Part shown: positions 1 to 64,000 of the stretch, in pieces | How the letters are laid out: each line of letters begins with the position of its first letter | How positions within the stretch are numbered: the first letter of the stretch is position 1 | DNA from: Granulicella mallensis | Lineage (GTDB): Bacteria > Acidobacteriota > Terriglobia > Terriglobales > Acidobacteriaceae | Direction: 5' to 3' | DNA length: 64,000 bases | NCBI RefSeq assembly: GCF_014203225.1 | Contig: NZ_JACHIO010000015.1 | Coordinates: 62,001-126,000 of the forward strand | Program-made: the position numbers and the translations under genes | The notes under the pieces: generated by a model | What the model saw: the letters and a program-made list of their open reading frames with translations, nothing else | Databases searched by the model: none | Told to the model about the DNA's origin: nothing

Positions 1-688
1 GCTCGATTTGAAAGTTTGAAAAGCTGCTGTTCGTTCCCTGGGTATAAATGCCGTACGAGCCATTATTGAAAATGTAGAAGTTATCGAAGAACAGCATGTA
101 GTTATAGGCGTTGATGTGGATGCCGTCCGCCGAGCAATTCGTAAACATCACCTCTTCCATATGTCCCCACTTCTGGACGTTGATAGAAGCCGCTCGCTTA
201 TTCGCAGTATTCCACTCCACCGGACCAGTTGGGGTTGTAGCGGTAGAGAAGCAGTTTCCAGATCCACCCTTTGCGGAGTTTCCGTCAAGCGTTAATCCGT
301 AAACACTGAAGTTGAAAGTTCCAGCCGGAACTGTAAGAACATCCGCGGAGGTGTGCGGTTTGAGCCGGAGGACAGAGGTTCCCCAGCCATCGCCTTTCAT
401 GTGCACAAACGATTGGAGGGCAAGCCCTGTCGTGATGTAGATGCCCGCCGGAAAATACAAGACGCAGCCGTTGGCTGGAGCCGTTTTGTTGGTGCAGGCT
501 GTCATCGCCGAGTTGATGGCCTTTGTGTCGTCGGTGATTCCATCTCCCGTAGCCCCATAGCTCATAACGCTGATCCCGGACGTCCCAGTGCCATTACTCG
601 CAATTGGCACCGCCTGGGAGTTCATAGAGAGTCCACATACGCTCATGCCCAGGGCTAAAAGGAGAGGAAGCGATCTTCTGGACTTCAT
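1..688 (-). CDS. Pectate-lyase-superfamily secreted protein (partial)
   Basis: The frame is open from an ATG at 688 (preceded by AAGGAG) to the left edge, so the C-terminus is missing; 229 residues are visible. An N-terminal signal peptide (KSRRSLPLLLALGMSVCG, then a cleavable region near residue 26) indicates export. Residues 39-58 carry the typical start of the pectate_lyase_3 / GH28-like beta-helix (SVMSYGATGDGITDDTKAIN), followed by beta-helix-like text with Asn-rich turns. Such proteins bind or cleave polysaccharides at the cell surface or outside the cell. The substrate cannot be told from this fragment. Confidence 0.8.
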   Translation of the reverse strand, partial: MKSRRSLPLLLALGMSVCGLSMNSQAVPIASNGTGTSGISVMSYGATGDGITDDTKAINSAMTACTNKTAPANGCVLYFPAGIYITTGLALQSFVHMKGDGWGTSVLRLKPHTSADVLTVPAGTFNFSVYGLTLDGNSAKGGSGNCFSTATTPTGPVEWNTANKRAASINVQKWGHMEEVMFTNCSADGIHINAYNYMLFFDNFYIFNNGSYGIYTQGTNSSFSNFQIE

Positions 689-927
689 TGAAAATTCTCC
701 TTATTGCGTTGGCATCCCTTCAGGACGATGGCCCGTGGCGGTCCCGTCCGGACGAGCTCGGGGGTGAGCGGGGTTCTACGACAGATACAGTTTTACTTTG
801 AATGCGGGCATGGGGTTGCCGCATTTATGTCACTTGTTTGTCGACAAAATGTCTCTGGTCGCGGCGATCGTATTTGCAAGTAATACCGCAAATGTCGTGG
901 CCTCAACTCAAAATGGTCGTGTTTTTA

Positions 928-1174
928 TCCCACCACAGAGACGTCATCCTGAGCGTAGCGTCCCGGTTTTTGGGGACGCGGAGTCGAAGGACCCCGAGGG
1001 TTGTAATTTTGCCTATACCCTTTGCACCTTTTCTACCTCAAGCGCTCGAGCTTGGACGTTCGTGCTGAAAAAGGTCCTGGCGTCATAGGCGAGATAGAGT
1101 CCCTCGGGGTCCTTCGACTGCGCACCTCGCAAAAGCGCGAGATGCTTCGCTCAGGATGACGCTTCTGTGGGGAG
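928..1174. repeat. Palindromic intergenic repeat, family C (copy 1)
   Basis: Two inverted arms, CCACAGAGACGTCATCCTGA on the left and its near complement ending in TCAGGATGACGCTTCTGTGG on the right, each followed inward by a GAAGGACCCC-type motif. This fills most of the gene-free stretch between the secreted protein and the AI-2E permease; no gene is supported there. Related copies lie at 15547-15722, 34655-34732 (half) and 62835-63003. Confidence 0.8.
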
Positions 1175-1201
1175 GAAGAAGCGTCATCGGGACGGTTGCA
1201 A

Positions 1202-2269
1202 TCAGGCTTTTGCCGCGATGGCTTCGGTGGCTTCCGCCTCGCGGGCGAGTTGCTCTCCGTCCGCCTTGACGAAGTATTCGTCCATCAACACGGCGATCAG
1301 GGCGGCGGTCGGCACGGAGACGAGTGCGCCGGGGATGCCTGCCAGAGCTGTGCCGGCCAGCAATGCGACCAGTACGGAGAGTCCCATCAGGTTCACGCTG
1401 GTCTTCATGATGCGTGGTGTCAGGAAGCCGTTTTCGAGCTGCACATAGATCCCATAGAAGATGAAGACCCCGAGCATCTTCGACCAGGAGTCGAGCGCGG
1501 CCACGCTGGCCACCAACAGAATGGTGATGACGCCGCCGGCGACGGGAATGATGTTGAAGAGTCCCATCAGGACGCCCAACAGAACGAAGTAGCGCACATG
1601 CAGTGCGCCGAAGACGCAGATGCTGGTAATGCCGAGGATCAGCATCAGAGCGCCCTGCCCCAGCAGCCACTTGCTCATGCGATGCTCGGCCGTGATCAGC
1701 GTTTTGGCCAGGCGCGTGCGCTCGGAGGCAGTGAAAAAAGAGAGGAAGTAATAGTAGGCGTATTCGCCCTCAAGCATGAAGTAGATGCAGAGGATGAAGG
1801 CGGTAACAATATCGAGGATGCGCTTCATCCAGAGTGGAAGCGAGGCGAGGAGATAGCTTGCGACCGAGGAGGCAAGATCCTCCGAACGCTGGGCCAGGGA
1901 ATCGACGCCCAGTTTATCGGCCATCGGCAGCTTGTGCAGCCGGGCGACGAGGTCGGGGATGCGCTTGGGCAGATCGGCGGCGAAGCGCTGGATGTCATGC
2001 ACCACGGGCGGCAGACCGACGATCAGAAACAACGTCAGGGCGAAGAGCACGGTCCCGAGCAATACGACGATCGCGATGGGGCGCGAGGGGCTCCAGCCGC
2101 GAATCCTGACCCGCATGATCTGCTGTACGACCGGCATCAGAACTACCGCAAAGAGCGCGCTCACGTAGACGAGTTCCAGCACGTTGAGCAGCTTCCACGC
2201 CAGACCGAGCGCGATCAAAACTGCGAAGAAGAAAAGGATGTTGCTGCGCGTTGCACGGGACTCGCGCAC
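1202..2269 (-). CDS. AI-2E family transporter (permease)
   Basis: The 355-residue protein has seven or eight hydrophobic segments, with the long soluble loop after the second or third helix (HDIQRFAADLPKRIPDLVARL) that is typical of the AI-2E/YdiK/PerM family (PF01594). Family members move small molecules or ions across the inner membrane; the substrate here is unknown. The annotated start is a GTG without an obvious Shine-Dalgarno. The frame stays open upstream, and AAGGAG at 2343-2348 sits 7 nt before an in-frame CTG at 2335-2333, so a 22-residue Pro-rich N-terminal extension is possible. It lies alone between two repeat elements. Confidence 0.85.
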   Translation of the reverse strand: MRESRATRSNILFFFAVLIALGLAWKLLNVLELVYVSALFAVVLMPVVQQIMRVRIRGWSPSRPIAIVVLLGTVLFALTLFLIVGLPPVVHDIQRFAADLPKRIPDLVARLHKLPMADKLGVDSLAQRSEDLASSVASYLLASLPLWMKRILDIVTAFILCIYFMLEGEYAYYYFLSFFTASERTRLAKTLITAEHRMSKWLLGQGALMLILGITSICVFGALHVRYFVLLGVLMGLFNIIPVAGGVITILLVASVAALDSWSKMLGVFIFYGIYVQLENGFLTPRIMKTSVNLMGLSVLVALLAGTALAGIPGALVSVPTAALIAVLMDEYFVKADGEQLAREAEATEAIAAKA

Positions 2270-2432
2270 CTGCTTCGGCGTGAGCTGCTGCTCTTCCGGA
2301 GGCAGCGGTTGTGCGGCGGGTGGCGGTGAGATCAGCGCGAAGCTCCTTTTGTTTGCTGTGAGTTAGATGCGGGGATCAGTCTGCCAGGTGTATGAGGCTA
2401 TAGCCTATCGTACGGTGGCAGATTGCCTTTGT

Positions 2433-2601
2433 TTTTCTGGTTGTCATTCCGAGCGTAGCGAGCGAACCTGCTGTCTCCCGTTCTTCGTTCGTACTGCCCA
2501 GAAAATATGGGCAAAACCAAGATTGCATAGTTTGAACGGGCACGAGTTAAGAACGGGAGGAAGCAGGTTCGCTCGCTCCGCTCGGAATGACAACCAGAAA
2601 A
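2433..2601. repeat. Palindromic intergenic repeat, family D (copy 1)
   Basis: Inverted arms TTTTCTGGTTGTCATTCCGA and its complement, continued inward by GCGAACCTGCT/AGCAGGTTCGC, enclose about 80 bp. The element occupies the gene-free gap between the aroK 3' end and the AI-2E gene start. A second full copy is at 51275-51433 and a half copy at 53893. Confidence 0.8.
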
Positions 2602-2611
2602 GCAAAAGCCA

Positions 2612-3229
2612 TTAGCTTTGCGAAAACGCTCTCAACACAGCCTCAACGGTCGCTTCGGGCGATAACGCAGTCGTATCGAGCGTGGAGTCCGCAATGCGCT
2701 CATAGTGCTTCAGCCGCGCCGCAAAGCGGGCCTCGGCTTTCTGGCGGTCGGCCAGCACGGGACGTTCCGTAGCGCCTGGCGTCGCTGCCTGCACCTGGCA
2801 ACGGTCGTAGAGGGTCGCAAAGGGCGCGGTCAGAAAGACCACCGCTGTCGCTGGAGTCTGCTCCAGCAGCAGCCGGTTGCCGAGCTCTTCGGGGGCGCCC
2901 CCGCCCAGAGCGATCACAATGCGCGAGCGGCCCAGCACGGAGGCCAGTGCTGCCGTCTCCTGCCGGCGAAAGTGTGCCTCACCCAATTGGGCAAAGATCT
3001 GCGGCACGGTCAGGCCGCAGCGCCGCTCGATCTCCGTGTCCAGGTCGAGGAAGGTCCAACCGAGCCGGTCGGCCAGCAGCGCGCCGACGGTGGATTTGCC
3101 CGAGCCCATGAAGCCGGTGAAGACGATACGGTCATAGCCGGCCGGGGCGGGGTGGTGTGCCGCAGAGGGCACGGATCGGGCTGGAGTGGGTTCGGGCACT
3201 GCTTCAAGCGTAGCGGCTGTTGCGGTCAT
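2612..3229 (-). CDS. aroK: Shikimate kinase
   Basis: The enzyme phosphorylates shikimate with ATP in the chorismate pathway that feeds Phe, Tyr and Trp. The 205-residue product shows a P-loop GFMGSGKS (39-46), the shikimate-binding DLDTEIE (62-68), FRRQE (87-91), the GGG loop (109-111) and a lid region with RPVLADR. About 30 extra Ala/Pro-rich residues precede the kinase core. The ATG at 3229 follows GGAG by 7 nt; the longer upstream open frame is leader RNA, not coding. The gene is preceded on the same strand by a leader peptide and an intrinsic terminator (3271-3420), which argues for attenuation by aromatic amino acids. Confidence 0.93.
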   Translation of the reverse strand: MTATAATLEAVPEPTPARSVPSAAHHPAPAGYDRIVFTGFMGSGKSTVGALLADRLGWTFLDLDTEIERRCGLTVPQIFAQLGEAHFRRQETAALASVLGRSRIVIALGGGAPEELGNRLLLEQTPATAVVFLTAPFATLYDRCQVQAATPGATERPVLADRQKAEARFAARLKHYERIADSTLDTTALSPEATVEAVLRAFSQS

Positions 3230-3270
3230 TGTCGTCTCCGTATCTTGTTTTTGGGGAACCGGGTTTGGGC

Positions 3271-3303
3271 AAAAGAAAAACCGCAACCTGTTAGGGTTGC
3301 GGC
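3271..3303 (-). terminator. Intrinsic terminator in the aroK leader (attenuator stem 3:4)
   Basis: Read on the minus strand, CCGCAACC (3302-3295), a six-base loop and GGTTGCGG (3288-3281) form a perfect 8-bp stem. The run TTTTTCTTTT follows directly. It lies 41 nt before the aroK ATG, inside its transcript leader, so it must act as a conditional terminator if aroK is expressed from an upstream promoter. Confidence 0.85.
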
Positions 3304-3336
3304 TCGGTGGATTTCGTTCCGTTTCTCTGGGTTCGC

Positions 3337-3420
3337 TCAGAGAAGCACGCACGTCCGCCGGGCCGCTGGTTGCCACCAGTAGCAATAGGTAAATCGGGCG
3401 GAGGTGCAGTGCATCGTCAT
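3337..3420 (-). CDS. Candidate aroK leader peptide rich in aromatic residues
   Basis: A 27-codon open frame starts at ATG 3420 (a second in-frame ATG is at 3414) and stops with TGA at 3337. Residues 10-16 read F-T-Y-C-Y-W-W: five aromatic residues in seven codons, including tandem Trp codons at 3378-3373. No Shine-Dalgarno is visible. A weak promoter (TTGCAA at 3456-3451, 17 nt, TACCTT at 3433-3428) would place the transcript start close to the ATG, so leaderless translation is possible. The peptide would act as a sensor of charged tRNA rather than as a product. Confidence 0.6.
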   Translation of the reverse strand: MTMHCTSARFTYCYWWQPAARRTCVLL

Positions 3421-3453
3421 CGAGAACAAGGTACAGCGTGGGGTTGGATTTTG

Positions 3454-3481
3454 CAAGTGCGGCCTTTTGCTGCCGCACCTG
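3454..3481 (-). terminator. Hairpin after the ECF sigma/anti-sigma pair
   Basis: CAGGTGCGGC and GCCGCACTTG (minus strand, 3481-3454) form a 10-bp stem with one G-T pair, starting 8 nt after the anti-sigma-like stop codon. There is no clear U-run, so it may only protect or weakly terminate the message. Confidence 0.45.
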
Positions 3482-3488
3482 CAAGGAT

Positions 3489-3803
3489 TTATTCGGTCGC
3501 TAAGTGTTCAGTGCCGTTGATTCCGTCTTCGTCGCCGACGATGCCGTTTTTCAGCTTGTCCGCGATGTTCGACCAGACGGAGTCGCTCGGTTCGTGGGTC
3601 GGTTCGAAGAGACTGCGTGCATGTTCGGCAATCGTTTCCAGGTCGCTCACCAGGGCGGCGCAATCGGGGTTGGCTGCGAGGAACTTTGTAAAGCGTGGGT
3701 CTTCGCTGACTTTGCCGCCCCCGGTGGCGAAGAGGTCGGGAAGATACTCCTCGAACTCCGCTACGGTCATGGTGTCGAAGTTGACGTTCGTGAGGTCGCT
3801 CAC
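3489..3803 (-). CDS. Zinc-less anti-sigma-factor-like protein
   Basis: The 104-residue soluble protein begins four bases inside the end of the sigma factor gene (ATGA overlap), so the two are translationally coupled. The layout FEEYLPDLF, then [19 protein letters not shown], then [14 protein letters not shown] resembles the ZAS-type anti-sigma scaffold of acidobacterial proteins (C-aa-L-v-x-D-L-x-x-I-a-x-x-A). The zinc-binding H-x3-C-x2-C set is missing and only one Cys is present. There is no membrane segment. A role in restraining the adjacent sigma factor is inferred from coupling and scaffold only. Confidence 0.6.
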
Positions 3804-4462
3804 AGTGCTACCTCCTTCAGGCCTTCAACAGGCGGAAGCCGATCGGGCTGGCGAAGAAGTTCGCGCAGCTTCAGCCTCGCCTTATGGAGCTGAGACTTGC
3901 TGTTGCCGGTCGAGCACTCCAGCATGGTTGCGATCTCGTTATGCTCGAAGCCTTCGACATCGTGCAGAACAAAGACCATACGATAGCCGGGAGGCAGGGA
4001 AGCGACAGCGCGCTCCAGCGTCACCCGGTCCACGGAACCCGCCAGCTGCGGGTCGCGAGAGCCGAAGTCGCGCTTGGGAGCGTCCTCCTCGGAAGGATTG
4101 ATCGTTTCTTCTAGCGAGACCAGTTGCAGTCCCTTTTTACGCAGGTGCATCAGTACCAGGTTCACCGTCAAGCGATGGAGCCATGTTGAGAAGGCGCTCT
4201 CTCCACGAAAGCTGCCCAGTTTGCGGAATAGGTGCAGAAACGCCTCCTGCGTCATATCCTCGGCCTCTGAGACATTGCCGAGCATGCGCAGGCAAAGGGT
4301 GTAGACACGGCGCTTATGAAGTGCGTAAAGCTTGGAAAACGCATCAGGGTCGCCATTTTTTGCGCGCTCGATGGCGTCAGCCTCGCCGGCGATAGGTGGG
4401 TTTCGTTTGAACAAACCCGGATTCGGTTTTGGCTGCATCGTCGAAAAGCCTTGAGTTCCCAT
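3800..4462 (-). CDS. ECF-subfamily RNA polymerase sigma factor
   Basis: The 220-residue protein has region 2 ([20 protein letters not shown], then [16 protein letters not shown] and [12 protein letters not shown]) and region 4 ([29 protein letters not shown], then the [16 protein letters not shown] recognition helix). A linker of about 35 residues holds an acidic [11 protein letters not shown] stretch. It directs RNA polymerase to a small regulon. A downstream start at 4438 (MQPKPN) is also possible. The four-base overlap with the anti-sigma-like gene points to a regulatory pair. Confidence 0.9.
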
Positions 4463-4622
4463 AAGTAAGTGTCCGGTCCTTGCACTCGATCTACGCCGGA
4501 ACGCTTGCTTCCAGCCTATAGCAAGCGGCGGTAAGTTCCGAGTGTTCTGCCAATTGGACTACATCATAGGGGGGTGGGTTGTATCTCCAGACTCGATACC
4601 GGGCACGGCCCATAGCAGGAAG

Positions 4623-5678
4623 CTACACCCCGATAAAACGCGCATACAGAGAGCGTGCCAGCCCGACATCGGTGGTGCCCTGCACCAGGGCGCGGCCGTC
4701 CGGGAAGACGGTAATCGAATGCGGCGGTCGTTCGAAACGCAGCAGCATGCCGTTGGAGCGCACCTTGCCAAGGGGCGAAAGGCGGTCGCGCAGCGCAAGC
4801 AGGTCCACGGGACGGTGGTGCTCGTGAATCTGCACGGAGTTTCGTCCGCAGAGGGTGATGTGAGGACGACCTTCGCCCGCGAGATAGCGGAAGCTGCGCG
4901 CCTCGCAGACCTCACAGCCCTTGCGCGGATGCGCGGTGGCGATCTCCGAACGTTCTCCGGTCCAGAGATCGAAGGAGAGCAGGGACCTGCGCATAAGCTC
5001 CGGTTGGCCGGTAAGGAACTTCAACGCCTCGGTGGTCTGGAGCGAGGCGGCGAGGTTGACCGCCGTGGAGAGAATTCCGGCGGTATCGCAGGTCTCGACG
5101 TTGCCGGAGGGGGCTGCGGGAAAGATGCAGGCGAGGCAGGCTGTCTCCTGAGGCAGGATATTCATCGTGGCGGCGTAGGAGCCTACCGCAGCTGCGTAGA
5201 TCCAGGGCTTGCCCTCGCTGACGCAGAAGTCGTTCAGTAGATATCGGGTTTCGAAGTTGTCCGTGCAGTCGAGGACGATATTCGCACCTTCGAGCAGGGC
5301 TGCAATGTTGGCGGGAACGAGATCGGCCACCTGAGCGTCAACCTCAATGCCGGAGTTGATGCGGGCGAGATGCTGTCTGGCAGCCTCGGCTTTGGGCAGG
5401 GCAGCGCGGGCGTCGTCTTCGTCGAACAATACCTGACGTTGCAGGTTGGAGGGCTCGACGAAGTCGCGATCGATCAGGGTGAGGCGGCCGACACCGGCGC
5501 GGGCGAGCAGACCGGCCGTGGCTGCGCCCGTGGCACCTACGCCGATGACTGCGGCGTGACCTTGCTGTAGTTTCTTCTGGCCTTCCGCGCCAATGCCGCG
5601 AAAGAGCACCTGCCGCGAGTAGCGTTCGGCATCTTCAATCGGCGGGCCGGTTGGCGTAGCATCGACTTCGCTTGCCAT
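4623..5678 (-). CDS. ThiF/MoeB/HesA-family adenylyltransferase (E1-like)
   Basis: Such enzymes adenylate the C-terminal Gly of a ubiquitin-like sulfur carrier (ThiS or MoaD type) for thiamin, molybdopterin or thiolation chemistry. The 351-residue protein has the ATP loop GVGATG (46-51), D70, NLQRQ (78-82), K96, DCTDNF (137-142), a structural zinc site CLAC (181-184) with CEVC (255-258), and the catalytic-type Cys in ETCDTAG (C197). About 80 residues follow the E1 core with no rhodanese Cys motif. I chose ATG 5678 because AAGGA sits 8 nt upstream; the frame is open to an ATG at 5828. No carrier protein gene is adjacent, so the pathway is unresolved. Confidence 0.85.
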   Translation of the reverse strand: MASEVDATPTGPPIEDAERYSRQVLFRGIGAEGQKKLQQGHAAVIGVGATGAATAGLLARAGVGRLTLIDRDFVEPSNLQRQVLFDEDDARAALPKAEAARQHLARINSGIEVDAQVADLVPANIAALLEGANIVLDCTDNFETRYLLNDFCVSEGKPWIYAAAVGSYAATMNILPQETACLACIFPAAPSGNVETCDTAGILSTAVNLAASLQTTEALKFLTGQPELMRRSLLSFDLWTGERSEIATAHPRKGCEVCEARSFRYLAGEGRPHITLCGRNSVQIHEHHRPVDLLALRDRLSPLGKVRSNGMLLRFERPPHSITVFPDGRALVQGTTDVGLARSLYARFIGV

Positions 5679-5875
5679 AACTTCCATCCTTCGCAGTATA
5701 CGAGGGGGGAGGTTGAGGTCGTGGAGGCGAGCGAACTCTTGCGCCGCTTTTGGCATCTGTAAAATGAAGCCCAGACGTATCGCGATTGCTTCCTTGTAGT
5801 ACATCTCCGGACGAGTCTGGCTCAGCATGGCGCCTTACTTCGTGGTGGTTACAGTAGAGTATTTTTTTCGAGGGG

Positions 5876-8800
5876 ATGCCGGCATTGGCGGGTTCAGAGG
5901 TTGGTGTCGTGAGCAAGGATGTCCGGCTCACCCCGCGCGGGGCGGCTTGCAGGAGAGCCTTGCGAAACGCTTGTCTTGCGGCTGTCACGGGCTTTTCCCT
6001 GCTGACCGGCGCGGGCGCGCAGACCGCAACGGCAATTCCCGACGCTCCAACTCCCCAGGCTGTATCTCCGGCCGTACCCCAGGCTACTGCCCAGGCCACC
6101 GCCAATCCGCAGGCCAGTGCGAGTGTGACCAATACCCTTCCGGCACTGGCTACCAGCATCTGGGAGAAGCGTGGTGTCAACGTGGAAGCCATTCGCTTCG
6201 ATGGTGTGACCTTCGGTGAGAAGGATGCCATCCTCGCGGAATTGACCCAGAAGGCCGGACAGCCCCTCGATCCGGAGAAGGTCCAGAATGATCTGCGCCG
6301 TCTGTTTGCGAGCGGCCGCTATCGTGACATCGGCGTCAACGGATTGACGAACGGCAATAGCCTGACGCTCATCTATGTCGGAACGGCCCGTTACTACGTC
6401 GGGCGAGTTGAGATTCACGGCGTCAATCAGGAGCGGCTGACTTCGCTGCTGGAGTTCGCGACCAAACTCGACCCCGGTTCGCCCTATACCGAGGCGCAGA
6501 TCCCCGCCGCCGTTGAAGGCGTGAAACAGACGCTGGCCCAAAACGGCTTCTACCAGCCCACCGTGAAGGTCGCTACGACGACGGATGATGCCGGCCACCA
6601 GGTCAATGCGACCTTTACGATTGAGACCGGACCGCAGGCGCGGGTGGGCGATGTTGCCGTCGGAGGCAAGGAGCCGGGGATCACGACCGATGAGTTCCGC
6701 CAGAAGGGGCATCTCAACTGCTCATGGATCGCTGCGAAGTTCAACAAGAGTTGCCGCCCCAAGGTTGGCCGCGAGACGACCAGTACGGCACTCTCGGATG
6801 TGCGGAAGTACTACCAGAAGCAGAACCGCCTCGAGGCCACGGTCAGTCTGCAGGGCCAGACCTATGTTTCGCCGACCAAGCGGCTGAACTACGACTTCGC
6901 GGCGGAGCAGGGCCCGTTGGTCAAGGTGATCGTGAACGGCGTCAAGCTGTCGAGGTCGCGCACGCATCTGCTGGTTCCGGTCTTCGAGGAAGGCGCGGTC
7001 GATAACGACCTGCTCAATGAAGGCTCATTCAACATTCGCGACTACCTCCAGCAGCAAGGCTACTTCGATGCGCAGACGAAGGTGCAGCTCCTTGGTGCGG
7101 GAACAAGCAATGTGACCGTGCAGTACGACGTGACACCGGGACAGCGCCATAGGGTAACGGGCGTTACTCTGAAGGGAAATAAATACTTCGAGACGGATGT
7201 GATTGAGGAACGCCTGCGGGTAAAGAAGGCCGATGCGTATGTGCGCAATGGAACCTATAGCTCGCAGTTGGTTACCGCCGATACGAACTCGATTCTTGCG
7301 CTGTATCGTGCCAACGGATTCAGCGCGGCCAAGGTAACTGCCGACGTCAAGGACATTGAGAAAGGGCCCGACTCGAAGATTGCGCAGATTCGCGTGACCT
7401 TCAATATCGTCGAAGGCCCACAGCAGAAGTTTGGCGCGATCAAGTTTTCCGGAGTGGACGCAGGGCGCCAGAAAGATGTGCAGTCGCTGCTGAACGCGCA
7501 GACGGGGCAGCCCTTCTCGCTGATCACTCTATCGGGCGATCGCGATGCGGTGCTGCACTACTACATCGCACATGGCTTCGACCACGCGAAGATCGAGATC
7601 GCACAGGGAGTCGAAGAGGCCGACAAGACCAGGACCAACGTTACCTTGAACGTGACGGAAGGTCAGCAGGTCTTCATCGACCAGGTGCTGCTCTCAGGCA
7701 TCGTGCATACGAAGCCGTCCGTGGTGCAGAAACAACTCACTGTCCATGCAGGCGGTTCTCTCGATCAGGCGGCGTTGCTCGAGACGCAGCGCAAGCTCTA
7801 CAACCTTGCTCTGTTCAATGAAGTCAACGCCCAGGTGCAGAACCCCACGGGCAATGCGCCGATGAAGAACGTCCTGGTGCAGTTGACCGAGGCCAAGCGA
7901 TGGGATGTGACCTACGGCTTCGGCTTTGAGGCACAGACCGGAACTCCCGGTGTGGTTCCCGGTGGAATCGCCCCTGGAACCATTACCGGTACGAGCGGCA
8001 GTGCCGGCACTGCCGCGCAGAATGGTAAGGCCGGTGTCAGCCCTCGCGGCACGCTGGATATCTCGCGTATCAATCTGCGCGGTACAACGCAATCGCTCAC
8101 GCTGCATACAACGTACGGCCTGCTGGAAAAAGTAGCGACGTTGAGCTTGAACACTCCGCAGTTGCTGGGCAAGCCTAACTACACCGCGACGCTCTCCGGC
8201 GGCTACTCCAACGTGCAGGACATCACCACCTTTGCTTCGTCCACGCTGCAGGGCGATGTGCGGTTGACGCAGAAGTTCCGCAAGGCCGATACGTTCATCT
8301 ACGACTTCCAATATCGCCGGGTATCGGTCGATGCGGCGAGTCTCGAAGTCACGCCCAACCTCATCCCTCAACTGTCGGAGCCGGTGCGTGTCGGTGGACC
8401 GGCGATTACGTACTTCCATGACACGCGCGATCCCAGCCCCCTGGATGCGGGCAAGGGCACGTATTTCTCGATCCAGGAATTTATTGCTTCGTCGAAGTTC
8501 GGCTCGGATACCGACTTCAATAAGGTCGATGCCTCGCAGTCCACGTATTACACCTTCGGCAAGAGGAAGTATGTGCTGGCGCGCAACACGCGTATCGGCT
8601 TCGAGAATTCCTTTGGTCTGAACCCGAACGCGGCTGGCGTGGGCAGCGGCCAGATTGGTGTCAGCAATCTGGCCTGCGCGGGCATCCTGCTGCAGACGAA
8701 CGCAACCTGTAACGCCGTTCCACTGCCGGAGCGCCTGTATGCCGGTGGTGCCACGTCGCATCGCGGCTTTGGAATCAATGCCGCCGGTCCGCGCGATCTT

Positions 8801-9265
8801 ACGACCGGGTATCCCGTCGGCGGCTCGGGGGTGGTCGTCAATACGGTTGAGTTGCGCCTTCCTCCACCGACGCTTCCGCTGGTCGGAGACAGCATCTCCT
8901 TCGTCATCTTTCACGATATGGGGAACGTCTTCCAATATCCCGGAGACATGTTCAAGAGCATCAAGAACTTTCATCAGCCGAACGAACAGACCTGCAGGAA
9001 TGTAACGATTCCTCCCGGAACGCCGGGCGACAATGAGCGGCAGCAGCAGGCGAATGCCGTGGGCACCTGCAGCTTCAAGTACTACTCGCACGCGATCGGC
9101 CTTGGCGTTCGCTATAAGACGCCCGTTGGGCCGATTCGTGTGGACTTCAGCTATAACCTCAATCCTCCGGTGTATCCCGTCTTCGACGACTACACCGGCG
9201 CTCTCCCTTATGTAGGCCAGGCGAGTCACTTCAACTTCTTCTTCAGCATCGGACAGAGTTTCTAA
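5876..9265 (+). CDS. bamA: Outer membrane protein assembly factor BamA
   Basis: BamA inserts beta-barrel proteins into the outer membrane. The 1129-residue protein has a signal peptide (NACLAAVTGFSLLTGAGAQ), a Pro/Gln/Ala linker, and then repeated POTRA domains from about residue 95 to 640 (for example VEAIRFDGVTFGEKDAI, VGRVEIHGVNQERL, FGAIKFSGV, IDQVLLSGIVHTK). The C-terminal barrel contains the YAGGATSHRGFG loop motif, VGPIRVDFSYNLNPP and a terminal FFFSIGQSF with the usual final Phe. It is longer than the roughly 800-residue proteobacterial protein because of extra POTRA units. GTG 5909 with AGAGG upstream is an alternative start. It leads the bamA - SurA-like - tamB operon. Confidence 0.9.
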   Translation: MPALAGSEVGVVSKDVRLTPRGAACRRALRNACLAAVTGFSLLTGAGAQTATAIPDAPTPQAVSPAVPQATAQATANPQASASVTNTLPALATSIWEKRGVNVEAIRFDGVTFGEKDAILAELTQKAGQPLDPEKVQNDLRRLFASGRYRDIGVNGLTNGNSLTLIYVGTARYYVGRVEIHGVNQERLTSLLEFATKLDPGSPYTEAQIPAAVEGVKQTLAQNGFYQPTVKVATTTDDAGHQVNATFTIETGPQARVGDVAVGGKEPGITTDEFRQKGHLNCSWIAAKFNKSCRPKVGRETTSTALSDVRKYYQKQNRLEATVSLQGQTYVSPTKRLNYDFAAEQGPLVKVIVNGVKLSRSRTHLLVPVFEEGAVDNDLLNEGSFNIRDYLQQQGYFDAQTKVQLLGAGTSNVTVQYDVTPGQRHRVTGVTLKGNKYFETDVIEERLRVKKADAYVRNGTYSSQLVTADTNSILALYRANGFSAAKVTADVKDIEKGPDSKIAQIRVTFNIVEGPQQKFGAIKFSGVDAGRQKDVQSLLNAQTGQPFSLITLSGDRDAVLHYYIAHGFDHAKIEIAQGVEEADKTRTNVTLNVTEGQQVFIDQVLLSGIVHTKPSVVQKQLTVHAGGSLDQAALLETQRKLYNLALFNEVNAQVQNPTGNAPMKNVLVQLTEAKRWDVTYGFGFEAQTGTPGVVPGGIAPGTITGTSGSAGTAAQNGKAGVSPRGTLDISRINLRGTTQSLTLHTTYGLLEKVATLSLNTPQLLGKPNYTATLSGGYSNVQDITTFASSTLQGDVRLTQKFRKADTFIYDFQYRRVSVDAASLEVTPNLIPQLSEPVRVGGPAITYFHDTRDPSPLDAGKGTYFSIQEFIASSKFGSDTDFNKVDASQSTYYTFGKRKYVLARNTRIGFENSFGLNPNAAGVGSGQIGVSNLACAGILLQTNATCNAVPLPERLYAGGATSHRGFGINAAGPRDLTTGYPVGGSGVVVNTVELRLPPPTLPLVGDSISFVIFHDMGNVFQYPGDMFKSIKNFHQPNEQTCRNVTIPPGTPGDNERQQQANAVGTCSFKYYSHAIGLGVRYKTPVGPIRVDFSYNLNPPVYPVFDDYTGALPYVGQASHFNFFFSIGQSF

Positions 9266-9282
9266 AACATCGTTTTCAAACC

Positions 9283-10071
9283 ATGATGACGCGCACACGC
9301 CAACCCGACAGCCTTCGTCTCCGCCTTTTGGTGATTGCGGCGGTGTGCGTTCTGCCGGGAACGATGCGCGCTCAAAGCACAGCACAGAAGAACTCCGTTC
9401 CCGTGACCGCGCCGGAGCCGCAGGCTGTCGCGCCGCAGATGCCCCTCGCGCAGGGGATGGCACTCGACCGAGTGGTGGCTATTGTGAACGGCGATCTCAT
9501 TCTCGACAGCGATGTCAATGAAGAGATTCGCCTGCAGGTCTTCCAGCCGTACCGTAATCCGAATGCGGATACCTCGCGCGACCGCGCCATCGAGCGCCTC
9601 ATCAACCGAAGCCTCATCCTGCAGCAGTTGAAGTTGCAGCCTGAAGATCCCATTACGGACGATCAGGTCAGGAAAGATCTCGACAGCCTGCGCAAGAATA
9701 TTCCGGCGTGCAAGCCCTACAACTGCGAGACGCCGGACGGATGGAACAAGTTCCTTGCCGCTAATGGATTTACCGAAGCAGTGTTGATCAACCGCTGGCG
9801 GTCGCGCATGGAGGTGCTGCGCTTTATCGAAGAGCGCTTCCGCCTGGGCATCAAGATCAAGCCTGAAGAGATCAAGGACTACTACGACAAGATGCTGCTG
9901 CCTGAGTACGCCAGGCAGAAGGCGACGCCGCCGAGCCTGGAGTCGATCTCCAGCCGCATCCAGGAGGTGCTGCTGCAGCAGGAGGTCTCCAACCTGCTGG
10001 GCGACTGGCTGAGGAGCCTGCGCGCGCAGGGCAGTGTGGTGGTGCTGCATCCGGAAGAGGGGGCGCCATGA
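9283..10071 (+). CDS. SurA-like periplasmic chaperone without a PPIase domain
   Basis: The 262-residue protein starts with a signal peptide (LRLRLLVIAAVCVLPGTMRAQ) and continues with a SurA N-domain: ALDRVVAIVNGDLILDSDVN (about residues 60-79), RDRAIERLINRSLILQQ and a helical C-terminal part. No parvulin PPIase module (G-x-L-G-W type) is present, so only the chaperone core remains, as in the shortened form of E. coli SurA that keeps chaperone activity. It lies 17 nt after bamA and overlaps tamB by four bases (ATGA). It probably carries unfolded outer membrane proteins to the Bam complex. Confidence 0.8.
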   Translation: MMTRTRQPDSLRLRLLVIAAVCVLPGTMRAQSTAQKNSVPVTAPEPQAVAPQMPLAQGMALDRVVAIVNGDLILDSDVNEEIRLQVFQPYRNPNADTSRDRAIERLINRSLILQQLKLQPEDPITDDQVRKDLDSLRKNIPACKPYNCETPDGWNKFLAANGFTEAVLINRWRSRMEVLRFIEERFRLGIKIKPEEIKDYYDKMLLPEYARQKATPPSLESISSRIQEVLLQQEVSNLLGDWLRSLRAQGSVVVLHPEEGAP

Positions 10072-13000
10072 GCGAGACTCCGAAACCCTCTACCGGCGAA
10101 GTCTCTTCCTCGCCTGCTCCAAAGCGCAGCCGCACCGCCCGTATGTTCGGGTGGATCTTCGGCTCGCTGGCGCTGCTCCTCGTGCTGCTGGTGGTGGGCG
10201 TTTCGTTCTACGCGACGACGGATGATTTTCAGCACCGGGTTGGGGGCGAGGTCGTCAAGGTGATCGAGGATTCGACCGGCGCTCGCGTCGAGCTGGGCCA
10301 TCTCTCCTTCAGTCTCTGGCACCTGGCGATTGAGGCGGACGGGCTTGTTCTGCACGGCACGGAGGGCCCGGGGGAAGCCCCTTATCTCTCCGCGGACAAG
10401 ATCTTTGTGCGTCTGCGCATCAACACGTTTCTCTCGCACATCGTGGGCAAGGGGCCGCAGTCGCACGTGGGTGTGAACTATCTGCGCGTCGAGCAGCCGC
10501 ATATTCATCTCATCATCGACAAGGACGGCAAGACCAATCAGCCTGTCCCCAAGCGCAAGGGCACCAGTACGGAGCCGATACAGGACACCCTGCTCGACCT
10601 GCAGGCCGGCAAGGTGGAGCTGGCGAACGGACTTGCTGTCTTGAACGATCGCGCGATTCCGTTCGACCTTGCCGCACAGGACCTCAATGTTGAGGTGCAT
10701 TACATCGCGTCGTCCGACCACTACGGTGCGACGGTCGACCTCGCGGACCTGCGCACAAAGATGGCGAAGCAGCCCGAGGTGCAATCGAAGCTGCATCTGA
10801 CCGCCGAGATCGGGCGCGACATGGCACAGTTGCAGAGCCTGGACTTCCGCACCGGTGCGACGACACACCTCACCGCGAACGCGCTCCTGGAACACTTCAA
10901 CAAGCCCGCATGGCAGGTCCAGGCAAAGGGCTCGGTGGAGATCAAACAGCTGGGCTTTCTTACTGGAGTCGAGGGCCTGACCGGGGGCTCGGTCGATCTG
11001 GACGTGCATGGCCGCAACTGCGTTGTCCCGCCTCCGGCCGCGCCCAAGAAGCACTTCTGGCAGCGGCATAGCAAGACCCCGGCCCCGGCCACCGCGACGC
11101 TGCAGCCACCCGATCCTGACTGCAAGTCCGGCTATCTGTTAGTGGGCGCGGTCAAGCTGCATAACGTGGGCTATCGCAATGAATATGTGCGGCTGCATGA
11201 CATCAACGGCGCCGCTCAAATGCACTTCACTCCGGCACAGATGCTGCTGTCTTCGCTCACGGCTTCTCTGCCCGGTGGGGGCAGCGCGCAGGGCGAGCTG
11301 CGGATCGAGAACTGGCTGGGTGCGACTCCAGGCGGCTCTCGCGCCTTCGTTACGGCTACGATCGATCGCATCCCGCTGCGCACGATTATGGATATCACCG
11401 CGCCCGAACACTATGGCGATCTCGGCTTCGACACCGGAGTAACGGGGCCGGTCAAGGTCCAGTGGGGCGGGACGGACCCTGACGTCTCGAAGACCGTCCA
11501 GGTGGATGGCGACCTGAAGTTCGCACCGACGAACGTTGCACGCCGCGGTGCGCTCTCGAACATTCCTGTGACCGGCCAGACACTGGCGCACTATGACGGA
11601 CGCCCGGAGTCTGTAAGCATTACGCATCTCGAGTTACAAACGCCCGCCACCGTGCTGCAGGTCAACGGAATACTGGGCGTCAACAATGGCGATCCGCTTA
11701 CCTCCCTGCAGGTCAATCTGCAGGCACGCGATCTTGGCGAGTTTGACCAGTTGCTGCAGACGCTCGGCTTTGAAGCCAACGGCAAGAAGGGCACGGCTGC
11801 AATTCCTGTCGTGCTGCATGGGGCCATGGACTTCAACGGTTCCGCACGGGGCGCGATACGCAATCTAGACGTAAAGGGCCATCTCGTAGCGAATAACGCT
11901 GAGGTCAAACTGGGCACCGCCGCCGACGTGCAGATCGATTCCGCCATCGCCGATGCTGAGTACTCGCCCAACAGCGGCGTCGCCATCGCCAGTTCCACCA
12001 TCAAACGCGGGACCGCTCTGCTCAATGTAACCGGAACGTTTGAGCCGAGGAAGGTCGTCTCCCGGCGTGGCGTTGTCGACTATGTATGGGACGACGATCT
12101 TGGCATCGATACCAGCGTGAAGCTGGCCAACGCCCAGGTGGCCGACCTGTTGCAGATCGCCGGGCAGCAGAGCAAGGTTCCTGTTACGGGGACCGCCAAC
12201 ATCAATGCCCACCTCTCCGGAACCGTCAAAGACCTGCATGGCAGCGGCAATGTCACACTGACCAACGGTGCGGCGTACGGAGAGAACTACCAGACTGTTT
12301 CTGTCGATGCGACCGCGCAGGGGCAGCAGATCAATGCCTCTCATTTCCTGGTGCAGGCTCATGGCATGACCGTTACAGGAAGTGGCGGGTACAACCTGAC
12401 GAGCAAGCACATCAATGCTCATGTGCAGGGCGATAAGCTGCAGCTCTCCAAGCTCGATGTCGTGCATAAGGCGAATACGGATGCTGACGGCGTGCTCTCG
12501 CTCGACGCCACGGTCGATGGCACAATGCTGGAGCCGAATCTACAGGCGAAGCTCGCGGTGGCGAATATCACGGTCGAGGGCAAGCTGTTGGGTGAGCTCA
12601 ATCTAACGGCCCACAGCACGGGCTCGACCGTCTACTACGACCTGACCTCGCACATGGTCGGAGCCCAGGTGGCGGCGAACGGACAGACGTCGCTGCAGGG
12701 CGACTATCAGACCCAGGCAAAGCTCACGTTCACCGGCTTCGATGTCTCCAGGCCGATGTCCCTGTTCTCGCCGGGCCTGGTTCAGACGAGTTCCATCATC
12801 GATGGCACCGTCACCGTGAACGGTCCTGCCGCCAAGCCGCTGCAACTGCAGGGCACGGCTGCCTTCGGCACCTTCGACTTCAAACTCCAGGGGGTCGAGC
12901 TGAAGACCTCAGAGCCTCTGCGCGCAAGCCTGAGCAACGGGGTCGTCTCGGTCGAGCAGTTGCACATCGTTGGGCAGGACACGGACCTCCATGCCGGAGG

Positions 13001-14312
13001 GACATTGCAGGTCTTCGGAGACGACAATCCGATGGGGGGAGCGATCAAGCTGAATGCGAACGGCAACATCAGCATGACGATTGCGCACACCTTCGACCCC
13101 AATCTCATTACTTCGGGCAAGGTCACGTTCAAGGTAGCTGCCGATGGGCGGTTGAAGCAGCCTTCGCTGACCGGCAATGTGCAGTTCCAGAACGTGAACC
13201 TCGCGATGGACGGCATTCCCAACGGTCTGAGCAATCTGAATGGATCGATGGTCTTCAACGAGAACCGTCTGACTGTGCAGGATCTGACTGCGACGACCGG
13301 GGGCGGGCAGCTCAAGCTGGGTGGATCGATCAGCTATCAGAAGGGCCTCTTCTCGGACCTTACCGCGACCGGCGATAACGTGCGGGTGCGGCTCTACGGC
13401 ATGAGCGCGACGGCGAATGCGAACTTCCGCCTGCAGGGCACGCAGCAGTCTCTGCTGCTCTCCGGCTCGGTGCTGATTACTCGTTTTGGCATCGGGCCGG
13501 ACATGGACTTTGCCGCGTTCGCTGGGTCGGGCGGAGTGGAAGCGCCGCCCGATCCGGACTCTGCGATGAACAAGGTTCATCTGGATGTCCATGTCACCAG
13601 CGCGCCGCAGCTCGACTTCCAGAACTCCTACGCGAAGCTCGCGGGCAACGTCGATCTCACTCTCCGGGGTACTCTTGGAACGCCCAGCGTGCTCGGCCGC
13701 ATCCAGATCACCGACGGCAGCGCGACCTTTGCGGGGACGAAGTATGAGCTCGAGCGCGGCAACATCTACTTCAGCAATCCCGTGCGCATCGACCCGACGA
13801 TCGACCTCGATGCCACCGCACGCGTCGAGAACTACGACCTCACGATCGGGCTGCATGGCACGACGACGAACCTGAAGCCTACCTATCGCTCCGAGCCGCC
13901 GCTGGCTGAAGCCGATATCTTCAACCTGCTCGCCCTCGGACGAACGCAGGAGGAGGCGCAGCTCTACCAGGAGCAGCAGGTGCAGGCCGGAACCGACCCG
14001 ACCACCAGTGCGTTGCTCGGCGGGGCGCTCAATGCAACGGTCTCGAACCGTGTGGGCAAGCTCTTCGGTGCGGGCTCGTTCAAGATCGACCCGGCCTTTG
14101 TAGGGACGCTCGGCAACTCGGCGGCACGCATCACCGTTCAGGAGCCGCTCTCCAAGCAACTCACGCTGGTGTTCGCGACGAACGTCAACCAGAGCGCCCA
14201 GCAGCTGATCCAGGTGCAGTATCAGATCGACGAGAACAAATCGATCGTCGCAACCCGCGACGAATCGGGCGTGTATTCGGTCGTCTACAAGATCCGCAAG
14301 CGCTATCGCTAG
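10068..14312 (+). CDS. tamB: TamB-like translocation/assembly module protein
   Basis: The 1414-residue protein has an N-terminal membrane anchor (about 25-48), an AsmA-like segment, a very long beta-rich repeat body, and a C-terminal DUF490/TamB domain. That domain is recognised by LRGTLGTPSVLGRIQITDGS, FAGTKYELERGNIYFSNPVRIDP and EPPLAEADIFNLLALGRTQEE. TamB-type proteins bridge inner and outer membranes and support outer membrane protein insertion or lipid transport. The ATG lies inside the SurA-like gene's last codons, so the operon is translationally coupled. No separate TamA is present; the BamA upstream is the likely partner. Confidence 0.88.
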   Translation: MSETPKPSTGEVSSSPAPKRSRTARMFGWIFGSLALLLVLLVVGVSFYATTDDFQHRVGGEVVKVIEDSTGARVELGHLSFSLWHLAIEADGLVLHGTEGPGEAPYLSADKIFVRLRINTFLSHIVGKGPQSHVGVNYLRVEQPHIHLIIDKDGKTNQPVPKRKGTSTEPIQDTLLDLQAGKVELANGLAVLNDRAIPFDLAAQDLNVEVHYIASSDHYGATVDLADLRTKMAKQPEVQSKLHLTAEIGRDMAQLQSLDFRTGATTHLTANALLEHFNKPAWQVQAKGSVEIKQLGFLTGVEGLTGGSVDLDVHGRNCVVPPPAAPKKHFWQRHSKTPAPATATLQPPDPDCKSGYLLVGAVKLHNVGYRNEYVRLHDINGAAQMHFTPAQMLLSSLTASLPGGGSAQGELRIENWLGATPGGSRAFVTATIDRIPLRTIMDITAPEHYGDLGFDTGVTGPVKVQWGGTDPDVSKTVQVDGDLKFAPTNVARRGALSNIPVTGQTLAHYDGRPESVSITHLELQTPATVLQVNGILGVNNGDPLTSLQVNLQARDLGEFDQLLQTLGFEANGKKGTAAIPVVLHGAMDFNGSARGAIRNLDVKGHLVANNAEVKLGTAADVQIDSAIADAEYSPNSGVAIASSTIKRGTALLNVTGTFEPRKVVSRRGVVDYVWDDDLGIDTSVKLANAQVADLLQIAGQQSKVPVTGTANINAHLSGTVKDLHGSGNVTLTNGAAYGENYQTVSVDATAQGQQINASHFLVQAHGMTVTGSGGYNLTSKHINAHVQGDKLQLSKLDVVHKANTDADGVLSLDATVDGTMLEPNLQAKLAVANITVEGKLLGELNLTAHSTGSTVYYDLTSHMVGAQVAANGQTSLQGDYQTQAKLTFTGFDVSRPMSLFSPGLVQTSSIIDGTVTVNGPAAKPLQLQGTAAFGTFDFKLQGVELKTSEPLRASLSNGVVSVEQLHIVGQDTDLHAGGTLQVFGDDNPMGGAIKLNANGNISMTIAHTFDPNLITSGKVTFKVAADGRLKQPSLTGNVQFQNVNLAMDGIPNGLSNLNGSMVFNENRLTVQDLTATTGGGQLKLGGSISYQKGLFSDLTATGDNVRVRLYGMSATANANFRLQGTQQSLLLSGSVLITRFGIGPDMDFAAFAGSGGVEAPPDPDSAMNKVHLDVHVTSAPQLDFQNSYAKLAGNVDLTLRGTLGTPSVLGRIQITDGSATFAGTKYELERGNIYFSNPVRIDPTIDLDATARVENYDLTIGLHGTTTNLKPTYRSEPPLAEADIFNLLALGRTQEEAQLYQEQQVQAGTDPTTSALLGGALNATVSNRVGKLFGAGSFKIDPAFVGTLGNSAARITVQEPLSKQLTLVFATNVNQSAQQLIQVQYQIDENKSIVATRDESGVYSVVYKIRKRYR

Positions 14313-14324
14313 GGGGCGCCATCC

Positions 14325-14580
14325 GATGGCGCGCAGCGCGTTCCCTGGCGCTTCAGCGTCAGGGAGACGGAGGGAGCCGTAGCCTTTAGGCTACGGAATA
14401 AGGGGGCAGGCAAGAATCGGGCTTTAGCCCCGGGCCTTTTGTGCGCATTCGAAAGAAGGCCCGGGCCTAAAGGCCACATCTTTGCTAAGCCTGAATTCCG
14501 TAGCCTAAAGGCTACGGCTCCCTCCGCCTCCCCGATGCTGAAGCATCGGGGAACGCGCTGCGCGCAATTTGATGACACGC
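14325..14580. repeat. Nested palindromic repeat, family A (copy 1)
   Basis: About 250 bp of nested inverted repeats. The outer arms read GCGCGTTCCCTGGCGCTTCA and matching text; the middle arms are GGAGCCGTAGCCTTTAGGCT and its complement; the core is GGGCTTTAGCCCCGGGCCTT facing AAGGCCCGGGCCTAAAGGCC. The same composition recurs at 30340-30598 and, inverted, at 31317-31565. It fills the gap between tamB and the BON gene; no gene is supported there. Confidence 0.88.
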
Positions 14581-14734
14581 CTCTATGATCCCCACAGCCC
14601 ACACTCCCTCTTTACGTGATTTCTACCCCGTATTGGAATATATTTACTCGCCAGGTGTTTCTTAGGCATCTAATGTTGCGCAGTGGCAGTTACATAGCTG
14701 TTTACTTTTCGCAGTTTTCCGGAGTATCTTTCTT

Positions 14735-15505
14735 ATGCGACTTGTCTCTCGAATCGGTTTTATCCTCTCTCCTGTTTTGAGCATCCTGCTCGCAGCACCC
14801 ACCATGATCCATGCGCAGTCGCCCGCCGATGCGCAGATTAGTGCCGAGGTCCAGAAGTCGCTCGGCAACAAGCGATTCAGCAACGTGCATGTAGCGGTGA
14901 ACAATGGCGTCGTTACACTCAGTGGCCGGGTGGAGCGCTTCAGTGATAAGGAAGAGGCCGATCGCAAGGCGAATCACGCGAAGAACGCCTCTGCGGTCAG
15001 TAACAGGATCGAAGTTGCGGTGCCGGAAAACATCAGCGATGGGGCGCTGCGAGAGAAGCTCGGCAAGGCTTTGGTCTATGACCGGGTGGGCTACGGAACG
15101 ACGGTGTACAACAACATCAACCTGGGCGTCGACCATGGCGTCGTAACGCTGAGTGGCATGGTGTACGGACCTACCGATAAGGATTCAGCCCTTAGCCTCG
15201 TGGCGAATACCCCCGGAGTGCGTGACATCATCGACAACCTGGAAGTAGCTCCGGTCTCTCCGATGGACGACCGCATTCGCATCGCGGAGGCGCGGGCAAT
15301 CTATGGCCATCCTGCGCTCAACAAGTACGCTCTGGACCCTGCAAAGACGATCAGAATTACCGTCGTCAATGGGCACGTGACGCTGAACGGCGTGGTTGAC
15401 AGCAAGATGGACCACGACATCGCAGGTATTCGCGCGAATGGCGTTCCGGGAGTCTTCTCGGTCGAAAACCACTTGCAGATTGCGGGCCAGCAGGCGGGCC
15501 GGTAA
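14735..15505 (+). CDS. Exported triple BON-domain protein
   Basis: The 256-residue protein carries a signal peptide (ISFILSP-type hydrophobic core ending near MIHAQ, residue 28). Three BON domains of about 65 residues follow, each with the G-x-V-T-L-x-G-x-V core: VVTLSGRVERFSDK (about 59-72), VVTLSGMVYGPTDK (about 135-148) and HVTLNGVVDSKMDH (about 213-226). BON domains bind phospholipid or envelope polymers, as in OsmY, and help maintain the periplasm. It stands alone between two repeat elements. A stress or envelope-maintenance role is inferred from the family. Confidence 0.88.
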   Translation: MRLVSRIGFILSPVLSILLAAPTMIHAQSPADAQISAEVQKSLGNKRFSNVHVAVNNGVVTLSGRVERFSDKEEADRKANHAKNASAVSNRIEVAVPENISDGALREKLGKALVYDRVGYGTTVYNNINLGVDHGVVTLSGMVYGPTDKDSALSLVANTPGVRDIIDNLEVAPVSPMDDRIRIAEARAIYGHPALNKYALDPAKTIRITVVNGHVTLNGVVDSKMDHDIAGIRANGVPGVFSVENHLQIAGQQAGR

Positions 15506-15546
15506 GACTTTATCTGAAGCACGTAGTGTGATTGTCGTTGCTTGTT

Positions 15547-15722
15547 TTTCGTCGTCATCCTGAGCCGTAGGCGAAGGACCCCTGCATTCTGTGCCACCAC
15601 GTGAACCTCGGGTTCATGCAAATGGTGACTGCCATACCTGCATAGGCAGACTTCGCTCCATCTAGCGCTGTGCACAATGCGGGAGTCCTTCGGCTGCGCT
15701 TCAGGATGACGACGAAAAGCGA
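15547..15722. repeat. Palindromic intergenic repeat, family C (copy 2)
   Basis: Arms TTTTCGTCGTCATCCTGAGC and CAGGATGACGACGAAAA face each other. Internal GAAGGACCCCTGCATTCTG on the left matches GCGGGAGTCCTTCGG-type text on the right. It separates the BON gene from ubiA. Confidence 0.8.
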
Positions 15723-15753
15723 GTGATGCCCCTCACCAATTACGATAGAAACA

Positions 15754-16620
15754 ATGGAAAATGTTCTTCGCAGCACACGTGTCACGCTCGAGATGATCAA
15801 GTGGGAACACTCGATCTTCGCGCTGCCGTTTGCCTTGACGGGTGCGGTTCTTGCCGCAGGTGGGTGGCCTTCGCTTCGCGTTCTCTGCTGGATCGTCGTC
15901 TGCATGGTCGGAGCGCGCAGTGCGGCGATGGCCTTCAATCGCCTGGCAGACAGCGAGATCGATGCCGCAAACCCTCGCACCGCCACCAGGGCGCTCCCCA
16001 AGGGGGAGCTGTCCAAGTCGTTCGTTCTCTGTTTCACGATCCTCGCGGCGGGCGTATTTTTTCTCGGTGCCGCTATGCTCAATCGGCTGACCCTGGAGCT
16101 TGCTCCGGTCGCTCTGATCGTTGTGCTGGCTTACAGCTACATGAAGCGTATTACGCGCTGGTCGCATGTCGTATTGGGACTGGCACTGGGAATCGCTCCG
16201 TCAGCCGCCTGGATTGCGGTTCGAGGCTCGCTGTCGCCGCGGATCGTGCTGCTGACTGGGATCGTCATTCTCTGGGTAGGCGGCTTCGATGTGCTCTACG
16301 CCTGCCAGGACTTTGAGCATGATCGCAAGGCCGGGCTGAACAGTGTGCCCCAGGCGTTTGGTCTTGAAGGCGCCTTCTGGATCGCTCGACTCATGCATCT
16401 GGGAATGGCTGTGCTCCTGTTTGTCCTGCTCCATGCGTTTGGGCTGGGAATGATCGCGCTGGTGGGCATGGTTCTCGTGATCGTGCTGCTTGCGTATGAG
16501 CATGCCATTATTGCGCCGCACGATCTGCGACGAATGAATGCCGCCTTCTTTACTCTCAACGGGATTATTTCGATGGTGTTTTTTGTGTTCATCGCCACCG
16601 ATGTGCTCCATCGCCGTTGA
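15754..16620 (+). CDS. UbiA-family prenyltransferase, probably menaquinone (futalosine) type
   Basis: The enzyme joins a polyprenyl chain to an aromatic acid in the membrane. The 288-residue protein has about eight hydrophobic helices and both Asp-rich motifs: NRLADSEID (62-70) and the second at DFEHD (186-190), followed by RKAGLNSVP. The overall text (KWEHSIFALPFALTGA at the start, NPRTATRALPKGE) resembles the 'UbiA-other' / MqnP group used in the futalosine route to menaquinone rather than E. coli UbiA. That assignment is from memory of the family, as no other menaquinone genes lie nearby. Confidence 0.85.
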   Translation: MENVLRSTRVTLEMIKWEHSIFALPFALTGAVLAAGGWPSLRVLCWIVVCMVGARSAAMAFNRLADSEIDAANPRTATRALPKGELSKSFVLCFTILAAGVFFLGAAMLNRLTLELAPVALIVVLAYSYMKRITRWSHVVLGLALGIAPSAAWIAVRGSLSPRIVLLTGIVILWVGGFDVLYACQDFEHDRKAGLNSVPQAFGLEGAFWIARLMHLGMAVLLFVLLHAFGLGMIALVGMVLVIVLLAYEHAIIAPHDLRRMNAAFFTLNGIISMVFFVFIATDVLHRR

Positions 16621-16655
16621 GGTAATGTCATCAAAGCTTTGTTCCAGATCTTGCT

Positions 16656-16838
16656 TTGAAGGGGCGGGGCTTCAGCCCCGCCGTTGTGACAACCTCTAAA
16701 GCGGCTTCAGCCGCGGAGGGAATGCGGCTTATCTAGCCATCAAATCTATCGGGCATCATTCCCTCAGTGGCTAAAGCCACTGTAAGCAACGGCCTCTAAC
16801 GGCGGGGCTGAAGCCCCGCCCCTTCAAAGCAAGCTTTA
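16656..16838. repeat. Palindromic intergenic repeat, family B (copy 1)
   Basis: Outer arms TTGAAGGGGCGGGGCTTCAG and CTGAAGCCCCGCCCCTTCAA enclose two smaller palindromes, GCGGCTTCAGCCGC and AGTGGCTAAAGCCACT, each next to a GAGGGAATG/CATTCCCTC arm. Copies lie at 60236-60467 and, inverted, at 61695-61965. Confidence 0.88.
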
Positions 16839-16846
16839 GAGATTGA

Positions 16847-16890
16847 AAACTGAAAGGGGGCATGGCTTTGGCCATGCCCCCTTTCAGTTT
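16847..16890. terminator. Bidirectional terminator downstream of the CsbD gene
   Basis: A perfect 20-bp stem, AAACTGAAAGGGGGCATGGC (16847-16866) with a TTTG loop and its exact complement (16871-16890), ends the CsbD transcript on the minus strand and lies beyond ubiA and its repeat on the plus strand. Confidence 0.85.
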
Positions 16891-16916
16891 GTGTTTATCC
16901 AAAGCTCTGGCAAGCC

Positions 16917-17222
16917 CTAGCGATTCTTGTGCTTGTCGGCTGCGTTCTGGATGCTTTCCTTCACGTTCCGTGCAGCCGAGGTCAGGTTTTCGCGAACATC
17001 ATGCGCTGTCTGCTCCGCCGCCGGCTTATTGCGTTCATGCGTGTCGTGGGCCGCTTCTTTCACCGATCCCCAGGCTTGTTCCGCATGTCCTTTGATCTGC
17101 TGGGCTGTGCCCTTGTTGGCCAGCTTCTGATCGTTGAAGGTTTCACCGACACCCTGTTTGATCTTGCCGGCAACTTCGTCGAATTTACCCTTGATGGTGC
17201 TATCGCTTGTAGTTGTGCTCAT
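16917..17222 (-). CDS. CsbD-like stress protein with C-terminal extension
   Basis: Residues 9-65 match the CsbD domain (TIKGKFDEVAGKIKQGVGE, then GTAQQIKGHAEQAWGSVKEA). CsbD proteins are small, soluble, induced by general stress and of unknown biochemistry. About 36 more residues (HDTHERNKPAAEQTAHDVRE onward) form a charged helical, LEA-like tail, so the protein (101 aa) is longer than the usual 60-70. It is followed upstream by a 49-residue membrane protein of the type often found with CsbD. Confidence 0.88.
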   Translation of the reverse strand: MSTTTSDSTIKGKFDEVAGKIKQGVGETFNDQKLANKGTAQQIKGHAEQAWGSVKEAAHDTHERNKPAAEQTAHDVRENLTSAARNVKESIQNAADKHKNR

Positions 17223-17314
17223 AACAGTGCTCCTTCGTTGAAAAATCCTGGAGGGGATAAGGCCACAAACTCGCGCTCATCCCCGGCTGGTCTTAAACTG
17301 GATGCTGGGTATTA

Positions 17315-17464
17315 CTAGAGACCCCTGCGGCTCGAAAGCAGGTTGAAGATAAGAATGATCACGGCTAATACGAGTAGAAGATGGATCCATGCGCCAAGTA
17401 AGTGGAATCCAACGAATCCGAGAAGCCAGAGAATGACGAGAACGATCGTGATAGTCCAAAGCAT
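17315..17464 (-). CDS. Small lmo0937/DUF5670-family membrane protein
   Basis: ATG 17464 (GGAG nearby) opens a 49-codon frame ending with TAG at 17315. The protein is almost entirely two hydrophobic helices: MLWTITIVLVILWLLGFVGF, then HLLGAWIHLLLVLAVI, ending NLLSSRRGL. This matches the short lmo0937-type membrane proteins widespread near CsbD and other stress genes. Its function is unknown; it lies about 90 nt upstream of the CsbD gene on the same strand. Confidence 0.85.
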   Translation of the reverse strand: MLWTITIVLVILWLLGFVGFHLLGAWIHLLLVLAVIILIFNLLSSRRGL

Positions 17465-17624
17465 GATGTTTGTCTCCTGGAATTTTTCGTGACGGCGATA
17501 AATCGTTAGCCGTTGCGACGCCGGCAGTTTTACCGGCGCACGTTATGGTAAGTTGCCGGGTAGTGGGCCGAGGTTGTCCTTCGGCAGGAGATAGTTAAAT
17601 GCCGAATTTTTCAGGGGTTGCCCC

Positions 17625-18488
17625 ATGCCGCTAATTTCCAAGACGTCTCGCCCCCAAACCCCGTCGATACAACGTATTGCCATCCAGGGGGAGTGCGGCT
17701 CCAACAGCCACATGGCTGCTCTGGCGATGCTGGGAGCCGTGGAAGTCGTGCCCTGCAGTGTATCGGCTGAGGTCATTCAAGCCGTGCTGTTGAAAGAGGT
17801 CGATGGGGCCGTGTTGCCGATCGAAAATAGCCTGCATGGCTCGGTCGCCGAGCACTACGATCTGCTGCTTGAATATCCCGTCCGCATTGACCGCGAGAGC
17901 CTGCTGCGCATTCGGCACAATTTGATCGTCGCTCCGGGCGTCCGGATGGCGGGCATTCATTCCGTGCTCTCGCATCCGGTAGCGCTGTCGCAGTGCCGTC
18001 ACTACCTCGCGACGCTGGACAGGGTCCATGCACTGCCGTTCTACGACACCGCGGGCAGTGTGAAACACATTATGGAGAAGGGCCTGCGCGATACGGCGGG
18101 CGTCGCTCCGGAGCTTGCCGCAAAGGAGTACGGCGCGGAGATTCTGGTTGCGGGCATTGAAGATCACACCGAGAACTACACGCGCTTTCATCTGCTGCAG
18201 CGAGCGGACGCTCCCCGTCCCGGAGGGCTGAAGCAGGCCGATAAACTCAGCGTCGCGTTTGCTCTTCAGCATCGTCCCGGCACGCTGGTGGCCGCGCTGC
18301 AGCGGCTCGCCGAGGCGGGCGTCGATCTCACCAAGATCGAGTCGCGACCGGTGCCGGGCAAGCCCTGGGAGTACGTCTTCTATGTGGACTTTCGCTTTAC
18401 GGATGCCGCCAACGCGGACGCCGCCCTGCTCGCCCTGAAGAGGGACTGCAGCATGGTGAAGGAGCTGGGCCGCTATTCTGCCGCGTGA
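17625..18488 (+). CDS. pheA: Prephenate dehydratase with ACT domain
   Basis: The enzyme turns prephenate into phenylpyruvate, the committed step to phenylalanine. The 287-residue protein is the monofunctional form: the catalytic domain has PIENS (65-69), HPVALSQC (117-124) and the TRF motif (186-188). The C-terminal ACT domain (about 207-280) has GT-L (219-221) and the Phe-binding ESRP (239-242), so feedback inhibition by Phe is expected. The ATG follows AGGGG by 7 nt. Its last 16 bases overlap the convergent membrane protein gene at 18473. Confidence 0.93.
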   Translation: MPLISKTSRPQTPSIQRIAIQGECGSNSHMAALAMLGAVEVVPCSVSAEVIQAVLLKEVDGAVLPIENSLHGSVAEHYDLLLEYPVRIDRESLLRIRHNLIVAPGVRMAGIHSVLSHPVALSQCRHYLATLDRVHALPFYDTAGSVKHIMEKGLRDTAGVAPELAAKEYGAEILVAGIEDHTENYTRFHLLQRADAPRPGGLKQADKLSVAFALQHRPGTLVAALQRLAEAGVDLTKIESRPVPGKPWEYVFYVDFRFTDAANADAALLALKRDCSMVKELGRYSAA

Positions 18489-19660
18489 TCGTTGCTGCGT
18501 GCAGGTTCTGGCTCGAAGGCCCCGCGAGCTCTCCACAGCAGCACCATCAATGTTGCGATGACGAGCACATCGAAGGCCATGCTTAGGGAAAGAGAGATGT
18601 TCATGAAGGCAGGGTTCTGGCTGAAGACGGTCGATGGCATGCCCATTTTGTGCGACAGCATTTGCTGGTAGTCGAGCAGCCGCTGGCGAGCGCTGGGCAG
18701 CAGCATCGTCAGAACATTCAAGAGTCCAACGACATAAAGCGCAAAAGTCAGCATCCACGCGGGCTTTTGCAGCTTGAGCAGGCCAACGCCGGCGAATCCC
18801 GAAAGGCAGGCGAGGACCAGATACGTTACATGGCTTGTCCAGCCCGATAAGATCACGCCGAAGAGAAACGCGGGAAAGGGCAGCAACGCTGCGATCAGCG
18901 TTACGCCAAGTCCGAGAAGCAGGAGGACAGCGATGACGGTGATCGAGATCGGGCGTGCGGATGCGGGCCGTAGCGGAGCCGCTGTGACGGGCTGCGGATA
19001 CATCTCTGCCGGGACTATGAGCGGCACCTGAAGCGGCTCCTGGGGAAGAGGGCGTGCAACGGTGAAATCAGTGAGCGGCGATGTGGGTGGGGGATAGGCA
19101 GGAGCAGGATAAGCAGCAGCCATGCCTGTGCCCGTCGTTGGCAGGCCCTGTTGATCTTTAGCCTGGGCAAAGGCTTCCCGTGTGTTGCGCAATGCAAAGT
19201 ACACCAGCCACCACAGGCCGATAGCGGCTATGAGCAGCCACATCACCGCGAAGACGATGAAGACGATACGCATCATGGTCGGGTCTGCTCCCGGGGTCGG
19301 GGGCATGGACTTCATGATGTGTGGCATGGCCATGCTCATAAGGGTGGAGAAGAGGCCGATCGCCGCCAGGCCGCCGCCAATGATCATGATCGAGATGCGC
19401 GCCCAGCTCCGCATGCGGAACAGTCCCACAACCGTGGCAATGGCCCACGCCGCCAGCGCGAGATAAAAGAGTATGGCGAAGATCATGAAGCCCAGCAGGA
19501 AGCCGGGCTGCGAAGCCATGCCTGGAGCCTCCACCGTTACGGGCATATGCCGCGCCATGACAGTCCCCAGTACCGATATGCCCGCCATCAGGCACAACAT
19601 TGCAGCTGCCAGGCTGAGCACAATTGCTGAAACCACTACACCCACAGGTCGCCGAATCAT
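18473..19660 (-). CDS. Polytopic membrane protein with two four-helix halves
   Basis: I do not recognise the family. The 395-residue protein (start at ATG 19660, MIRRPVGVVV) has a first set of four hydrophobic helices, a Pro/Ala/Thr-rich hydrophilic linker of about 85 residues (AYPAPAYPPPTSPL and onward), then a second set of four helices beginning ARPISITVIAVLLLLG. Both halves start with R-P-hydrophobic text, which suggests an internal duplication. Six Met-rich residues occur in the loop after helix 3 (STLMSMAMPHIMKSMPP). The 3' end overlaps pheA by 16 bases on the opposite strand. Confidence 0.7.
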   Translation of the reverse strand: MIRRPVGVVVSAIVLSLAAAMLCLMAGISVLGTVMARHMPVTVEAPGMASQPGFLLGFMIFAILFYLALAAWAIATVVGLFRMRSWARISIMIIGGGLAAIGLFSTLMSMAMPHIMKSMPPTPGADPTMMRIVFIVFAVMWLLIAAIGLWWLVYFALRNTREAFAQAKDQQGLPTTGTGMAAAYPAPAYPPPTSPLTDFTVARPLPQEPLQVPLIVPAEMYPQPVTAAPLRPASARPISITVIAVLLLLGLGVTLIAALLPFPAFLFGVILSGWTSHVTYLVLACLSGFAGVGLLKLQKPAWMLTFALYVVGLLNVLTMLLPSARQRLLDYQQMLSHKMGMPSTVFSQNPAFMNISLSLSMAFDVLVIATLMVLLWRARGAFEPEPARSNDHAAE

Positions 19661-19961
19661 GGCGCAAGTGTATCGCGAGGATGTTTCTGCCGATGACAGC
19701 GCGTTTTTTCGTTCCTGTAGAAACATGCGCCTTTACATTCGTTGTTCGGAACAGTTACGGTAAAGCGGTTTCATAGAGGGTGCGGCACAACGGCATCCAA
19801 CGGTGTGTGGCGTTCGCTGAGATTCTGTGGCGTATTGCCGCTCGCCTGTCTTACCGGAATAGACAGAAGTCTTACTTCTTCTCTAGGATGCAGAGAGCAC
19901 TTACACCTATCAATCAAGACAACAAGCCCGGCCACTCATGGCAGACGGGCAGGAGAATCTG

Positions 19962-21425
19962 ATGGCAAGCGCAAACTGTGACATTGGCCTGATCGGCCTG
20001 GCGGTGATGGGACAGAACCTTGTCCTGAACATGAACGACCACGGTTACAAGGTGGCGGTCTTCAACCGCACCACGTCCAAGGTCGATGAGTTTCTCGCCG
20101 ACGAGGCGAAGGGAACGCAGGTAGAGGGCGCGCACTCGATCGAAGAGCTGTGCAGCAAGCTCAAGTCGCCCCGCCGCGTCATGATCATGGTGAAGGCCGG
20201 CGATGTGGTCGACCAGACCATCGCAAGCATCGTGCCGCACCTCGAACAGGGCGACATCATCATCGACGGCGGCAACTCGCTGTTTACCGATTCGAACCGC
20301 CGCACCAAAGAACTGGCGGCGAAGGGGCTGCACTACATCGGCACCGGCGTCTCGGGTGGCGAAGAGGGTGCGCGCTTCGGCCCGTCGATCATGCCTGGCG
20401 GCGATCCTGCGGCCTGGCCTGCGGTGAAGGAGATATTCCAGGCCATTGCGGCCAAGGTGGAAGACGGAACGCCCTGCTGCGACTGGGTCGGCGAAGGCGG
20501 AGCGGGCCACTACGTGAAGATGGTCCACAACGGCATCGAGTACGGCGACATGCAGTTGATCGGCGAGGCCTACCAGTTGCTGAAGGACGGCCTGGGCCTC
20601 ACGGCCGACCAGTTTGCCGAGATCTTTACCGAGTGGAACAAGGGCGAACTCGACAGCTTCCTGATCGAGATCTCCGCGATCATCTTCGGGAAGAAGGACG
20701 AGGATGGCCAGCCGCTGGTCGACAAGATTCTCGACACGGCAGGACAGAAGGGCACGGGCAAGTGGACGGCGATCTCCGCGCTGGACCTGGGCATGCCCGT
20801 GACGCTGATCGGTGAGAGCGTCTTTGCGCGCTGCCTGTCAGCCTTGAAGGACGAGCGTGTGGAGGCGTCGAAGATCCTCTCCGGCCCTGCGACTGCGGGC
20901 AAGTTTACCGGCGACCAGAAGGAGTTCATCGAGAATGTGCGGCGTGCGCTGTACTGCTCGAAGATGATCAGCTACGCACAGGGTTACATGCTGCTGCGCG
21001 AGGCGGGCAAGGAGCAGGGCTGGAACCTGAACATGGGCGGCGTGGCGCTGATGTGGCGCGGCGGCTGCATCATCCGCTCGCAGTTCCTCGGCAAGATCAA
21101 GGACGCCTACGACAAGAACCCGAAGCTCGAGAACCTGCTGATGGACGACTTCTTCTCCGGCGTCCTGAACAAGTACCAGGAAAGCTGGCGCAAGGCGCTG
21201 GTGGTCGCGATTGAATTGGGCATTCCGACGCCTGCGTTCTCCACGGCGCTGGCGTTCTACGATGGCTACCGGACGGCCCGGCTGCCGGCGAACCTGCTCC
21301 AGGCACAACGCGACTTCTTCGGCGCGCACACCTACGAGCGTACCGACAAGCCGCGCGGCGAGTTCTTCCACACCAACTGGACGGGCCGCGGCGGCAGGGT
21401 TTCGTCGTCTACCTATAACGCGTAA
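19962..21425 (+). CDS. gnd: 6-phosphogluconate dehydrogenase, decarboxylating
   Basis: It oxidises 6-phosphogluconate to ribulose 5-phosphate and CO2 with NADP in the pentose phosphate pathway. The 487-residue protein shows the nucleotide-binding GLAVMGQN (12-19), FNRTTSK, the substrate motif GVSGGEEGARFGPSIMPGG, the catalytic KMVHNGIEYGDMQLI, and the C-terminal YERTDKPRGEFFHTNWTGRGG. ATG 19962 is preferred because AGGAG (19951-19955) lies 6 nt upstream; an in-frame ATG at 19938 has none. The 300 bp upstream hold no other gene that I can see. Confidence 0.95.
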   Translation: MASANCDIGLIGLAVMGQNLVLNMNDHGYKVAVFNRTTSKVDEFLADEAKGTQVEGAHSIEELCSKLKSPRRVMIMVKAGDVVDQTIASIVPHLEQGDIIIDGGNSLFTDSNRRTKELAAKGLHYIGTGVSGGEEGARFGPSIMPGGDPAAWPAVKEIFQAIAAKVEDGTPCCDWVGEGGAGHYVKMVHNGIEYGDMQLIGEAYQLLKDGLGLTADQFAEIFTEWNKGELDSFLIEISAIIFGKKDEDGQPLVDKILDTAGQKGTGKWTAISALDLGMPVTLIGESVFARCLSALKDERVEASKILSGPATAGKFTGDQKEFIENVRRALYCSKMISYAQGYMLLREAGKEQGWNLNMGGVALMWRGGCIIRSQFLGKIKDAYDKNPKLENLLMDDFFSGVLNKYQESWRKALVVAIELGIPTPAFSTALAFYDGYRTARLPANLLQAQRDFFGAHTYERTDKPRGEFFHTNWTGRGGRVSSSTYNA

Positions 21426-21437
21426 ACGGCAATCTGT

Positions 21438-21474
21438 TTGAAGAAGGGCATGGTAGAACCGTGCCCTTCTTCAA
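21438..21474. terminator. Bidirectional hairpin between gnd and a convergent gene
   Basis: TTGAAGAAGGGCA (21438-21450) pairs perfectly with TGCCCTTCTTCAA (21462-21474) across an 11-base loop. It lies between the gnd stop and the minus-strand gene ending at 21492; there is no U-run. Confidence 0.65.
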
Positions 21475-21491
21475 TCGTCCAATGTTTTCGT

Positions 21492-21773
21492 TTAGAAGTG
21501 CATGGTCGGTATCACTTCAGCGGCATAGACACCGATGATCAGCAGGGTCATCAATACGGTGACTCCGCCGACACCTTTGCAGATGGGTTGAATGAAGTTG
21601 ACACGGCGAATGATCTCGTCATTCTCCCGGTGAAGGGAGGATGGCCCGCTCTCCTCGTTGAGGAAGAGTTGATCTGTTTCGTAATGCGTAAGGTGGGCGC
21701 GGTAGATCATCAGGCCGATAAAGCCGATGACCAGTAGGCTCCAGAAGGCGATCATAATCTGAAGTGCATCCAT
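21492..21773 (-). CDS. Small two-helix membrane protein
   Basis: The 93-residue product starts at ATG 21773 (GGGGGA 8 nt upstream). It has two membrane segments, QIMIAFWSLLVIGFIGLMIY (about 5-24) and VGGVTVLMTLLIIGVYAAEV (about 69-88), joined by a charged loop with LNEESGPSSLHRENDEIIRR. I do not recognise the family and no motif suggests catalysis. The gene is probably monocistronic. Confidence 0.65.
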   Translation of the reverse strand: MDALQIMIAFWSLLVIGFIGLMIYRAHLTHYETDQLFLNEESGPSSLHRENDEIIRRVNFIQPICKGVGGVTVLMTLLIIGVYAAEVIPTMHF

Positions 21774-21910
21774 GGTATTTTCCCCCAGAACTGTATGTGA
21801 CAATCTGGTCCGGGATACCGGGCGGCTCCGTTAGAGACACGCAGCCGGAGGGTAGGCAGGGCTTGACCCGAAACTATACGCCTGGAAAAGCTAAATTGGC
21901 TGGAATTTTT

Positions 21911-22081
21911 TTAGCTGTGCATGAAGTGGTACAGCACCATGCCGACGGCGACGACCACCGCCAGGGCGATCACCAGTAGCCCGAGGATGAACCACGAGGC
22001 GTGGCGACGGGTCTGCTCGCTCGGCTGGGTGATGCCAAAGGTGTTGATGAAGGCCGAAGCCAGGGCATCCAGCAGTCGCAT
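21911..22081 (-). CDS. Small membrane protein with FGITQ motif (paralog of 30640-30813)
   Basis: The frame runs from ATG 22081 to TAA 21911 and encodes 56 residues. An N-terminal amphipathic stretch ends in NTFGITQPSEQTRRHASW (13-30), followed by one membrane helix (FILGLLVIALAVVVAVGMVL). The size, the FGITQ motif and the following basic turn recur in the 57-residue protein at 30640-30813, so the two are probably paralogs. Function unknown. Confidence 0.6.
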   Translation of the reverse strand: MRLLDALASAFINTFGITQPSEQTRRHASWFILGLLVIALAVVVAVGMVLYHFMHS

Positions 22082-22279
22082 GGCCCGATTCTACCCTGAT
22101 AAATACATCGTTTCCGTGAGATGCCGGATAGGGCGCATCCTCCTGGTTTTTGCGGCATCCAATCCCCTCAGTGACGTCGATGCTCTTGCCGGGGCACTGT
22201 TTGACGACTACACTTGATATTGGATCTTGTGTATGGGTGCTTTTCCCATCCGCAAACCACCCGTAAGGAGATGAAAGCC

Positions 22280-22657
22280 ATGGCTACTGCCGCCGTTACC
22301 CCCGAGGTCGTCAACGCTCCCGCACCCTCGACTCCCGTTGTCCTGACCCCCTCCGCTATCGTGAAGGTGAAGGAGATCATGGCTACGCAGGATCCGATTC
22401 CTGCCGGTCTGCGCATCGGTGTTGTCGGTGGCGGATGCTCCGGTTTCCAGTACTCCATGTCGTTTGAGAACGCCTCCGGCATGATGGACAAGGTTGTCCG
22501 TTTCGACGACCTGAAGGTCTTCATCGATGCGACCAGCGCGATGTACCTGAACGGCTGCACAGTGGACTACGTGGAGACTCTTGAGGCCGCCGGCTTCAAG
22601 TTCGAGAACCCCCAGGTGAAGAGCACCTGCGGCTGCGGTTCGAGCTTCAGCGTGTAG
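22280..22657 (+). CDS. erpA: A-type iron-sulfur carrier protein (ErpA/IscA family)
   Basis: The 125-residue protein carries Fe-S clusters to target enzymes. It has GGGCSGFQY (C53) and the C-terminal CGCG (C117, C119), the three Cys ligands of the family, within the usual core after an unusually Ala/Pro-rich 20-residue N-terminus. ATG 22280 follows AAGGAG by 9 nt. No suf or isc genes lie next to it. ErpA rather than IscA or SufA is a guess, since the family cannot be split without an alignment. Confidence 0.88.
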   Translation: MATAAVTPEVVNAPAPSTPVVLTPSAIVKVKEIMATQDPIPAGLRIGVVGGGCSGFQYSMSFENASGMMDKVVRFDDLKVFIDATSAMYLNGCTVDYVETLEAAGFKFENPQVKSTCGCGSSFSV

Positions 22658-22682
22658 CTGGTTCGCAATTTTGGATTTACAA

Positions 22683-22706
22683 ACGGTCTCGCCACGGCGA
22701 GGCCGT
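22683..22706 (+). terminator. Terminator of the A-type carrier gene
   Basis: ACGGTCTCGCC (22683-22693) pairs with GGCGAGGCCGT (22696-22706) with one G-T pair; CTGTCGTTTT follows. It lies 26 nt after the erpA stop. Confidence 0.75.
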
Positions 22707-22883
22707 CTGTCGTTTTAATCCTGAATCCTTTGGGTTAGTTGGTGAATGAGTGTGGCCCCATAGCGCTTCGCGCCCCATTCTTCATTGAACTATCGATTCA
22801 CCAAATTACTTCGGCCTCCCATTAAACTCTCGATGTGCCAAATCAAGACTCGACCGTCTAAGCTGTAAAGACAGTTCATTGCA

Positions 22884-24074
22884 ATGACCGAATTCACCAT
22901 CAAACTCGCCGACGACCGTGGCCGCGTCCAGGAGCAGACTCACTCTGCAGCTACCGCCGAGGAGTTGCGCGCGCGGTTTACGCAGGCGGGTTACCTGGTT
23001 TACTCCGTCAAAGCGCGTTCCGCGCTGAACAGCGGCAGCAAGAAGAAGGTCAAGCTCGACATCTTTCTGGTCTTCAATCAGCAGTTCCTCACGCTGATCC
23101 GCGCCGGCCTGCCGATCCTCAGCTCGCTGGACCTGCTCGCTAAACGACAGAAAGAAGAGAGCTTCCAGGCCCAGCTGGAAGATGTCACCTCCCGCATCAA
23201 GACGGGTGAGTCCATCTCCTCGGCCTTTGAGGCGCAGGGCAGCTTTCCGCTGGTCTACACCACGACGCTGCTGGCCGGCGAGCGTTCCGGCAACCTCGAA
23301 GAGGTCCTGCAGCGCTTTCTCGACTTCCAGCGCGTCTCGCTGACCTTCCGCAAGAAGCTGAAGGCCTCGCTGATCTATCCGGCCTTCCTCATCGTCATGG
23401 TGATCGGGCTGTTTATCTTCCTGATTACATTCGTAGTTCCGCGTTTTGCGCAGCTCTATGACCAGCTCGGCACCAAGCTGCCCGCGTTGACGCTCTTCAT
23501 GCTCGCGCTGGGACAGGATGTGCAGCACTACGGCCTCTATATCCTCCCGGTCCTGATCCTCATCGGCTACCTGCTCGTCCGCTGGTCCAAGACCGACTCC
23601 GGTGCCACGACTATCGATAAGATTCGCGTGGCCATGCCGATCTTCGGCAAGGTCTGGTTAAAGTATCAGGTCGGCCTGTTTTCGCGTACGCTTTCGACGC
23701 TGCTCACCGGCGGCCTGCCGCTGGTTCCAAGTCTCGAGACGGCGGCCCGGTCCATCGATTCGCGGCAGATCGCTAAGGCGGTCTACAGCTCGGTCGAAAC
23801 CGTCCGCGAAGGCAAGGGCCTCGCCTCCAGCCTGAACAAAACGGGAGTTTTTCCCGAGTTGGCGATCGAGATGATCGAAGTCGGCGAGAGCACCGGCGCG
23901 CTGCCGCAGATGCTGAACTCCGTCGCCGAGTTCTTCGAAGAGGACGTTCAAACCAGCCTCGCCGCCATTATGAGTATGATTGAGCCCGTCATCCTTATCG
24001 TGATGGGTGTGGTCGTCGTGGTGATCATGATCGCCCTGTACGAGCCGATCTTCAGCCTGAACGGTACGGGATAG
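22884..24074 (+). CDS. pilC: Type IV pilus/type II secretion platform protein (PilC/GspF)
   Basis: The inner-membrane platform protein couples the assembly ATPase to pilin movement. The 396-residue protein has two GspF domains: FNQQFLTLIRAGLPILSSLD (about 64-83) with TGESISSAF, and GLFSRTLSTLLTGGLPLVPS (about 262-281) with IEVGESTGALPQML. Three membrane segments lie near 167-190, 215-232 and 365-388. It opens the operon and lies 44 nt before the ATPase gene. Length matches the family. Confidence 0.92.
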   Translation: MTEFTIKLADDRGRVQEQTHSAATAEELRARFTQAGYLVYSVKARSALNSGSKKKVKLDIFLVFNQQFLTLIRAGLPILSSLDLLAKRQKEESFQAQLEDVTSRIKTGESISSAFEAQGSFPLVYTTTLLAGERSGNLEEVLQRFLDFQRVSLTFRKKLKASLIYPAFLIVMVIGLFIFLITFVVPRFAQLYDQLGTKLPALTLFMLALGQDVQHYGLYILPVLILIGYLLVRWSKTDSGATTIDKIRVAMPIFGKVWLKYQVGLFSRTLSTLLTGGLPLVPSLETAARSIDSRQIAKAVYSSVETVREGKGLASSLNKTGVFPELAIEMIEVGESTGALPQMLNSVAEFFEEDVQTSLAAIMSMIEPVILIVMGVVVVVIMIALYEPIFSLNGTG

Positions 24075-24118
24075 ACAAAGAAGTCCCCACGAAATTCAAT
24101 TCAGCGAGTCCAATCCTT

Positions 24119-25753
24119 ATGGCAACCATCCCTGTCGCTGTCCCTTACAGCAACGATGCTCTCTCCGAGGCCGAGCGCGCGCAGATGCTGGCGCGCCGCT
24201 ACCATGCGGAGTTCGTTGACCTGAAGAACTTCAAGATTCAGCACGATCTCTTCAAGTCCGTGCCCGTGGACCTGATGTTCCGCTACAGCTTCGTGCCGCT
24301 GGAGCAGAGCGAGGGACGCCTGTCCATCGCGCTCTCCGACCCGTCGAAGCTGATGGTCATCGACGAGATCTCCGGCCTGCTGGGAACGAGGATTGTCACC
24401 CGGGTTGCGACGCTCAGCCAGATTACCGATCTGCTCAAGAAGACCGAGCAGTCGCAGCGCGTGCTGGACGAGGCGACCGAAGGCCTGGCCTTCGACGTCG
24501 TCTCCAGCGAAGAGAACGCCGACGAGAACATCTCGATCGAAAAGCTGACGGCCGACGACGATATCTCGCCGATCATCCGCCTGGTGGACACGACGATCTT
24601 TACCGCACTCGAACGGCGCGCGTCGGATATCCATCTCGAAACCTTCGACGACTCGCTGCTGGTCAAGTACCGCATCGACGGTGTGCTGCAGCAGGCGATG
24701 GCGCCGATCGCGCGCGAGCATCATCAGACGATCCTGTCGCGTATCAAGATCATGAGCGAGCTCGACATCGCCGAGCGTCGCGTTCCGCAGGACGGCCGTT
24801 TCCGCGTCCGCTACAAGGGCCGCCTCATCGACTTCCGTGTCAGCATCATGCCGACTGTGCATGGCGAAAACGCTGTGCTCCGCGTACTCGATAAAGAGTC
24901 GATGTCGGAGAAGTTCACCAAGCTGTCGCTCGATGTCGTCGGCTTTGCGGAGAAGGACCTGACGCGCTTTCGCCGCTACATCAAGGAGCCGTACGGCATG
25001 GTGCTCGTGACCGGGCCGACCGGTTCGGGTAAGACGACTACCCTCTACGCCGCGCTCAACGAGATCAAGTCGGAAGAAGACAAGATCATCACCATCGAAG
25101 ACCCGGTCGAGTACCAGATTCGCGGCATCACGCAGATCCCGGTCAACGAGAAGAAGGGCCTCACCTTCGCCCGCGGCCTGCGTTCGATTCTGCGTCATGA
25201 CCCGGACAAGATCCTGGTCGGTGAGATCCGCGACGCTGAGACGGCACAGATCGCCATCAACTCCGCGCTCACGGGCCACCTTGTGTTTACGACCGTCCAC
25301 GCGAACAACGTGGTCGACGTGCTGGGACGCTTCCTGAACATGGGCGTCGAGCCGTACAACTTCGTCTCCGCGCTCAACTGCATCCTGGCCCAGCGGCTGG
25401 TGCGCCAGGTCTGCGAGTTCTGCGTTCAGGATGTGCATTACAACGATGCCCAGCTCGAAGAGAACGGACTGCGACCCTCGGAGTGGCGCGACGTCGTCTT
25501 CAAAGAGGGCCCCGGCTGCATTGAGTGCGGTGGAACGGGCTATCGCGGCCGTTCGGCGATCCACGAGCTGCTGGAACTCGACGATGAGATTCGCGAGATG
25601 CTGCTCGAAAAGCGTCCTGGGTCGGAGATTCGTAAGAAGGCCAAGGCCAAGGGGATGGCATTCCTGCGCGACTCGGCGTTGGAACGTGTCCGCGACGGCA
25701 TTACGACGCTGAAAGAGATCAACAAGGTCACGTTTATCGAGACCGGGCGGTAG
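24119..25753 (+). CDS. pilB: Type IV pilus/type II secretion assembly ATPase (PilB/GspE)
   Basis: The hexameric cytoplasmic ATPase drives pilin or pseudopilin extension. The 544-residue protein has an N-terminal GspE_N domain (about 1-110), Walker A GPTGSGKTT (299-307), the Asp box with KIITIEDPVEYQ, Walker B ILVGEIRDAETA, a His box LTGHLVFTTVHAN, and a tetracysteine zinc site CEFC (about 438) with CIECGGTGYRGR (about 466). It sits between the platform protein and pilM. A retraction ATPase (PilT) is not in the window. Confidence 0.93.
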   Translation: MATIPVAVPYSNDALSEAERAQMLARRYHAEFVDLKNFKIQHDLFKSVPVDLMFRYSFVPLEQSEGRLSIALSDPSKLMVIDEISGLLGTRIVTRVATLSQITDLLKKTEQSQRVLDEATEGLAFDVVSSEENADENISIEKLTADDDISPIIRLVDTTIFTALERRASDIHLETFDDSLLVKYRIDGVLQQAMAPIAREHHQTILSRIKIMSELDIAERRVPQDGRFRVRYKGRLIDFRVSIMPTVHGENAVLRVLDKESMSEKFTKLSLDVVGFAEKDLTRFRRYIKEPYGMVLVTGPTGSGKTTTLYAALNEIKSEEDKIITIEDPVEYQIRGITQIPVNEKKGLTFARGLRSILRHDPDKILVGEIRDAETAQIAINSALTGHLVFTTVHANNVVDVLGRFLNMGVEPYNFVSALNCILAQRLVRQVCEFCVQDVHYNDAQLEENGLRPSEWRDVVFKEGPGCIECGGTGYRGRSAIHELLELDDEIREMLLEKRPGSEIRKKAKAKGMAFLRDSALERVRDGITTLKEINKVTFIETGR

Positions 25754-25771
25754 GGCAGCATCGTTAAAGGC

Positions 25772-25860
25772 TTTGACGCAAAGTTCGCAAAGGGAAGCCA
25801 AGTTTCGCCACGGGCGTCGTGGCGAAACTTGGCTCTTTTCTTTGCGAACTTTGCGTCAAA
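25772..25860. repeat. Long perfect palindrome (family E)
   Basis: TTTGACGCAAAGTTCGCAAAG (first 20 of 21 shown exact; 25772-25792) pairs with 25840-25860, and GCCAAGTTTCGCCACG (25797-25812) pairs with 25818-25833 across a five-base loop. About 37 bp of stem separate the ATPase gene from pilM. Half-arms of the same motif occur at 61616-61630 and 62029-62046. Confidence 0.85.
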
Positions 25861-26000
25861 TTTTGCTGTTGTTTGTTCTTCTCCACTAATTTGATTGAGG
25901 GAAGCTGCATTTTTCGCTAAACCCTGTCCGTTCCGATACGTCCAACACGCATAGCGTTGCCACTAAATCCACCCCGCAAGGTACTCTAGTTAGAGTCTCA

Positions 26001-27125
26001 ATGAATCTCTTTCCCAAAGCCTCTGGAGCCCGTCCGCGTGTGGCCTGCGAGATCGCCGCACAGGGCGTCGTTGCTGCTCGATCGGTCGAGGCGATTAGCC
26101 CGCTTGCGGCGGTGGCCCGAGTGGAGCTTGCAGCCGGTGCGGTTACCCCCAGCCTCAAGCCCGGCAATATCGCTGACCGCGTCGCCGTCGTTGAGGCGAT
26201 TCGCCGCACCCTCGAAAGCATCGGCGAACGTGCCCACTCTCGCGACGGCAATATTACGGTGGTCATCCCCGATGCCGCCGTCCGCGTGCTGCTGCTGGAC
26301 TTCGACACCCTGCCCGCGCGCCTGGCCGATGCGCTGCCCATCGTGCGCTTTCGCCTGAAAAAGATGCTGCCCTTCGACGCCGATGACGCGATGGTGACCT
26401 ATCAGATCATGAGCACCAGTAAGACCATCGTGCGTGTGCTGGCGGTGGCGATTCCTCGCGATGTGCTCAGCGAGTATGAGTCCGTCGCGCGCGAGGCCGG
26501 TTTTGAGCCGGGCGCTGTGATTCCAAGTACGCTGGCTGCGCTGGCCGCCGTCGACGACGAGAACCCTGTCCTCCTGGTCAATGCCAACAAGTTCGGTGTA
26601 ACGGCGGCGATCGTGCGCAGCGGAATCCTGATGCTGCATCGCAGCGTCGACCTACAGGAGACCGCGGTAGGGGTTCCTGCCAATCTGCCTTCCGAGATCT
26701 TCGAATCAACGATCCCCCCGCTTCCTCTGGTGGATGTCTATGAAACTGCCGAGGAGTGGGCAGCACAGGAGCCGCTGCCGGAGCATGGCCGCAATCCCTA
26801 TGCCAGCGAGCCTGTGGCACATGAACCTCTTGCTACCCTTGGTCTGTCCGCCCCCATCGTGCTGGGAGAAGAGGTTGCGCAGGCGGTCAGCGTAGCGGTT
26901 GCCTACTTTGAAGACACGCTGGCCGCGATGCCGTCAGGCATCCTGAGCGCCGGACCTTTGGGGAGCGATGCGCTCACCCGTATCCTCGCGGACCATGGCC
27001 TGGCGCAAGCCGAGGGCCTGCGCGTGCGTGAGTTGGTCGAGCCTGCAGACCTGCTGTCCGAGGCGGTTACGGCTGCAGTTCCACGAGGCTGGCTGGCAGG
27101 TGTGACGGGAGCGTTGCGAGGCTAA
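26001..27125 (+). CDS. pilM: PilM-like actin-fold assembly protein
   Basis: The 374-residue soluble protein has an actin-like layout: VACEIAAQGVVAARSV at the start, ITVVIPDAAVRVLLLDFDTLP (about 81-101), FRLKKMLPFDADDAMVTYQI (about 114-133) and a second lobe after residue 180. It lacks a canonical ATP-binding signature that I can confirm. PilM binds the N-terminus of PilN and links the pilus alignment complex to the cytoplasm. It lies 3 nt before pilN. The assignment rests on fold-like text and operon order. Confidence 0.78.
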   Translation: MNLFPKASGARPRVACEIAAQGVVAARSVEAISPLAAVARVELAAGAVTPSLKPGNIADRVAVVEAIRRTLESIGERAHSRDGNITVVIPDAAVRVLLLDFDTLPARLADALPIVRFRLKKMLPFDADDAMVTYQIMSTSKTIVRVLAVAIPRDVLSEYESVAREAGFEPGAVIPSTLAALAAVDDENPVLLVNANKFGVTAAIVRSGILMLHRSVDLQETAVGVPANLPSEIFESTIPPLPLVDVYETAEEWAAQEPLPEHGRNPYASEPVAHEPLATLGLSAPIVLGEEVAQAVSVAVAYFEDTLAAMPSGILSAGPLGSDALTRILADHGLAQAEGLRVRELVEPADLLSEAVTAAVPRGWLAGVTGALRG

Positions 27126-27128
27126 ATC

Positions 27129-27935
27129 ATGCGTATCTCCGTCAATCTCGCTTCGCGGCCCTTTGTCGAACTTCGGCCGTTCTTCCTGCGCCTGCGTATC
27201 CTGATGGGCGTGCTCGTGCTGGTTGCCGTGGGGCTTGTCATTACCGCCCACTCTTTGCAGAAGAACCTGGATCGCGCCCAGGTGCAGATGAACCGATTGG
27301 TCAATCGTACTGTCGCTATGCAGCAGGAGAAGCAGAATAACGAGAGGCGCATGCACCAGCCGGTGAACGCTGCCGTGCTTGACCGCTCGCACTTCCTGAA
27401 CGCAGTCTTTCTGCGCAAGAGCTTCTCGTGGACGGCGGTCATGATGGATCTCGAAACCGTGCTTCCGGTGGGGGTGCAGGTGACCTCGATCGAACCGCAG
27501 CCGACGGCCGAGGGGGATGTCATCATCCGGCTCCGCGTCTCCGGTGACCGCGACAAAGCGATCCTGCTGGTGCGCAACCTGGAGCGCTCGAAGCGCTTTC
27601 TCGCGCCGCATTTGAGCAGCGAAAACTCGCAGGCCAAAGAGGGGAACGGAGCTCCCATGTTGGCCGGGGTGACGCCTGGTGTCGAGTTTGAGATTCTCGC
27701 CAACTACAACCCTCTGCCTGAAGGGCAGACCTATACCAAGTCCAAAGCCGCGAAAGATAGCTCGGATGCGTCCGGCGCAAAGACTTCGGTTGGCGGGGCG
27801 GGTACGCATGCGAAGTCTCACACGGTGAAGCCTGGCCCGCATGACGGTGTTGTGCTGAAACCGTATGTCGCTCCGCGGCCCTCAACCGGGCAACCGGCGC
27901 ATCCTTTGATTCCGCAGCAGGGAGGTGCGCGATGA
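27129..27935 (+). CDS. pilN: PilN-like inner-membrane assembly protein
   Basis: The 268-residue protein begins with the conserved PilN start MRISVNLASRPFVELRPFF, which includes the INL-type PilM-binding motif. One membrane helix follows (LRILMGVLVLVAVGLVITA, about 22-40), then a coiled coil and a ferredoxin-like periplasmic domain (LPVGVQVTSIEPQPTAEGDV). A long Ser/Lys/Pro-rich tail of about 80 residues (SKAAKDSSDASGAKTS and onward) is unusual for the family. It overlaps pilO by four bases. Confidence 0.85.
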   Translation: MRISVNLASRPFVELRPFFLRLRILMGVLVLVAVGLVITAHSLQKNLDRAQVQMNRLVNRTVAMQQEKQNNERRMHQPVNAAVLDRSHFLNAVFLRKSFSWTAVMMDLETVLPVGVQVTSIEPQPTAEGDVIIRLRVSGDRDKAILLVRNLERSKRFLAPHLSSENSQAKEGNGAPMLAGVTPGVEFEILANYNPLPEGQTYTKSKAAKDSSDASGAKTSVGGAGTHAKSHTVKPGPHDGVVLKPYVAPRPSTGQPAHPLIPQQGGAR

Positions 27936-28669
27936 GTACAACCGCTATTGTTCCTCCAAATCAGTCGTCCTTCCTGCGCCAGGTTCCGCAACTTACCGCA
28001 CGGGCTCGCGCGCTGATTACGACGATGAATCTTCACTACGCCGGCGTTGCGGTGCTGGTGATCCTCGATCTCTACCTGATCATCCACCTCGTTCTCGTTG
28101 GACAGGCCTTGAAGGCGCACAACGAGGAAGCCCTTGCGCAACAGGGCATCGCGCTGAAGACTGCCGAGCTTCAAGCCAAGCCGCTGCGCGGGCTCGACGC
28201 GAAGCTGGTCGACTCAACCAAGGTGGCGGACGCGTTCTACGCGAAGCGCCTGCCGTACGCCACCTCGCAGGTGGCTGCCGAGGTGGGTGCATTGACCCAT
28301 CGCGAGGGTGTTCGCTGGAGTCGCGCGCAATATTCCTATACTCCCGCGCTCTCTGGTGCCGACGCTCTTACCGAGATGCATGTGGACGCCAGCGTCTCTG
28401 GCGACTACCGCCCAATCGTGCAGTTCATCAACGCCGTGGAGCGGGATAAGATGTTTTTCGTCATCAACGGCATCAACCTGACCGGCCAGCAGACCGGGCA
28501 GGTGAATCTGCGTATCCGCCTGACGACCTGGCTGCGCCAGCCGAACGGTGACGATATGACTGCGGATCTGCCGATCCCCAATGACAGTAAATCCGCAGTT
28601 GAGCCTGAACCTGTGCCTGTCACAGCCCCTGCAACCCCGAACTTCGCAGCCAGGGGAGGGAAGCGATGA
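27932..28669 (+). CDS. pilO: PilO-like inner-membrane assembly protein
   Basis: The 245-residue protein has one membrane helix (YAGVAVLVILDLYLIIHLVL, about 31-50), a helical stalk, and a ferredoxin-like domain with AEVGALTHREGVRWSRAQY and MHVDASVSGDYRPIVQFINA, as in PilO. It forms a heterodimer with PilN in the periplasm. Its start lies inside the pilN stop (ATGA), and its end overlaps the PilP-like gene by four bases, so the set is tightly coupled. Confidence 0.83.
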   Translation: MSTTAIVPPNQSSFLRQVPQLTARARALITTMNLHYAGVAVLVILDLYLIIHLVLVGQALKAHNEEALAQQGIALKTAELQAKPLRGLDAKLVDSTKVADAFYAKRLPYATSQVAAEVGALTHREGVRWSRAQYSYTPALSGADALTEMHVDASVSGDYRPIVQFINAVERDKMFFVINGINLTGQQTGQVNLRIRLTTWLRQPNGDDMTADLPIPNDSKSAVEPEPVPVTAPATPNFAARGGKR

Positions 28670-29337
28670 AGGCCACCTCCAACGATCGCAAGAAGACAAT
28701 TGCGGCAACCTCTCTGGGCGCGGTGGCGCTTGGGTGCGTAATCTACGCCTGCATCCAGCTCTTTGGCGGGTCAGGCACGCCTCCTCCAGCCGCGCCGCCT
28801 GTCATTGTGCCCGCCGGGGGGGCTCATTCGACTTCGGCCTCAGGCTCCAGCGCGCAGCCCGTTGTGCCGGGTGGCAACGCTCCGGGTGTTGCCGCGACGA
28901 AGCTGGCGAGCACCTCTTCGAGCCTCGACCCTACACTCGATCAGACAGCCATGCTGCGCACCGAGAGCCTGGAATACTCGGGTACCGGCCGCAACATCTT
29001 CTCGGCGCTCTATACGCCGCCCCCGCCGCCGATGGCCGTCAGCAAATTCTCTGCCCGCCCCGCCAACAAGGGACCGGTGCTTCCACCCCCACCTCCGCCA
29101 CCCCCGCCGACGTGCCCGCCCACCTGTCCGCCGATCAACCTCAAGTTTTTCGGAACGGTAAAGCACGCGAACAGCCTGGTGCAGGCTTTCCTTTTACAAG
29201 GTGAGGACGTCTATATTGCGTCGCAGGGCGATATCGTCGGGCGCAAGTATAAGATCGTCAGTATTGCAGCCAATTCCATCCAGGTGATGGACCTGCAGAA
29301 CAACAACACGCAGACGCTTCCTTTGCAGATGAACTGA
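28666..29337 (+). CDS. pilP: PilP/GspC-like periplasmic linker protein
   Basis: The 223-residue protein has an N-terminal membrane anchor (TIAATSLGAVALGCVIYACI, about 11-30), a low-complexity Pro/Ala/Ser linker with runs of five and nine Pro flanking TCPPTCPP, and a C-terminal HR-like domain (LKFFGTVKHANSLVQAFLLQ, about 153-172, then VYIASQGDIVGRKYKIVSI). PilP and GspC connect the inner-membrane complex to the secretin. No secretin gene is in the window. Unlike PilP, it appears to be a membrane-anchored protein rather than a lipoprotein. Confidence 0.72.
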   Translation: MKATSNDRKKTIAATSLGAVALGCVIYACIQLFGGSGTPPPAAPPVIVPAGGAHSTSASGSSAQPVVPGGNAPGVAATKLASTSSSLDPTLDQTAMLRTESLEYSGTGRNIFSALYTPPPPPMAVSKFSARPANKGPVLPPPPPPPPPTCPPTCPPINLKFFGTVKHANSLVQAFLLQGEDVYIASQGDIVGRKYKIVSIAANSIQVMDLQNNNTQTLPLQMN

Positions 29338-30287
29338 TGAAGCCCACACTCCAACTCGATCGCAGGCGGCAGGACGAAGCCGGTTTCATGCTGCTGGCCG
29401 TCGTGGTGATGGCGGCGCTGATCCTGATTGCGCTGTCGGTCGCCGCTCCTGTGGTCGCGCGCGATCTGCGCCGCGACAAAGAGTTGGAGAGCGAGCGTCG
29501 TGCCGAGCAGTATGTGCGGGCGATCCGGCTCTATCAGCGCTCGTGCAAGTGCACCTCCTATCCGCCGTCCATGGATGCCCTGGAGAAGAGCACGACCGTC
29601 CGTTTCCTGCGCCAGAGGTACATCGATCCCCTGACCGGGAAATCTGACTGGCGGCTGATTCATCAGCCGAAGACGACGATCAAGATTCCGTTCGGGCAGG
29701 AGCTCGCCGGATTGGCTGCAGGGGGCCTGGGATCGGCGGCAGGGTTGGCTTCGGGCATCGGCGGCACGCCGGGTGGGTCGGTTCCGGCACTGGGTGCTGG
29801 CTTTGCCCCCTCGCCCGGTGCAGGTACAGCCTCAGGCACTGGTGGTGGAAGTTCAGGTGCTGGCGGATCTACAGGTACCAGCGGCAGCAACAGTTCTTCC
29901 AGTAGCACCAGCAGTTCCAGCGGCGGTGGCATATTTGGCGATAGCAATGGTGGCGTGATCTACGGTGTCGGCCCGTCGCGCTCGGGCAACTCCATTCTGA
30001 ATCCGAATCAGCAGACTACCTACGAGACGTGGGAGTTCTGGTACGACCCGCGCATCGAGAAGCTCTATGCCATGGCAAACCTGATGGGTGGCGGAGGCAT
30101 CGGTTCGCAGTCGGCCAGCAGCTTCGGTCAGAGCGCGACCAGCGGCCAACCGAACTCAGGCGCAGGCTCGACGACGGGCGGTACGAGTCCCGGAGGCACC
30201 AGCTCTTTTGGATCGAGCCCCACGGGCGGCTCCAGTTCCTTTGGCAGTCCAGGCTCCAGCAGCCCAGGCAGTTCCTTCCCGCAGTAG
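29337..30287 (+). CDS. GspG-like pseudopilin with Gly/Ser-rich tail
   Basis: The 316-residue protein has a prepilin-type start, with Gly16-Phe17 followed by Met and the hydrophobic helix LLAVVVMAALILIALSVAAP (19-38); the usual Glu at mature position 5 is not in place. A pilin-like head follows (ESERRAEQYVRAIRLYQRS, then KSTTVRFLRQRYIDPLTGK). About 200 residues of Gly, Ser, Ala and Thr come next, interrupted by a small folded segment (TYETWEFWYDPRIEKLYAMA). The tail is far longer than in normal pseudopilins. Its start codon shares bases with the pilP stop. Last gene of the operon. Confidence 0.7.
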   Translation: MKPTLQLDRRRQDEAGFMLLAVVVMAALILIALSVAAPVVARDLRRDKELESERRAEQYVRAIRLYQRSCKCTSYPPSMDALEKSTTVRFLRQRYIDPLTGKSDWRLIHQPKTTIKIPFGQELAGLAAGGLGSAAGLASGIGGTPGGSVPALGAGFAPSPGAGTASGTGGGSSGAGGSTGTSGSNSSSSSTSSSSGGGIFGDSNGGVIYGVGPSRSGNSILNPNQQTTYETWEFWYDPRIEKLYAMANLMGGGGIGSQSASSFGQSATSGQPNSGAGSTTGGTSPGGTSSFGSSPTGGSSSFGSPGSSSPGSSFPQ

Positions 30288-30339
30288 AAGGATTTCGCAA
30301 GCGAGCGGTAGAGGAATTCCCCAAGACTTAGAGTGTGTT

Positions 30340-30598
30340 TTCGAATTGCGCGGAGCGCGTTCCGTGACGCTTTAGCGTCACGGAGACGGAGGAGCCGTAG
30401 CCTTTAGGCTACGGAATCAGGAGCAGGCAAGAATCGGGCTTTAGCCCCGGGCCTTTTGTTCGCAGCCGAAAGAGAGCCCGGGCCTAAAGGCCACATCTTT
30501 GCTGAGCCTCTATTTCCGTAGCCTAAAGGCTACGGCTCCCTCCGACTCCGCGACGCTGAAGCGTCACGGAACGCGCTATGCGCGATGGGGTGACATGC
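30340..30598. repeat. Nested palindromic repeat, family A (copy 2)
   Basis: Same nested structure and orientation as the copy at 14325-14580, with arms GTGACGCTTTAGCGTCAC, AGCCGTAGCCTTTAGGCTAC and the core GGGCTTTAGCCCCGGGCCTT. It fills the gap after the pilus operon; no gene is supported there. Confidence 0.88.
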
Positions 30599-30639
30599 CT
30601 GACAAATCAAATTGAATGAGGATGAATAGCAACCTGCCC

Positions 30640-30813
30640 TTAGTGCTTGATCGCCCACATCAGCCAGCTCGCAACGATCGTTGCGCCGACGAAGAGCACG
30701 AAGCAATAAGCCCCGAAACGCACCATCATCTTGGGTTCTGTGCGCTGGGTAATGCCGAAGACGACCGACGTAAAGAGAGAGAAGAGCAGAACGGCGCTGA
30801 AGTGTGTGAGCAT
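30640..30813 (-). CDS. Small membrane protein with FGITQ motif (paralog of 21911-22081)
   Basis: ATG 30813 opens a 57-codon frame ending in TAA at 30640. It has a membrane helix (LTHFSAVLLFSLFTSVVFGI), the turn FGITQRTEPKMMVRFGAY (19-36), and a second helix (FVLFVGATIVASWLMW). It starts five bases after the stop of the DUF6677 gene, so the two form an operon. The helix-turn-helix layout with a charged R-x-E-P turn is common in unnamed Terriglobales proteins. Confidence 0.7.
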   Translation of the reverse strand: MLTHFSAVLLFSLFTSVVFGITQRTEPKMMVRFGAYCFVLFVGATIVASWLMWAIKH

Positions 30814-30817
30814 TTTC

Positions 30818-31234
30818 CTACGACGCCTTTCTTCCGTTAGCCAGCGAGTGTGCGTCGACTGCGGCGATGATGTTCAGGAGTCCGCCCACGACGAGGAACT
30901 TCGTTCCGTAGTCACCCAGCGTAATGGTGACGGAGCTGGCACCCCATCCAAACAGGCGCGTCAGCATGTACAGCAAGCCCAGACCGAGTTGCCCGATGAA
31001 GCCCAGGATATCCAGGATATCGCCGGTATTGGGCACATAGATCTTGCCCTGCAGGCCCAGCCCGATAAGATACATGCCGAGGATCGAGACGAAGAGCAGC
31101 AAGCCGCGCATCCATTTGCCCTGGATTGCATGTCCTGCTCCGGGAATCAGCCATCCGAGTACCAATGCGATCACCGGCATGTTGGAACGCTCGCCGGGAA
31201 CTCGCTGCGTTATGCGCTGTGCGTCAGTTGCCAT
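30818..31234 (-). CDS. DUF6677-family membrane protein
   Basis: The 138-residue product starts at ATG 31234 (MATDAQRITQ). It shows the family text LVLGWLIPGAGHAIQGKW (about 24-41), a membrane segment GLLLFVSILGMYLIGLGLQG, then NTGDILDILGFIGQLGLGLL and GDYGTKFLVVGGLLNIIAAV near the end. The family is typical of Acidobacteriota; its function is unknown. It is the first gene of a two-gene unit with the 57-residue membrane protein. Confidence 0.85.
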   Translation of the reverse strand: MATDAQRITQRVPGERSNMPVIALVLGWLIPGAGHAIQGKWMRGLLLFVSILGMYLIGLGLQGKIYVPNTGDILDILGFIGQLGLGLLYMLTRLFGWGASSVTITLGDYGTKFLVVGGLLNIIAAVDAHSLANGRKAS

Positions 31235-31316
31235 CGGTGTTGATTCTATCAGCGAGAGGCTGTCCGGGAACTCTATAGCCCCCAAGAACTTCACAGCCGA
31301 TTAGCATGTTTCATCG

Positions 31317-31565
31317 AATTGCGCGAAGCGCGTCTCCCTGACGCTTTAGCGTCAGGGAGACGGAGGGAGCCGTAGCCTTTAGGCTACGGAAATAGACGAT
31401 TAGCAAAGATGTGGCCTTTAGGCCCGGGCCTTCTTTCGGCTGCGAACCAAAGGCCCGGGGCTAAAGCCCAATTCTCACCTGCCCTTAATTCCGTGGCCTA
31501 AAGGCCACGGCTCCCTCCGTCCTGCGATGCTAAAGCGTCACGGTTTGCGCTTCGCGCTGTTGTGA
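31317..31565. repeat. Nested palindromic repeat, family A (copy 3, inverted)
   Basis: Inverted relative to the copies at 14325 and 30340: here the half with GCAAAGATGTGGCCTTTAGG comes first and the GGGGCTAAAGCCC half second. The outer arms (CTGACGCTTTAGCGTCAG) are kept. It occupies the stretch between the DUF6677 gene and the M24 peptidase 3' end. Confidence 0.87.
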
Positions 31566-31616
31566 AAGGTCTTGGTTCTTTGACGAACTAACGACTCATG
31601 GTCGAAAGCCCCAACC

Positions 31617-32801
31617 TCAAATCCGTACCAGCTCCCGCTGCATCGGCCCCGTCACCACGGCATTGCCCGGGCGCGTCAACATGTTGACCTCACTGCGCAC
31701 GCCGAACTCGCCGGGGAAGTAGATTCCCGGCTCGACGGAGAAGCAGGTGTTGGGCAGCAGCAGGCGCTCGTCGTGCGTCTCCAGGTTATCGAGGTGCGCT
31801 CCATTGCCATGCAGTTCGATGGCGATATTGTGGCCGGTGCGATGCGTGAACCACTCTCCAAAGCCTGCGTTGCGAATCACGTTGCGGGCGGCGTCATCCG
31901 CCTCCCATCCGGCGATGGCACGGTTCTCGGTGTAGGCCTTCTGCACGGTGGCGATGGCGGCATCGCGGGCATCGCGTACGGTGCTGAAGATGAGCTGTTC
32001 GCGGTCACTTGGCTCGCGGCCGACGACGCCGGTCCAGGTGATGTCGTACCAGATCGCCTCGGGCCTGTTCGCGAGCTTCGCCCAGATGTCGATGAGCACG
32101 AAGTCACCGTTGCGGATAGTCCGGGAACTCTCTCGCGAGGGCTCGTAGTGCGAGTCGGCGGAGTTCGGCCCGGCGCTGCAGTTGGGGCCGTGGTCGGTCC
32201 ACAGGCCCTCGCGCTCCATCCCCTGGTTGAGGAAGGTGATGATGCTGAACTCATCAGGATTGCGGCCGGCGCGGACTTCATCGCCGATGCGCTTCCACCC
32301 GGCGGTCAGTACGCCATCGAGCTTCTGTTGCGCGGCGTAGTGCGTCGCGATCTGCTCTTCACTCAGCACGGCCTCGAACTGGCTGACCAGATCGGCGGAA
32401 CTGACAACCTCTTTGTCCATGGCGCGCAACACTTCGACCGTACCGGCGTCGACCATCGAGACGTACATGATGGCGTTGCGCGGCGAGTACTGCATGGCGA
32501 TCTTCTTCGCGCCATTCAGCATCGACGCCAGTTCGCGCTCCAGCTCCTGCCATGACGAGTATTCATGCTTCGCGCCGGGCACGGCATCGAGCTTGCCGGA
32601 TTCGATGCGGTGCACCAGTTTTTGCGGCTCACCCTTTGCCGGGATGAAGTAATACCAGCGTCGTGAGACGAACATCTGTGTGTCGAGTCCAAGAATACGG
32701 TAGGCGATGGGGTCACGGTGATGGTGATCGTAGAACAGCCAGCCATCGAGGTTGTGGTCGCGCAGAGCGGATTGGATTGCGTCGAGGTTCATGGATGTCA
32801 T
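31617..32801 (-). CDS. M24-family aminopeptidase (Xaa-Pro peptidase-like)
   Basis: The 394-residue metallopeptidase has an N-terminal creatinase-like domain (about 1-150) and a pita-bread domain with the expected metal ligands: Asp in VLIDIWAK and YDITWTG, His in THRTGHNIAIELHGNG, Glu in FSVEPGIYFPG and Glu in VRSEVNML. It removes N-terminal residues next to Pro or acts on related small substrates in the cytoplasm; no signal peptide is visible. It stands alone between a family A repeat and the divergent S53 protease gene. Confidence 0.87.
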   Translation of the reverse strand: MTSMNLDAIQSALRDHNLDGWLFYDHHHRDPIAYRILGLDTQMFVSRRWYYFIPAKGEPQKLVHRIESGKLDAVPGAKHEYSSWQELERELASMLNGAKKIAMQYSPRNAIMYVSMVDAGTVEVLRAMDKEVVSSADLVSQFEAVLSEEQIATHYAAQQKLDGVLTAGWKRIGDEVRAGRNPDEFSIITFLNQGMEREGLWTDHGPNCSAGPNSADSHYEPSRESSRTIRNGDFVLIDIWAKLANRPEAIWYDITWTGVVGREPSDREQLIFSTVRDARDAAIATVQKAYTENRAIAGWEADDAARNVIRNAGFGEWFTHRTGHNIAIELHGNGAHLDNLETHDERLLLPNTCFSVEPGIYFPGEFGVRSEVNMLTRPGNAVVTGPMQRELVRI

Positions 32802-32940
32802 CTTAAAGCAGTCTCATCTGTTCTTGTTGTTAGCCGTTGCATTTGTCCTTGCCGCTGTTTGTTTTTAGCCACGATGAAAAACAAACAACAGCCACTCTAC
32901 AACCTGCGCCTGAACGCATCCAACCAGCCAGGAGGAACAC

Positions 32941-34572
32941 ATGCCCACTTCATCACGCTTCGCCTCGCAATCTCGCGTACTTTTACCGGGAAGCGAAAGG
33001 AAGCCGTTTGTCCCGGCCGGAGATCCCAAAGCCGCGAAAACCCCGAAGGTCAGCACGTCTGTAAAGACGGTACCAGCCCCCGGACGCATTCGGGTCTCCC
33101 TCATCGTCCCACCGAAGCAGCCGCTTGACACGAAGCGTCTGGGCAAGCTGGACGCTCGTCTCAGCCGTGCGCAGTTTGCCGCGCGACATGGCGCGGACCC
33201 TGCCTCGGTGAGACTCGTGAAGGCGTTTGCCAAGGAGTTCGGTCTTACGGTCGAACCGATCACCCAGCCTGGCCGTTGCACGGTGCAGCTCAGCGGAACC
33301 TGCGCTGCCATGCAGAAAGCGTTTGGGATCTCGCTGGTGCAGCACACGACAGAGCAGGGCAAGTTCCGGCTGCGTGAGGGAGAGATCTCTCTTCCGGCGG
33401 AGTTAGACGGGCACGTCCTGGCGGTACTCGGGCTCGACAATCGCCCGCAGGCAAAGCCCCACTTTCGTATCGCGAAGCCGCGTGCCACGAACGTCTCGTA
33501 CACACCGGTGCAGGTGGCGCAGCTGTATGGCTTTCCCGCCGGAGCCACGGCCACGGGCCAGACGATCGGCATCATCGAGCTTGGTGGAGGATATCGCGCG
33601 GCGGATCTCACGGCGTACTTCAAGACGCTGGGCCTGCCTGCGCCAACGGTGATTGCAGTTCCGGTCGATGGCGGAAAGAACACGCCAGGAAACGCCAATG
33701 GAGCGGATGGCGAGGTGATGCTGGACATCGAAGTCTGCGCGGCCGTGGCGCCAGGCGCGAAGATCGCGGTGTACTTCACGACGAATACAGACCAGGGATT
33801 CATCGACGCGATTACGACAGCGGTGCATGACTCGGTGAACAAGCCGAGCGTGATCTCGATCAGCTGGGGTGGGCCTGAGTCGAGCTGGACGCAGCAGTCG
33901 ATGACCGCGCTCGACGCGGCATGCCAGGCGGCAGCGGCGGTGGGCGTCACGATTACGGTGGCGGCTGGAGATAACGGGTCGAGCGACGGCGCGTCGGGAG
34001 ACAACGTTGACTTTCCGGCGTCGTCTCCGCATGTGCTGGCCTGCGGGGGAACGAAATTAGTAGGCTCCGGCTCGACAATTACGAGCGAGGTGGTGTGGAA
34101 CGAGACGTCCAACGACGAAGGCGCGACCGGCGGCGGCGTCAGCACGGTCTTCGCGCTGCCGACGTGGCAGAAGAACGCCAGCGTCCCCGCTCCCACAACA
34201 AGCGCTGGAGGCCGCGGTGTTCCCGATGTCTCCGGAGATGCTGATCCTTCGACGGGCTATACCATTCGCGTGGACAGCGAGACGACGGTGATCGGCGGCA
34301 CCAGTGCCGTAGCACCGCTGTGGGCGGGACTGATTGCGCTGGCCAACGCACAGAACAAAGTGGCTGCAGGATTCGTTAATCCAGCGCTGTATGCCGCCGG
34401 AGCGAAGAAGGCCTTTCGTGACATCACACAGGGTAACAACGGCAGCTTCTCCGCCGGCCCCGGCTGGGACGCCTGCACGGGGCTCGGCAGTCCGGTGGGG
34501 AACCTGGTAATTCAGACAGTCGCGCCGAAGAGCACAACCGCGAAGAAAGCCAAGAAAGGTAAGACGAAGTAG
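32941..34572 (+). CDS. Kumamolisin-like serine-carboxyl protease (S53, sedolisin)
   Basis: The acid-active secreted protease is made as a proenzyme. The 543-residue product has a pro-kumamolisin domain (about 45-165) with HGADPASVRLVKAFAKEFGL, and a catalytic domain with Glu258 and Asp262 in DGEVMLDIEV, the oxyanion Asp in AAGDNGSSDG, and the nucleophile Ser455 in GGTSAVAPLWAG. A calcium site is expected in the C-terminal FRDITQGNNG. The ATG follows AGGAGG by 5 nt. No classical signal peptide is seen, as in several kumamolisins. A Lys-rich tail (KSTTAKKAKKGKTK) ends it. Confidence 0.92.
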   Translation: MPTSSRFASQSRVLLPGSERKPFVPAGDPKAAKTPKVSTSVKTVPAPGRIRVSLIVPPKQPLDTKRLGKLDARLSRAQFAARHGADPASVRLVKAFAKEFGLTVEPITQPGRCTVQLSGTCAAMQKAFGISLVQHTTEQGKFRLREGEISLPAELDGHVLAVLGLDNRPQAKPHFRIAKPRATNVSYTPVQVAQLYGFPAGATATGQTIGIIELGGGYRAADLTAYFKTLGLPAPTVIAVPVDGGKNTPGNANGADGEVMLDIEVCAAVAPGAKIAVYFTTNTDQGFIDAITTAVHDSVNKPSVISISWGGPESSWTQQSMTALDAACQAAAAVGVTITVAAGDNGSSDGASGDNVDFPASSPHVLACGGTKLVGSGSTITSEVVWNETSNDEGATGGGVSTVFALPTWQKNASVPAPTTSAGGRGVPDVSGDADPSTGYTIRVDSETTVIGGTSAVAPLWAGLIALANAQNKVAAGFVNPALYAAGAKKAFRDITQGNNGSFSAGPGWDACTGLGSPVGNLVIQTVAPKSTTAKKAKKGKTK

Positions 34573-34654
34573 TTCGGGTACCACGATGAGTTCAAGAGCT
34601 CGCATCGACTACCTTCTCTATCTACCCGGGAAGTTATGTAGAAACTCTTGCCTG

Positions 34655-34732
34655 TTTTTCGTCGTCATCCTGAAGCGTAGCTGAAGGACCCCCGCATTGG
34701 AGGAGTGGCGCCAATGTGGGGTTTTTCGCTAG
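34655..34732. repeat. Half copy of palindromic repeat family C
   Basis: TTTTCGTCGTCATCCTGAAG with CTGAAGGACCCCCGCATTGG matches the left half of the copies at 15547 and 62835, but the right half is missing. A small stem (CCCGCATTGG against CCAATGTGGGG) ends it. It abuts the severed gene tail at 34733. Confidence 0.7.
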
Positions 34733-34894
34733 GTGCGATACAAGCGACGCCGCTACCATGACTTCAATGTACTGACCTACGAGGCTCCGGCATACTTCTC
34801 ATTTTCGAACACGAGCCACTCAGCAGGCGAAGTGTTTGAGGCAGCGGATAGAAATGGCGTTCGGCTCGCAACCGCCAATATAAACTTCAACTGA
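34733..34894 (+). pseudogene. Severed C-terminal tail of an unknown gene
   Basis: An open frame of 53 codons has protein-like text (RYKRRRYHDFNVLTYEAPAY, then FSNTSHSAGEVFEAADRNGV) and ends with TGA 14 nt before the immunity-like gene. Upstream it is cut by an in-frame TAG at 34730 and the half repeat. No credible start exists apart from GTG 34733, without a ribosome site. The position directly in front of an immunity-like gene is where a polymorphic-toxin C-terminus would lie. That reading is an inference; the fragment matches nothing I can name. Confidence 0.5.
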
Positions 34895-34908
34895 ATCGGA
34901 CGGTAAGA

Positions 34909-35364
34909 ATGTTTTCAATAGGTTTTACTAACGAAGAACTTGAGTATCCTTATGACGACACAAGCATCCCGGCACAGCCGGGATGCTTAATCCTGGACGG
35001 ATCGACAGAAGATTTCCTGGCGAATCTGTCTTTATGGAGCAAGGCGGATTACGAATCTCATTGGAAACTGGAGCTAGGGGCGCTGCTCGGTGGACGTCGT
35101 AAGGTTGCTCTAGTGGTTTCATACGACAACCCTGAAGCCTCTTCAAATATGGAGATTTGGCGCGTATACCGAGATGGAGAATGGGCTCACCTTCAAAACC
35201 AACTCCTCCAGTACCGCCAGCTTCCAAAGAACTTCTCCGTCTCTGAGTTGAGCCAGTACATACAGGATCGAGTAGTGGTAACCGAAGAAGGAAATAAGAT
35301 TTCTGAATGGGATGTTTCTGTTCACGACATAGAAGCATTTCTTTCGGGTGATGGACCAATCTAA
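34909..35364 (+). CDS. Probable immunity protein (CdiI-type)
   Basis: The 151-residue soluble protein reads like an orphan contact-dependent-inhibition immunity protein: GCLILDGSTEDFLANLSLWS (about 26-45), KADYESHWKLELGALLGGRR, then MEIWRVYRDGEWAHLQNQLL (about 80-99). The acidic entry, the W-S-x-x-D-Y-x-x-x-W pattern and the VYR-x-G-x-W/V-x-x-Q-N-Q-L strand are features I associate with a CdiI family; this is recall, not a search. Base composition is more AT-rich than the flanking core genes. No intact toxin gene is present, only the cut tail at 34733. Confidence 0.5.
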   Translation: MFSIGFTNEELEYPYDDTSIPAQPGCLILDGSTEDFLANLSLWSKADYESHWKLELGALLGGRRKVALVVSYDNPEASSNMEIWRVYRDGEWAHLQNQLLQYRQLPKNFSVSELSQYIQDRVVVTEEGNKISEWDVSVHDIEAFLSGDGPI

Positions 35365-35528
35365 TTGCCGTGAACGTTCGGGTAGCGGGCACCCACACGT
35401 ACTCCGAATAATTGGGATGGCAGCGGATCGGTGCCAGTGTGCTCATGCGCAAAGAACGCGCTTGAATGGGCACCCGGCTAACTGCCAGCACGCACCATAA
35501 CTATCCAGGATAAAGATTGGGGCAAACT

Positions 35529-35861
35529 ATGGAGCTGAGCACTGAAAAGAGTGTTTGGATCGGGATGGTGGCAGTGAAACCACGTCCGGGGTCAGAAATC
35601 TTAAGCGGTAACGTGAGCGGGGCCTTCGTAAATGTTCTTACGTGGGCATCAGACCCACTTGAATTCAGAGAAAAAGCAAAAGAGCTTATGGATTATCTTG
35701 CTCTAGACCTGATCGGAGTGAAGGATGAAGAACCACTTAGCGAGCGGCAGAAAACAGGAGATATGGAACCCGATATAGTGCAGATAGCACTAGAAATGGA
35801 AGACAATCCACGGTCAATTAGGTACACGACCTTTCACACTTGGTCGGAAACGAACGCCTGA
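35529..35861 (+). CDS. Immunity-like small acidic protein
   Basis: The 110-residue soluble protein starts at ATG 35529 (GGGG 7 nt upstream; TTG 35517 is an alternative). It shows KSVWIGMVAVKPRPGSEILS, GAFVNVLTWASDPLEFREKA and DLIGVKDEEPLSERQKTGDM. I have seen this general type (W-I-G-x-V-x-V-K-P near the start, a D-x-E-P-L-S-E-R centre) among orphan genes beside polymorphic toxins, but cannot name the family. Like its neighbour it is AT-richer than the core genes and sits next to the infB terminator. Confidence 0.45.
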   Translation: MELSTEKSVWIGMVAVKPRPGSEILSGNVSGAFVNVLTWASDPLEFREKAKELMDYLALDLIGVKDEEPLSERQKTGDMEPDIVQIALEMEDNPRSIRYTTFHTWSETNA

Positions 35862-35910
35862 TGCATGAATGTGGCACCCGGCCAGGAGTTCCCCTTCAAA
35901 TCGTTGGTAA

Positions 35911-35948
35911 AAACAGAAAGGCCGGGATCGCTCCCGGCCTTTCTGTTT
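35911..35948. terminator. Bidirectional terminator downstream of infB
   Basis: AAACAGAAAGGCCGGGA (35911-35927) pairs perfectly with TCCCGGCCTTTCTGTTT (35932-35948) across TCGC. It ends the infB operon on the minus strand and the immunity-like gene on the plus strand. Confidence 0.9.
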
Positions 35949-35968
35949 GTGCTTGATGCGGTGATGAG

Positions 35969-38900
35969 TTACGCGTTAGCGGCTTCGGTCTCCCGTTCAG
36001 CGCGGGCTACTTCGTTCTCGCGGTCTTTGGCTTCTTTCAGGGCAGCCAGGTCGCGCTCTTTCTTGGCTTCCGCAGAGTTCTGGCCGAGTTCGGCAGCCAG
36101 CTTCTCCGTGGTGAAGGCCTCGATGATGTCGCCCGACTTGATGTCCTTGTAGCCGGCGAGATCGATACCGCACTCGACACCCTGACGCACTTCGCTGACA
36201 TCGTCCTTGACGCGCTTGAGCGAGGAGATCTTGCCCTTCCAGACCTCTTCTCCGTTGCGCAGCACGCGTACCTGGGCGTCGCGTTTGATGATGCCGTCTC
36301 GGACCACGCAGCCGGCGATCTGGCCGACCTTGGTGATCTTGAAGACCTGCAGCACTTCGGCGCGGCCAGCGTAGTTCTCCTTGTAGACCGGTTCGAGCAG
36401 GCCGAACATCGCCTTGGTGATCTCGTCCTGCAACTCGTAGATGATCGAGTGCAGACGAATCTCGACGTTCTCGCGCTCGGCAACCTCGGCCGACTTGCGG
36501 TCGGGCCGCACGTTGAAGCCGATGATGACGGCGTTCGACGCGGAGGCCAGCAGCACGTCCGACTCGGTGATGGCACCGACGCCCGAGTGCAGCACCTTGA
36601 CCCGTACCTTCTCGGTGGACATGCGCTGCATCGAGTCGGCCAGTACTTCGACCGAGCCCTGCACGTCGCCCTTGAGGATGAGGTTGAGGTCCTTGACGCC
36701 TGCCTGCTTGATCTGTTCGGCGAGGCCTTCGAGAGACACGCGCGAGCTCTTGGCAAGCTGCGCCTCGCGCTCCTTCATCTTGCGGTACTGCGCAATGCCC
36801 TTGGCCTTGTCGCGGTCCGCCATAACGAGGAACGTGTCGCCCGCATCGGGAATCGACTCGAGTCCGAGGATCTCGACCGGAGTCGAGGGACCGGCTTCGG
36901 TGATGGCCTGGCCACGATCGTTGAACATGGCGCGAACCTTGCCGAAGGTGTTGCCGACGATGTAGCTGTCGCCGATCTTCAGTGTGCCGTTCTGCACCAG
37001 GATGGAGGCGACCGCACCGCGGCCGCGATCGAGCTTGGCTTCGATGACCGTACCGACCGCTGGGCGCTCGGGTTGGGCCTTCTGTTCGTTGCTGTCGGCG
37101 ACGAAGCAGATCATCTCCTCGAGGTCGTCGAGGTGGAGGCGCTTCTTCGCGGAGACTTCTACGAACTCGGTGTTGCCACCCAGCGACTTGGCCTGAATAC
37201 CGCGTGCCGCGAGCTGCATCATGACCTTGCTCGGATCCGCTTCGGGCTTGTCGATCTTGTTCACCGCAACGATGATCGGCACCTTCGCCGCGTTGGCATG
37301 GTCGATCGCCTCAAGTGTCTGGGGCATCACGCCGTCATCGGCTGCGACCACGACCACGACGATGTCGGTGATCTTGGCGCCGCGAGCACGCATACGGGTG
37401 AAGGCCTCGTGACCCGGGGTATCGAGGAAGACGATCTCGCGCCCAAAGGCGGGAGAGTCGGGCTTGGTGACGTGAACCTTGTAGGCACCGATGTGCTGGG
37501 TGATGCCGCCGGCTTCGCCTGCTGCCACGTCCGTGGAACGGATGGCGTCGAGCAGGGAGGTCTTACCGTGGTCGACGTGACCCATGATGGTGACCACCGG
37601 AGCGCGAACCACTTCGACCATGTTCGAGGTGTCTTCGAGGAAGCCCTCGATGGCCTCGTTCTCAAGCTGTTCTTCCACCGTGATCACGGTGGCTTCGGCG
37701 CCGAACTGGCGCGAAACCTCCTTGACCAGTTCGCCGTCGAGCGACTGGTTGACGGTGACCATGACACCCTTCATCAGCAGGGTAGCGATGAGATCCTTGC
37801 CACGGATGTCCAGCTTTTCAGCGAGATCCTTGACCGAGATGCCTTCGGTGACCGTGATGGTCTTGGTGATCGGCACCTCGCCCATCGGAATCTGGGGCGC
37901 GCCGAAGCGTGGGTTGTAGCCCTTGAGGGCGACTTCCTTGTTCTTCTCGTAGCGTGGACCGCCACGGCCGCGCTGGCCGGGACGAGCCGGACGAGCGGGT
38001 GCCGGAGCGCCTTCCGCCGGGGGCAACATGCCACCAGGACCGCCGGGGCGTGGGCCGAAGCCGGGACGAGCAGGGAAGCCTGGACGGCCACCGGGAGCAA
38101 AGCCGGGACGTGCACCCGGAGCACCAGGGCCTCCGCCGGGACCGCCGGGGAAGGTACGGGTGGGATGCATCGGCCGCCGTGCGCCGGGAGCCATTGGGCG
38201 AGAGCCGGGACCACCAGGGCCGCCAGATCCCGCAGGACCGCTGCCGGGGCGCGGACGCTCGAAGATGGGGCGACGGACAGCACCGGGCATCACCGCCGGA
38301 GCGGTGTAGCTGGGCCGGGGACCGGTCTGCGGCATGACGACGCGGCGAACCGGAACTGCGGGAGCCGCAGGTGCTGCCTCGGGAACGGGAGCGGCAGCTT
38401 CTGCAGTTGCAGAAGCTACGACGGCTGCTGGTACGGCTGCTGGCTCTGGCTCAGAGGAAGGTGCGACAGGCTGCACAGGAGGAGCTGCTGCCACCACGGG
38501 GGCCGGTGGCGGTGTGGGAACGGCAGCGGGTCGCACGACAACCGGAGCGGCAGGCGGCGTGGAAGCCACCGCAGGTGCTGGCGTCGCGACAGCAGGTCTG
38601 GATACGAAGGGACTGCCTGCGGGCCGAGGCGGAGCCACGATGACAGGACCTGCCCCGCGGGGCAGGGGAACGATCCGCCGTGGGGCTGGAGCGCCCGGAG
38701 GGGTTGTCGCAGCAGGCGCGGGTGTGGGCGCGGGGGCTGGCGTCGGCGTCGGAGGTGGTGGGGCCGCAACGACTGCAACCGGAGGAGCAGGAGCGGCGAC
38801 AACCGCCACAGGGGGCGGTGTTGCAGGACGTGCTACGGCTACGACAGGGGCTGCGGAAACGGGAGCGGCCACTGCCACAGCGGGCCGCTGTGGCGGTGGG

Positions 38901-39193
38901 GCAGCCTTTGCGGCAGCCTCAGCCTGCTTGCGCTCCAGAATAGCCTTCAGCGCATCGCCGGGCTTGGAGACGTTCGCGAGATTGAAGGCAGGCTTAGTCT
39001 CGGCCATAGGCTTTGTCGCTGCGGAGCGTGCACCACGATTGAAGTACGCGCGAACTTTCTCAGCTTCATCTTCTTCGATGGAGCTCGAATGCGTCTTTTT
39101 CTCGGTAACGCCTACCGCTATCAGAGCATCGAGAATCGGTTTGCTCTTTACTTCCAGTTCCCGTGCAAGATCGTTAATTCGAACTTTGCTCAT
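35969..39193 (-). CDS. infB: Translation initiation factor IF-2
   Basis: IF-2 is the GTPase that places fMet-tRNA on the 30S subunit. The 1074-residue protein has an IF2_N start ([20 protein letters not shown]), a roughly 350-residue Ala/Pro/Val- then Gly/Pro/Arg-rich linker, a second IF2_N domain ([20 protein letters not shown]), the G domain with [19 protein letters not shown] and NKIDKPEA, and the C-terminal barrels. The linker repeats [10 protein letters not shown] and GGPGGPG-type text. It follows nusA and rimP on the same strand. The length exceeds that of E. coli (890 aa) because of the linker. Confidence 0.97.
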
Positions 39194-39365
39194 CCGTCCC
39201 TTTTCAGTTCCACTGCGCGCTTAGCTGTTCATATCAGCCTCATGTCGGAGTAGGTGTTGGTTCAAGGCTATTATCCCTTGAAATTTCAAATTTGTAGCCA
39301 TTGCCGACGACGTTTCTCTACGAAAAGCGTCGCCGGCCAGGCTTTGTGAGCGTGAATCGCAGCTG

Positions 39366-41000
39366 TTAACCACGGTCGCGCCCATCGTCGATGCCTTCGT
39401 CGGAAAACTCCTGGGCCTGATCCACCAGCTCATCTACGGTGTCGTTGTCCAGTTCGATGCCTTCTTCGCGAGCGTCGTTGGCATCATTTGCGTCGCTGTC
39501 GGATATTTCATCCTCAAGGTTTGCGATATCTTCGGTTGAAAATTCGTTGATTTCCTCGGCCCCGCCGTTATCGGAGGCTTCTGCTGCAAGGATCTCTTCC
39601 GGTGTCTGGCTCATGGAATGTATTGTGTCTCCTGCTTCATCGGATGCAGCAGCAGCGGCAACAGCTTCCTCGCCGGCGACCAGGGCAGGCTCGACGGGGG
39701 CGGGAACTGGCCGTTCTTCGCCTTCTTCGTACTGTCCGAAGTAGTGGCGAACGGCTACGGCGATCTTTTCGACCGTCTTGTCGCCGATGCCCGGGACCTC
39801 GCCCAGCTCTTCGGCGGTCATATCGGCGAGCGATTCGACCGTCGTGATGCCTGCCGCGATGAGCTTCTCCATGACGGACTCGCCCAGCTCGGTAACCTGT
39901 TCGATCGGCGTCGAAGGACCGCCGGTCATGGCCTGCATCTGCTGCTCGACCTCCTGGCGCTTCTCCTCTTCGCTCTTGATGTCGATCTTCCATTGCAGCA
40001 GCTTGGCCGCAAGGCGGACGTTCTGGCCCTTCTTGCCGATGGCCAGGGAGAGCTGAGTGTCGTCGACGATGACTTCGAGCTGCTTCTCAGCCAGGTCGGT
40101 GATTGAGACGCGCGAGACCTTGGCGGGCTGCAGAGCCTTCTCGGCGAAGGTCGTGATCTCCTCCGAGTACTCGATGATGTCGATCTTCTCGCCGCGCAAC
40201 TCGCGGATGATCGACTGCACGCGCATACCCTTCATGCCGACGCAGGCGCCGACCGGGTCGACGTCCTTGTCGCGGGAGACGACGGCGATCTTGGTGCGCT
40301 CGCCGGCTTCGCGGGCGATGGCGCGGATGCTGACCGTGCCGTCGTAGATCTCGGGAACTTCGCTCTGGAAGAGCGACTGCACCAGTGCCGGCGCGGCGCG
40401 GGAGACGATGACCTGCGGGCCCTTGGCGGCGCGATCCACACGCAACAACACCACGCGGACGCGCTCGGCGACCGAAAACTGCTCCAGCCGCGACTGCTCG
40501 CGCTTGGGCATGCGGGCCTCGGCCTTGCCGAGGTCGAAGATCACGTCCATCGGCTCCAGGCGCTTGACGGTCGCAGTCAGGATCTCGCCGGCGCGGTGGG
40601 CGTACTCGTTGAACACGGTATCGCGCTCGGCTTCGCGGACCTTCTGGAAGATGACCTGCTTGGCCATTTGTGCGGCGATGCGGCCGAGCGGGGTGGTGTC
40701 CTTGTAGAAGCGCAGTTCGCCGCCGACTTCAACCTCGGGCGCGAGTTCGCGGGCCTGCTCCAGGGCAAGCTGGTTGTCGGCATCTTCGACGAGTTCGGGG
40801 GTCTCCACGACGGTCTTGAAGACATACGCGCGGATCTCGCCGGTTTCGCGGTCCATCTCGCCGCGCATGTTCTCTACGGTTTTGTAATACTTGCGCGTCG
40901 CCAGGGCGATCGCGTCTTCCACGGCGCCGACTACGATCTCCGGATCGATGCCTTTTTCGCGGCTCAACAACTCAATCGATTGATACAGGGGACTAGCCAT
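39366..41000 (-). CDS. nusA: Transcription termination/antitermination factor NusA
   Basis: The 544-residue protein has the polymerase-binding N-domain (MASPLYQSIELLSREKGIDP and onward), S1 (GEILTATVKRLEPMDVIFDL), KH1 and KH2 (VGACVGMKGMRVQSIIRELR; LSLAIGKKGQNVRLAAKLLQ), and a helix-hairpin-helix segment (EELGEVPGIGDKTVEKIAVA, about 395-414). It ends in a tail of about 100 residues rich in Asp and Glu (SDANDANDAREEGIELDNDT). The acidic tail resembles acidic repeats in shape but not in fold. It lies between rimP and infB, the standard order. Confidence 0.96.
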   Translation of the reverse strand: MASPLYQSIELLSREKGIDPEIVVGAVEDAIALATRKYYKTVENMRGEMDRETGEIRAYVFKTVVETPELVEDADNQLALEQARELAPEVEVGGELRFYKDTTPLGRIAAQMAKQVIFQKVREAERDTVFNEYAHRAGEILTATVKRLEPMDVIFDLGKAEARMPKREQSRLEQFSVAERVRVVLLRVDRAAKGPQVIVSRAAPALVQSLFQSEVPEIYDGTVSIRAIAREAGERTKIAVVSRDKDVDPVGACVGMKGMRVQSIIRELRGEKIDIIEYSEEITTFAEKALQPAKVSRVSITDLAEKQLEVIVDDTQLSLAIGKKGQNVRLAAKLLQWKIDIKSEEEKRQEVEQQMQAMTGGPSTPIEQVTELGESVMEKLIAAGITTVESLADMTAEELGEVPGIGDKTVEKIAVAVRHYFGQYEEGEERPVPAPVEPALVAGEEAVAAAAASDEAGDTIHSMSQTPEEILAAEASDNGGAEEINEFSTEDIANLEDEISDSDANDANDAREEGIELDNDTVDELVDQAQEFSDEGIDDGRDRG

Positions 41001-41123
41001 TCGTCTTCTCGTTTCTCTTCCGTATTTCGTTCTGGGTTCTCAGTCGTCAGTTCCAAGTCGTCAGTTGAAGGCCGATCCGCCTCTCCTGAGAACTGGAGAG
41101 CGGACTACCGACGGACTCTCTGC

Positions 41124-41705
41124 CTAAATCTCTGCTACCAGGTTTGCTTTTTCTACGTTCGCTAACGAAATTTCGACGGTCTGCGCCGTTAAAGTCTTCT
41201 TTGCCTTACCTTTTTGCTTTACAGCAGCCAGATCGAGGGTCAGATTCGTACCCTCGAAAGCAATCAACCGTCCTGTAAAGTGCCGGTTGCTGTCGACCGG
41301 CGAGAATGTCTGCACCTTCACCAAGCTGCCTTTAAACCGCTCGTAATCAGCGGCCTTCAGCAGCTTGCGCTCCAGGCCAGGAGAGCTGGTTTCAAGGGTG
41401 TACTCCGCGCCGGGAATCAGATCTTCCACGTCGAGCACGGTGCCGAAATCGCGGGCAAAGTTGGCGCAGTCTTCATGCGTCACGCCCGAGAGCATCTCTA
41501 CTCGGACACCTTTGGGCAGTCCGGCTTCTTCGTTGGATGCGGCTTCGGCGGCAAATTTAGCGCGAGCGGCGGCATCTTTTTCAAGAAACACCCGAAGCGT
41601 GCGATGTTTGGACCCGCCAGTGAACTCGAGGTCGACGACCTCAAGGCTGTGCGAGGCCGCGACGCGGTCGGCGGTGGCGCGAATTGTCTCTAACTGCAGG
41701 GCCAT
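41124..41705 (-). CDS. rimP: Ribosome maturation factor RimP
   Basis: RimP helps assemble the 30S subunit. The 193-residue protein starts at ATG 41705 (MALQLETIRA). It has the N-domain with SLEVVDLEFTGGSKHRTLRV (about 20-39), the VTHEDCANFARDFGTVLD motif, YTLETSSPGLERKL, and a C-terminal SH3-like domain (GSLVKVQTFSPVDSNRHFTG). Two short insertions (AAARAKFAAEAASNEEAGLP) are larger than in E. coli. The frame is open upstream to 41849 but that part has no RimP similarity. First gene of the rimP-nusA-infB unit. Confidence 0.93.
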   Translation of the reverse strand: MALQLETIRATADRVAASHSLEVVDLEFTGGSKHRTLRVFLEKDAAARAKFAAEAASNEEAGLPKGVRVEMLSGVTHEDCANFARDFGTVLDVEDLIPGAEYTLETSSPGLERKLLKAADYERFKGSLVKVQTFSPVDSNRHFTGRLIAFEGTNLTLDLAAVKQKGKAKKTLTAQTVEISLANVEKANLVAEI

Positions 41706-41955
41706 AGATCGTCTTGTGGTGCTTGGGTTTGCGGATGCTGTCACCGTTCCGCGAAAACCATATTTAGAGCAAACAAAAAGTGGGCTCTCGCCCACTCCTC
41801 TCTTCCGCCACTTTCCGGTATGCTCACGGCTGCTACAGCGGCAGAACAAATTCGTCTGCTTTAACGAGTGTAGGACGGAAACCGAGAAAATTCAAGGCGG
41901 GGGCGTCAGCGGGGTTTGGCGTCGAATAACATAGTGAGCAGGAAAGGGAGGCTCC

Positions 41956-42393
41956 ATGGCTGTGTCTACCCAACCCGTTGCTGCTCGTGTCCCCCCCGTT
42001 TCCGACTGGGGTGTGACCGAAGAACGCGTCGAGGAAGCCGTCCGGCGGATCATTGAGGCTGCGGATCCCTTGCGAATCGTAGTGTTCGGTTCGCGCGCCC
42101 GCGGAGACCATCGCGCAGACAGTGACCTGGATCTAGCCGTTATGGTCGAATCTTTGGAAGATACCCAGAAGGTGACATACCATACGCTCGAAGGCCGTCG
42201 TATGTCGGTCGACCTGCTGGTCTACTCGCGCGAACGCCACGAGAAGTTCTGTCGCTCGATCAATAGCGTGCACAGCTACATCGACAGAGAGGGAGTAGTT
42301 CTTTACGAACGCAATGCCAATCGATCCCCAAGCCGAACTGCTATTGCTCAAGTCAGCGGAAGATCGCGAGTGCCTGAACTATCCGCTGCCTAG
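41956..42393 (+). CDS. MNT-domain nucleotidyltransferase (HEPN/MNT antitoxin type)
   Basis: The 145-residue protein has the minimal nucleotidyltransferase signature GSRARGDHRADSDLDLAVM (about 51-69) and the third Asp in MSVDLLVYS. In HEPN/MNT pairs the MNT protein neutralises the HEPN RNase, in some cases by adenylylating it. AAAGGGAGG lies 8 nt before the start. The C-terminal 27 residues (after LYER) overlap the HEPN gene by 80 bp in another frame, which is more than usual and may be a stop-codon-loss extension. Confidence 0.85.
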   Translation: MAVSTQPVAARVPPVSDWGVTEERVEEAVRRIIEAADPLRIVVFGSRARGDHRADSDLDLAVMVESLEDTQKVTYHTLEGRRMSVDLLVYSRERHEKFCRSINSVHSYIDREGVVLYERNANRSPSRTAIAQVSGRSRVPELSAA

Positions 42394-42694
42394 CACCAGC
42401 TTTGGATATCACGCGTCGCAGGCGGTCGAAAAGTTGATGAAGGCTCTCATCTCTGCCCGAGGCGAGGTCTATCCCTTCACGCATGAACTCGAAAAGCTAC
42501 AGTCCCAATTGAAAAATGCAGGTGAAATCCTTCCTGCGCTGACATGCGAATTTGATGATCTGCAACCCTACGCGGTGTTGATTCGCTACGACGCGGCTAA
42601 AGAGCTTACAAGCGCGGAACGGGGCCGCTTCATCGAAACGGTGGATGTCCTCCGCAAGTGGATCGAAGCTCGCATTGCTGTCCTCAGCACATAG
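42314..42694 (+). CDS. HEPN-domain protein (partner of the MNT gene)
   Basis: The 126-residue helical protein shows the HEPN core YHASQAVEKLMKALISARGE (about 33-52), FTHELEKLQSQL and a C-terminal RYDAAKELTSAE. The R-x4-6-H catalytic motif of RNase HEPN toxins is not clear; the nearest is R50 with H58, too far apart. It may therefore be a substrate-binding or inactive form. It starts within the MNT gene and ends two bases before the DUF503 ATG, so it is probably cotranscribed with both. Confidence 0.82.
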   Translation: MPIDPQAELLLLKSAEDRECLNYPLPSTSFGYHASQAVEKLMKALISARGEVYPFTHELEKLQSQLKNAGEILPALTCEFDDLQPYAVLIRYDAAKELTSAERGRFIETVDVLRKWIEARIAVLST

Positions 42695-42696
42695 CC

Positions 42697-43032
42697 ATGC
42701 CCATCGCTACTCTCACCCTCGAACTCGCTATCGAACATGCCCAGTCCCTGAAAGACCGTCGACAAGTCGTCCGTTCTTTGAAGGACAAGCTCCGTCACGG
42801 CTTCAATATCTCGGTTGCAGAACTGGATGAAGCCGTCGTCTGGAACCGCGCAACCCTTGGGATTGCGGCGATCTCGGGCTCGCCGGCCTATCTGGCGGGG
42901 CAGCTCCGCGAGGTTGAGGAAGCCGCCCGGCGTCTGGCCGCAGGGTTGGGCGCGGAGATCGTAGATAGCTTTCTGGAGAGCGATGTCGTGCTGGACGCGC
43001 TGGATGCCGAGACGGATACTCAGACGGAATAA
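42697..43032 (+). CDS. DUF503 (YlxP-like) protein
   Basis: The 111-residue protein starts at ATG 42697. It has the family text IATLTLELAIEHAQSLKDRR, VVRSLKDKLRHGFNISVAEL (about 25-44) and ATLGIAAISGSPAYLAGQL. DUF503 proteins lie between infB and rbfA in many bacteria and are thought to act in ribosome maturation, although no activity is proven. Here rbfA follows 82 nt downstream, while infB is on the opposite strand. The MNT/HEPN pair lies directly upstream. Confidence 0.88.
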   Translation: MPIATLTLELAIEHAQSLKDRRQVVRSLKDKLRHGFNISVAELDEAVVWNRATLGIAAISGSPAYLAGQLREVEEAARRLAAGLGAEIVDSFLESDVVLDALDAETDTQTE

Positions 43033-43114
43033 CCTGCCAGATGCTGCTCCACACTGTCCTCTCGTGAACTTATGCTGAAATCGCCTCCAAAAGTGCTATT
43101 CTGCTTGGCTAGCC

Positions 43115-43528
43115 ATGCCTGAACAAAGAGCAAGAGATTATCACCGGGGCCGCGTCGTCAACACCTTCGCAGAAGAGATCACCGCCATGCTGGAAGGCGA
43201 GTTGAGCGACCCGCGAATCGCCCCCTGCCACGTCACCGAGGTCGTCCTCGCGCCGGGCGGGAAGAGCTGCCGTGTCTTCATCGCCGTTACCGGCAACGAG
43301 AAGGACGAAGCGGATACCCTCGCCGGTCTCATGACCGCGCGCGGCTTCATCCGTACCGAGATTCGCGATCGCATGGGGGTACGTCATGTGCCGGAGATCA
43401 CGTTTGCCATCGACCGCTCCGAGAAGATCAATGCCCGCATGGACGAACTATTGGGGCGTATGGAGAAGCGTCGCGCCAAACAGGCCAAGAAAAAAGCCGC
43501 GGCTGCACCGCCCGAGAGCAAGGACTAA
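43115..43528 (+). CDS. rbfA: Ribosome-binding factor A
   Basis: RbfA binds the 30S subunit late in 16S rRNA processing. The 137-residue protein has the single KH-like domain: RGRVVNTFAEEITAMLEGEL (about 10-29), DPRIAPCHVTEVVLAPGGKS, AGLMTARGFIRTEIRDRMGV (about 69-88) and PEITFAIDRSEK. A Lys/Ala-rich tail (KRRAKQAKKKAAAAPPESKD) follows. It is next to the DHH phosphoesterase gene, a common arrangement. Confidence 0.95.
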   Translation: MPEQRARDYHRGRVVNTFAEEITAMLEGELSDPRIAPCHVTEVVLAPGGKSCRVFIAVTGNEKDEADTLAGLMTARGFIRTEIRDRMGVRHVPEITFAIDRSEKINARMDELLGRMEKRRAKQAKKKAAAAPPESKD

Positions 43529-43539
43529 TCCCAAGATCA

Positions 43540-44544
43540 ATGGTCCACAGATCAATGGCCCACGAGGATTCGATCGCCGCACTGCTGTCCCTGCTTCATG
43601 CACGGGAGAGCTTTGTCGTGACCTCGCATGCCCGTCCTGACGGCGACGCCATCGGCTCGGCACTGGGTCTGATGCACCTGCTGGACGGCATGGGCAAGCG
43701 CGTCACCGTCGCCTTTGCAGACCCTATTCCCGTCATCTACCGCTGGCTTCCGGGTGTCGAGCGGATTCAGGTCGCGCTGCCGGTGGCCACCCCCATGCCG
43801 GACGCCGCTATTTTGCTCGAGTGCGACGGCTTTGAGCGCACCGGCTTCGAACGCCAGGCCTTCGACCGCATGGGAGCCGGGCTGACGATCAATATCGACC
43901 ATCACCTCAGCGGAAAGACCTTTGCCAGCTTCAACTGGATCGATCCCGAGGCCTGCGCCGTAGGGGCGATGATCTACGATCTCGCCGTCGCTTCCGGCAC
44001 CGAGATCACGGCGGACATGGCAACCTGCCTCTATACGGCGGTGCTGACCGACACGGGTTCGTTCACCTATCCCAGTACCATTGCCGCCACCTTTGCCCTA
44101 GTCGAGCACCTGGTCAAGCGTGGGGCGGATGCCAACAGGATCGCGCAGGCCGTGTATTTCTCCAATCCTCCCAGCAAGATACGGCTGCTGGGGGCGGCGC
44201 TCGGCAACATGCAGATCGAGGGTCCCGTCTCCTGGAGCTGGGTTACGCAGGCGGAGATGGCTCGCGCCGGTGCAGAGGTTGAGGACTGCGAAGGCGTGGT
44301 GAACTACCTGATCGGCATTGCCGGGGTAGATGCCGCGGTATTTCTGCGCGAGCTTCCCTCGCGGAAGGAGTTCCGTCTAAGTCTCAGGAGCAAAGGCGAA
44401 GTCGATGTCGCGCAGGTAGCCGAACGATTCGGTGGGGGCGGACATCGCAATGCCAGTGGATGCACTCTGGATGGCCCCCTGGATGAGGCGATCGAGCGCA
44501 TCGTGGCGGAATTACGGCCGGATCGCAGGCAGCCTGTTCACTGA
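43540..44544 (+). CDS. DHH/DHHA1 phosphoesterase (NrnA-like)
   Basis: The 334-residue enzyme has the DHH motifs SHARPDGDAIGSALGL (about 29-44), the Asp in LLECDGFERT, IDHHLSGKTFASFNW (DHH box, about 122-136) and TDTGSFTYPS. The C-terminal DHHA1 domain contains GGGGHRNASG. Homologs degrade nanoRNA and pAp. ATG 43540 and ATG 43555 are both possible starts; neither has a strong ribosome site. It lies 12 nt after rbfA and is probably cotranscribed with it. Confidence 0.9.
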   Translation: MVHRSMAHEDSIAALLSLLHARESFVVTSHARPDGDAIGSALGLMHLLDGMGKRVTVAFADPIPVIYRWLPGVERIQVALPVATPMPDAAILLECDGFERTGFERQAFDRMGAGLTINIDHHLSGKTFASFNWIDPEACAVGAMIYDLAVASGTEITADMATCLYTAVLTDTGSFTYPSTIAATFALVEHLVKRGADANRIAQAVYFSNPPSKIRLLGAALGNMQIEGPVSWSWVTQAEMARAGAEVEDCEGVVNYLIGIAGVDAAVFLRELPSRKEFRLSLRSKGEVDVAQVAERFGGGGHRNASGCTLDGPLDEAIERIVAELRPDRRQPVH

Positions 44545-44652
44545 GATTCCAGTAAGACAGGGAAGTCTGGTAGCCTAAATCTCGTCCCGGACTCGATCTG
44601 AAGGCAGGCCCATGGCAAACCTCCAGTCGGTTCAAAGCACTCTGACGAAATT

Positions 44653-46479
44653 TTGACGGATACTCCACAACTCGAAGCGTTGGTCCCTCGCAGCAAGGGG
44701 TTGACCTCCCGTTTCGGACCGGGATGGTTGCGCGAGTTCGCCCGCACACAGTGGGGCTGTACGATCTGGGAGCTCATCGTCCTGGTGGGCGTATCCGGCT
44801 ACTTCCTGCTCTTTTGTCTCATGCCGTACTTCGGTGGCGATCAACTGGGGCTGGTCGGCGCCGATGAGCCACGCTACGCGCAGATCGCACGCGAGATGCT
44901 CGCCGCGCATTCGGAGGACTGCCACGAGGTCCATGCCCGGATTACGCCGCACAGCCTGCGGCCCACGGACATTCACGCCTCCTACGTCTGCCTGATGGGC
45001 GGAACGGTGACCCCGATCCTCTACGGCAAGCCCTGGCTGGAGAAACCCGCGCTCTACTACTGGCGGGCGATGGGTTTCTTCAAAGAGTTTGGCGTCTCGG
45101 ACTGGTCGGCGCGGCTGCCTTCTGCCTCCGGCGCGGCGGCCCTGATCTTCCTGGCGTTCCTGCACCTGCGACGATTCCGGCCCGGTGGCCACCTGGACGC
45201 GGCACTCATCATGGTCTCGACCGTGGCGATCTTCTCGTTCGCGCGTGGGGCCTCCACGGACATGCAGCTCGCCGCGCCCTTCTGTATCGGCATGCTCGGC
45301 TGGTACGGGTGGTATGAGACCGGCAAGAAGTTCTGGCTCTTCGATCTGTACTTCTTCGGGGCGGCGGCCACGCTCGCCAAGGGTCCGGTTGCTCCCTTCC
45401 TGATGCTTGGCATCCTGGTGCTGTTCTGTGGCCTGCGTCGCGAGTGGTCGGCGCTGCGGCGCACCATCTGGCTGCCCGGAATCCTGCTGTACCTGGCGAT
45501 GGTGCTGCCCTGGTACATTGCGGTGCAGCGGCGCAACCCGAGCTTCTTCCGCCAGTTCTTTATCGAGCACAACCTCGAGCGCTTTGCGACCAACCGCTAC
45601 CAGCATCACCAGCCGGTTTATTACTACCTGGTGGTCCTGATCCTGGGGCTTATGCCGTGGACGGCGCTGGCCATCCGCGCTCTGGTCGATGCGGTCCAGG
45701 TCTCTATCGCAGAGTGGAAGGTGCGGCATAACCCGCAGCGCTATCTCGGCCATACCCGCGCCGGCGATGCGTTCCCTGAATTCCTCGTCCTATGGGCCCT
45801 GTTTCCGGTCCTGTTCTTCTCGTTTGCGGAGTCGAAGCTGCCAGGGTACATTCTGCCGTCGATCCCGCCACTGGCGATTCTCACCGGCGATTATCTCTTT
45901 CGCACTCGCCGCGCCGGTCTTCCCTCGTGGCTGTTGAGCCTGCATGCCGGACTGACCGGCCTTCTCACGTTCGTCCTGCTGCTGTGCCCGCAGTACATGG
46001 TCTACCAGCGCATCGTTCCGGCGGCGAAGACCTTTGTCTGGACCGCTGCGCTTGGCGTGCTGGCGGCATGGCTCATTATCTTCGTCGTGCAGCGTTACGG
46101 GGTTCGCCATGTTCGCACCGTAACGTTGATTCCTCTGGCGGGTCTGCTCTTCTTCCTGCTGAAGCTGAACGGACGCGTACTCGATCTGAACTACTCGGCA
46201 CGGCCTCTGGCTCGCGAGATCCAGCAGGCTGCTCCTGAAATTCCTGTGGTTGCCGTACAGGACGTTCGCCGCGACCTCGACTATGGCCTGGCCTTCTATC
46301 GCAACCAGAACGTCGTCCACTACGATACGGACGGCATTCCGGACGAAGAGCACGTGCTGGTGATCCCCACGCGCGAGGCCGATCAGATTCCTTCCCTGGT
46401 ACAGGGCCGCGTCTATCAGCAGCTCTTTCTCTATGAGACACAGGGTCTCTCCGTCTACAAGATCTATCCGCACAGTTGA
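44653..46479 (+). CDS. GT-C glycosyltransferase (ArnT/PMT family 39-like)
   Basis: The 608-residue integral membrane protein has about a dozen helices and the first periplasmic-loop motif with catalytic-type acid: GADEPRYAQIAREMLAAHSE (about 73-92). YGKPWLEKPALYYWRAMGFF follows, as in ArnT-type enzymes that move a sugar from undecaprenyl phosphate to lipid A or protein. The acceptor is unknown. The start is TTG 44653, overlapping the TGA (44654) of a 14-codon upstream frame that begins at ATG 44612. The region between the DHH gene and this start holds nothing else. Confidence 0.85.
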   Translation: MTDTPQLEALVPRSKGLTSRFGPGWLREFARTQWGCTIWELIVLVGVSGYFLLFCLMPYFGGDQLGLVGADEPRYAQIAREMLAAHSEDCHEVHARITPHSLRPTDIHASYVCLMGGTVTPILYGKPWLEKPALYYWRAMGFFKEFGVSDWSARLPSASGAAALIFLAFLHLRRFRPGGHLDAALIMVSTVAIFSFARGASTDMQLAAPFCIGMLGWYGWYETGKKFWLFDLYFFGAAATLAKGPVAPFLMLGILVLFCGLRREWSALRRTIWLPGILLYLAMVLPWYIAVQRRNPSFFRQFFIEHNLERFATNRYQHHQPVYYYLVVLILGLMPWTALAIRALVDAVQVSIAEWKVRHNPQRYLGHTRAGDAFPEFLVLWALFPVLFFSFAESKLPGYILPSIPPLAILTGDYLFRTRRAGLPSWLLSLHAGLTGLLTFVLLLCPQYMVYQRIVPAAKTFVWTAALGVLAAWLIIFVVQRYGVRHVRTVTLIPLAGLLFFLLKLNGRVLDLNYSARPLAREIQQAAPEIPVVAVQDVRRDLDYGLAFYRNQNVVHYDTDGIPDEEHVLVIPTREADQIPSLVQGRVYQQLFLYETQGLSVYKIYPHS

Positions 46480-46558
46480 CCCTGAGACTTCCTTATCCCA
46501 TCGATTCGCCGATTTGCACGGACACACGCGGGGGCAGTGTGAGACGATTGCCCCTAAC

Positions 46559-47563
46559 ATGACCTCCAGCGCTCAGATCTTCGGGGCTCCCACCTTCGGC
46601 TCTCAGATCGAAGTGCTGGATTTGCGCCATTTTTCAGCGGCGCAGTTGCGGCCTCTGCTGTTCGACGAGTGTGAGCGCTGGCAGAGCAGGCTGCGCTGGG
46701 ACTATACGAACTCGATGGAGCTGCTGCTGCAGTATCTCGACAGCCGTGTGCTGCCGGGGTTCGTCGCTCTGCATGGGGGCCGCGTCATCGGCTATACGTT
46801 CTGCGTCTTCGAGGCGGCCAAGGCTGTGATCGGCGATACGTATGCGCTCGGCGAGAGCGGGACGCTCAACAACCCTGTCTGCGAGACGCTGCTGCATCAC
46901 CTCATCGAGATGCTACAGGCGACGCCCGGCGTCGACCGCATCGAATCACAATTACTGATGTTCCCTCTGGGCGCGCTAGCCAGTCCGTATCTGTCGAGAG
47001 GGTTTCACAGCTTTCCCCGGCTGTTTATGGAACAGGATTTCGCAGAGTCGAAGCCGCTTGCCCCTCAGCCGGCATTGCCAGCATCGTTGAAGCTGCAACC
47101 CTGGCAGCCGGAGTTCTACGAAACGGCTGCCGAGTTGATCCATCGCTCCTATGCGGGGCACATGGACAGCCATATCAACGATCAATATCGCAGCGCGCAC
47201 GGCTCACTGCGATTTCTGCATAACATCGTCCGCTTTCCGGGCTGCGGCGCCTTCGATGCCGCGAACTCCTGGGTGCTGCGCGACGAACGCAGCGGCCGCC
47301 TGCAGGCCATGGTACTCAGCTCACGCGTGCGCTCCGATACCGGCCACGTAACGCAGCTTTGCGTTGCACCGGAGCTGCGCGGCTTTGGTCTGGGACGCAT
47401 CCTGATGCAGCAATGCGCAAGCGAGCTGGAACGAAGCGGAGGAACTTCGCTCTCCCTCACCGTGACTGAAGAGAATTTAAACGCACGCCGTCTCTACGAC
47501 GAACTAGGCTTCCGCACAGTACATCGCTTCGAAGCGATGGTGTGGGACGGCGGCAGCGAGTAA
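46559..47563 (+). CDS. GNAT-family N-acetyltransferase (double GNAT)
   Basis: The 334-residue protein starts at ATG 46559. Its C-terminal half carries the acetyl-CoA site HVTQLCVAPELRGFGLGRIL (about 262-281, with R/Q-x-x-G-x-G/A as RGFGLG), then LSLTVTEENLNARRLYDELG. The N-terminal half (VLDLRHFSAAQLRPLLFDEC, then FVALHGGRVIGYTFCVFEAA) looks like a degenerate GNAT fold, as in the mycothiol-synthase type of tandem GNAT. The substrate is unknown. It follows the glycosyltransferase by about 80 nt. Confidence 0.82.
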   Translation: MTSSAQIFGAPTFGSQIEVLDLRHFSAAQLRPLLFDECERWQSRLRWDYTNSMELLLQYLDSRVLPGFVALHGGRVIGYTFCVFEAAKAVIGDTYALGESGTLNNPVCETLLHHLIEMLQATPGVDRIESQLLMFPLGALASPYLSRGFHSFPRLFMEQDFAESKPLAPQPALPASLKLQPWQPEFYETAAELIHRSYAGHMDSHINDQYRSAHGSLRFLHNIVRFPGCGAFDAANSWVLRDERSGRLQAMVLSSRVRSDTGHVTQLCVAPELRGFGLGRILMQQCASELERSGGTSLSLTVTEENLNARRLYDELGFRTVHRFEAMVWDGGSE

Positions 47564-47580
47564 AGCAGAGTGCAGAAAAA

Positions 47581-47677
47581 CAGAGTGTAGAGAGTAGAGG
47601 ATAGAGCGTAGAGAAAGCTTGAAGTGCGATGGCGCTCCGGTTTTCTCTACACTCTATCCTCTACTCTCTACACTCTG
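47581..47677. terminator. Long palindrome between the GNAT gene and guaB
   Basis: The 26-bp arms 47581-47606 and 47652-47677 (containing AGAGAGTAGAGGATAGAG and its complement) are perfect, and GTAGAGAAA continues the stem inward after one mismatch. It lies between two convergent genes and can act as a bidirectional terminator. The unusual TAGAG-rich text is not part of families A to D. Confidence 0.7.
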
Positions 47678-47679
47678 CT

Positions 47680-49212
<1,533 letters not shown>

Positions 49213-49434
49213 CTATTGTTGCACTCTGGGCGTGATATGGGGTTAAATCCGGGCCAGTTTCGCAGTTGCGTCGGCGATGGTATATCTGGCATACCCGCTT
49301 GACGGCGGATCCAGCGGTTTCGGCTTAGCCCTCTACAGGGGCGAAGACTGTTTGCATGGTTTTCCCCCAGGAAAACCATCTTTACAAGCTTTCCAGTGTA
49401 ACGAGTAAAGCCGAAGCCGCTCCTTAGGAGCACA

Positions 49435-51234
49435 ATGTCACGATCCCGTAGAGAGTTCCTTGCCCAGGGTTCACTGGGCCTGCTGGCCGCCGCTATCATT
49501 CCGCAAACCACTGAGGCTGCTCAGGTTCCACAGACACCGGGAGCTCCTCCGGCGTTCGGTACAGCACCCCCGGTCGGCCCGGCTGTATCGCCGGAAACCT
49601 TCGCGGCGGCTGAAAAGCTCGTGCAGGTAGAGCTGACACCTGCCGACCGCGCGCAGGCTGCGGGGAACTGGCAGCAGTCGATGGCGACTGTGTACGAGCG
49701 GCGGGTCGGCCCACGCAAAGTAGCCATCGAAGAGGCCATTGCGCCCGCGACCGTGTGGAATCCGGTATTGACTGCGCCGCAGGCTGGAGCCGTTGCTACT
49801 GGTAAGTTTCAGCTTGGCGAAACGACAGGAGCATCGCTTCCAGCACATGATGAGGACATTGCCTTTGCGTCGGCGCTGCAGTTGTCGCATTGGATCCATG
49901 AGCGCAAGATCACGTCGGAGCGGCTGACGAAGATTTATTTAGCCCGGTTGGAGAAGCACAACAAGCAGTTGAACTGCGTCATCACGCTGACGGCGGATCA
50001 TGCGCTGGAGCAGGCGCGCAGGGCGGATGCGGAGCTCGCCGCAGGGCATGATCGCGGGCCGCTGCACGGGATTCCGTGGGGCGCGAAAGATTTGTTGGAT
50101 ACGGCAGGAATTCCCACGACCTGGGGCGCTGAGCCGTATCGCGACCGCATCCCCGCCAAAGATGCGGCGGTGACCCAGCGCCTGAATGAGGCGGGCGCGG
50201 TGCTGGTAGCGAAGCTTAGCCTCGGAGCGCTGGCGTTGAACGATGTCTGGTTCGGTGGACAGACGAAGAATCCGTGGCTGCTGGAAGAAGGAGCCTCGGG
50301 TTCAAGCGCTGGACCGGGTTCGGCGGTGGCGGCGGGATTGGTAGGGTTTGCTATCGGCAGCGAGACGCAGGGCAGCATCGTGAGCCCGTCGATGCGCTGC
50401 GGCGTGACGGGCCTGCGGCCCACGTATGGCCGCGTTCCCCGCACCGGCGCGATGACCCTGAGCTGGACGTGCGACAAGCTCGGAGCAATGACGCGCGGAG
50501 TTGTAGACACGATGCTGGTGCTGAACGCGATCTCAGGCCCCGACGGGCAGGACGACGCCTGCGTGCCCAGCAAGCTGGACTTTGCAGCAGGGAAGAGCGT
50601 ATCGGGTCTGCGTGTGGGGTATTTCCCAGCGTGGATGAAGGAGGCTCCGGCAACTGCGGTAGATCGCGCGGCTCTGGAGACGGTGAAGAAGCTGGGCATG
50701 GTGCCGGTGGAGGTGTTGCTGCCTGACTGGCCCTACGACTCGCTCAACATCATCCTCTTTGCCGAATCGGCGGCAGCGTTCGAGGAGTTGACGCTCAGCC
50801 ATAAGCTCGACGAGTTGAAGATGCAGGTTCCGGATGCGTGGCCGAATACGTTTCGTCAGTCGCGCTTTCTCTCCGCAGTCGATTTCGTGCAGGCCGACAG
50901 GCTACGCCGCAAGGTCGCGCTGGAGATGGCGCGGGTCATGTCCGAGGTCGATGTGCTGCTGGTTCCGTCGCTGCGCGATGAGGCGCTGGTAATCACGAAC
51001 TTTACGGGGCATCCCTCGCTGACGCTGCGTGCAGGATTTGTGGAGATCACCGAGGCCCGCAGCGATTGGGCTCCCGACCCGAAGCATCCTCTGCCGAAGT
51101 TCGCGACCCCGCGCCGTGTGCCGTATGGAGTGACGCTGATCGGAAGGCTCTTCGAGGAAGGAACTCTTGCTCAGGCGGGGATGGTGTTGGAGCAGGCGTT
51201 TGGAGTAGCGTCGGAGCGGCCGACAGGGTTTTAA
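49435..51234 (+). CDS. Tat-exported amidase-signature hydrolase
   Basis: The 599-residue protein opens with a Tat signal (SRSRREFLAQGSLGLLAAAI). The amidase-signature domain begins near residue 155 and has the catalytic Lys218 in GAKDLLDTAG, the cis-Ser region GSSAGPGSA (289-297) and GSETQGSIVSPSMRCGVTGL with the nucleophile Ser. Such enzymes hydrolyse amides. Export and lack of gatB/gatC neighbours argue against a GatA role. A 110-residue Ala/Pro/Thr-rich region separates the signal from the domain. The substrate is unknown. Confidence 0.88.
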   Translation: MSRSRREFLAQGSLGLLAAAIIPQTTEAAQVPQTPGAPPAFGTAPPVGPAVSPETFAAAEKLVQVELTPADRAQAAGNWQQSMATVYERRVGPRKVAIEEAIAPATVWNPVLTAPQAGAVATGKFQLGETTGASLPAHDEDIAFASALQLSHWIHERKITSERLTKIYLARLEKHNKQLNCVITLTADHALEQARRADAELAAGHDRGPLHGIPWGAKDLLDTAGIPTTWGAEPYRDRIPAKDAAVTQRLNEAGAVLVAKLSLGALALNDVWFGGQTKNPWLLEEGASGSSAGPGSAVAAGLVGFAIGSETQGSIVSPSMRCGVTGLRPTYGRVPRTGAMTLSWTCDKLGAMTRGVVDTMLVLNAISGPDGQDDACVPSKLDFAAGKSVSGLRVGYFPAWMKEAPATAVDRAALETVKKLGMVPVEVLLPDWPYDSLNIILFAESAAAFEELTLSHKLDELKMQVPDAWPNTFRQSRFLSAVDFVQADRLRRKVALEMARVMSEVDVLLVPSLRDEALVITNFTGHPSLTLRAGFVEITEARSDWAPDPKHPLPKFATPRRVPYGVTLIGRLFEEGTLAQAGMVLEQAFGVASERPTGF

Positions 51235-51274
51235 TGGGGCAGTTTCGCAAAGAGTGTCGAAGTTTTTGCTTTTT

Positions 51275-51433
51275 GTTTTTCTGGTTGTCATTCCCGGAGG
51301 GAATCTGCTTTCTGTTCGTAGGACCACATGTTCTATGTGTCCGCGCTGGTGTTGGTCTCCCGTGTCTTTGCGATGTCCCCAACAAACAGCAGATTCCCTT
51401 CGGGAATGACAACAAGAAAAGCAAAAGCAACAG
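51275..51433. repeat. Palindromic intergenic repeat, family D (copy 2)
   Basis: TTTTTCTGGTTGTCATTCCC and GGGAATGACAACAAGAAAAG are the outer arms, with GGAGGGAATCTGCTTTCTGT facing ACAGCAGATTCCCTTCGGG-type text inside. It follows the amidase gene. The rest of the gap up to 51720 holds the POTRA remnant and a promoter. Confidence 0.8.
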
Positions 51434-51451
51434 TCCTTTGCAGCGCACACT

Positions 51452-51600
51452 TTATCCACTATGCTCTTGGTGAAAATACTCTGACCAGCGCGTGAAGGTG
51501 ATCGTCAGATCGACCATATGCATCTGTGGATCGGCTGAGGACTGAAAGCTTGCACGGGTAGCTGGCCGAACGTCGTAGCGCGGTGTTGTGGGCGATGAGA
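51452..51600 (-). pseudogene. Decayed C-terminus of a third POTRA-only protein
   Basis: On the minus strand one frame reads SADPQMHMVDLTITFTRW before a TAA at 51452, against SADPQTHLVDLTITFVRG at the end of the intact gene at 53962. A second frame just upstream reads NTALRRSASY, against NNTALQALNGYS of the intact gene. The two are joined by a frameshift near 51560. Nothing recognisable remains further upstream. It is a remnant of a paralog that was cut off on the far side of the AT-richer insert. Confidence 0.75.
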
Positions 51601-51649
51601 GACTGGACACAGCTCCCGTCTTAGTGAAAATTGCTGTAAAAAAAACTGT

Positions 51650-51676
51650 TTGACAAAAGAGGGGGGGCCGTACAAG
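51650..51676 (+). promoter_or_regulatory. Candidate promoter with a G-tract spacer
   Basis: TTGACA (51650-51655) and TACAAG (51671-51676) are separated by 15 bases that contain seven consecutive G (51661-51667). An A8 tract lies just upstream (51638-51645). The transcript would lead into the Cys-rich peptide gene at 51721. The spacing is short, so the -10 call is tentative. Confidence 0.4.
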
Positions 51677-51720
51677 TTATCCGTAGAGAATTTCAACTTT
51701 TTACAAGGATATACAAACAC

Positions 51721-51969
51721 ATGGTTGTGTCCAAGCCTTTCCCTCTATCGATCCGAAGAGTTGTGCTGATGACAACTGTTGCTGGAGCAATATTTGCTGG
51801 TCTAGCGTATAGAAACAATTCAGCCGTGCTTGCCAGCGCCAATTGTTCTTGTGACGGCACATACTCGCCAGGAAAGTGTTCAAGTGGGCAACGATGCACA
51901 GATCAGGGCGGTGGCAACTGTGCGTGGGTAGATGACAGCAGTTGTCCGCAGCCGCAGCAACCGCAATAA
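51721..51969 (+). CDS. Small secreted Cys-rich peptide
   Basis: The 82-residue product has a basic N-terminus, a hydrophobic stretch (RVVLMTTVAGAIFAGLAY, about 13-30), then a compact domain after ASA with six Cys in 36 residues (C43, C45, C53, C58, C67, C74; text NCSCDGTYSPGKCSSGQRCT). It ends in PQPQQPQ. AAGGA lies 11 nt before ATG. It is probably exported and disulfide-bonded. The next gene is a broken thioredoxin-like protein, a plausible redox partner. I do not recognise the family. The region is AT-richer than the core genome. Confidence 0.7.
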   Translation: MVVSKPFPLSIRRVVLMTTVAGAIFAGLAYRNNSAVLASANCSCDGTYSPGKCSSGQRCTDQGGGNCAWVDDSSCPQPQQPQ

Positions 51970-52206
51970 GGGAACTATTTCTCTAGCCTAATGAACGATG
52001 GACAGCCTATACAGGGATATGGGCTGTCCATCGCATTGTCTCCGCTGTATATGCAGCATGAGAATTTAGTCAGGTGTGCGGATTGAATTCTCGCCTGCCT
52101 ATCTATCCAGTTGAATCTTTTCTGGTGAGATCGCTCGCCGCTTGTGGCGGCGATTTTTCATTGGTTTATAGCCAACCATCGCTGATGGTCGACGGAGATT
52201 AGTAGC

Positions 52207-52771
52207 ATGGCGATTTTTTGGCAAAAGATTCGAAGTGCAGTTCCAACTGTAATTTTCGCCGTAAGTCTCGCTGGAAACGTGACGTTAGGCCTTTTAGCCG
52301 TCAAATGGCATCATTCAATGCCAGCAATGTCTATAGTTAATCCAGATGCTCCAAAGCTTGGTACTTATGTTAGCTCGCTAAATGTTTCCTCTCTGCACGG
52401 GGATGATGCGGTCCTATCGCTTTCTCAAAAGAACCGTCTAACTGTGCTCTATGTCTTCACCTACGTGCGTATGGTGTCTCAGGAACAAGCAGAAAATATT
52501 CAATTTAGCCGCAGCTGAACATGATCGTTATGATTTTGTGGGTCTTTCTTTGACGGCCAAGGGTATTAATCAATATTTGGCATCCTCCCCTTTCAACTTT
52601 CCTGTCTATGTTGTAAATGAGGGGAAATTGCCTATCAATTTTAAATTGACCCTTACCCCGGATACGTTTGTGTTCTCGCGAGACGGTGAGCTAGAGCATA
52701 TTTTTGATGGCTACTATACTTCCGATACTGCAGCGAGTATTTCTTCGCTTTTCGGGGTGCATCTTGAATAG
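52207..52771 (+). pseudogene. Thioredoxin-fold (TlpA-like) membrane-anchored protein, frameshifted
   Basis: The first frame (52207-52518) gives a membrane anchor (TVIFAVSLAGNVTLGLLAV) and a redoxin start ending in NRLTVLYVF. The continuation lies in the next frame from about 52452: SPTCVWCLRNKQKIFNLAAA (CxxC active site), DFVGLSLTAKGINQYL, then FVFSRDGELEHIFDGYYTSD. Joined, they make one protein of about 185 residues. Two missing bases at 52455-52460 (TCTTCACC where TCTTCTCACC would keep frame) explain the break. It is either a pseudogene or a sequencing error. The Cys-rich peptide gene precedes it. Confidence 0.8.
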
Positions 52772-53003
52772 AGTGTTATGTTGCATTGTAATGGTAGGGG
52801 GATATTGAGTTGGATGTAGTTCTTCCGTTGCGCACTTAGATAGTAAGGCTTTTATTGATAAGCAGGTGCATTTAATTACATATAGTGGTGAGCAATTGCA
52901 GACTGTGTGGATCTTAGATTTGGGATTCTTTTTGAGGCAACCTTCGATTGGCTTGCTGAGTCAGGTCCCGTCCCTCCGGCGTCAATGTTGAGAAAGAGGT
53001 ACC

Positions 53004-53891
53004 GTGGCCGAACTCTTTGCGAGTAACAGCAGGAAGTTATTGCTCCTTGTGACTACATGGATGGCCACCGTCTCGGTCATGCCTGGGCAGGTAAATGCAG
53101 CAAGAAGTTCGTCTGAAGAGCAGATCTCAAACTCAGAAGCTAAAGTGCTTACCTTCGAGGTCGTTTCTGTTAGACCCCACAAGAATAATGACGGACACGC
53201 TTGGAATTTCAGTTATAGAACCGACGGGGTCAATGCTCCAGGGATCACTCTACGGAGATTTATTGAGCGTGCCTACGGAATCTTCAATGATGATCTGATT
53301 TCAGGATTGCCTGATTGGGCCAATTCTGCAAGGTATGACATCGAGGCGAAGGTGGGCAATTCAGATATAGCTGAGTTCCAGAAACTCAATCTGGATCAGC
53401 GCAGAAGTATGGTGCAGGCGCTTTTAGTGGATCGTTTCAAGTTGGTCGCCCACCATGAAGCCAAAGATCTTCCAATCTATGCGTTGGTCATCGCAAAGGA
53501 TAGCTCTAAGCTTCAGGAGTCGAAGTCAGGCGCTTTTACCTCGATCAAAGGGGTAGATTGCCTGGTAAAAGCAAGCGAACCCAACTCCCTGGTCGTCCAA
53601 TACTGTTCCATGGCGAGTTTGGCTCGGATGTTACGTGACGAAGCGAATTTAGATCGCACCGTTGTCGATAGGACAGGACTTACGGGTCACTATGATATTA
53701 GCCTGCATTGGGCTGCCGATGAGGATCCCCCTCCTGGTAGTAGCCAACAAGGGACTGGCCTTCTGCCAGAAGCTCCTGGGTCTTCTATCTTTGCGGCGCT
53801 TCAGAAACAGCTCGGGCTGAAATTGGAATCGACAAAAGGCCCGGTAGATACAATTGTCATCGATCACATCGAGACACCTTCGCCCAATTAG
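53004..53891 (+). CDS. TIGR03435-family soil-associated protein
   Basis: The 295-residue protein starts at GTG 53004 (GAGG 6 nt upstream) with a signal peptide (SRKLLLLVTTWMATVSVMPG). It has the family features FEVVSVRPHK (about 51-60), GVNAPGITLRRFIERAYGIF, SARYDIEAKVG, VQALLVDRFKLVAHHEAKDL (about 139-158), MASLARMLRDEANLDRTVVD and TGLTGHYDISLHWAAD. The family is expanded in Acidobacteria and Planctomycetes and has no known function. It is the last gene of the AT-richer insert; a half family D repeat (53893) follows. Confidence 0.9.
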   Translation: MAELFASNSRKLLLLVTTWMATVSVMPGQVNAARSSSEEQISNSEAKVLTFEVVSVRPHKNNDGHAWNFSYRTDGVNAPGITLRRFIERAYGIFNDDLISGLPDWANSARYDIEAKVGNSDIAEFQKLNLDQRRSMVQALLVDRFKLVAHHEAKDLPIYALVIAKDSSKLQESKSGAFTSIKGVDCLVKASEPNSLVVQYCSMASLARMLRDEANLDRTVVDRTGLTGHYDISLHWAADEDPPPGSSQQGTGLLPEAPGSSIFAALQKQLGLKLESTKGPVDTIVIDHIETPSPN

Positions 53892-53961
53892 TAGAGGAAT
53901 GACAACCAGAAAACAAAAGCAAAAGTACCTGTTGGGATAACAGGTGTGAAGCTCCTCGCTA

Positions 53962-55245
53962 CTAACGAGCCCCCGCACCACGCACAAACGTAATCGTAAG
54001 GTCGACAAGATGCGTCTGCGGATCGGCAGACGCTTTGAACCCTGCTGAGTACCCATTCAGCGCCTGCAACGCGGTGTTGTTTTTCAGAAAGCCTTTGATG
54101 TACTCCGCATCGTAGGGATCGCCCGGCTTCATGCGCCAGCCCGTATCGAAGTCTTTTTGCGCGACGGGCGAGAGGTTCAGCGGCGTCACGCTACGCAGGT
54201 GGTATTGTTCGCCCGGAACAACCGTAACGTTGTAGTTCACGGTGCGCGCGGCGGCATCGAGCGTCGCTCCCGGCTCGACGAAGACATCCATGTAGCCCTG
54301 GCGTTTGTAGGCTATGTCTATTGGAGCAAGTGTATCCAGCAGCAACTTCCGTGAGGCTATATCGCCGGGATGCAGCTTAGCCGTGGACAGTACCGCATCG
54401 GCGGTGACGATCGGAGTTCCCGCAAAGGCCAAAGTCCCAACATGGTAGGGCGTGCCCTCCTCTACCGTTGCGCTAAGGTCCACCTCGACGCCGGAGGATT
54501 CCGGCTGTGCGATCGTCCGGCTTACATGGACCAGCTTTGCATCCAGGTAACCGGCGTCGCGATACGGCTTGAGCAAAACGCTGGCTGTAGTTTCACCGGC
54601 GAGGCCTTCGTTGTAAGCCGCGCCGTGCAGCTTCAGGGCGAGCTTGTCTACATCGCTCGACATGGCAGGTGTAGTCCCTTGCAGCGCGATGCTGTGAATA
54701 TGCACTCCCGGACGGTCAACGCGATATTCGACGACTCGCAGGGGCTGCGCGGTGGAAGGTTCGAGTGTCTCGTGGATCACAGTTGCCGTCACACCCTTCG
54801 CAGCCAGTGCCTCTTGAATGGCGGCGTTGATGGCATCCGGCTGATTGCCTGCATCGGGCAACTGACCCTGGAACAGGGGAGCGGCCTTGTGCAGCGCTGC
54901 TGTCAATTCCTCGGGCGTGAGCCAGACAAAGTTTTCGAAGCCGGTCGCGGACAGATGCTGCGGGTCCAGTGGCTTCAGTGTGAAGGTGACCGCGAGCGCT
55001 CCCGAGGGACCCTCAACGCCTACGCCGACATCGTCGAAGTAGCCCGTGTCGATCAACCGTTGTGCCGCAGTTTGCAGATTCGCGGTCGAGACCTTCTGCC
55101 CACTATGGATTCCAGCCGCGGATTCCAGGTCAGCCTGGGCCCTCTTGCCGGGGTTCTTGAAGATGATCTTTCCGGAGGTGTATTGCGCGCAGGCAGGAAC
55201 GCTCGCAAGGAGCAGGACGATGGTCGCAAGGCTGAAACGTGGCAT
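53962..55245 (-). CDS. POTRA-repeat protein without beta-barrel (paralog 1)
   Basis: The 427-residue exported protein (start ATG 55245, MPRFSLATIVLLLASVPACA) resembles the POTRA part of BamA only: TGYFDDVGVGVEGPSGALAV, VHIHSIALQGTTPAMSSDVD, YHVGTLAFAGTPIVTADAVL and EQYHLRSVTPLNLSPVAQKD mark four or five units. No barrel follows; the C-terminus ends in HLVDLTITFVRGAGAR. It is 45 nt downstream of a second such gene on the same strand. A role as a periplasmic scaffold or substrate-binding adaptor is inferred. Confidence 0.75.
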   Translation of the reverse strand: MPRFSLATIVLLLASVPACAQYTSGKIIFKNPGKRAQADLESAAGIHSGQKVSTANLQTAAQRLIDTGYFDDVGVGVEGPSGALAVTFTLKPLDPQHLSATGFENFVWLTPEELTAALHKAAPLFQGQLPDAGNQPDAINAAIQEALAAKGVTATVIHETLEPSTAQPLRVVEYRVDRPGVHIHSIALQGTTPAMSSDVDKLALKLHGAAYNEGLAGETTASVLLKPYRDAGYLDAKLVHVSRTIAQPESSGVEVDLSATVEEGTPYHVGTLAFAGTPIVTADAVLSTAKLHPGDIASRKLLLDTLAPIDIAYKRQGYMDVFVEPGATLDAAARTVNYNVTVVPGEQYHLRSVTPLNLSPVAQKDFDTGWRMKPGDPYDAEYIKGFLKNNTALQALNGYSAGFKASADPQTHLVDLTITFVRGAGAR

Positions 55246-55290
55246 GGGTGGGCTCAGAGTAATGGAATGCCTGGCTGTACGCAAAACCTA

Positions 55291-56565
55291 TTAAGGCTTG
55301 GTGATTATGGATGTCAGTATAAAGGTTACCGTGTGATGGGCTCGGTCGCGTTGCTCGGCAATCCTGGTCGTTTTCAGTGCTTGCTGATCTTTCAGTGTGC
55401 GGAAGATCTCCTGCTGGACCTCCCGGTCGGCCAACACACCGGCCTTCAGTTTGGGGTCGTGTGCGAACGCAGACTGTTGACTGGCGGGCAGCGCGGAGCT
55501 GTCCACGCCGGCAAGGTGATAGACCTCACCTACTGTAATCGCGAAGGAATAAGCAACGGTATGTGCGGCGCTGTTCTTGTTCGCGCTGGGTTTGACCACG
55601 GCATCGAGAAAGCCCTGGTCCGTATACGCTCTCTGCAGCAAACCCTTCCCGATCCGCAAGGCCATGGGTGAGGCAGGATCTCCCACCTTGATCTCCGTGG
55701 TCTTCTCCTGCTCAGCGTGTGAAAGAGGAGCAGCAGCCTGGATATCGATCTGGGCAACGCGATAGATCTCCCCTTCGCGTACGGTTGTGCTGGCATCGAC
55801 CACAAACCGGTTTCCATCCTTGCGAGGCACGGTAAAGGCCGGAGGATCTGTCGCGATGTCGAGATATCCAGCATCCTGAGAGAGGTCGGCGATGTTGTCG
55901 CGGATGGCCTTGGAGGTCTCGTAGAGATCAAGGTCTTGCCCGGAGAGCGCGCGTTGAACCTCTACGAGCTTTGGAGCCAGGGCAGGCGATACGCCTTGCA
56001 GATGGATCTCGCCCAGAACGATTTGCGGGCTTGAGATGAGTAGCGTGTTGGCGGCGATCGATCCATCGGGACCGCCGGCAGTCTGCATCGCCGTTACCTT
56101 CGCATCGACGCCTTTCTCGCGCAGAAGATCGGTGAGAGCCGCTTCTACCTGGTCGGGGAGATTTCCGCTAAGGGGCATCGTGCCGTGAAAGAGGGGGACG
56201 CGTGCTTCAACCAGTTGTTCGAGTTCGGCGGGCTGCCACCAGGTGAAGTTGGCATAGTGCACCGGCTGCGACTGGCTGGCTGCGGCAGCGGTCAGCTTGA
56301 AGACCAGCGCGTCGCTGTTCACGGTATAGCTCAGGTCGGTGAACATGCCGGTGTCCGCGATTCGCTGTAGCGCGGCTTCAATCTCCTGTTTTGAAAGCGT
56401 CCCGGGTTTGAGGGCGGCGATGCGAAGGAGATTGGCGGTATCGGCATCTCCTGCGCCTTCAATGCGGATCTGCTTCGGGGTGTAGGTCTGGGCGGAGAGA
56501 GGCAGTGTGCAGAAGAGGCAGAGCACGAGAGCTAAGGCAGAGAGTGCACGAAAAAAGGCTTGCAT
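55291..56565 (-). CDS. POTRA-repeat protein without beta-barrel (paralog 2)
   Basis: The 424-residue protein has a signal peptide (FFRALSALALVLCLFCTLPL) and POTRA-like units: PKQIRIEGAGDADTANLL (about 30-47), RIADTGMFTDLSYTVNSDAL, VLGEIHLQGVSPALAPKLVE, YRVAQIDIQAAAPLSHAEQE and YHLAGVDSSALPASQQSAFA. The end HHTVTFILTSIITKP matches the end of paralog 1 in position. FHGTMPLSGNLPDQVEAAL here aligns with FQGQLPDAGNQPDAINAAI there. The two are an ancient tandem duplication, probably cotranscribed. Confidence 0.75.
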   Translation of the reverse strand: MQAFFRALSALALVLCLFCTLPLSAQTYTPKQIRIEGAGDADTANLLRIAALKPGTLSKQEIEAALQRIADTGMFTDLSYTVNSDALVFKLTAAAASQSQPVHYANFTWWQPAELEQLVEARVPLFHGTMPLSGNLPDQVEAALTDLLREKGVDAKVTAMQTAGGPDGSIAANTLLISSPQIVLGEIHLQGVSPALAPKLVEVQRALSGQDLDLYETSKAIRDNIADLSQDAGYLDIATDPPAFTVPRKDGNRFVVDASTTVREGEIYRVAQIDIQAAAPLSHAEQEKTTEIKVGDPASPMALRIGKGLLQRAYTDQGFLDAVVKPSANKNSAAHTVAYSFAITVGEVYHLAGVDSSALPASQQSAFAHDPKLKAGVLADREVQQEIFRTLKDQQALKTTRIAEQRDRAHHTVTFILTSIITKP

Positions 56566-57205
56566 GGGAAGAAAGGAGAAATCCTCAATAAAAATAAATT
56601 GGAATAAGTTAGCAATCGCCGTTCACTGATTTCTGTTCTACGCGTCACGAGTGTATCGCCTAAGCGCAAGTTTTCTGAGGAGTTTTGTATGAATAAATTC
56701 ATGGTCTCTTCGTGATCCGCTTTATGCAGTCCGACAGGGTGTATCCCTCTGAATCCGTCACACCCCTTCCGGTCACAATCCTGATTCATCTTAAGTACAG
56801 GAGCTCACTTACAAAGTGGGCAGTTTGTTTTTAACCAGTCTTGGATAACCAGTCTTGTAAACACGGTAGCGAAGAGTGCTTGTCGATTCGATCGGATGAC
56901 AGGATCATCCCCTGGCAGATTTTTTTGTAACGTTTTCGTTACGCCCCACACTATCGAGATATGAAGCGGGAAGCGAAGCGTCAATGCTCGTATTTCTGTT
57001 TCAACCCGTGTCCTTCTTCTCTCCCGATTCCAGGAATCTGGTTCTCAATTCCTGGCTAACTGGCGGTATGTTTTTGCGCGGGTAAACGAAATGGAAGCAA
57101 GGGTATGACTTCTTTTTTGTTCTCAAACGGTCTTCTTTGCTGCATCCCGAAATCTCGTTTCAGGTATTCCGAGAACGGTAGAAAAAATCTCCGAGGAGGA
57201 TGTTT
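56566..57205 (+). promoter_or_regulatory. Long gene-free region upstream of the unknown operon
   Basis: No gene is supported in these 640 bases. Two features stand out. A 14-bp tandem direct repeat (TAACCAGTCTTGGA at 56832-56845, TAACCAGTCTTGTA at 56846-56859) is one. The inverted repeat GTAACG-TTTT-CGTTAC at 56927-56942 is the other. Both look like binding sites for a regulator and could serve the operon at 57206 or the divergent POTRA genes. Confidence 0.45.
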
Positions 57206-58024
57206 ATGGAAAATGCTGCCGAAATTTCAAGAAATGCGGCCTCAAGTTCGAGGTGGTCCCTCTGCTCGGCTCGTCCTAAAAGCCGCAGCGGTTGCTGCCT
57301 GAAGGTGCCGCAACAGATCGTCCACGATCCTGATCCCGCTACCTACGATCAGCAACTCGTCTTCTCCACGGGTGGAGCTCCGACCTTCAATAGTCCCGAT
57401 CTCAATACCGTGGACCTCTGGCCGCTGCGCCCCATCCCCATCCTTACGGCGACCGTGCGCAACCTCTCCTCCGAGACCTCGGCAAACAATACCCGCATAG
57501 ATCTCAGTTGGAGCGCATGGGGTATCGGCATGCCGCGCACCGCCATTGGCTCGACCTTCGTCAATCTGGCCCGAGCGGGCTATGCGGGTGCAGAGACAAC
57601 GCTCTCGTGGCCCACGCCTCCAGTCGTTACCGCGGCTGGCCGCTACGGCATCTTCGTCAGCATTGTTCATCCCTACGACACCGATCCTTACAACAACAAC
57701 GGCGAACAGACCATGGATGGCTTTCAAACCAGCACAGGCCGCTCCAGGACCTTCGTCGTTCCGGTTCGCAATCCCACCGGCTCAACCCAAACCATTGATC
57801 TCACCACGGGCCCGGCACAGGTCGCTCCCTGGACCACCGTTGTCCCCTCCACCCTCACCCTGGCTGCCGGTGCGCAACAGGACGTCATGGTCCACATCAA
57901 CATACCCTCTTCCGTTCCGCCCTCACCTTCCGGAACCCTGGTCAGCGCGGGCGTCGATGTCCTCGCAACGATCGGCGGAGTCTATCTGGGCGGAATTAAC
58001 ATCGCCATCCTCTTCGACGCTTAA
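57206..58024 (+). CDS. Ig-like-fold protein of unknown function (operon gene 1)
   Basis: The 272-residue product starts at ATG 57206, 6 nt after AGGAGG. After a Ser/Arg/Cys-rich N-terminus without a signal peptide comes a beta-rich body: LWPLRPIPILTATVRNLSSE, TRIDLSWSAWGIGMPRTAIG, VTAAGRYGIFVSIVHPYDTD, then a second beta-sandwich (RTFVVPVRNPTGSTQTIDLT to VHINIPSSVPPSP). The pattern resembles CARDB or other Ig-like domains. I do not recognise the family. It is the first of four genes with close or overlapping ends (57206-60135). Confidence 0.65.
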   Translation: MENAAEISRNAASSSRWSLCSARPKSRSGCCLKVPQQIVHDPDPATYDQQLVFSTGGAPTFNSPDLNTVDLWPLRPIPILTATVRNLSSETSANNTRIDLSWSAWGIGMPRTAIGSTFVNLARAGYAGAETTLSWPTPPVVTAAGRYGIFVSIVHPYDTDPYNNNGEQTMDGFQTSTGRSRTFVVPVRNPTGSTQTIDLTTGPAQVAPWTTVVPSTLTLAAGAQQDVMVHINIPSSVPPSPSGTLVSAGVDVLATIGGVYLGGINIAILFDA

Positions 58025-58034
58025 GGAGTCACCT

Positions 58035-58436
58035 ATGAACACAAGAATTTGTACGCGAATGGGTCTGATAGCCGGTGGCTTTGTCGGGGTGCTTGTCTCC
58101 CTGGTGAACACGCAATCCAACTGCTGCGGCAACCCCGTCTTTCACGCCACCTTTGCCCAACTGGCTATGGATGGCCTCGTCGTCGCACTCATCGCCGCCT
58201 TTCTCACCGCGGCGTTCATCTGCCTGGTTAGCCATCTACCCGTCAAGCCAGTCTTTCTACTCGCCCTTTACATCGGAGTCGTCACCGGCGTTCTGCTCGG
58301 ATGGCTGGCTTACCACATCCACAATCCTGGTCTGGCGCTGGCTGTCTGTGCCTATCTCGGAGCAGCCCTGGGCTCGCTCGTCTGCCGCATCCTTTGCGGT
58401 GACGCCGGCGCCCTGAGAACGGTAGGTGCGCGATGA
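58035..58436 (+). CDS. Four-helix membrane protein (operon gene 2)
   Basis: ATG 58035 follows AAGGAG by 6 nt, 10 nt after gene 1. The 133-residue protein has four hydrophobic segments: LIAGGFVGVLVSLVNT (about 11-26), LAMDGLVVALIAAFLTAAFI, FLLALYIGVVTGVLLGWLAY and LALAVCAYLGAALGSLVCRI. A CC pair follows helix 1 (SNCCGNP) and a C-x3-C pair ends helix 4. I do not recognise the family. It overlaps gene 3 by four bases (ATGA). Confidence 0.65.
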   Translation: MNTRICTRMGLIAGGFVGVLVSLVNTQSNCCGNPVFHATFAQLAMDGLVVALIAAFLTAAFICLVSHLPVKPVFLLALYIGVVTGVLLGWLAYHIHNPGLALAVCAYLGAALGSLVCRILCGDAGALRTVGAR

Positions 58437-59401
58437 GTACTATGGCTCCAGCTTGCGGCGCCCAGCAGCCCGGCAATATTCCTACTCCCTTCGATTGGTG
58501 GCCTTTCGTAGCCGCGCCTATTATTGGCGGCGCTCTGGTCTATGTCTGGACGAACGGCATTCCCATCATTAACGGGATCGTCGGCGCTAGCGGTGCCGCA
58601 CTCGGCTTCTCCACGCTCACCGGCGGAGCCGCGGGTGCTGCCAGCATCGCTACCCTCGTCCTCTACTACGTGCTCAAGGCAGATGGCTGCATCCGCTCCG
58701 TTCCCAAGGGAGCGAACATCTGCTTCTCGGGCATCGTCAACGACACCACCGACGAGAACTCTACGGCTGTTGACATCCTCGCCCCCTTCGCGATGGGCCC
58801 AGCCGGCGTCTTCGATGTCGTGGTCAAGTCGACGTACTGGCACTATGTGACCGATGACTCCTTCTGGGTCTATTGCGACGATGCGGGCGCAGCCATGCTC
58901 CCCTGTCTGGTCAAGAGCGAGACTGCCTGCGGAGGCCATATCGGTTCTCTGGTCGGCGTCACCGTTGGCGCCATCGGCGGCGTCATCCTCGGCTACTTGG
59001 CTGCAGCCGCAGTGGGCATCGCGATCGGTTGTACCGCCACCGGGTTCTTCTATTTGCTCTGCCTGATCATTGCTTTCATCATCGCCGCTATCGTTGCTGC
59101 CGTCGTGGCCTATGCCGGGGCCGTCATCGGCGGAGCGGCCGGAGAAGGCATCGCTGCCGCTGCCAACGCCAACGATCCTGTTGTCAAGGCCTGGAAAGGT
59201 CTCAGTCCCGGCGACATCGTGACTGTCCAGGGGAATTGGGTCACCGACGATTCCCTGGGCAACAACGAGATCTTTTACACCACCAGCATCAACCGGACAG
59301 GCAACGTCGGCTCGCCAGGCCCTTACACCACGGCACAGGCAGACGACGCTATCCCGTCCGACGACTGCAATTCCAATTCCAACCCGCCGCCGCCCAGGTA
59401 A
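58433..59401 (+). CDS. Gly/Ala-zipper membrane protein (operon gene 3)
   Basis: The 322-residue protein contains an N-terminal WWPFVAAPIIGGALVYVW segment, a Gly/Ala-rich stretch (GASGAALGFSTLTGGAAGAA), a soluble middle part with several Cys, a long block of hydrophobic Gly-zipper helices (GVTVGAIGGVILGYLAAAAV to AYAGAVIGGAAGEGIAAAAN, about 184-253), and a small C-terminal domain (GLSPGDIVTVQGNWVTDDSL). The hydrophobic block resembles glycine-zipper pores or coats, but no family is recognised. It is cotranslated with gene 2. Confidence 0.65.
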   Translation: MSTMAPACGAQQPGNIPTPFDWWPFVAAPIIGGALVYVWTNGIPIINGIVGASGAALGFSTLTGGAAGAASIATLVLYYVLKADGCIRSVPKGANICFSGIVNDTTDENSTAVDILAPFAMGPAGVFDVVVKSTYWHYVTDDSFWVYCDDAGAAMLPCLVKSETACGGHIGSLVGVTVGAIGGVILGYLAAAAVGIAIGCTATGFFYLLCLIIAFIIAAIVAAVVAYAGAVIGGAAGEGIAAAANANDPVVKAWKGLSPGDIVTVQGNWVTDDSLGNNEIFYTTSINRTGNVGSPGPYTTAQADDAIPSDDCNSNSNPPPPR

Positions 59402-59598
59402 CCGCTGGACAAAGGGACAAAGGAATCTGCTTGAGCCGTGCTGTGCTTTTTGCAAATCGGCTCAGGCAGGATTGCAGTGGTTCTCCAATCGGTGCAGAGA
59501 GAAATCACCGGGACGGAGTGGCTGTTCTCTCAAGAAAAGGCCGCTCTGCACAAAGTTGGAAGTGCTCAATCATTCGATGGAAGAAAGGTTTTCAGAGT

Positions 59599-60135
59599 AT
59601 GTCATGCCCTTGCAGCAGCACGAATTCGAGATCGGGACCGGCAAGATTCCCCTCATCCGGAAGCCTGCCGACCCTGTCTGATATCAAGGCATTTCGCTCC
59701 GGGCAGCCCGCCGTGCCTTACGTGGTACATAGGCCGGCAGACCTGCGCATGCTTCTCCGCCCACAAGCCATTCTGCGTCCTTTTCTCAAGCCAGGAGTTT
59801 TAGTCAGGATTCCTGAACTCTCTCCAGCCGAGTGCCAGGCCTGGGAGCAACGCCTCACTCCGCTCGTCCAGGAGTGCGGTTGCAACGCCGGCGCCCTTGC
59901 CGTGGGTATCTTCCTGGCCCTATCCGTCCTGGCCCTTTTCTTCACTAACATCCCCGACGACTTTCGTTTTCCCTTGCAAACCTATCTCATCGGCTCCGCA
60001 TGCTTCGTGGCTGGCCTCATCCTGAGCGCCTTCCTCGGAAAGCTGAGCGGGCAGGTGCTGGCGGCCCTGCGCCTTCATCGCGCCTGTCAGGAACTGGAGA
60101 CAGCCTTGAACCTGCAGCCCGGACCAAGCCGTTGA
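59599..60135 (+). CDS. Membrane protein of unknown function (operon gene 4)
   Basis: The 178-residue product starts at ATG 59599, about 200 nt after gene 3. Its N-terminus is Ser/Pro/Cys-rich (SCPCSSTNSRSGPARFPSSG). A soluble part (LRPFLKPGVLVRIPELSPAE) is followed by two membrane helices (ALAVGIFLALSVLALFFTNI; YLIGSACFVAGLILSAFLGK) and a short helix. I do not recognise the family. The gap before it holds no other gene that I can support, so it may be a separate unit. Confidence 0.55.
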   Translation: MSCPCSSTNSRSGPARFPSSGSLPTLSDIKAFRSGQPAVPYVVHRPADLRMLLRPQAILRPFLKPGVLVRIPELSPAECQAWEQRLTPLVQECGCNAGALAVGIFLALSVLALFFTNIPDDFRFPLQTYLIGSACFVAGLILSAFLGKLSGQVLAALRLHRACQELETALNLQPGPSR

Positions 60136-60235
60136 AAGCATTTACGGCACCCGTTCGACTGCACGCGGGACAGGCTTTAAACTCGTGCCCTTAACAAGCG
60201 TGTCATCGAAACTTTATTCGAAGGTTCGGCCGAAC

Positions 60236-60467
60236 TTTTGTTTTGAAGGGGCGGAGCTTCAGCTCCGCCGTTGGTACAACACAGGACGTAAAGCGGCTTC
60301 AGCCGAGGAGGGAACGATGTCTATTGGAGCAGTGGCTCCGTCCCCTTGGAATCTCTTTGCTCTTCAGAAGCGCCTGGGTTTGCCCAGGTATCGTTCCCTC
60401 GGTGACTAAAGTCACTGAATCCGGCGGTTTCTAACGGCGGGGCTGAAGCCCCGCCCCTTCAAAGCCA
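60236..60467. repeat. Palindromic intergenic repeat, family B (copy 2)
   Basis: Outer arms TTGAAGGGGCGGAGCTTCAG and CTGAAGCCCCGCCCCTTCAA, with internal GCGGCTTCAGCCGAGGAGGG and GTGACTAAAGTCACTG. Same orientation as the copy at 16656. It fills the gap before the aldolase 3' end. Confidence 0.87.
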
Positions 60468-60497
60468 AAGTTCTGGGACAAGATTTGATAATGCTCT

Positions 60498-61490
60498 CTA
60501 CAGCGTGACGTTCAACTTCTTCGTCCAAGGTGTGGCTGCAGTGAGCGCCTTGTTCACGTTCTCGATGTTCTCGACGCCAACCGTGTTGAGCCAGTCGCGG
60601 AACGCGGCCTCACCCTTTACGGCGTAGATCGGGATGCCATCTTTCCAGGTCGCGCGGCCGCACAGAACGCCGTTGAACGCGACACCGGACTCACCGGCGA
60701 GCTCCAGGGTCTCGATGAACACCGGGTTCGAGACACCGGCCGAGAGATAGATGAACGGCTTCTCGGTGACGGCTGCCGCATCGCGGAAGTGCTGCAGGGC
60801 CTCTGCACGGGTGTAGGCGCTCTCGCCCTTGAAGGCCTTAGTGCCCGCGACATGCTCCATCACGATGGGCACTTCCACCTTCAGCACATCGACGCCGTAC
60901 TGGGGCTTGGAGAACTCGGTCATGGCACCGGCAACGATCGACGGCTTCTTGCGCGCATAGGCGACGGATTTTTCGTCGCCACCGTCGGCGTCGTAGCCGA
61001 CAAACTCGAGGAAGAAGGGGATGTCATGCGCCCGGCACTCATCGCCGATGCGCTCGATCCACGCATGCTTCAGGTCGTTGATGTGCGGCTTCTCGAAAGG
61101 GGTGTAGTAGAGCAGAATCTTGATGCAATCGGCTCCGGCATTCTTCAGACGCCGCACGCTCCATACATCGAGCAGGTCAGGCAGGCGGCCCGGAGTATTG
61201 GAGTCGTAGCCGGTCTTTTCATAGGCCAGCAGAAGGCCCTTGCCGTTGCGCTGCGCTGCTGCCGGGAGGCCGAACTCGGGGTCCAGCAGGATGGCGGAGG
61301 CATGCTTGGTGAGCACCTCGGTGACGAGGGTCTTGAAGACCTCGAGGTCGTGTGCGTCGGCGGCTGAGCCGCGTTCTTTGGCCAGCGACTTCTGCAGCGA
61401 TCCCCGCTGGTCCATGGCGGCGGCGGCAATGACGCCTCGCGCGTCGGAGACGGCCTTCAGGCCTGCGAGTTTTCCGGGAGTGATGGTCAT
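60498..61490 (-). CDS. Tagatose-1,6-bisphosphate aldolase-like enzyme (LacD family)
   Basis: The 330-residue protein starts at ATG 61490 (MTITPGKLAGLKAVSDARGV). It shows the class I LacD-type text: AAMDQRGSLQKSLAKE (about 24-39), ILLDPEFGLPAA, GADCIKILLYYTPFE (Lys of the barrel, about 141-155), DVLKVEVPIVMEHVAGTKAF (Lys, about 221-240) and FIYLSAGVSNPVF. It splits tagatose or fructose 1,6-bisphosphate into triose phosphates. The other tagatose-pathway genes are absent, so it may act as a general class I fructose-bisphosphate aldolase. It is flanked by two family B repeats. Confidence 0.85.
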   Translation of the reverse strand: MTITPGKLAGLKAVSDARGVIAAAAMDQRGSLQKSLAKERGSAADAHDLEVFKTLVTEVLTKHASAILLDPEFGLPAAAQRNGKGLLLAYEKTGYDSNTPGRLPDLLDVWSVRRLKNAGADCIKILLYYTPFEKPHINDLKHAWIERIGDECRAHDIPFFLEFVGYDADGGDEKSVAYARKKPSIVAGAMTEFSKPQYGVDVLKVEVPIVMEHVAGTKAFKGESAYTRAEALQHFRDAAAVTEKPFIYLSAGVSNPVFIETLELAGESGVAFNGVLCGRATWKDGIPIYAVKGEAAFRDWLNTVGVENIENVNKALTAATPWTKKLNVTL

Positions 61491-61694
61491 ATGGGCAGTA
61501 CCCCTCAAGGTTCGATTTCGACTGCGATTGTACACAGCGTCGGGGGGGCGGCGCACCCGGCAGTGTGCGGTGTTCGCGCGAGATGTTATCAGCACGTGAA
61601 TTATTTCCAGATGCCTTGACGCAAAGGGTGCCAGGGCGTGTCACCCTTTCGAAGGTTCAAGCTGAGCCTGAGAGCGGGGCCAGAGTTCAAGTTT

Positions 61695-61965
61695 TTGTTT
61701 TGAAGGGGCGGGGCTTCAGTCCCGCCGTTAGAAGCCACTGGATACAGTGACTTTAGTCACTGAGGGAATGGCTGCTGGGGCAAGCGAGTACTCTTCCGCT
61801 TGCAAGAGTGCCTGCCTGGTTGGGGAAAGGCAGGCTTTGATGAGCAGGCCAAAGGTATTCAATGGACAAAGCCGCTCGCTAGATTGACATCGTTCCCTCC
61901 GCGGCTGAAGCCGCTTTAGACGCTGCTTCAACGGCGGGGCTGAAGCCCCGCCCCTTCAAAGCGGG
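61695..61965. repeat. Palindromic intergenic repeat, family B (copy 3, inverted)
   Basis: Outer arms TTGAAGGGGCGGGGCTTCAG and CTGAAGCCCCGCCCCTTCAA are kept, but CAGTGACTTTAGTCACTG now comes first and GCGGCTGAAGCCGC second. It is inverted relative to 16656. Half-arms of the family E motif lie just outside (61616-61630, 62029-62046). No gene is supported between 61491 and 62072. Confidence 0.85.
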
Positions 61966-62072
61966 CAATCAGGCGAAGAGCTGGAACAACGTTCGATGAC
62001 GCGCCCTGGGAAACAGCGCTTTTCCCTTTGCGTACTTTGCGTCAAGGCTTTTACAACCGCAGGGTTTCTATA

Positions 62073-62819
62073 ATGGCTGGAATGGAAAAAGAAGAGTTGT
62101 TCCGTAGTGGTGGGCGGGCTGCCAGCCAGGCCCGTGCTTTGCGTTTAACGCCGGGGTTTGTTGCCACGGCAGAGGGTTCGGTGTTGATCGAGGTGGGTCA
62201 TACCCGCGTACTGTGCAATGCCACAGTCGAAAACGGCGTTCCGGGATGGATGCGCAACTCCGGCCGCGGCTGGGTAACGGCGGAGTACGGCATGCTGCCG
62301 CGCGCCACGCTGACCCGCACGGCCCGCGAGTCCGAGCGTGGCAAGATCGGTGGCCGTACTCACGAGATTCAGCGGCTCATCGGCCGCAGCCTGCGGTCGG
62401 TGGTCGATATGCGCCTGCTGGGCGAGCGCACCATCATCCTGGACTGCGATGTCCTGCAGGCCGATGGAGGAACGCGGACGGCAGCCATCACCGGGGCCTG
62501 CACGGCGCTGGCGCTGGCGCTGGGCAAACTGGTGCAGTCCGGTTCGCTCAAGGAGTCGCCGCTGAAGCAGATGGTGGCGGCCACCTCGGTGGGGATCGTC
62601 GATGGGCGTGTTCTGCTGGACCTGGCTTACGAGGAAGACTCGCGTGCCGAGGTGGACATGAACGTGGTCATGACAGCCGATGGCGGCCTGGTGGAGACCC
62701 AGGCAACGGCCGAGCGTGGAACCTACACGCGCGCCCAGTTGAACGAGATGCTGGACGTAGCTGCGGTGGGGATTGAGGAGCTGTTGAAGGCGCAGCGGGA
62801 CTGTTTGGCGCTGGCGTAG
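62073..62819 (+). CDS. rph: Ribonuclease PH
   Basis: RNase PH trims tRNA 3' ends by phosphorolysis. The 248-residue protein starts at ATG 62073. It has the family text [60 protein letters not shown] (about 71-90), [40 protein letters not shown] (phosphate-binding GGTRTAAI, about 140-147) and [15 protein letters not shown]. The length matches the family. Only repeats flank it. Confidence 0.96.
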
Positions 62820-62834
62820 AGTTGTTGTTGCTTG

Positions 62835-63003
62835 TTTTTCGTCATCATCCTGAGCCATAGGCGAAGGACCCCCGCATTGGATGCCACCACGGACGCCAGG
62901 AGAGACATCACCAATGCTTGTAGTGCGCTTTGCGTCTGTGCCACCACGCCAGAATGCGGGGGTCCTTCGTTCGCTACGCTCTCTCAAGGATGACGACGAA
63001 AAA
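62835..63003. repeat. Palindromic intergenic repeat, family C (copy 4)
   Basis: TTTTTCGTCATCATCCTGAG and AGGATGACGACGAAAAA are the outer arms, with GAAGGACCCCCGCATTGGAT facing AGAATGCGGGGGTCCTTCG-type text. It lies between rph and the zinc-finger gene. Confidence 0.82.
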
Positions 63004-63045
63004 CTAACAACAGCAAAAGCTGGTTTGTAACCACCGGAGGGATTC

Positions 63046-63312
63046 ATGAGTTGTCATCATTTCGACGATCTGAAACCAGTCAAGCGTTCATCCACCAGGG
63101 GCTGCGAAGAGTGCCTGAAGATGCACAGCTACTGGATCCACCTGCGCGAGTGTCTCGTCTGCGGCCATGTTGCCTGCTGCGACTCGTCGCCGAACAAGCA
63201 CGCGACCAAGCACTTTCATGCGACGAAGCATCCGGTAATGCGGTCTATCGAGCCGGATGAAAGCTGGGGTTGGTGTTTTGTCGACGAGGTTATGGTGGAG
63301 AGCGTCGAATAA
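63046..63312 (+). CDS. UBP-type zinc-finger protein
   Basis: The 88-residue protein is a stand-alone zf-UBP domain. It shows CHHFDDLKPVKRSSTRGCEE (C3, H4, C19), C22, ECLVCGHVACCDSSPNKHAT (C35, C38, C43), H51, HFHATKHPVMRSIEPDESWG and WCF. In eukaryotes this domain binds the ubiquitin C-terminus; bacterial copies have unknown partners, perhaps the C-terminal GG of sulfur carriers. AGGGATTC precedes the ATG. It lies 51 nt before the CDGSH gene on the same strand. Confidence 0.88.
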   Translation: MSCHHFDDLKPVKRSSTRGCEECLKMHSYWIHLRECLVCGHVACCDSSPNKHATKHFHATKHPVMRSIEPDESWGWCFVDEVMVESVE

Positions 63313-63363
63313 TATCCGCATGGGTGCCCCTGTTATTCTGGGCTTACACGGAGGGTTTTAGAA

Positions 63364-63591
63364 ATGGCAGAAGAAGCGGTTCATATTACGGTGCGGCCCA
63401 ATGGTCCACTGCGGGTAGAAGGTCACATCATTTTGAAGGATGCCGATGGCCAGGAATGGGACCTGACCGGCAAGCCGGCAGTCAGCCTCTGCCGTTGCGG
63501 CCTGAGCGAGAAGCGGCCTTTTTGCGATGGCGCGCACTCGCGGCAGAACTGGCAGTGCATGGCGACTCCAGGGAATCTCACTGGTAAATAG
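63364..63591 (+). CDS. CDGSH-type iron-sulfur protein
   Basis: The 75-residue protein has one CDGSH site, LCRCGLSEKRPFCDGAHSRQ (about 42-61): C43, C45, C54 and H58 bind a [2Fe-2S] cluster. The N-terminal half (VHITVRPNGPLRVEGHIILK, then GQEWDLTGKPAVS) is a small beta domain found in stand-alone bacterial CDGSH proteins. The role is probably redox or cluster transfer. It ends before a strong terminator and probably shares a transcript with the zinc-finger gene. Confidence 0.92.
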   Translation: MAEEAVHITVRPNGPLRVEGHIILKDADGQEWDLTGKPAVSLCRCGLSEKRPFCDGAHSRQNWQCMATPGNLTGK

Positions 63592-63624
63592 CTCGTCGCC
63601 GAGCCCCATTTTCCGGCAAATTGC

Positions 63625-63657
63625 CTTCACGGCCCTTTCAGGGGGCCGTGAAGTCGT
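63625..63657 (+). terminator. Terminator after the CDGSH gene
   Basis: CTTCACGGCCC (63625-63635) pairs with GGGCCGTGAAG (63643-63653); TCGTTTT follows. It lies 34 nt after the stop. Confidence 0.88.
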
Positions 63658-63827
63658 TTTGGCTCCCATAAAATAGCTTTATATCTTCGATAGAGGTTAG
63701 AAACTTTCGCGGTGCTGGTGCGTATCAAGAGTAGACACCTCTGTACGCTTTTCTTTCTGCACATGATTTTTGATTTGGATTAGGTGTCGGCGGTTCATCA
63801 ACCGCCGGGTACGTTAGGAGCTACGCG

Positions 63828-64000
63828 ATGCAAGCGACGTCAGGCATGAAAACAAGGACATGGTTGGGAACAGGCATGCTGGCGTTGGCCGGAGTGCTTG
63901 GCTCCGCAAGTGCTGGGGCGCAGACCCCGGCCGCCGCTCCGCACGCCACCGGCACGGTAAAAGCCACGACGGCTACAGATCTGACAGTAACGGCGACGAC
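63828..64000 (+). CDS. Exported protein (partial, cut by the right edge)
   Basis: ATG 63828 follows AGGAG by 8 nt. A signal peptide (MKTRTWLGTGMLALAGVLGS, from residue 7) ends near GAQTPAAAP, followed by GTVKATTATDLTVTAT before the window ends. The start of the mature part resembles exported acidobacterial proteins with DUF5666-like beta repeats (G-T-V-K-A-x-T-x-x-x-L-T-V-T), but 57 codons are too few to assign a family. A small hairpin (GGCGGTTCATCAACCGCC, 63788-63805) lies in its leader. Confidence 0.7.
   Translation, partial: MQATSGMKTRTWLGTGMLALAGVLGSASAGAQTPAAAPHATGTVKATTATDLTVTAT

Follow-up and report, generated by a model that had tools for sequence, protein, structure and literature searches.

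The shikimate kinase gene aroK of Granulicella mallensis is preceded by an element that we interpret as a ribosome-mediated transcription attenuator of the trp/phe type, reading all three aromatic amino acids at once; without expression data, we put the probability of this reading at roughly 87%. The anatomy of the element, its conservation and covariation, its association with particular genes, the match between its codons and the pathway and its reading frame are observed, while ribosome stalling, termination and the direction of the response are inferred. Coordinates refer to the window, that is, the whole stretch of 64,000 nucleotides analysed here. The features are as follows.

3428-3456, minus strand: predicted promoter with a −35 box TTGCAA (3456-3451), a 17-nt spacer and a −10 box TACCTT (3433-3428)
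3420-3337, minus strand: leader peptide ORF, MTMHCTSARFTYCYWWQPAARRTCVLL*, without Shine-Dalgarno sequence
3393-3373, minus strand: control codons Phe-Thr-Tyr-Cys-Tyr-Trp-Trp, read from the sequence, with counterpart stretches in relatives
3349-3407, minus strand: outer 1:2 pairing, 3407-3397 with 3359-3349, 10 of 11 pairs
3362-3383, minus strand: inner 1:2 hairpin GCTaCTGGT..ACCAGcGGC of the minimum-energy fold, enclosing Tyr and Trp codons
3355-3366, minus strand: region 2, GCGGCCCGGCGG, left half of the antiterminator, supported by sequence, folding, covariation and the permutation test
3299-3310, minus strand: region 3, CCACCGAGCCGC, right half of the antiterminator, whose last four bases open the left arm of the terminator
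3271-3305, minus strand: intrinsic terminator (3:4) with the perfect stem CCGCAACC/GGTTGCGG, 3302-3295 with 3288-3281
2612-3229, minus strand: aroK, shikimate kinase of 205 aa (PF01202, E 2.6e-38, 132 bits)

An earlier note on this DNA had described a 27-codon frame with five aromatic residues in seven codons, tandem Trp included. This frame is present at 3420-3337 of the minus strand, with Phe as codon 10 (3393-3391), Tyr at 3387-3385 and 3381-3379 and Trp at 3378-3376 and 3375-3373. The ten pairs claimed for the outer 1:2 helix are also there, as are the ten of twelve claimed for the 2:3 helix (3366-3355 with 3310-3299), and the 3:4 stem is indeed perfect; the U-run directly 3′ of it (3280-3271) is interrupted by one C. 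The statement that the 2:3 pairing consumes the left arm of the terminator holds for four of its eight bases (3302-3299) and fails for the remaining ones. In the minimum-energy fold of the window leader, the 1:2 loop contains a further small hairpin, formed around the Trp codons. This leader, 181 nt long, folds at −64.5 kcal/mol compared with −47.5 ± 4.1 kcal/mol in shuffled sequences (z −4.15; none of 200 as good), and the isolated 2:3 piece reaches a z of −4.21 (1 of 200 shuffles as good). One criterion for an attenuator, an intrinsic terminator with a U-run ahead of the structural gene, is thus met in the window, and it is also met in the family alignments. The ATG of aroK is preceded by its own GGAG. 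Directly upstream of the leader, at 4462-3489 of the minus strand, lie a gene for an ECF sigma factor (Pfam Sigma70_r2 and r4_2) and an ORF of 104 amino acids without Pfam match, which ends at 3489.

For this element we propose the following mechanism. Transcription would start at the leader ATG or a few bases from it, and the peptide would be made from a leaderless mRNA, which is itself an inference. When charged tRNA-Phe, tRNA-Tyr and tRNA-Trp are abundant, the ribosome would pass the aromatic stretch and reach the stop codon; regions 1 and 2 would pair in its wake, the 3:4 terminator would form and aroK would not be transcribed. If any one of the charged tRNAs were scarce, the ribosome would stall in the short aromatic stretch and cover region 1, and regions 2 and 3 would pair before region 4 is transcribed, so that the polymerase could continue into aroK. 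The aromatic stretch may then be regarded as an OR gate over tRNA-Phe, tRNA-Tyr and, where needed, tRNA-Trp. We infer this label from the geometry of the ribosome footprint, because region 1 would be covered wherever in the aromatic cluster the ribosome stalled. The same element, with an adjusted codon set, is proposed to act before trpB, DAHP synthase (aroF) and chorismate mutase (CM) genes elsewhere in Acidobacteriota.

Of 28 Granulicella genomes, 26 contain an aroK homologue; in the family as a whole, 292 of 300 genomes do. The leader is present at 21 of the 26 Granulicella loci (L003-L023) and absent from the other five (L024-L028), and all five of these genomes retain a leader element at trpB. 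Judged by eye, ORFs resembling the sigma factor/104-aa pair lie upstream of aroK in two of the leader-free loci (L026 and L027). Outside Granulicella, all 15 best-scoring aroK loci carry a recognisable relative of the leader (L033-L047; genus g35 contributes 14 and g67 one); aroK genes at a greater distance were inspected only where the covariance model described below matched. The core of the Granulicella leaders reads R-F-S/T-Y-x-Y-W-W/Y, with variants. Lack of conservation of the aromatic codons or of the stems among relatives had been set beforehand as a result that would refute the attenuator; both are conserved.

A covariance model built from 31 aroK leaders gave a second match, at trpB, in 11 of 13 Granulicella genomes, the one containing the window among them; in two genomes (G021 and G022) the match at the trpB site is the only one. 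Among the 11 second matches, that of G009 is weak (E 0.015) and L088 lies too close to a contig end for a gene to be assigned, while the rest have trpB downstream. At E ≤ 1e-3 the model matched 106 of 300 genomes of the family, belonging to 23 of 79 genera, and the larger part of the family gave no match at this threshold. All 40 loci taken from the family matches stand before trpB, aroF or CM; in some cases a prephenate dehydratase or DAHP synthase gene comes after CM. When up to 700 bases beyond the leader were compared in translation, the downstream gene was confirmed in 125 of 126 family leaders, the sole exception being L088, where the end of the contig is reached.

A second model, built from all four kinds of leader (aroK, trpB, aroF and CM), matched at E ≤ 0.01 in 147 of 249 genomes of the order, 66 of 200 of the class and 22 of 199 of the phylum. 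These samples overlap one another and contain the family of the window, and the totals include spurious weak matches. A further 20 loci were examined: 18 belong to the class but to other families, one lies outside the class and one comes from the family of the window; aroF or CM lies downstream in 16 and none of the genes in four. The single locus among these 20 that lies outside the class, L251, precedes CM. Only fetched loci were inspected, and the remaining matches were excluded from the gene assignments. Several matches proved to be unrelated sequence and were rejected, namely L248, L252, L253 and L255 (E 9e-5 to 8e-4), L272-L277 (E 8e-5 to 7e-3) and the weak match L094; L258, near a contig end, was left out of the counts. 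Two single loci are recorded here as side observations. L236 (G489:C4:5096-5216), from a genome of another family, is a CM leader closely resembling those of genus g51 in family f1, and as it lies on a contig of 5.6 kb, either recent transfer or a misbinned contig is possible. In L128, a selenocysteine tRNA is found at 2184-2276 (plus strand), downstream of the chorismate mutase gene.

The helices were evaluated in an alignment of 31 of the 36 aroK leaders then available (L004, L038, L040, L041 and L046 omitted). The 1:2 helix is paired in 70.7% of the cells, with a covariation of 0.252 compared with 0.134 in shuffled alignments (reached by 0 of 500), and the 3:4 helix in 94.8% (0.238 versus 0.131; 0 of 500); for the 2:3 helix the values are 82.1% and 0.124 versus 0.089 (1 of 500). 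A larger alignment comprises 113 of the 126 leaders (omitted: L183, L158, L004, L085, L093, L040, L039, L042, L036, L198, L201, L038 and L046), of which 91 passed an identity filter of 88%. Within these 91 sequences the inner 1:2 helix of the family, the counterpart CCGCTAC/GTAGCGG, is paired in 85.4% of the cells; inner 1:2 and 3:4 taken together are paired in 91.8%, with 67 doubly changed cells versus 17.4 in shuffles. The 2:3 core GCGGC/GCCGC is nearly invariant and is therefore unable to covary. Extending 2:3 in a fixed register beyond this core gave only weak support in the 91 sequences. Due to the invariant core and the unconvincing extension, a register-free permutation of the partners was performed, in which the true partners reached −18.7 kcal/mol and the permuted ones −17.1 ± 0.2 kcal/mol (0 of 2000). 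The test also gave 0 of 2000 within aroK and 0 of 2000 within aroF leaders, and it was not significant within trpB (259 of 2000) or CM (912 of 2000). Relatedness by shared ancestry inflates all of these alignment tests, covariation and permutation alike. Compensatory changes in the stems of relatives, which had been named as a check, thus appear as covariation of 1:2 and 3:4 and as an advantage of true over permuted 2:3 partners. A further criterion for an attenuator, mutually exclusive 1:2, 2:3 and 3:4 pairings supported by covariation, is met with these caveats on 2:3.

Switching was modelled on the 91 leaders by masking region 1, as a stalled ribosome would do, and by ending the transcript before region 4. 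In such nascent transcripts the probability of 2:3 exceeded 0.5 in 89 of 91 leaders when region 1 was masked. With region 1 free it stayed below 0.5 in only 58 of 91, and thus 1:2 is not always dominant in the absence of a ribosome. For the nascent window leader, masking of region 1 raised the probability of 2:3 from 0.0002 to 0.999. In the complete, unmasked transcript the probability of 3:4 was above 0.5 in all 91 leaders. Masking region 1 in the complete transcript did not favour the antiterminator at equilibrium, the mean probability of 2:3 being 0.11 and exceeding 0.5 in 6 of 91. The E. coli trp leader, folded as a control, likewise yielded 2:3 among its minimum-energy folds only in the nascent transcript with region 1 masked. 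Because the terminator beats 2:3 at equilibrium, as it does in the E. coli trp leader, kinetic control is needed, and on paper the modelled element acts as a kinetic, co-transcriptional switch. With region 1 masked, as the earlier note had suggested for each region, nascent transcripts thus behave in computation as the trp mechanism requires. The trp/phe attenuator logic proposed there is supported by this result and by conservation; termination in vivo and a response to starvation have not been demonstrated.

The layout TTGCAA-N17-TACCTT-N7-ATG in the window places the expected transcript start at about 3421-3420, at the leader ATG. Across 125 leaders a TAnnnT box lies 6-10 nt before the leader ATG in 84 (mean 7.7 and maximum 16 in 200 shuffles) and a −10 box 7-11 nt before it in 94, and a Shine-Dalgarno-like motif of the GGAG type precedes it in three; the ORFs in these counts were picked by their aromatic content. 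Due to the position of the −10 box near the ATG and the near absence of Shine-Dalgarno sequences, the mRNA of the leader probably lacks a 5′ untranslated region, being itself leaderless. Leaderless genes are known to be marked by TA-like signals some 10 bp ahead of the start, and for three Acidobacteria genomes an average of 13.3% of genes is reported (PMC3160421). When promoters were predicted blind to ORFs, in 73 of 74 leaders the first ATG 4-14 nt after the promoter shared its frame with the Tyr-position codon. These 73 ATGs occur at seven different distances, 47 of them sharing one; 17 of the 91 leaders had no usable promoter or ATG and are outside this count. An excess of differences at the third codon position was absent from the leaders of the genus (0.178, 0.330 and 0.191 at positions 1, 2 and 3), so the peptide is not visibly selected as a protein. 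All 91 leaders have their stop codon between regions 2 and 3.

The codon content follows the pathway. In 141 leaders tallied, Trp codons are present in 55 of 55 aroK, 40 of 40 trpB and 25 of 27 aroF leaders, 120 of 122 altogether, and in 0 of 19 CM leaders; Phe occurs in 141 and Tyr in 140 of the 141. Because of this contrast in Trp, the codons look like the sensor, and the criterion of a short leader ORF with control codons for the pathway product is met. The Fisher value of 1e-21 for the Trp tally ignores relatedness and is not to be taken literally. The contrast between aroF and CM leaders repeats inside families f1, f5 and f7, the exceptions being the two aroF leaders in the tally without Trp, L158 (f1) and L254 (f7). 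L183 was omitted because a wrong frame had been chosen; by eye it carries RYWRT. The later loci (L256-L271) are not part of the tally. Among them the trpB leader L256 contains Trp. For the ten aroF leaders, Trp is present in L260, L261, L263, L266 and L269, confined to the part downstream of the core in L262 and L264, and missing from L257, L268 and L271. The CM leaders L265, L267 and L270 lack Trp and L259 has one, solely as the last residue. L266 had no ATG-started ORF in the scan and was read by eye from GTG. Since some CM operons also hold DAHP synthase (L127), the term Phe/Tyr branch describes the first gene only.

Two further observations concern single codons. In the aroF leader L158 (G138) the control Trp codon reads TGA and would stop the leader peptide at the control site; an error in the draft genome or decay of the leader could explain this. 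In the aroK, trpB, aroF and CM leaders Phe is encoded by TTT in 255 of 427 codons, compared with 306 of 1061 in the longest downstream ORFs, and the codons that most often come after TTT in the leaders are ACC (63) and AGC (44). A search by eye for an extra RNA signal behind the conservation of TTTA at the Phe codon found no pairing partner; a slow-codon or pause role of the TTT bias is possible.

That one peptide reads Phe, Tyr and Trp together, as had been inferred for the window, gains support from the lack of Trp codons in leaders whose first gene belongs to the Phe/Tyr branch. It is conceivable, but in our judgement unlikely, that the attenuator senses just one amino acid and the other aromatic codons are passengers. 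The TGG-position codon lies at a near-fixed distance from GCGGC of region 2 (12 nt in 69 of 91 leaders; the other codons were not compared), and with the usual ribosome footprint a stall at this codon would place the front edge of the ribosome at the border of region 2. The second Trp of the window is only 9 nt before region 2, and we infer that a stall there would intrude on it. However, Phe and Tyr are kept in practically every leader, including all 19 CM leaders in which Trp is missing, and sensing of Trp alone would leave these CM leaders unexplained.

Much weaker is the case for a structured RNA, such as a riboswitch or a protein-bound attenuator, in which the ORF is incidental or only sets a basal coupling to translation. 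The missing signature of selection at the protein level and the strong conservation of GCGGC and GCCGC at the nucleotide level would suit such an RNA, but it accounts neither for the shared frame of ATG and Tyr-position codon, kept over varying distances in 73 of 74 leaders, nor for a Trp codon content that tracks the branch of the pathway. Rfam families, including the Trp and Phe leaders and the T-box, gave no match in the window at the gathering score, and at E ≤ 1 the five matches over six representative loci do not overlap the leader. The idea that the hairpin simply terminates the sigma factor operon upstream, where a 104-aa ORF ends close by at 3489, and that the aromatic peptide arose by chance is refuted by conservation in relatives, where promoter and leader recur jointly and the same leader precedes trpB, aroF and CM genes.

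We therefore retain the attenuator that reads the three aromatic amino acids together. Beyond what the earlier note contained, the analysis adds a multi-gene family (aroK, trpB, aroF and CM), the inner 1:2 hairpin with its Tyr and Trp codons and the probable leaderlessness. We favour, with some reservation, the hypothesis that one ancestral leaderless attenuator cassette was put, throughout Acidobacteriota, before the genes of DAHP synthase, shikimate kinase, chorismate mutase and tryptophan synthase, acting as an OR gate over up to three tRNAs that evolution re-programmed, with Trp codons lost at genes of the Phe/Tyr branch. We know of no earlier attenuator family that senses the aromatic trio; if the cassette hypothesis is true, this would be the first one known to us and, at the same time, a natural codon-swap series. 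The family offers a concrete, testable control circuit for the shikimate, Trp and Phe/Tyr genes of Acidobacteriota and a natural series for how one leader combines three tRNA signals. The series also bears on how attenuators reach different genes and on attenuation on leaderless mRNA.

The earlier note knew of no attenuator described for aroK in Acidobacteriota, and this agrees with the literature as far as the search extends: top-ranked results among open-licence papers included none for aroK or other aromatic genes in Acidobacteria, and an older paper may exist. Shared with the E. coli trp leader (trpL) are a leader peptide with tandem Trp, the mutually exclusive 1:2, 2:3 and 3:4 pairings and a 2:3 helix whose formation is limited to nascent transcripts in which region 1 is masked, as judged from minimum-energy folds for trpL and from probabilities for the window and family leaders. 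In contrast to trpL, the leaders described here combine Phe, Tyr and Trp codons, lack a Shine-Dalgarno sequence, are probably leaderless and stand before four kinds of aromatic genes. The stop codon of the E. coli trp leader lies between regions 1 and 2, whereas in the acidobacterial leaders it follows region 2 in 91 of 91. The ilv leaders are a precedent for several amino acids in one leader. To our knowledge, pheA, ilvGMEDA and related leaders do not combine the aromatic trio. The attenuated E. coli operons pheA, ilvGMEDA and their relatives share leader-peptide attenuation with the family described here (PMC1183508, accessible part). In Actinobacteria, comparison revealed leader-peptide attenuators that likewise extend classical attenuation beyond Proteobacteria; these differ in serving trp and other pathways, and that study describes no conserved structures upstream of phenylalanine or tyrosine operons (PMC1262725). 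Upstream of aroF in Acholeplasma, the uORFC-13-1 motif likewise precedes DAHP synthase and joins a terminator to a leader ORF that contains Phe codon(s); it belongs to another phylum, has its own RBS and, in the part of the source that was accessible, is linked by name to phenylalanine only (PMC8632094; no sequence comparison was made). As far as these partial sources allow, the trp and phe attenuators of E. coli come closest, together with the uORFC-13-1 motif. Mechanistically the element belongs to a known kind; new are the codon trio, the probable leaderless start, the four kinds of genes and the re-tuning of the codons.
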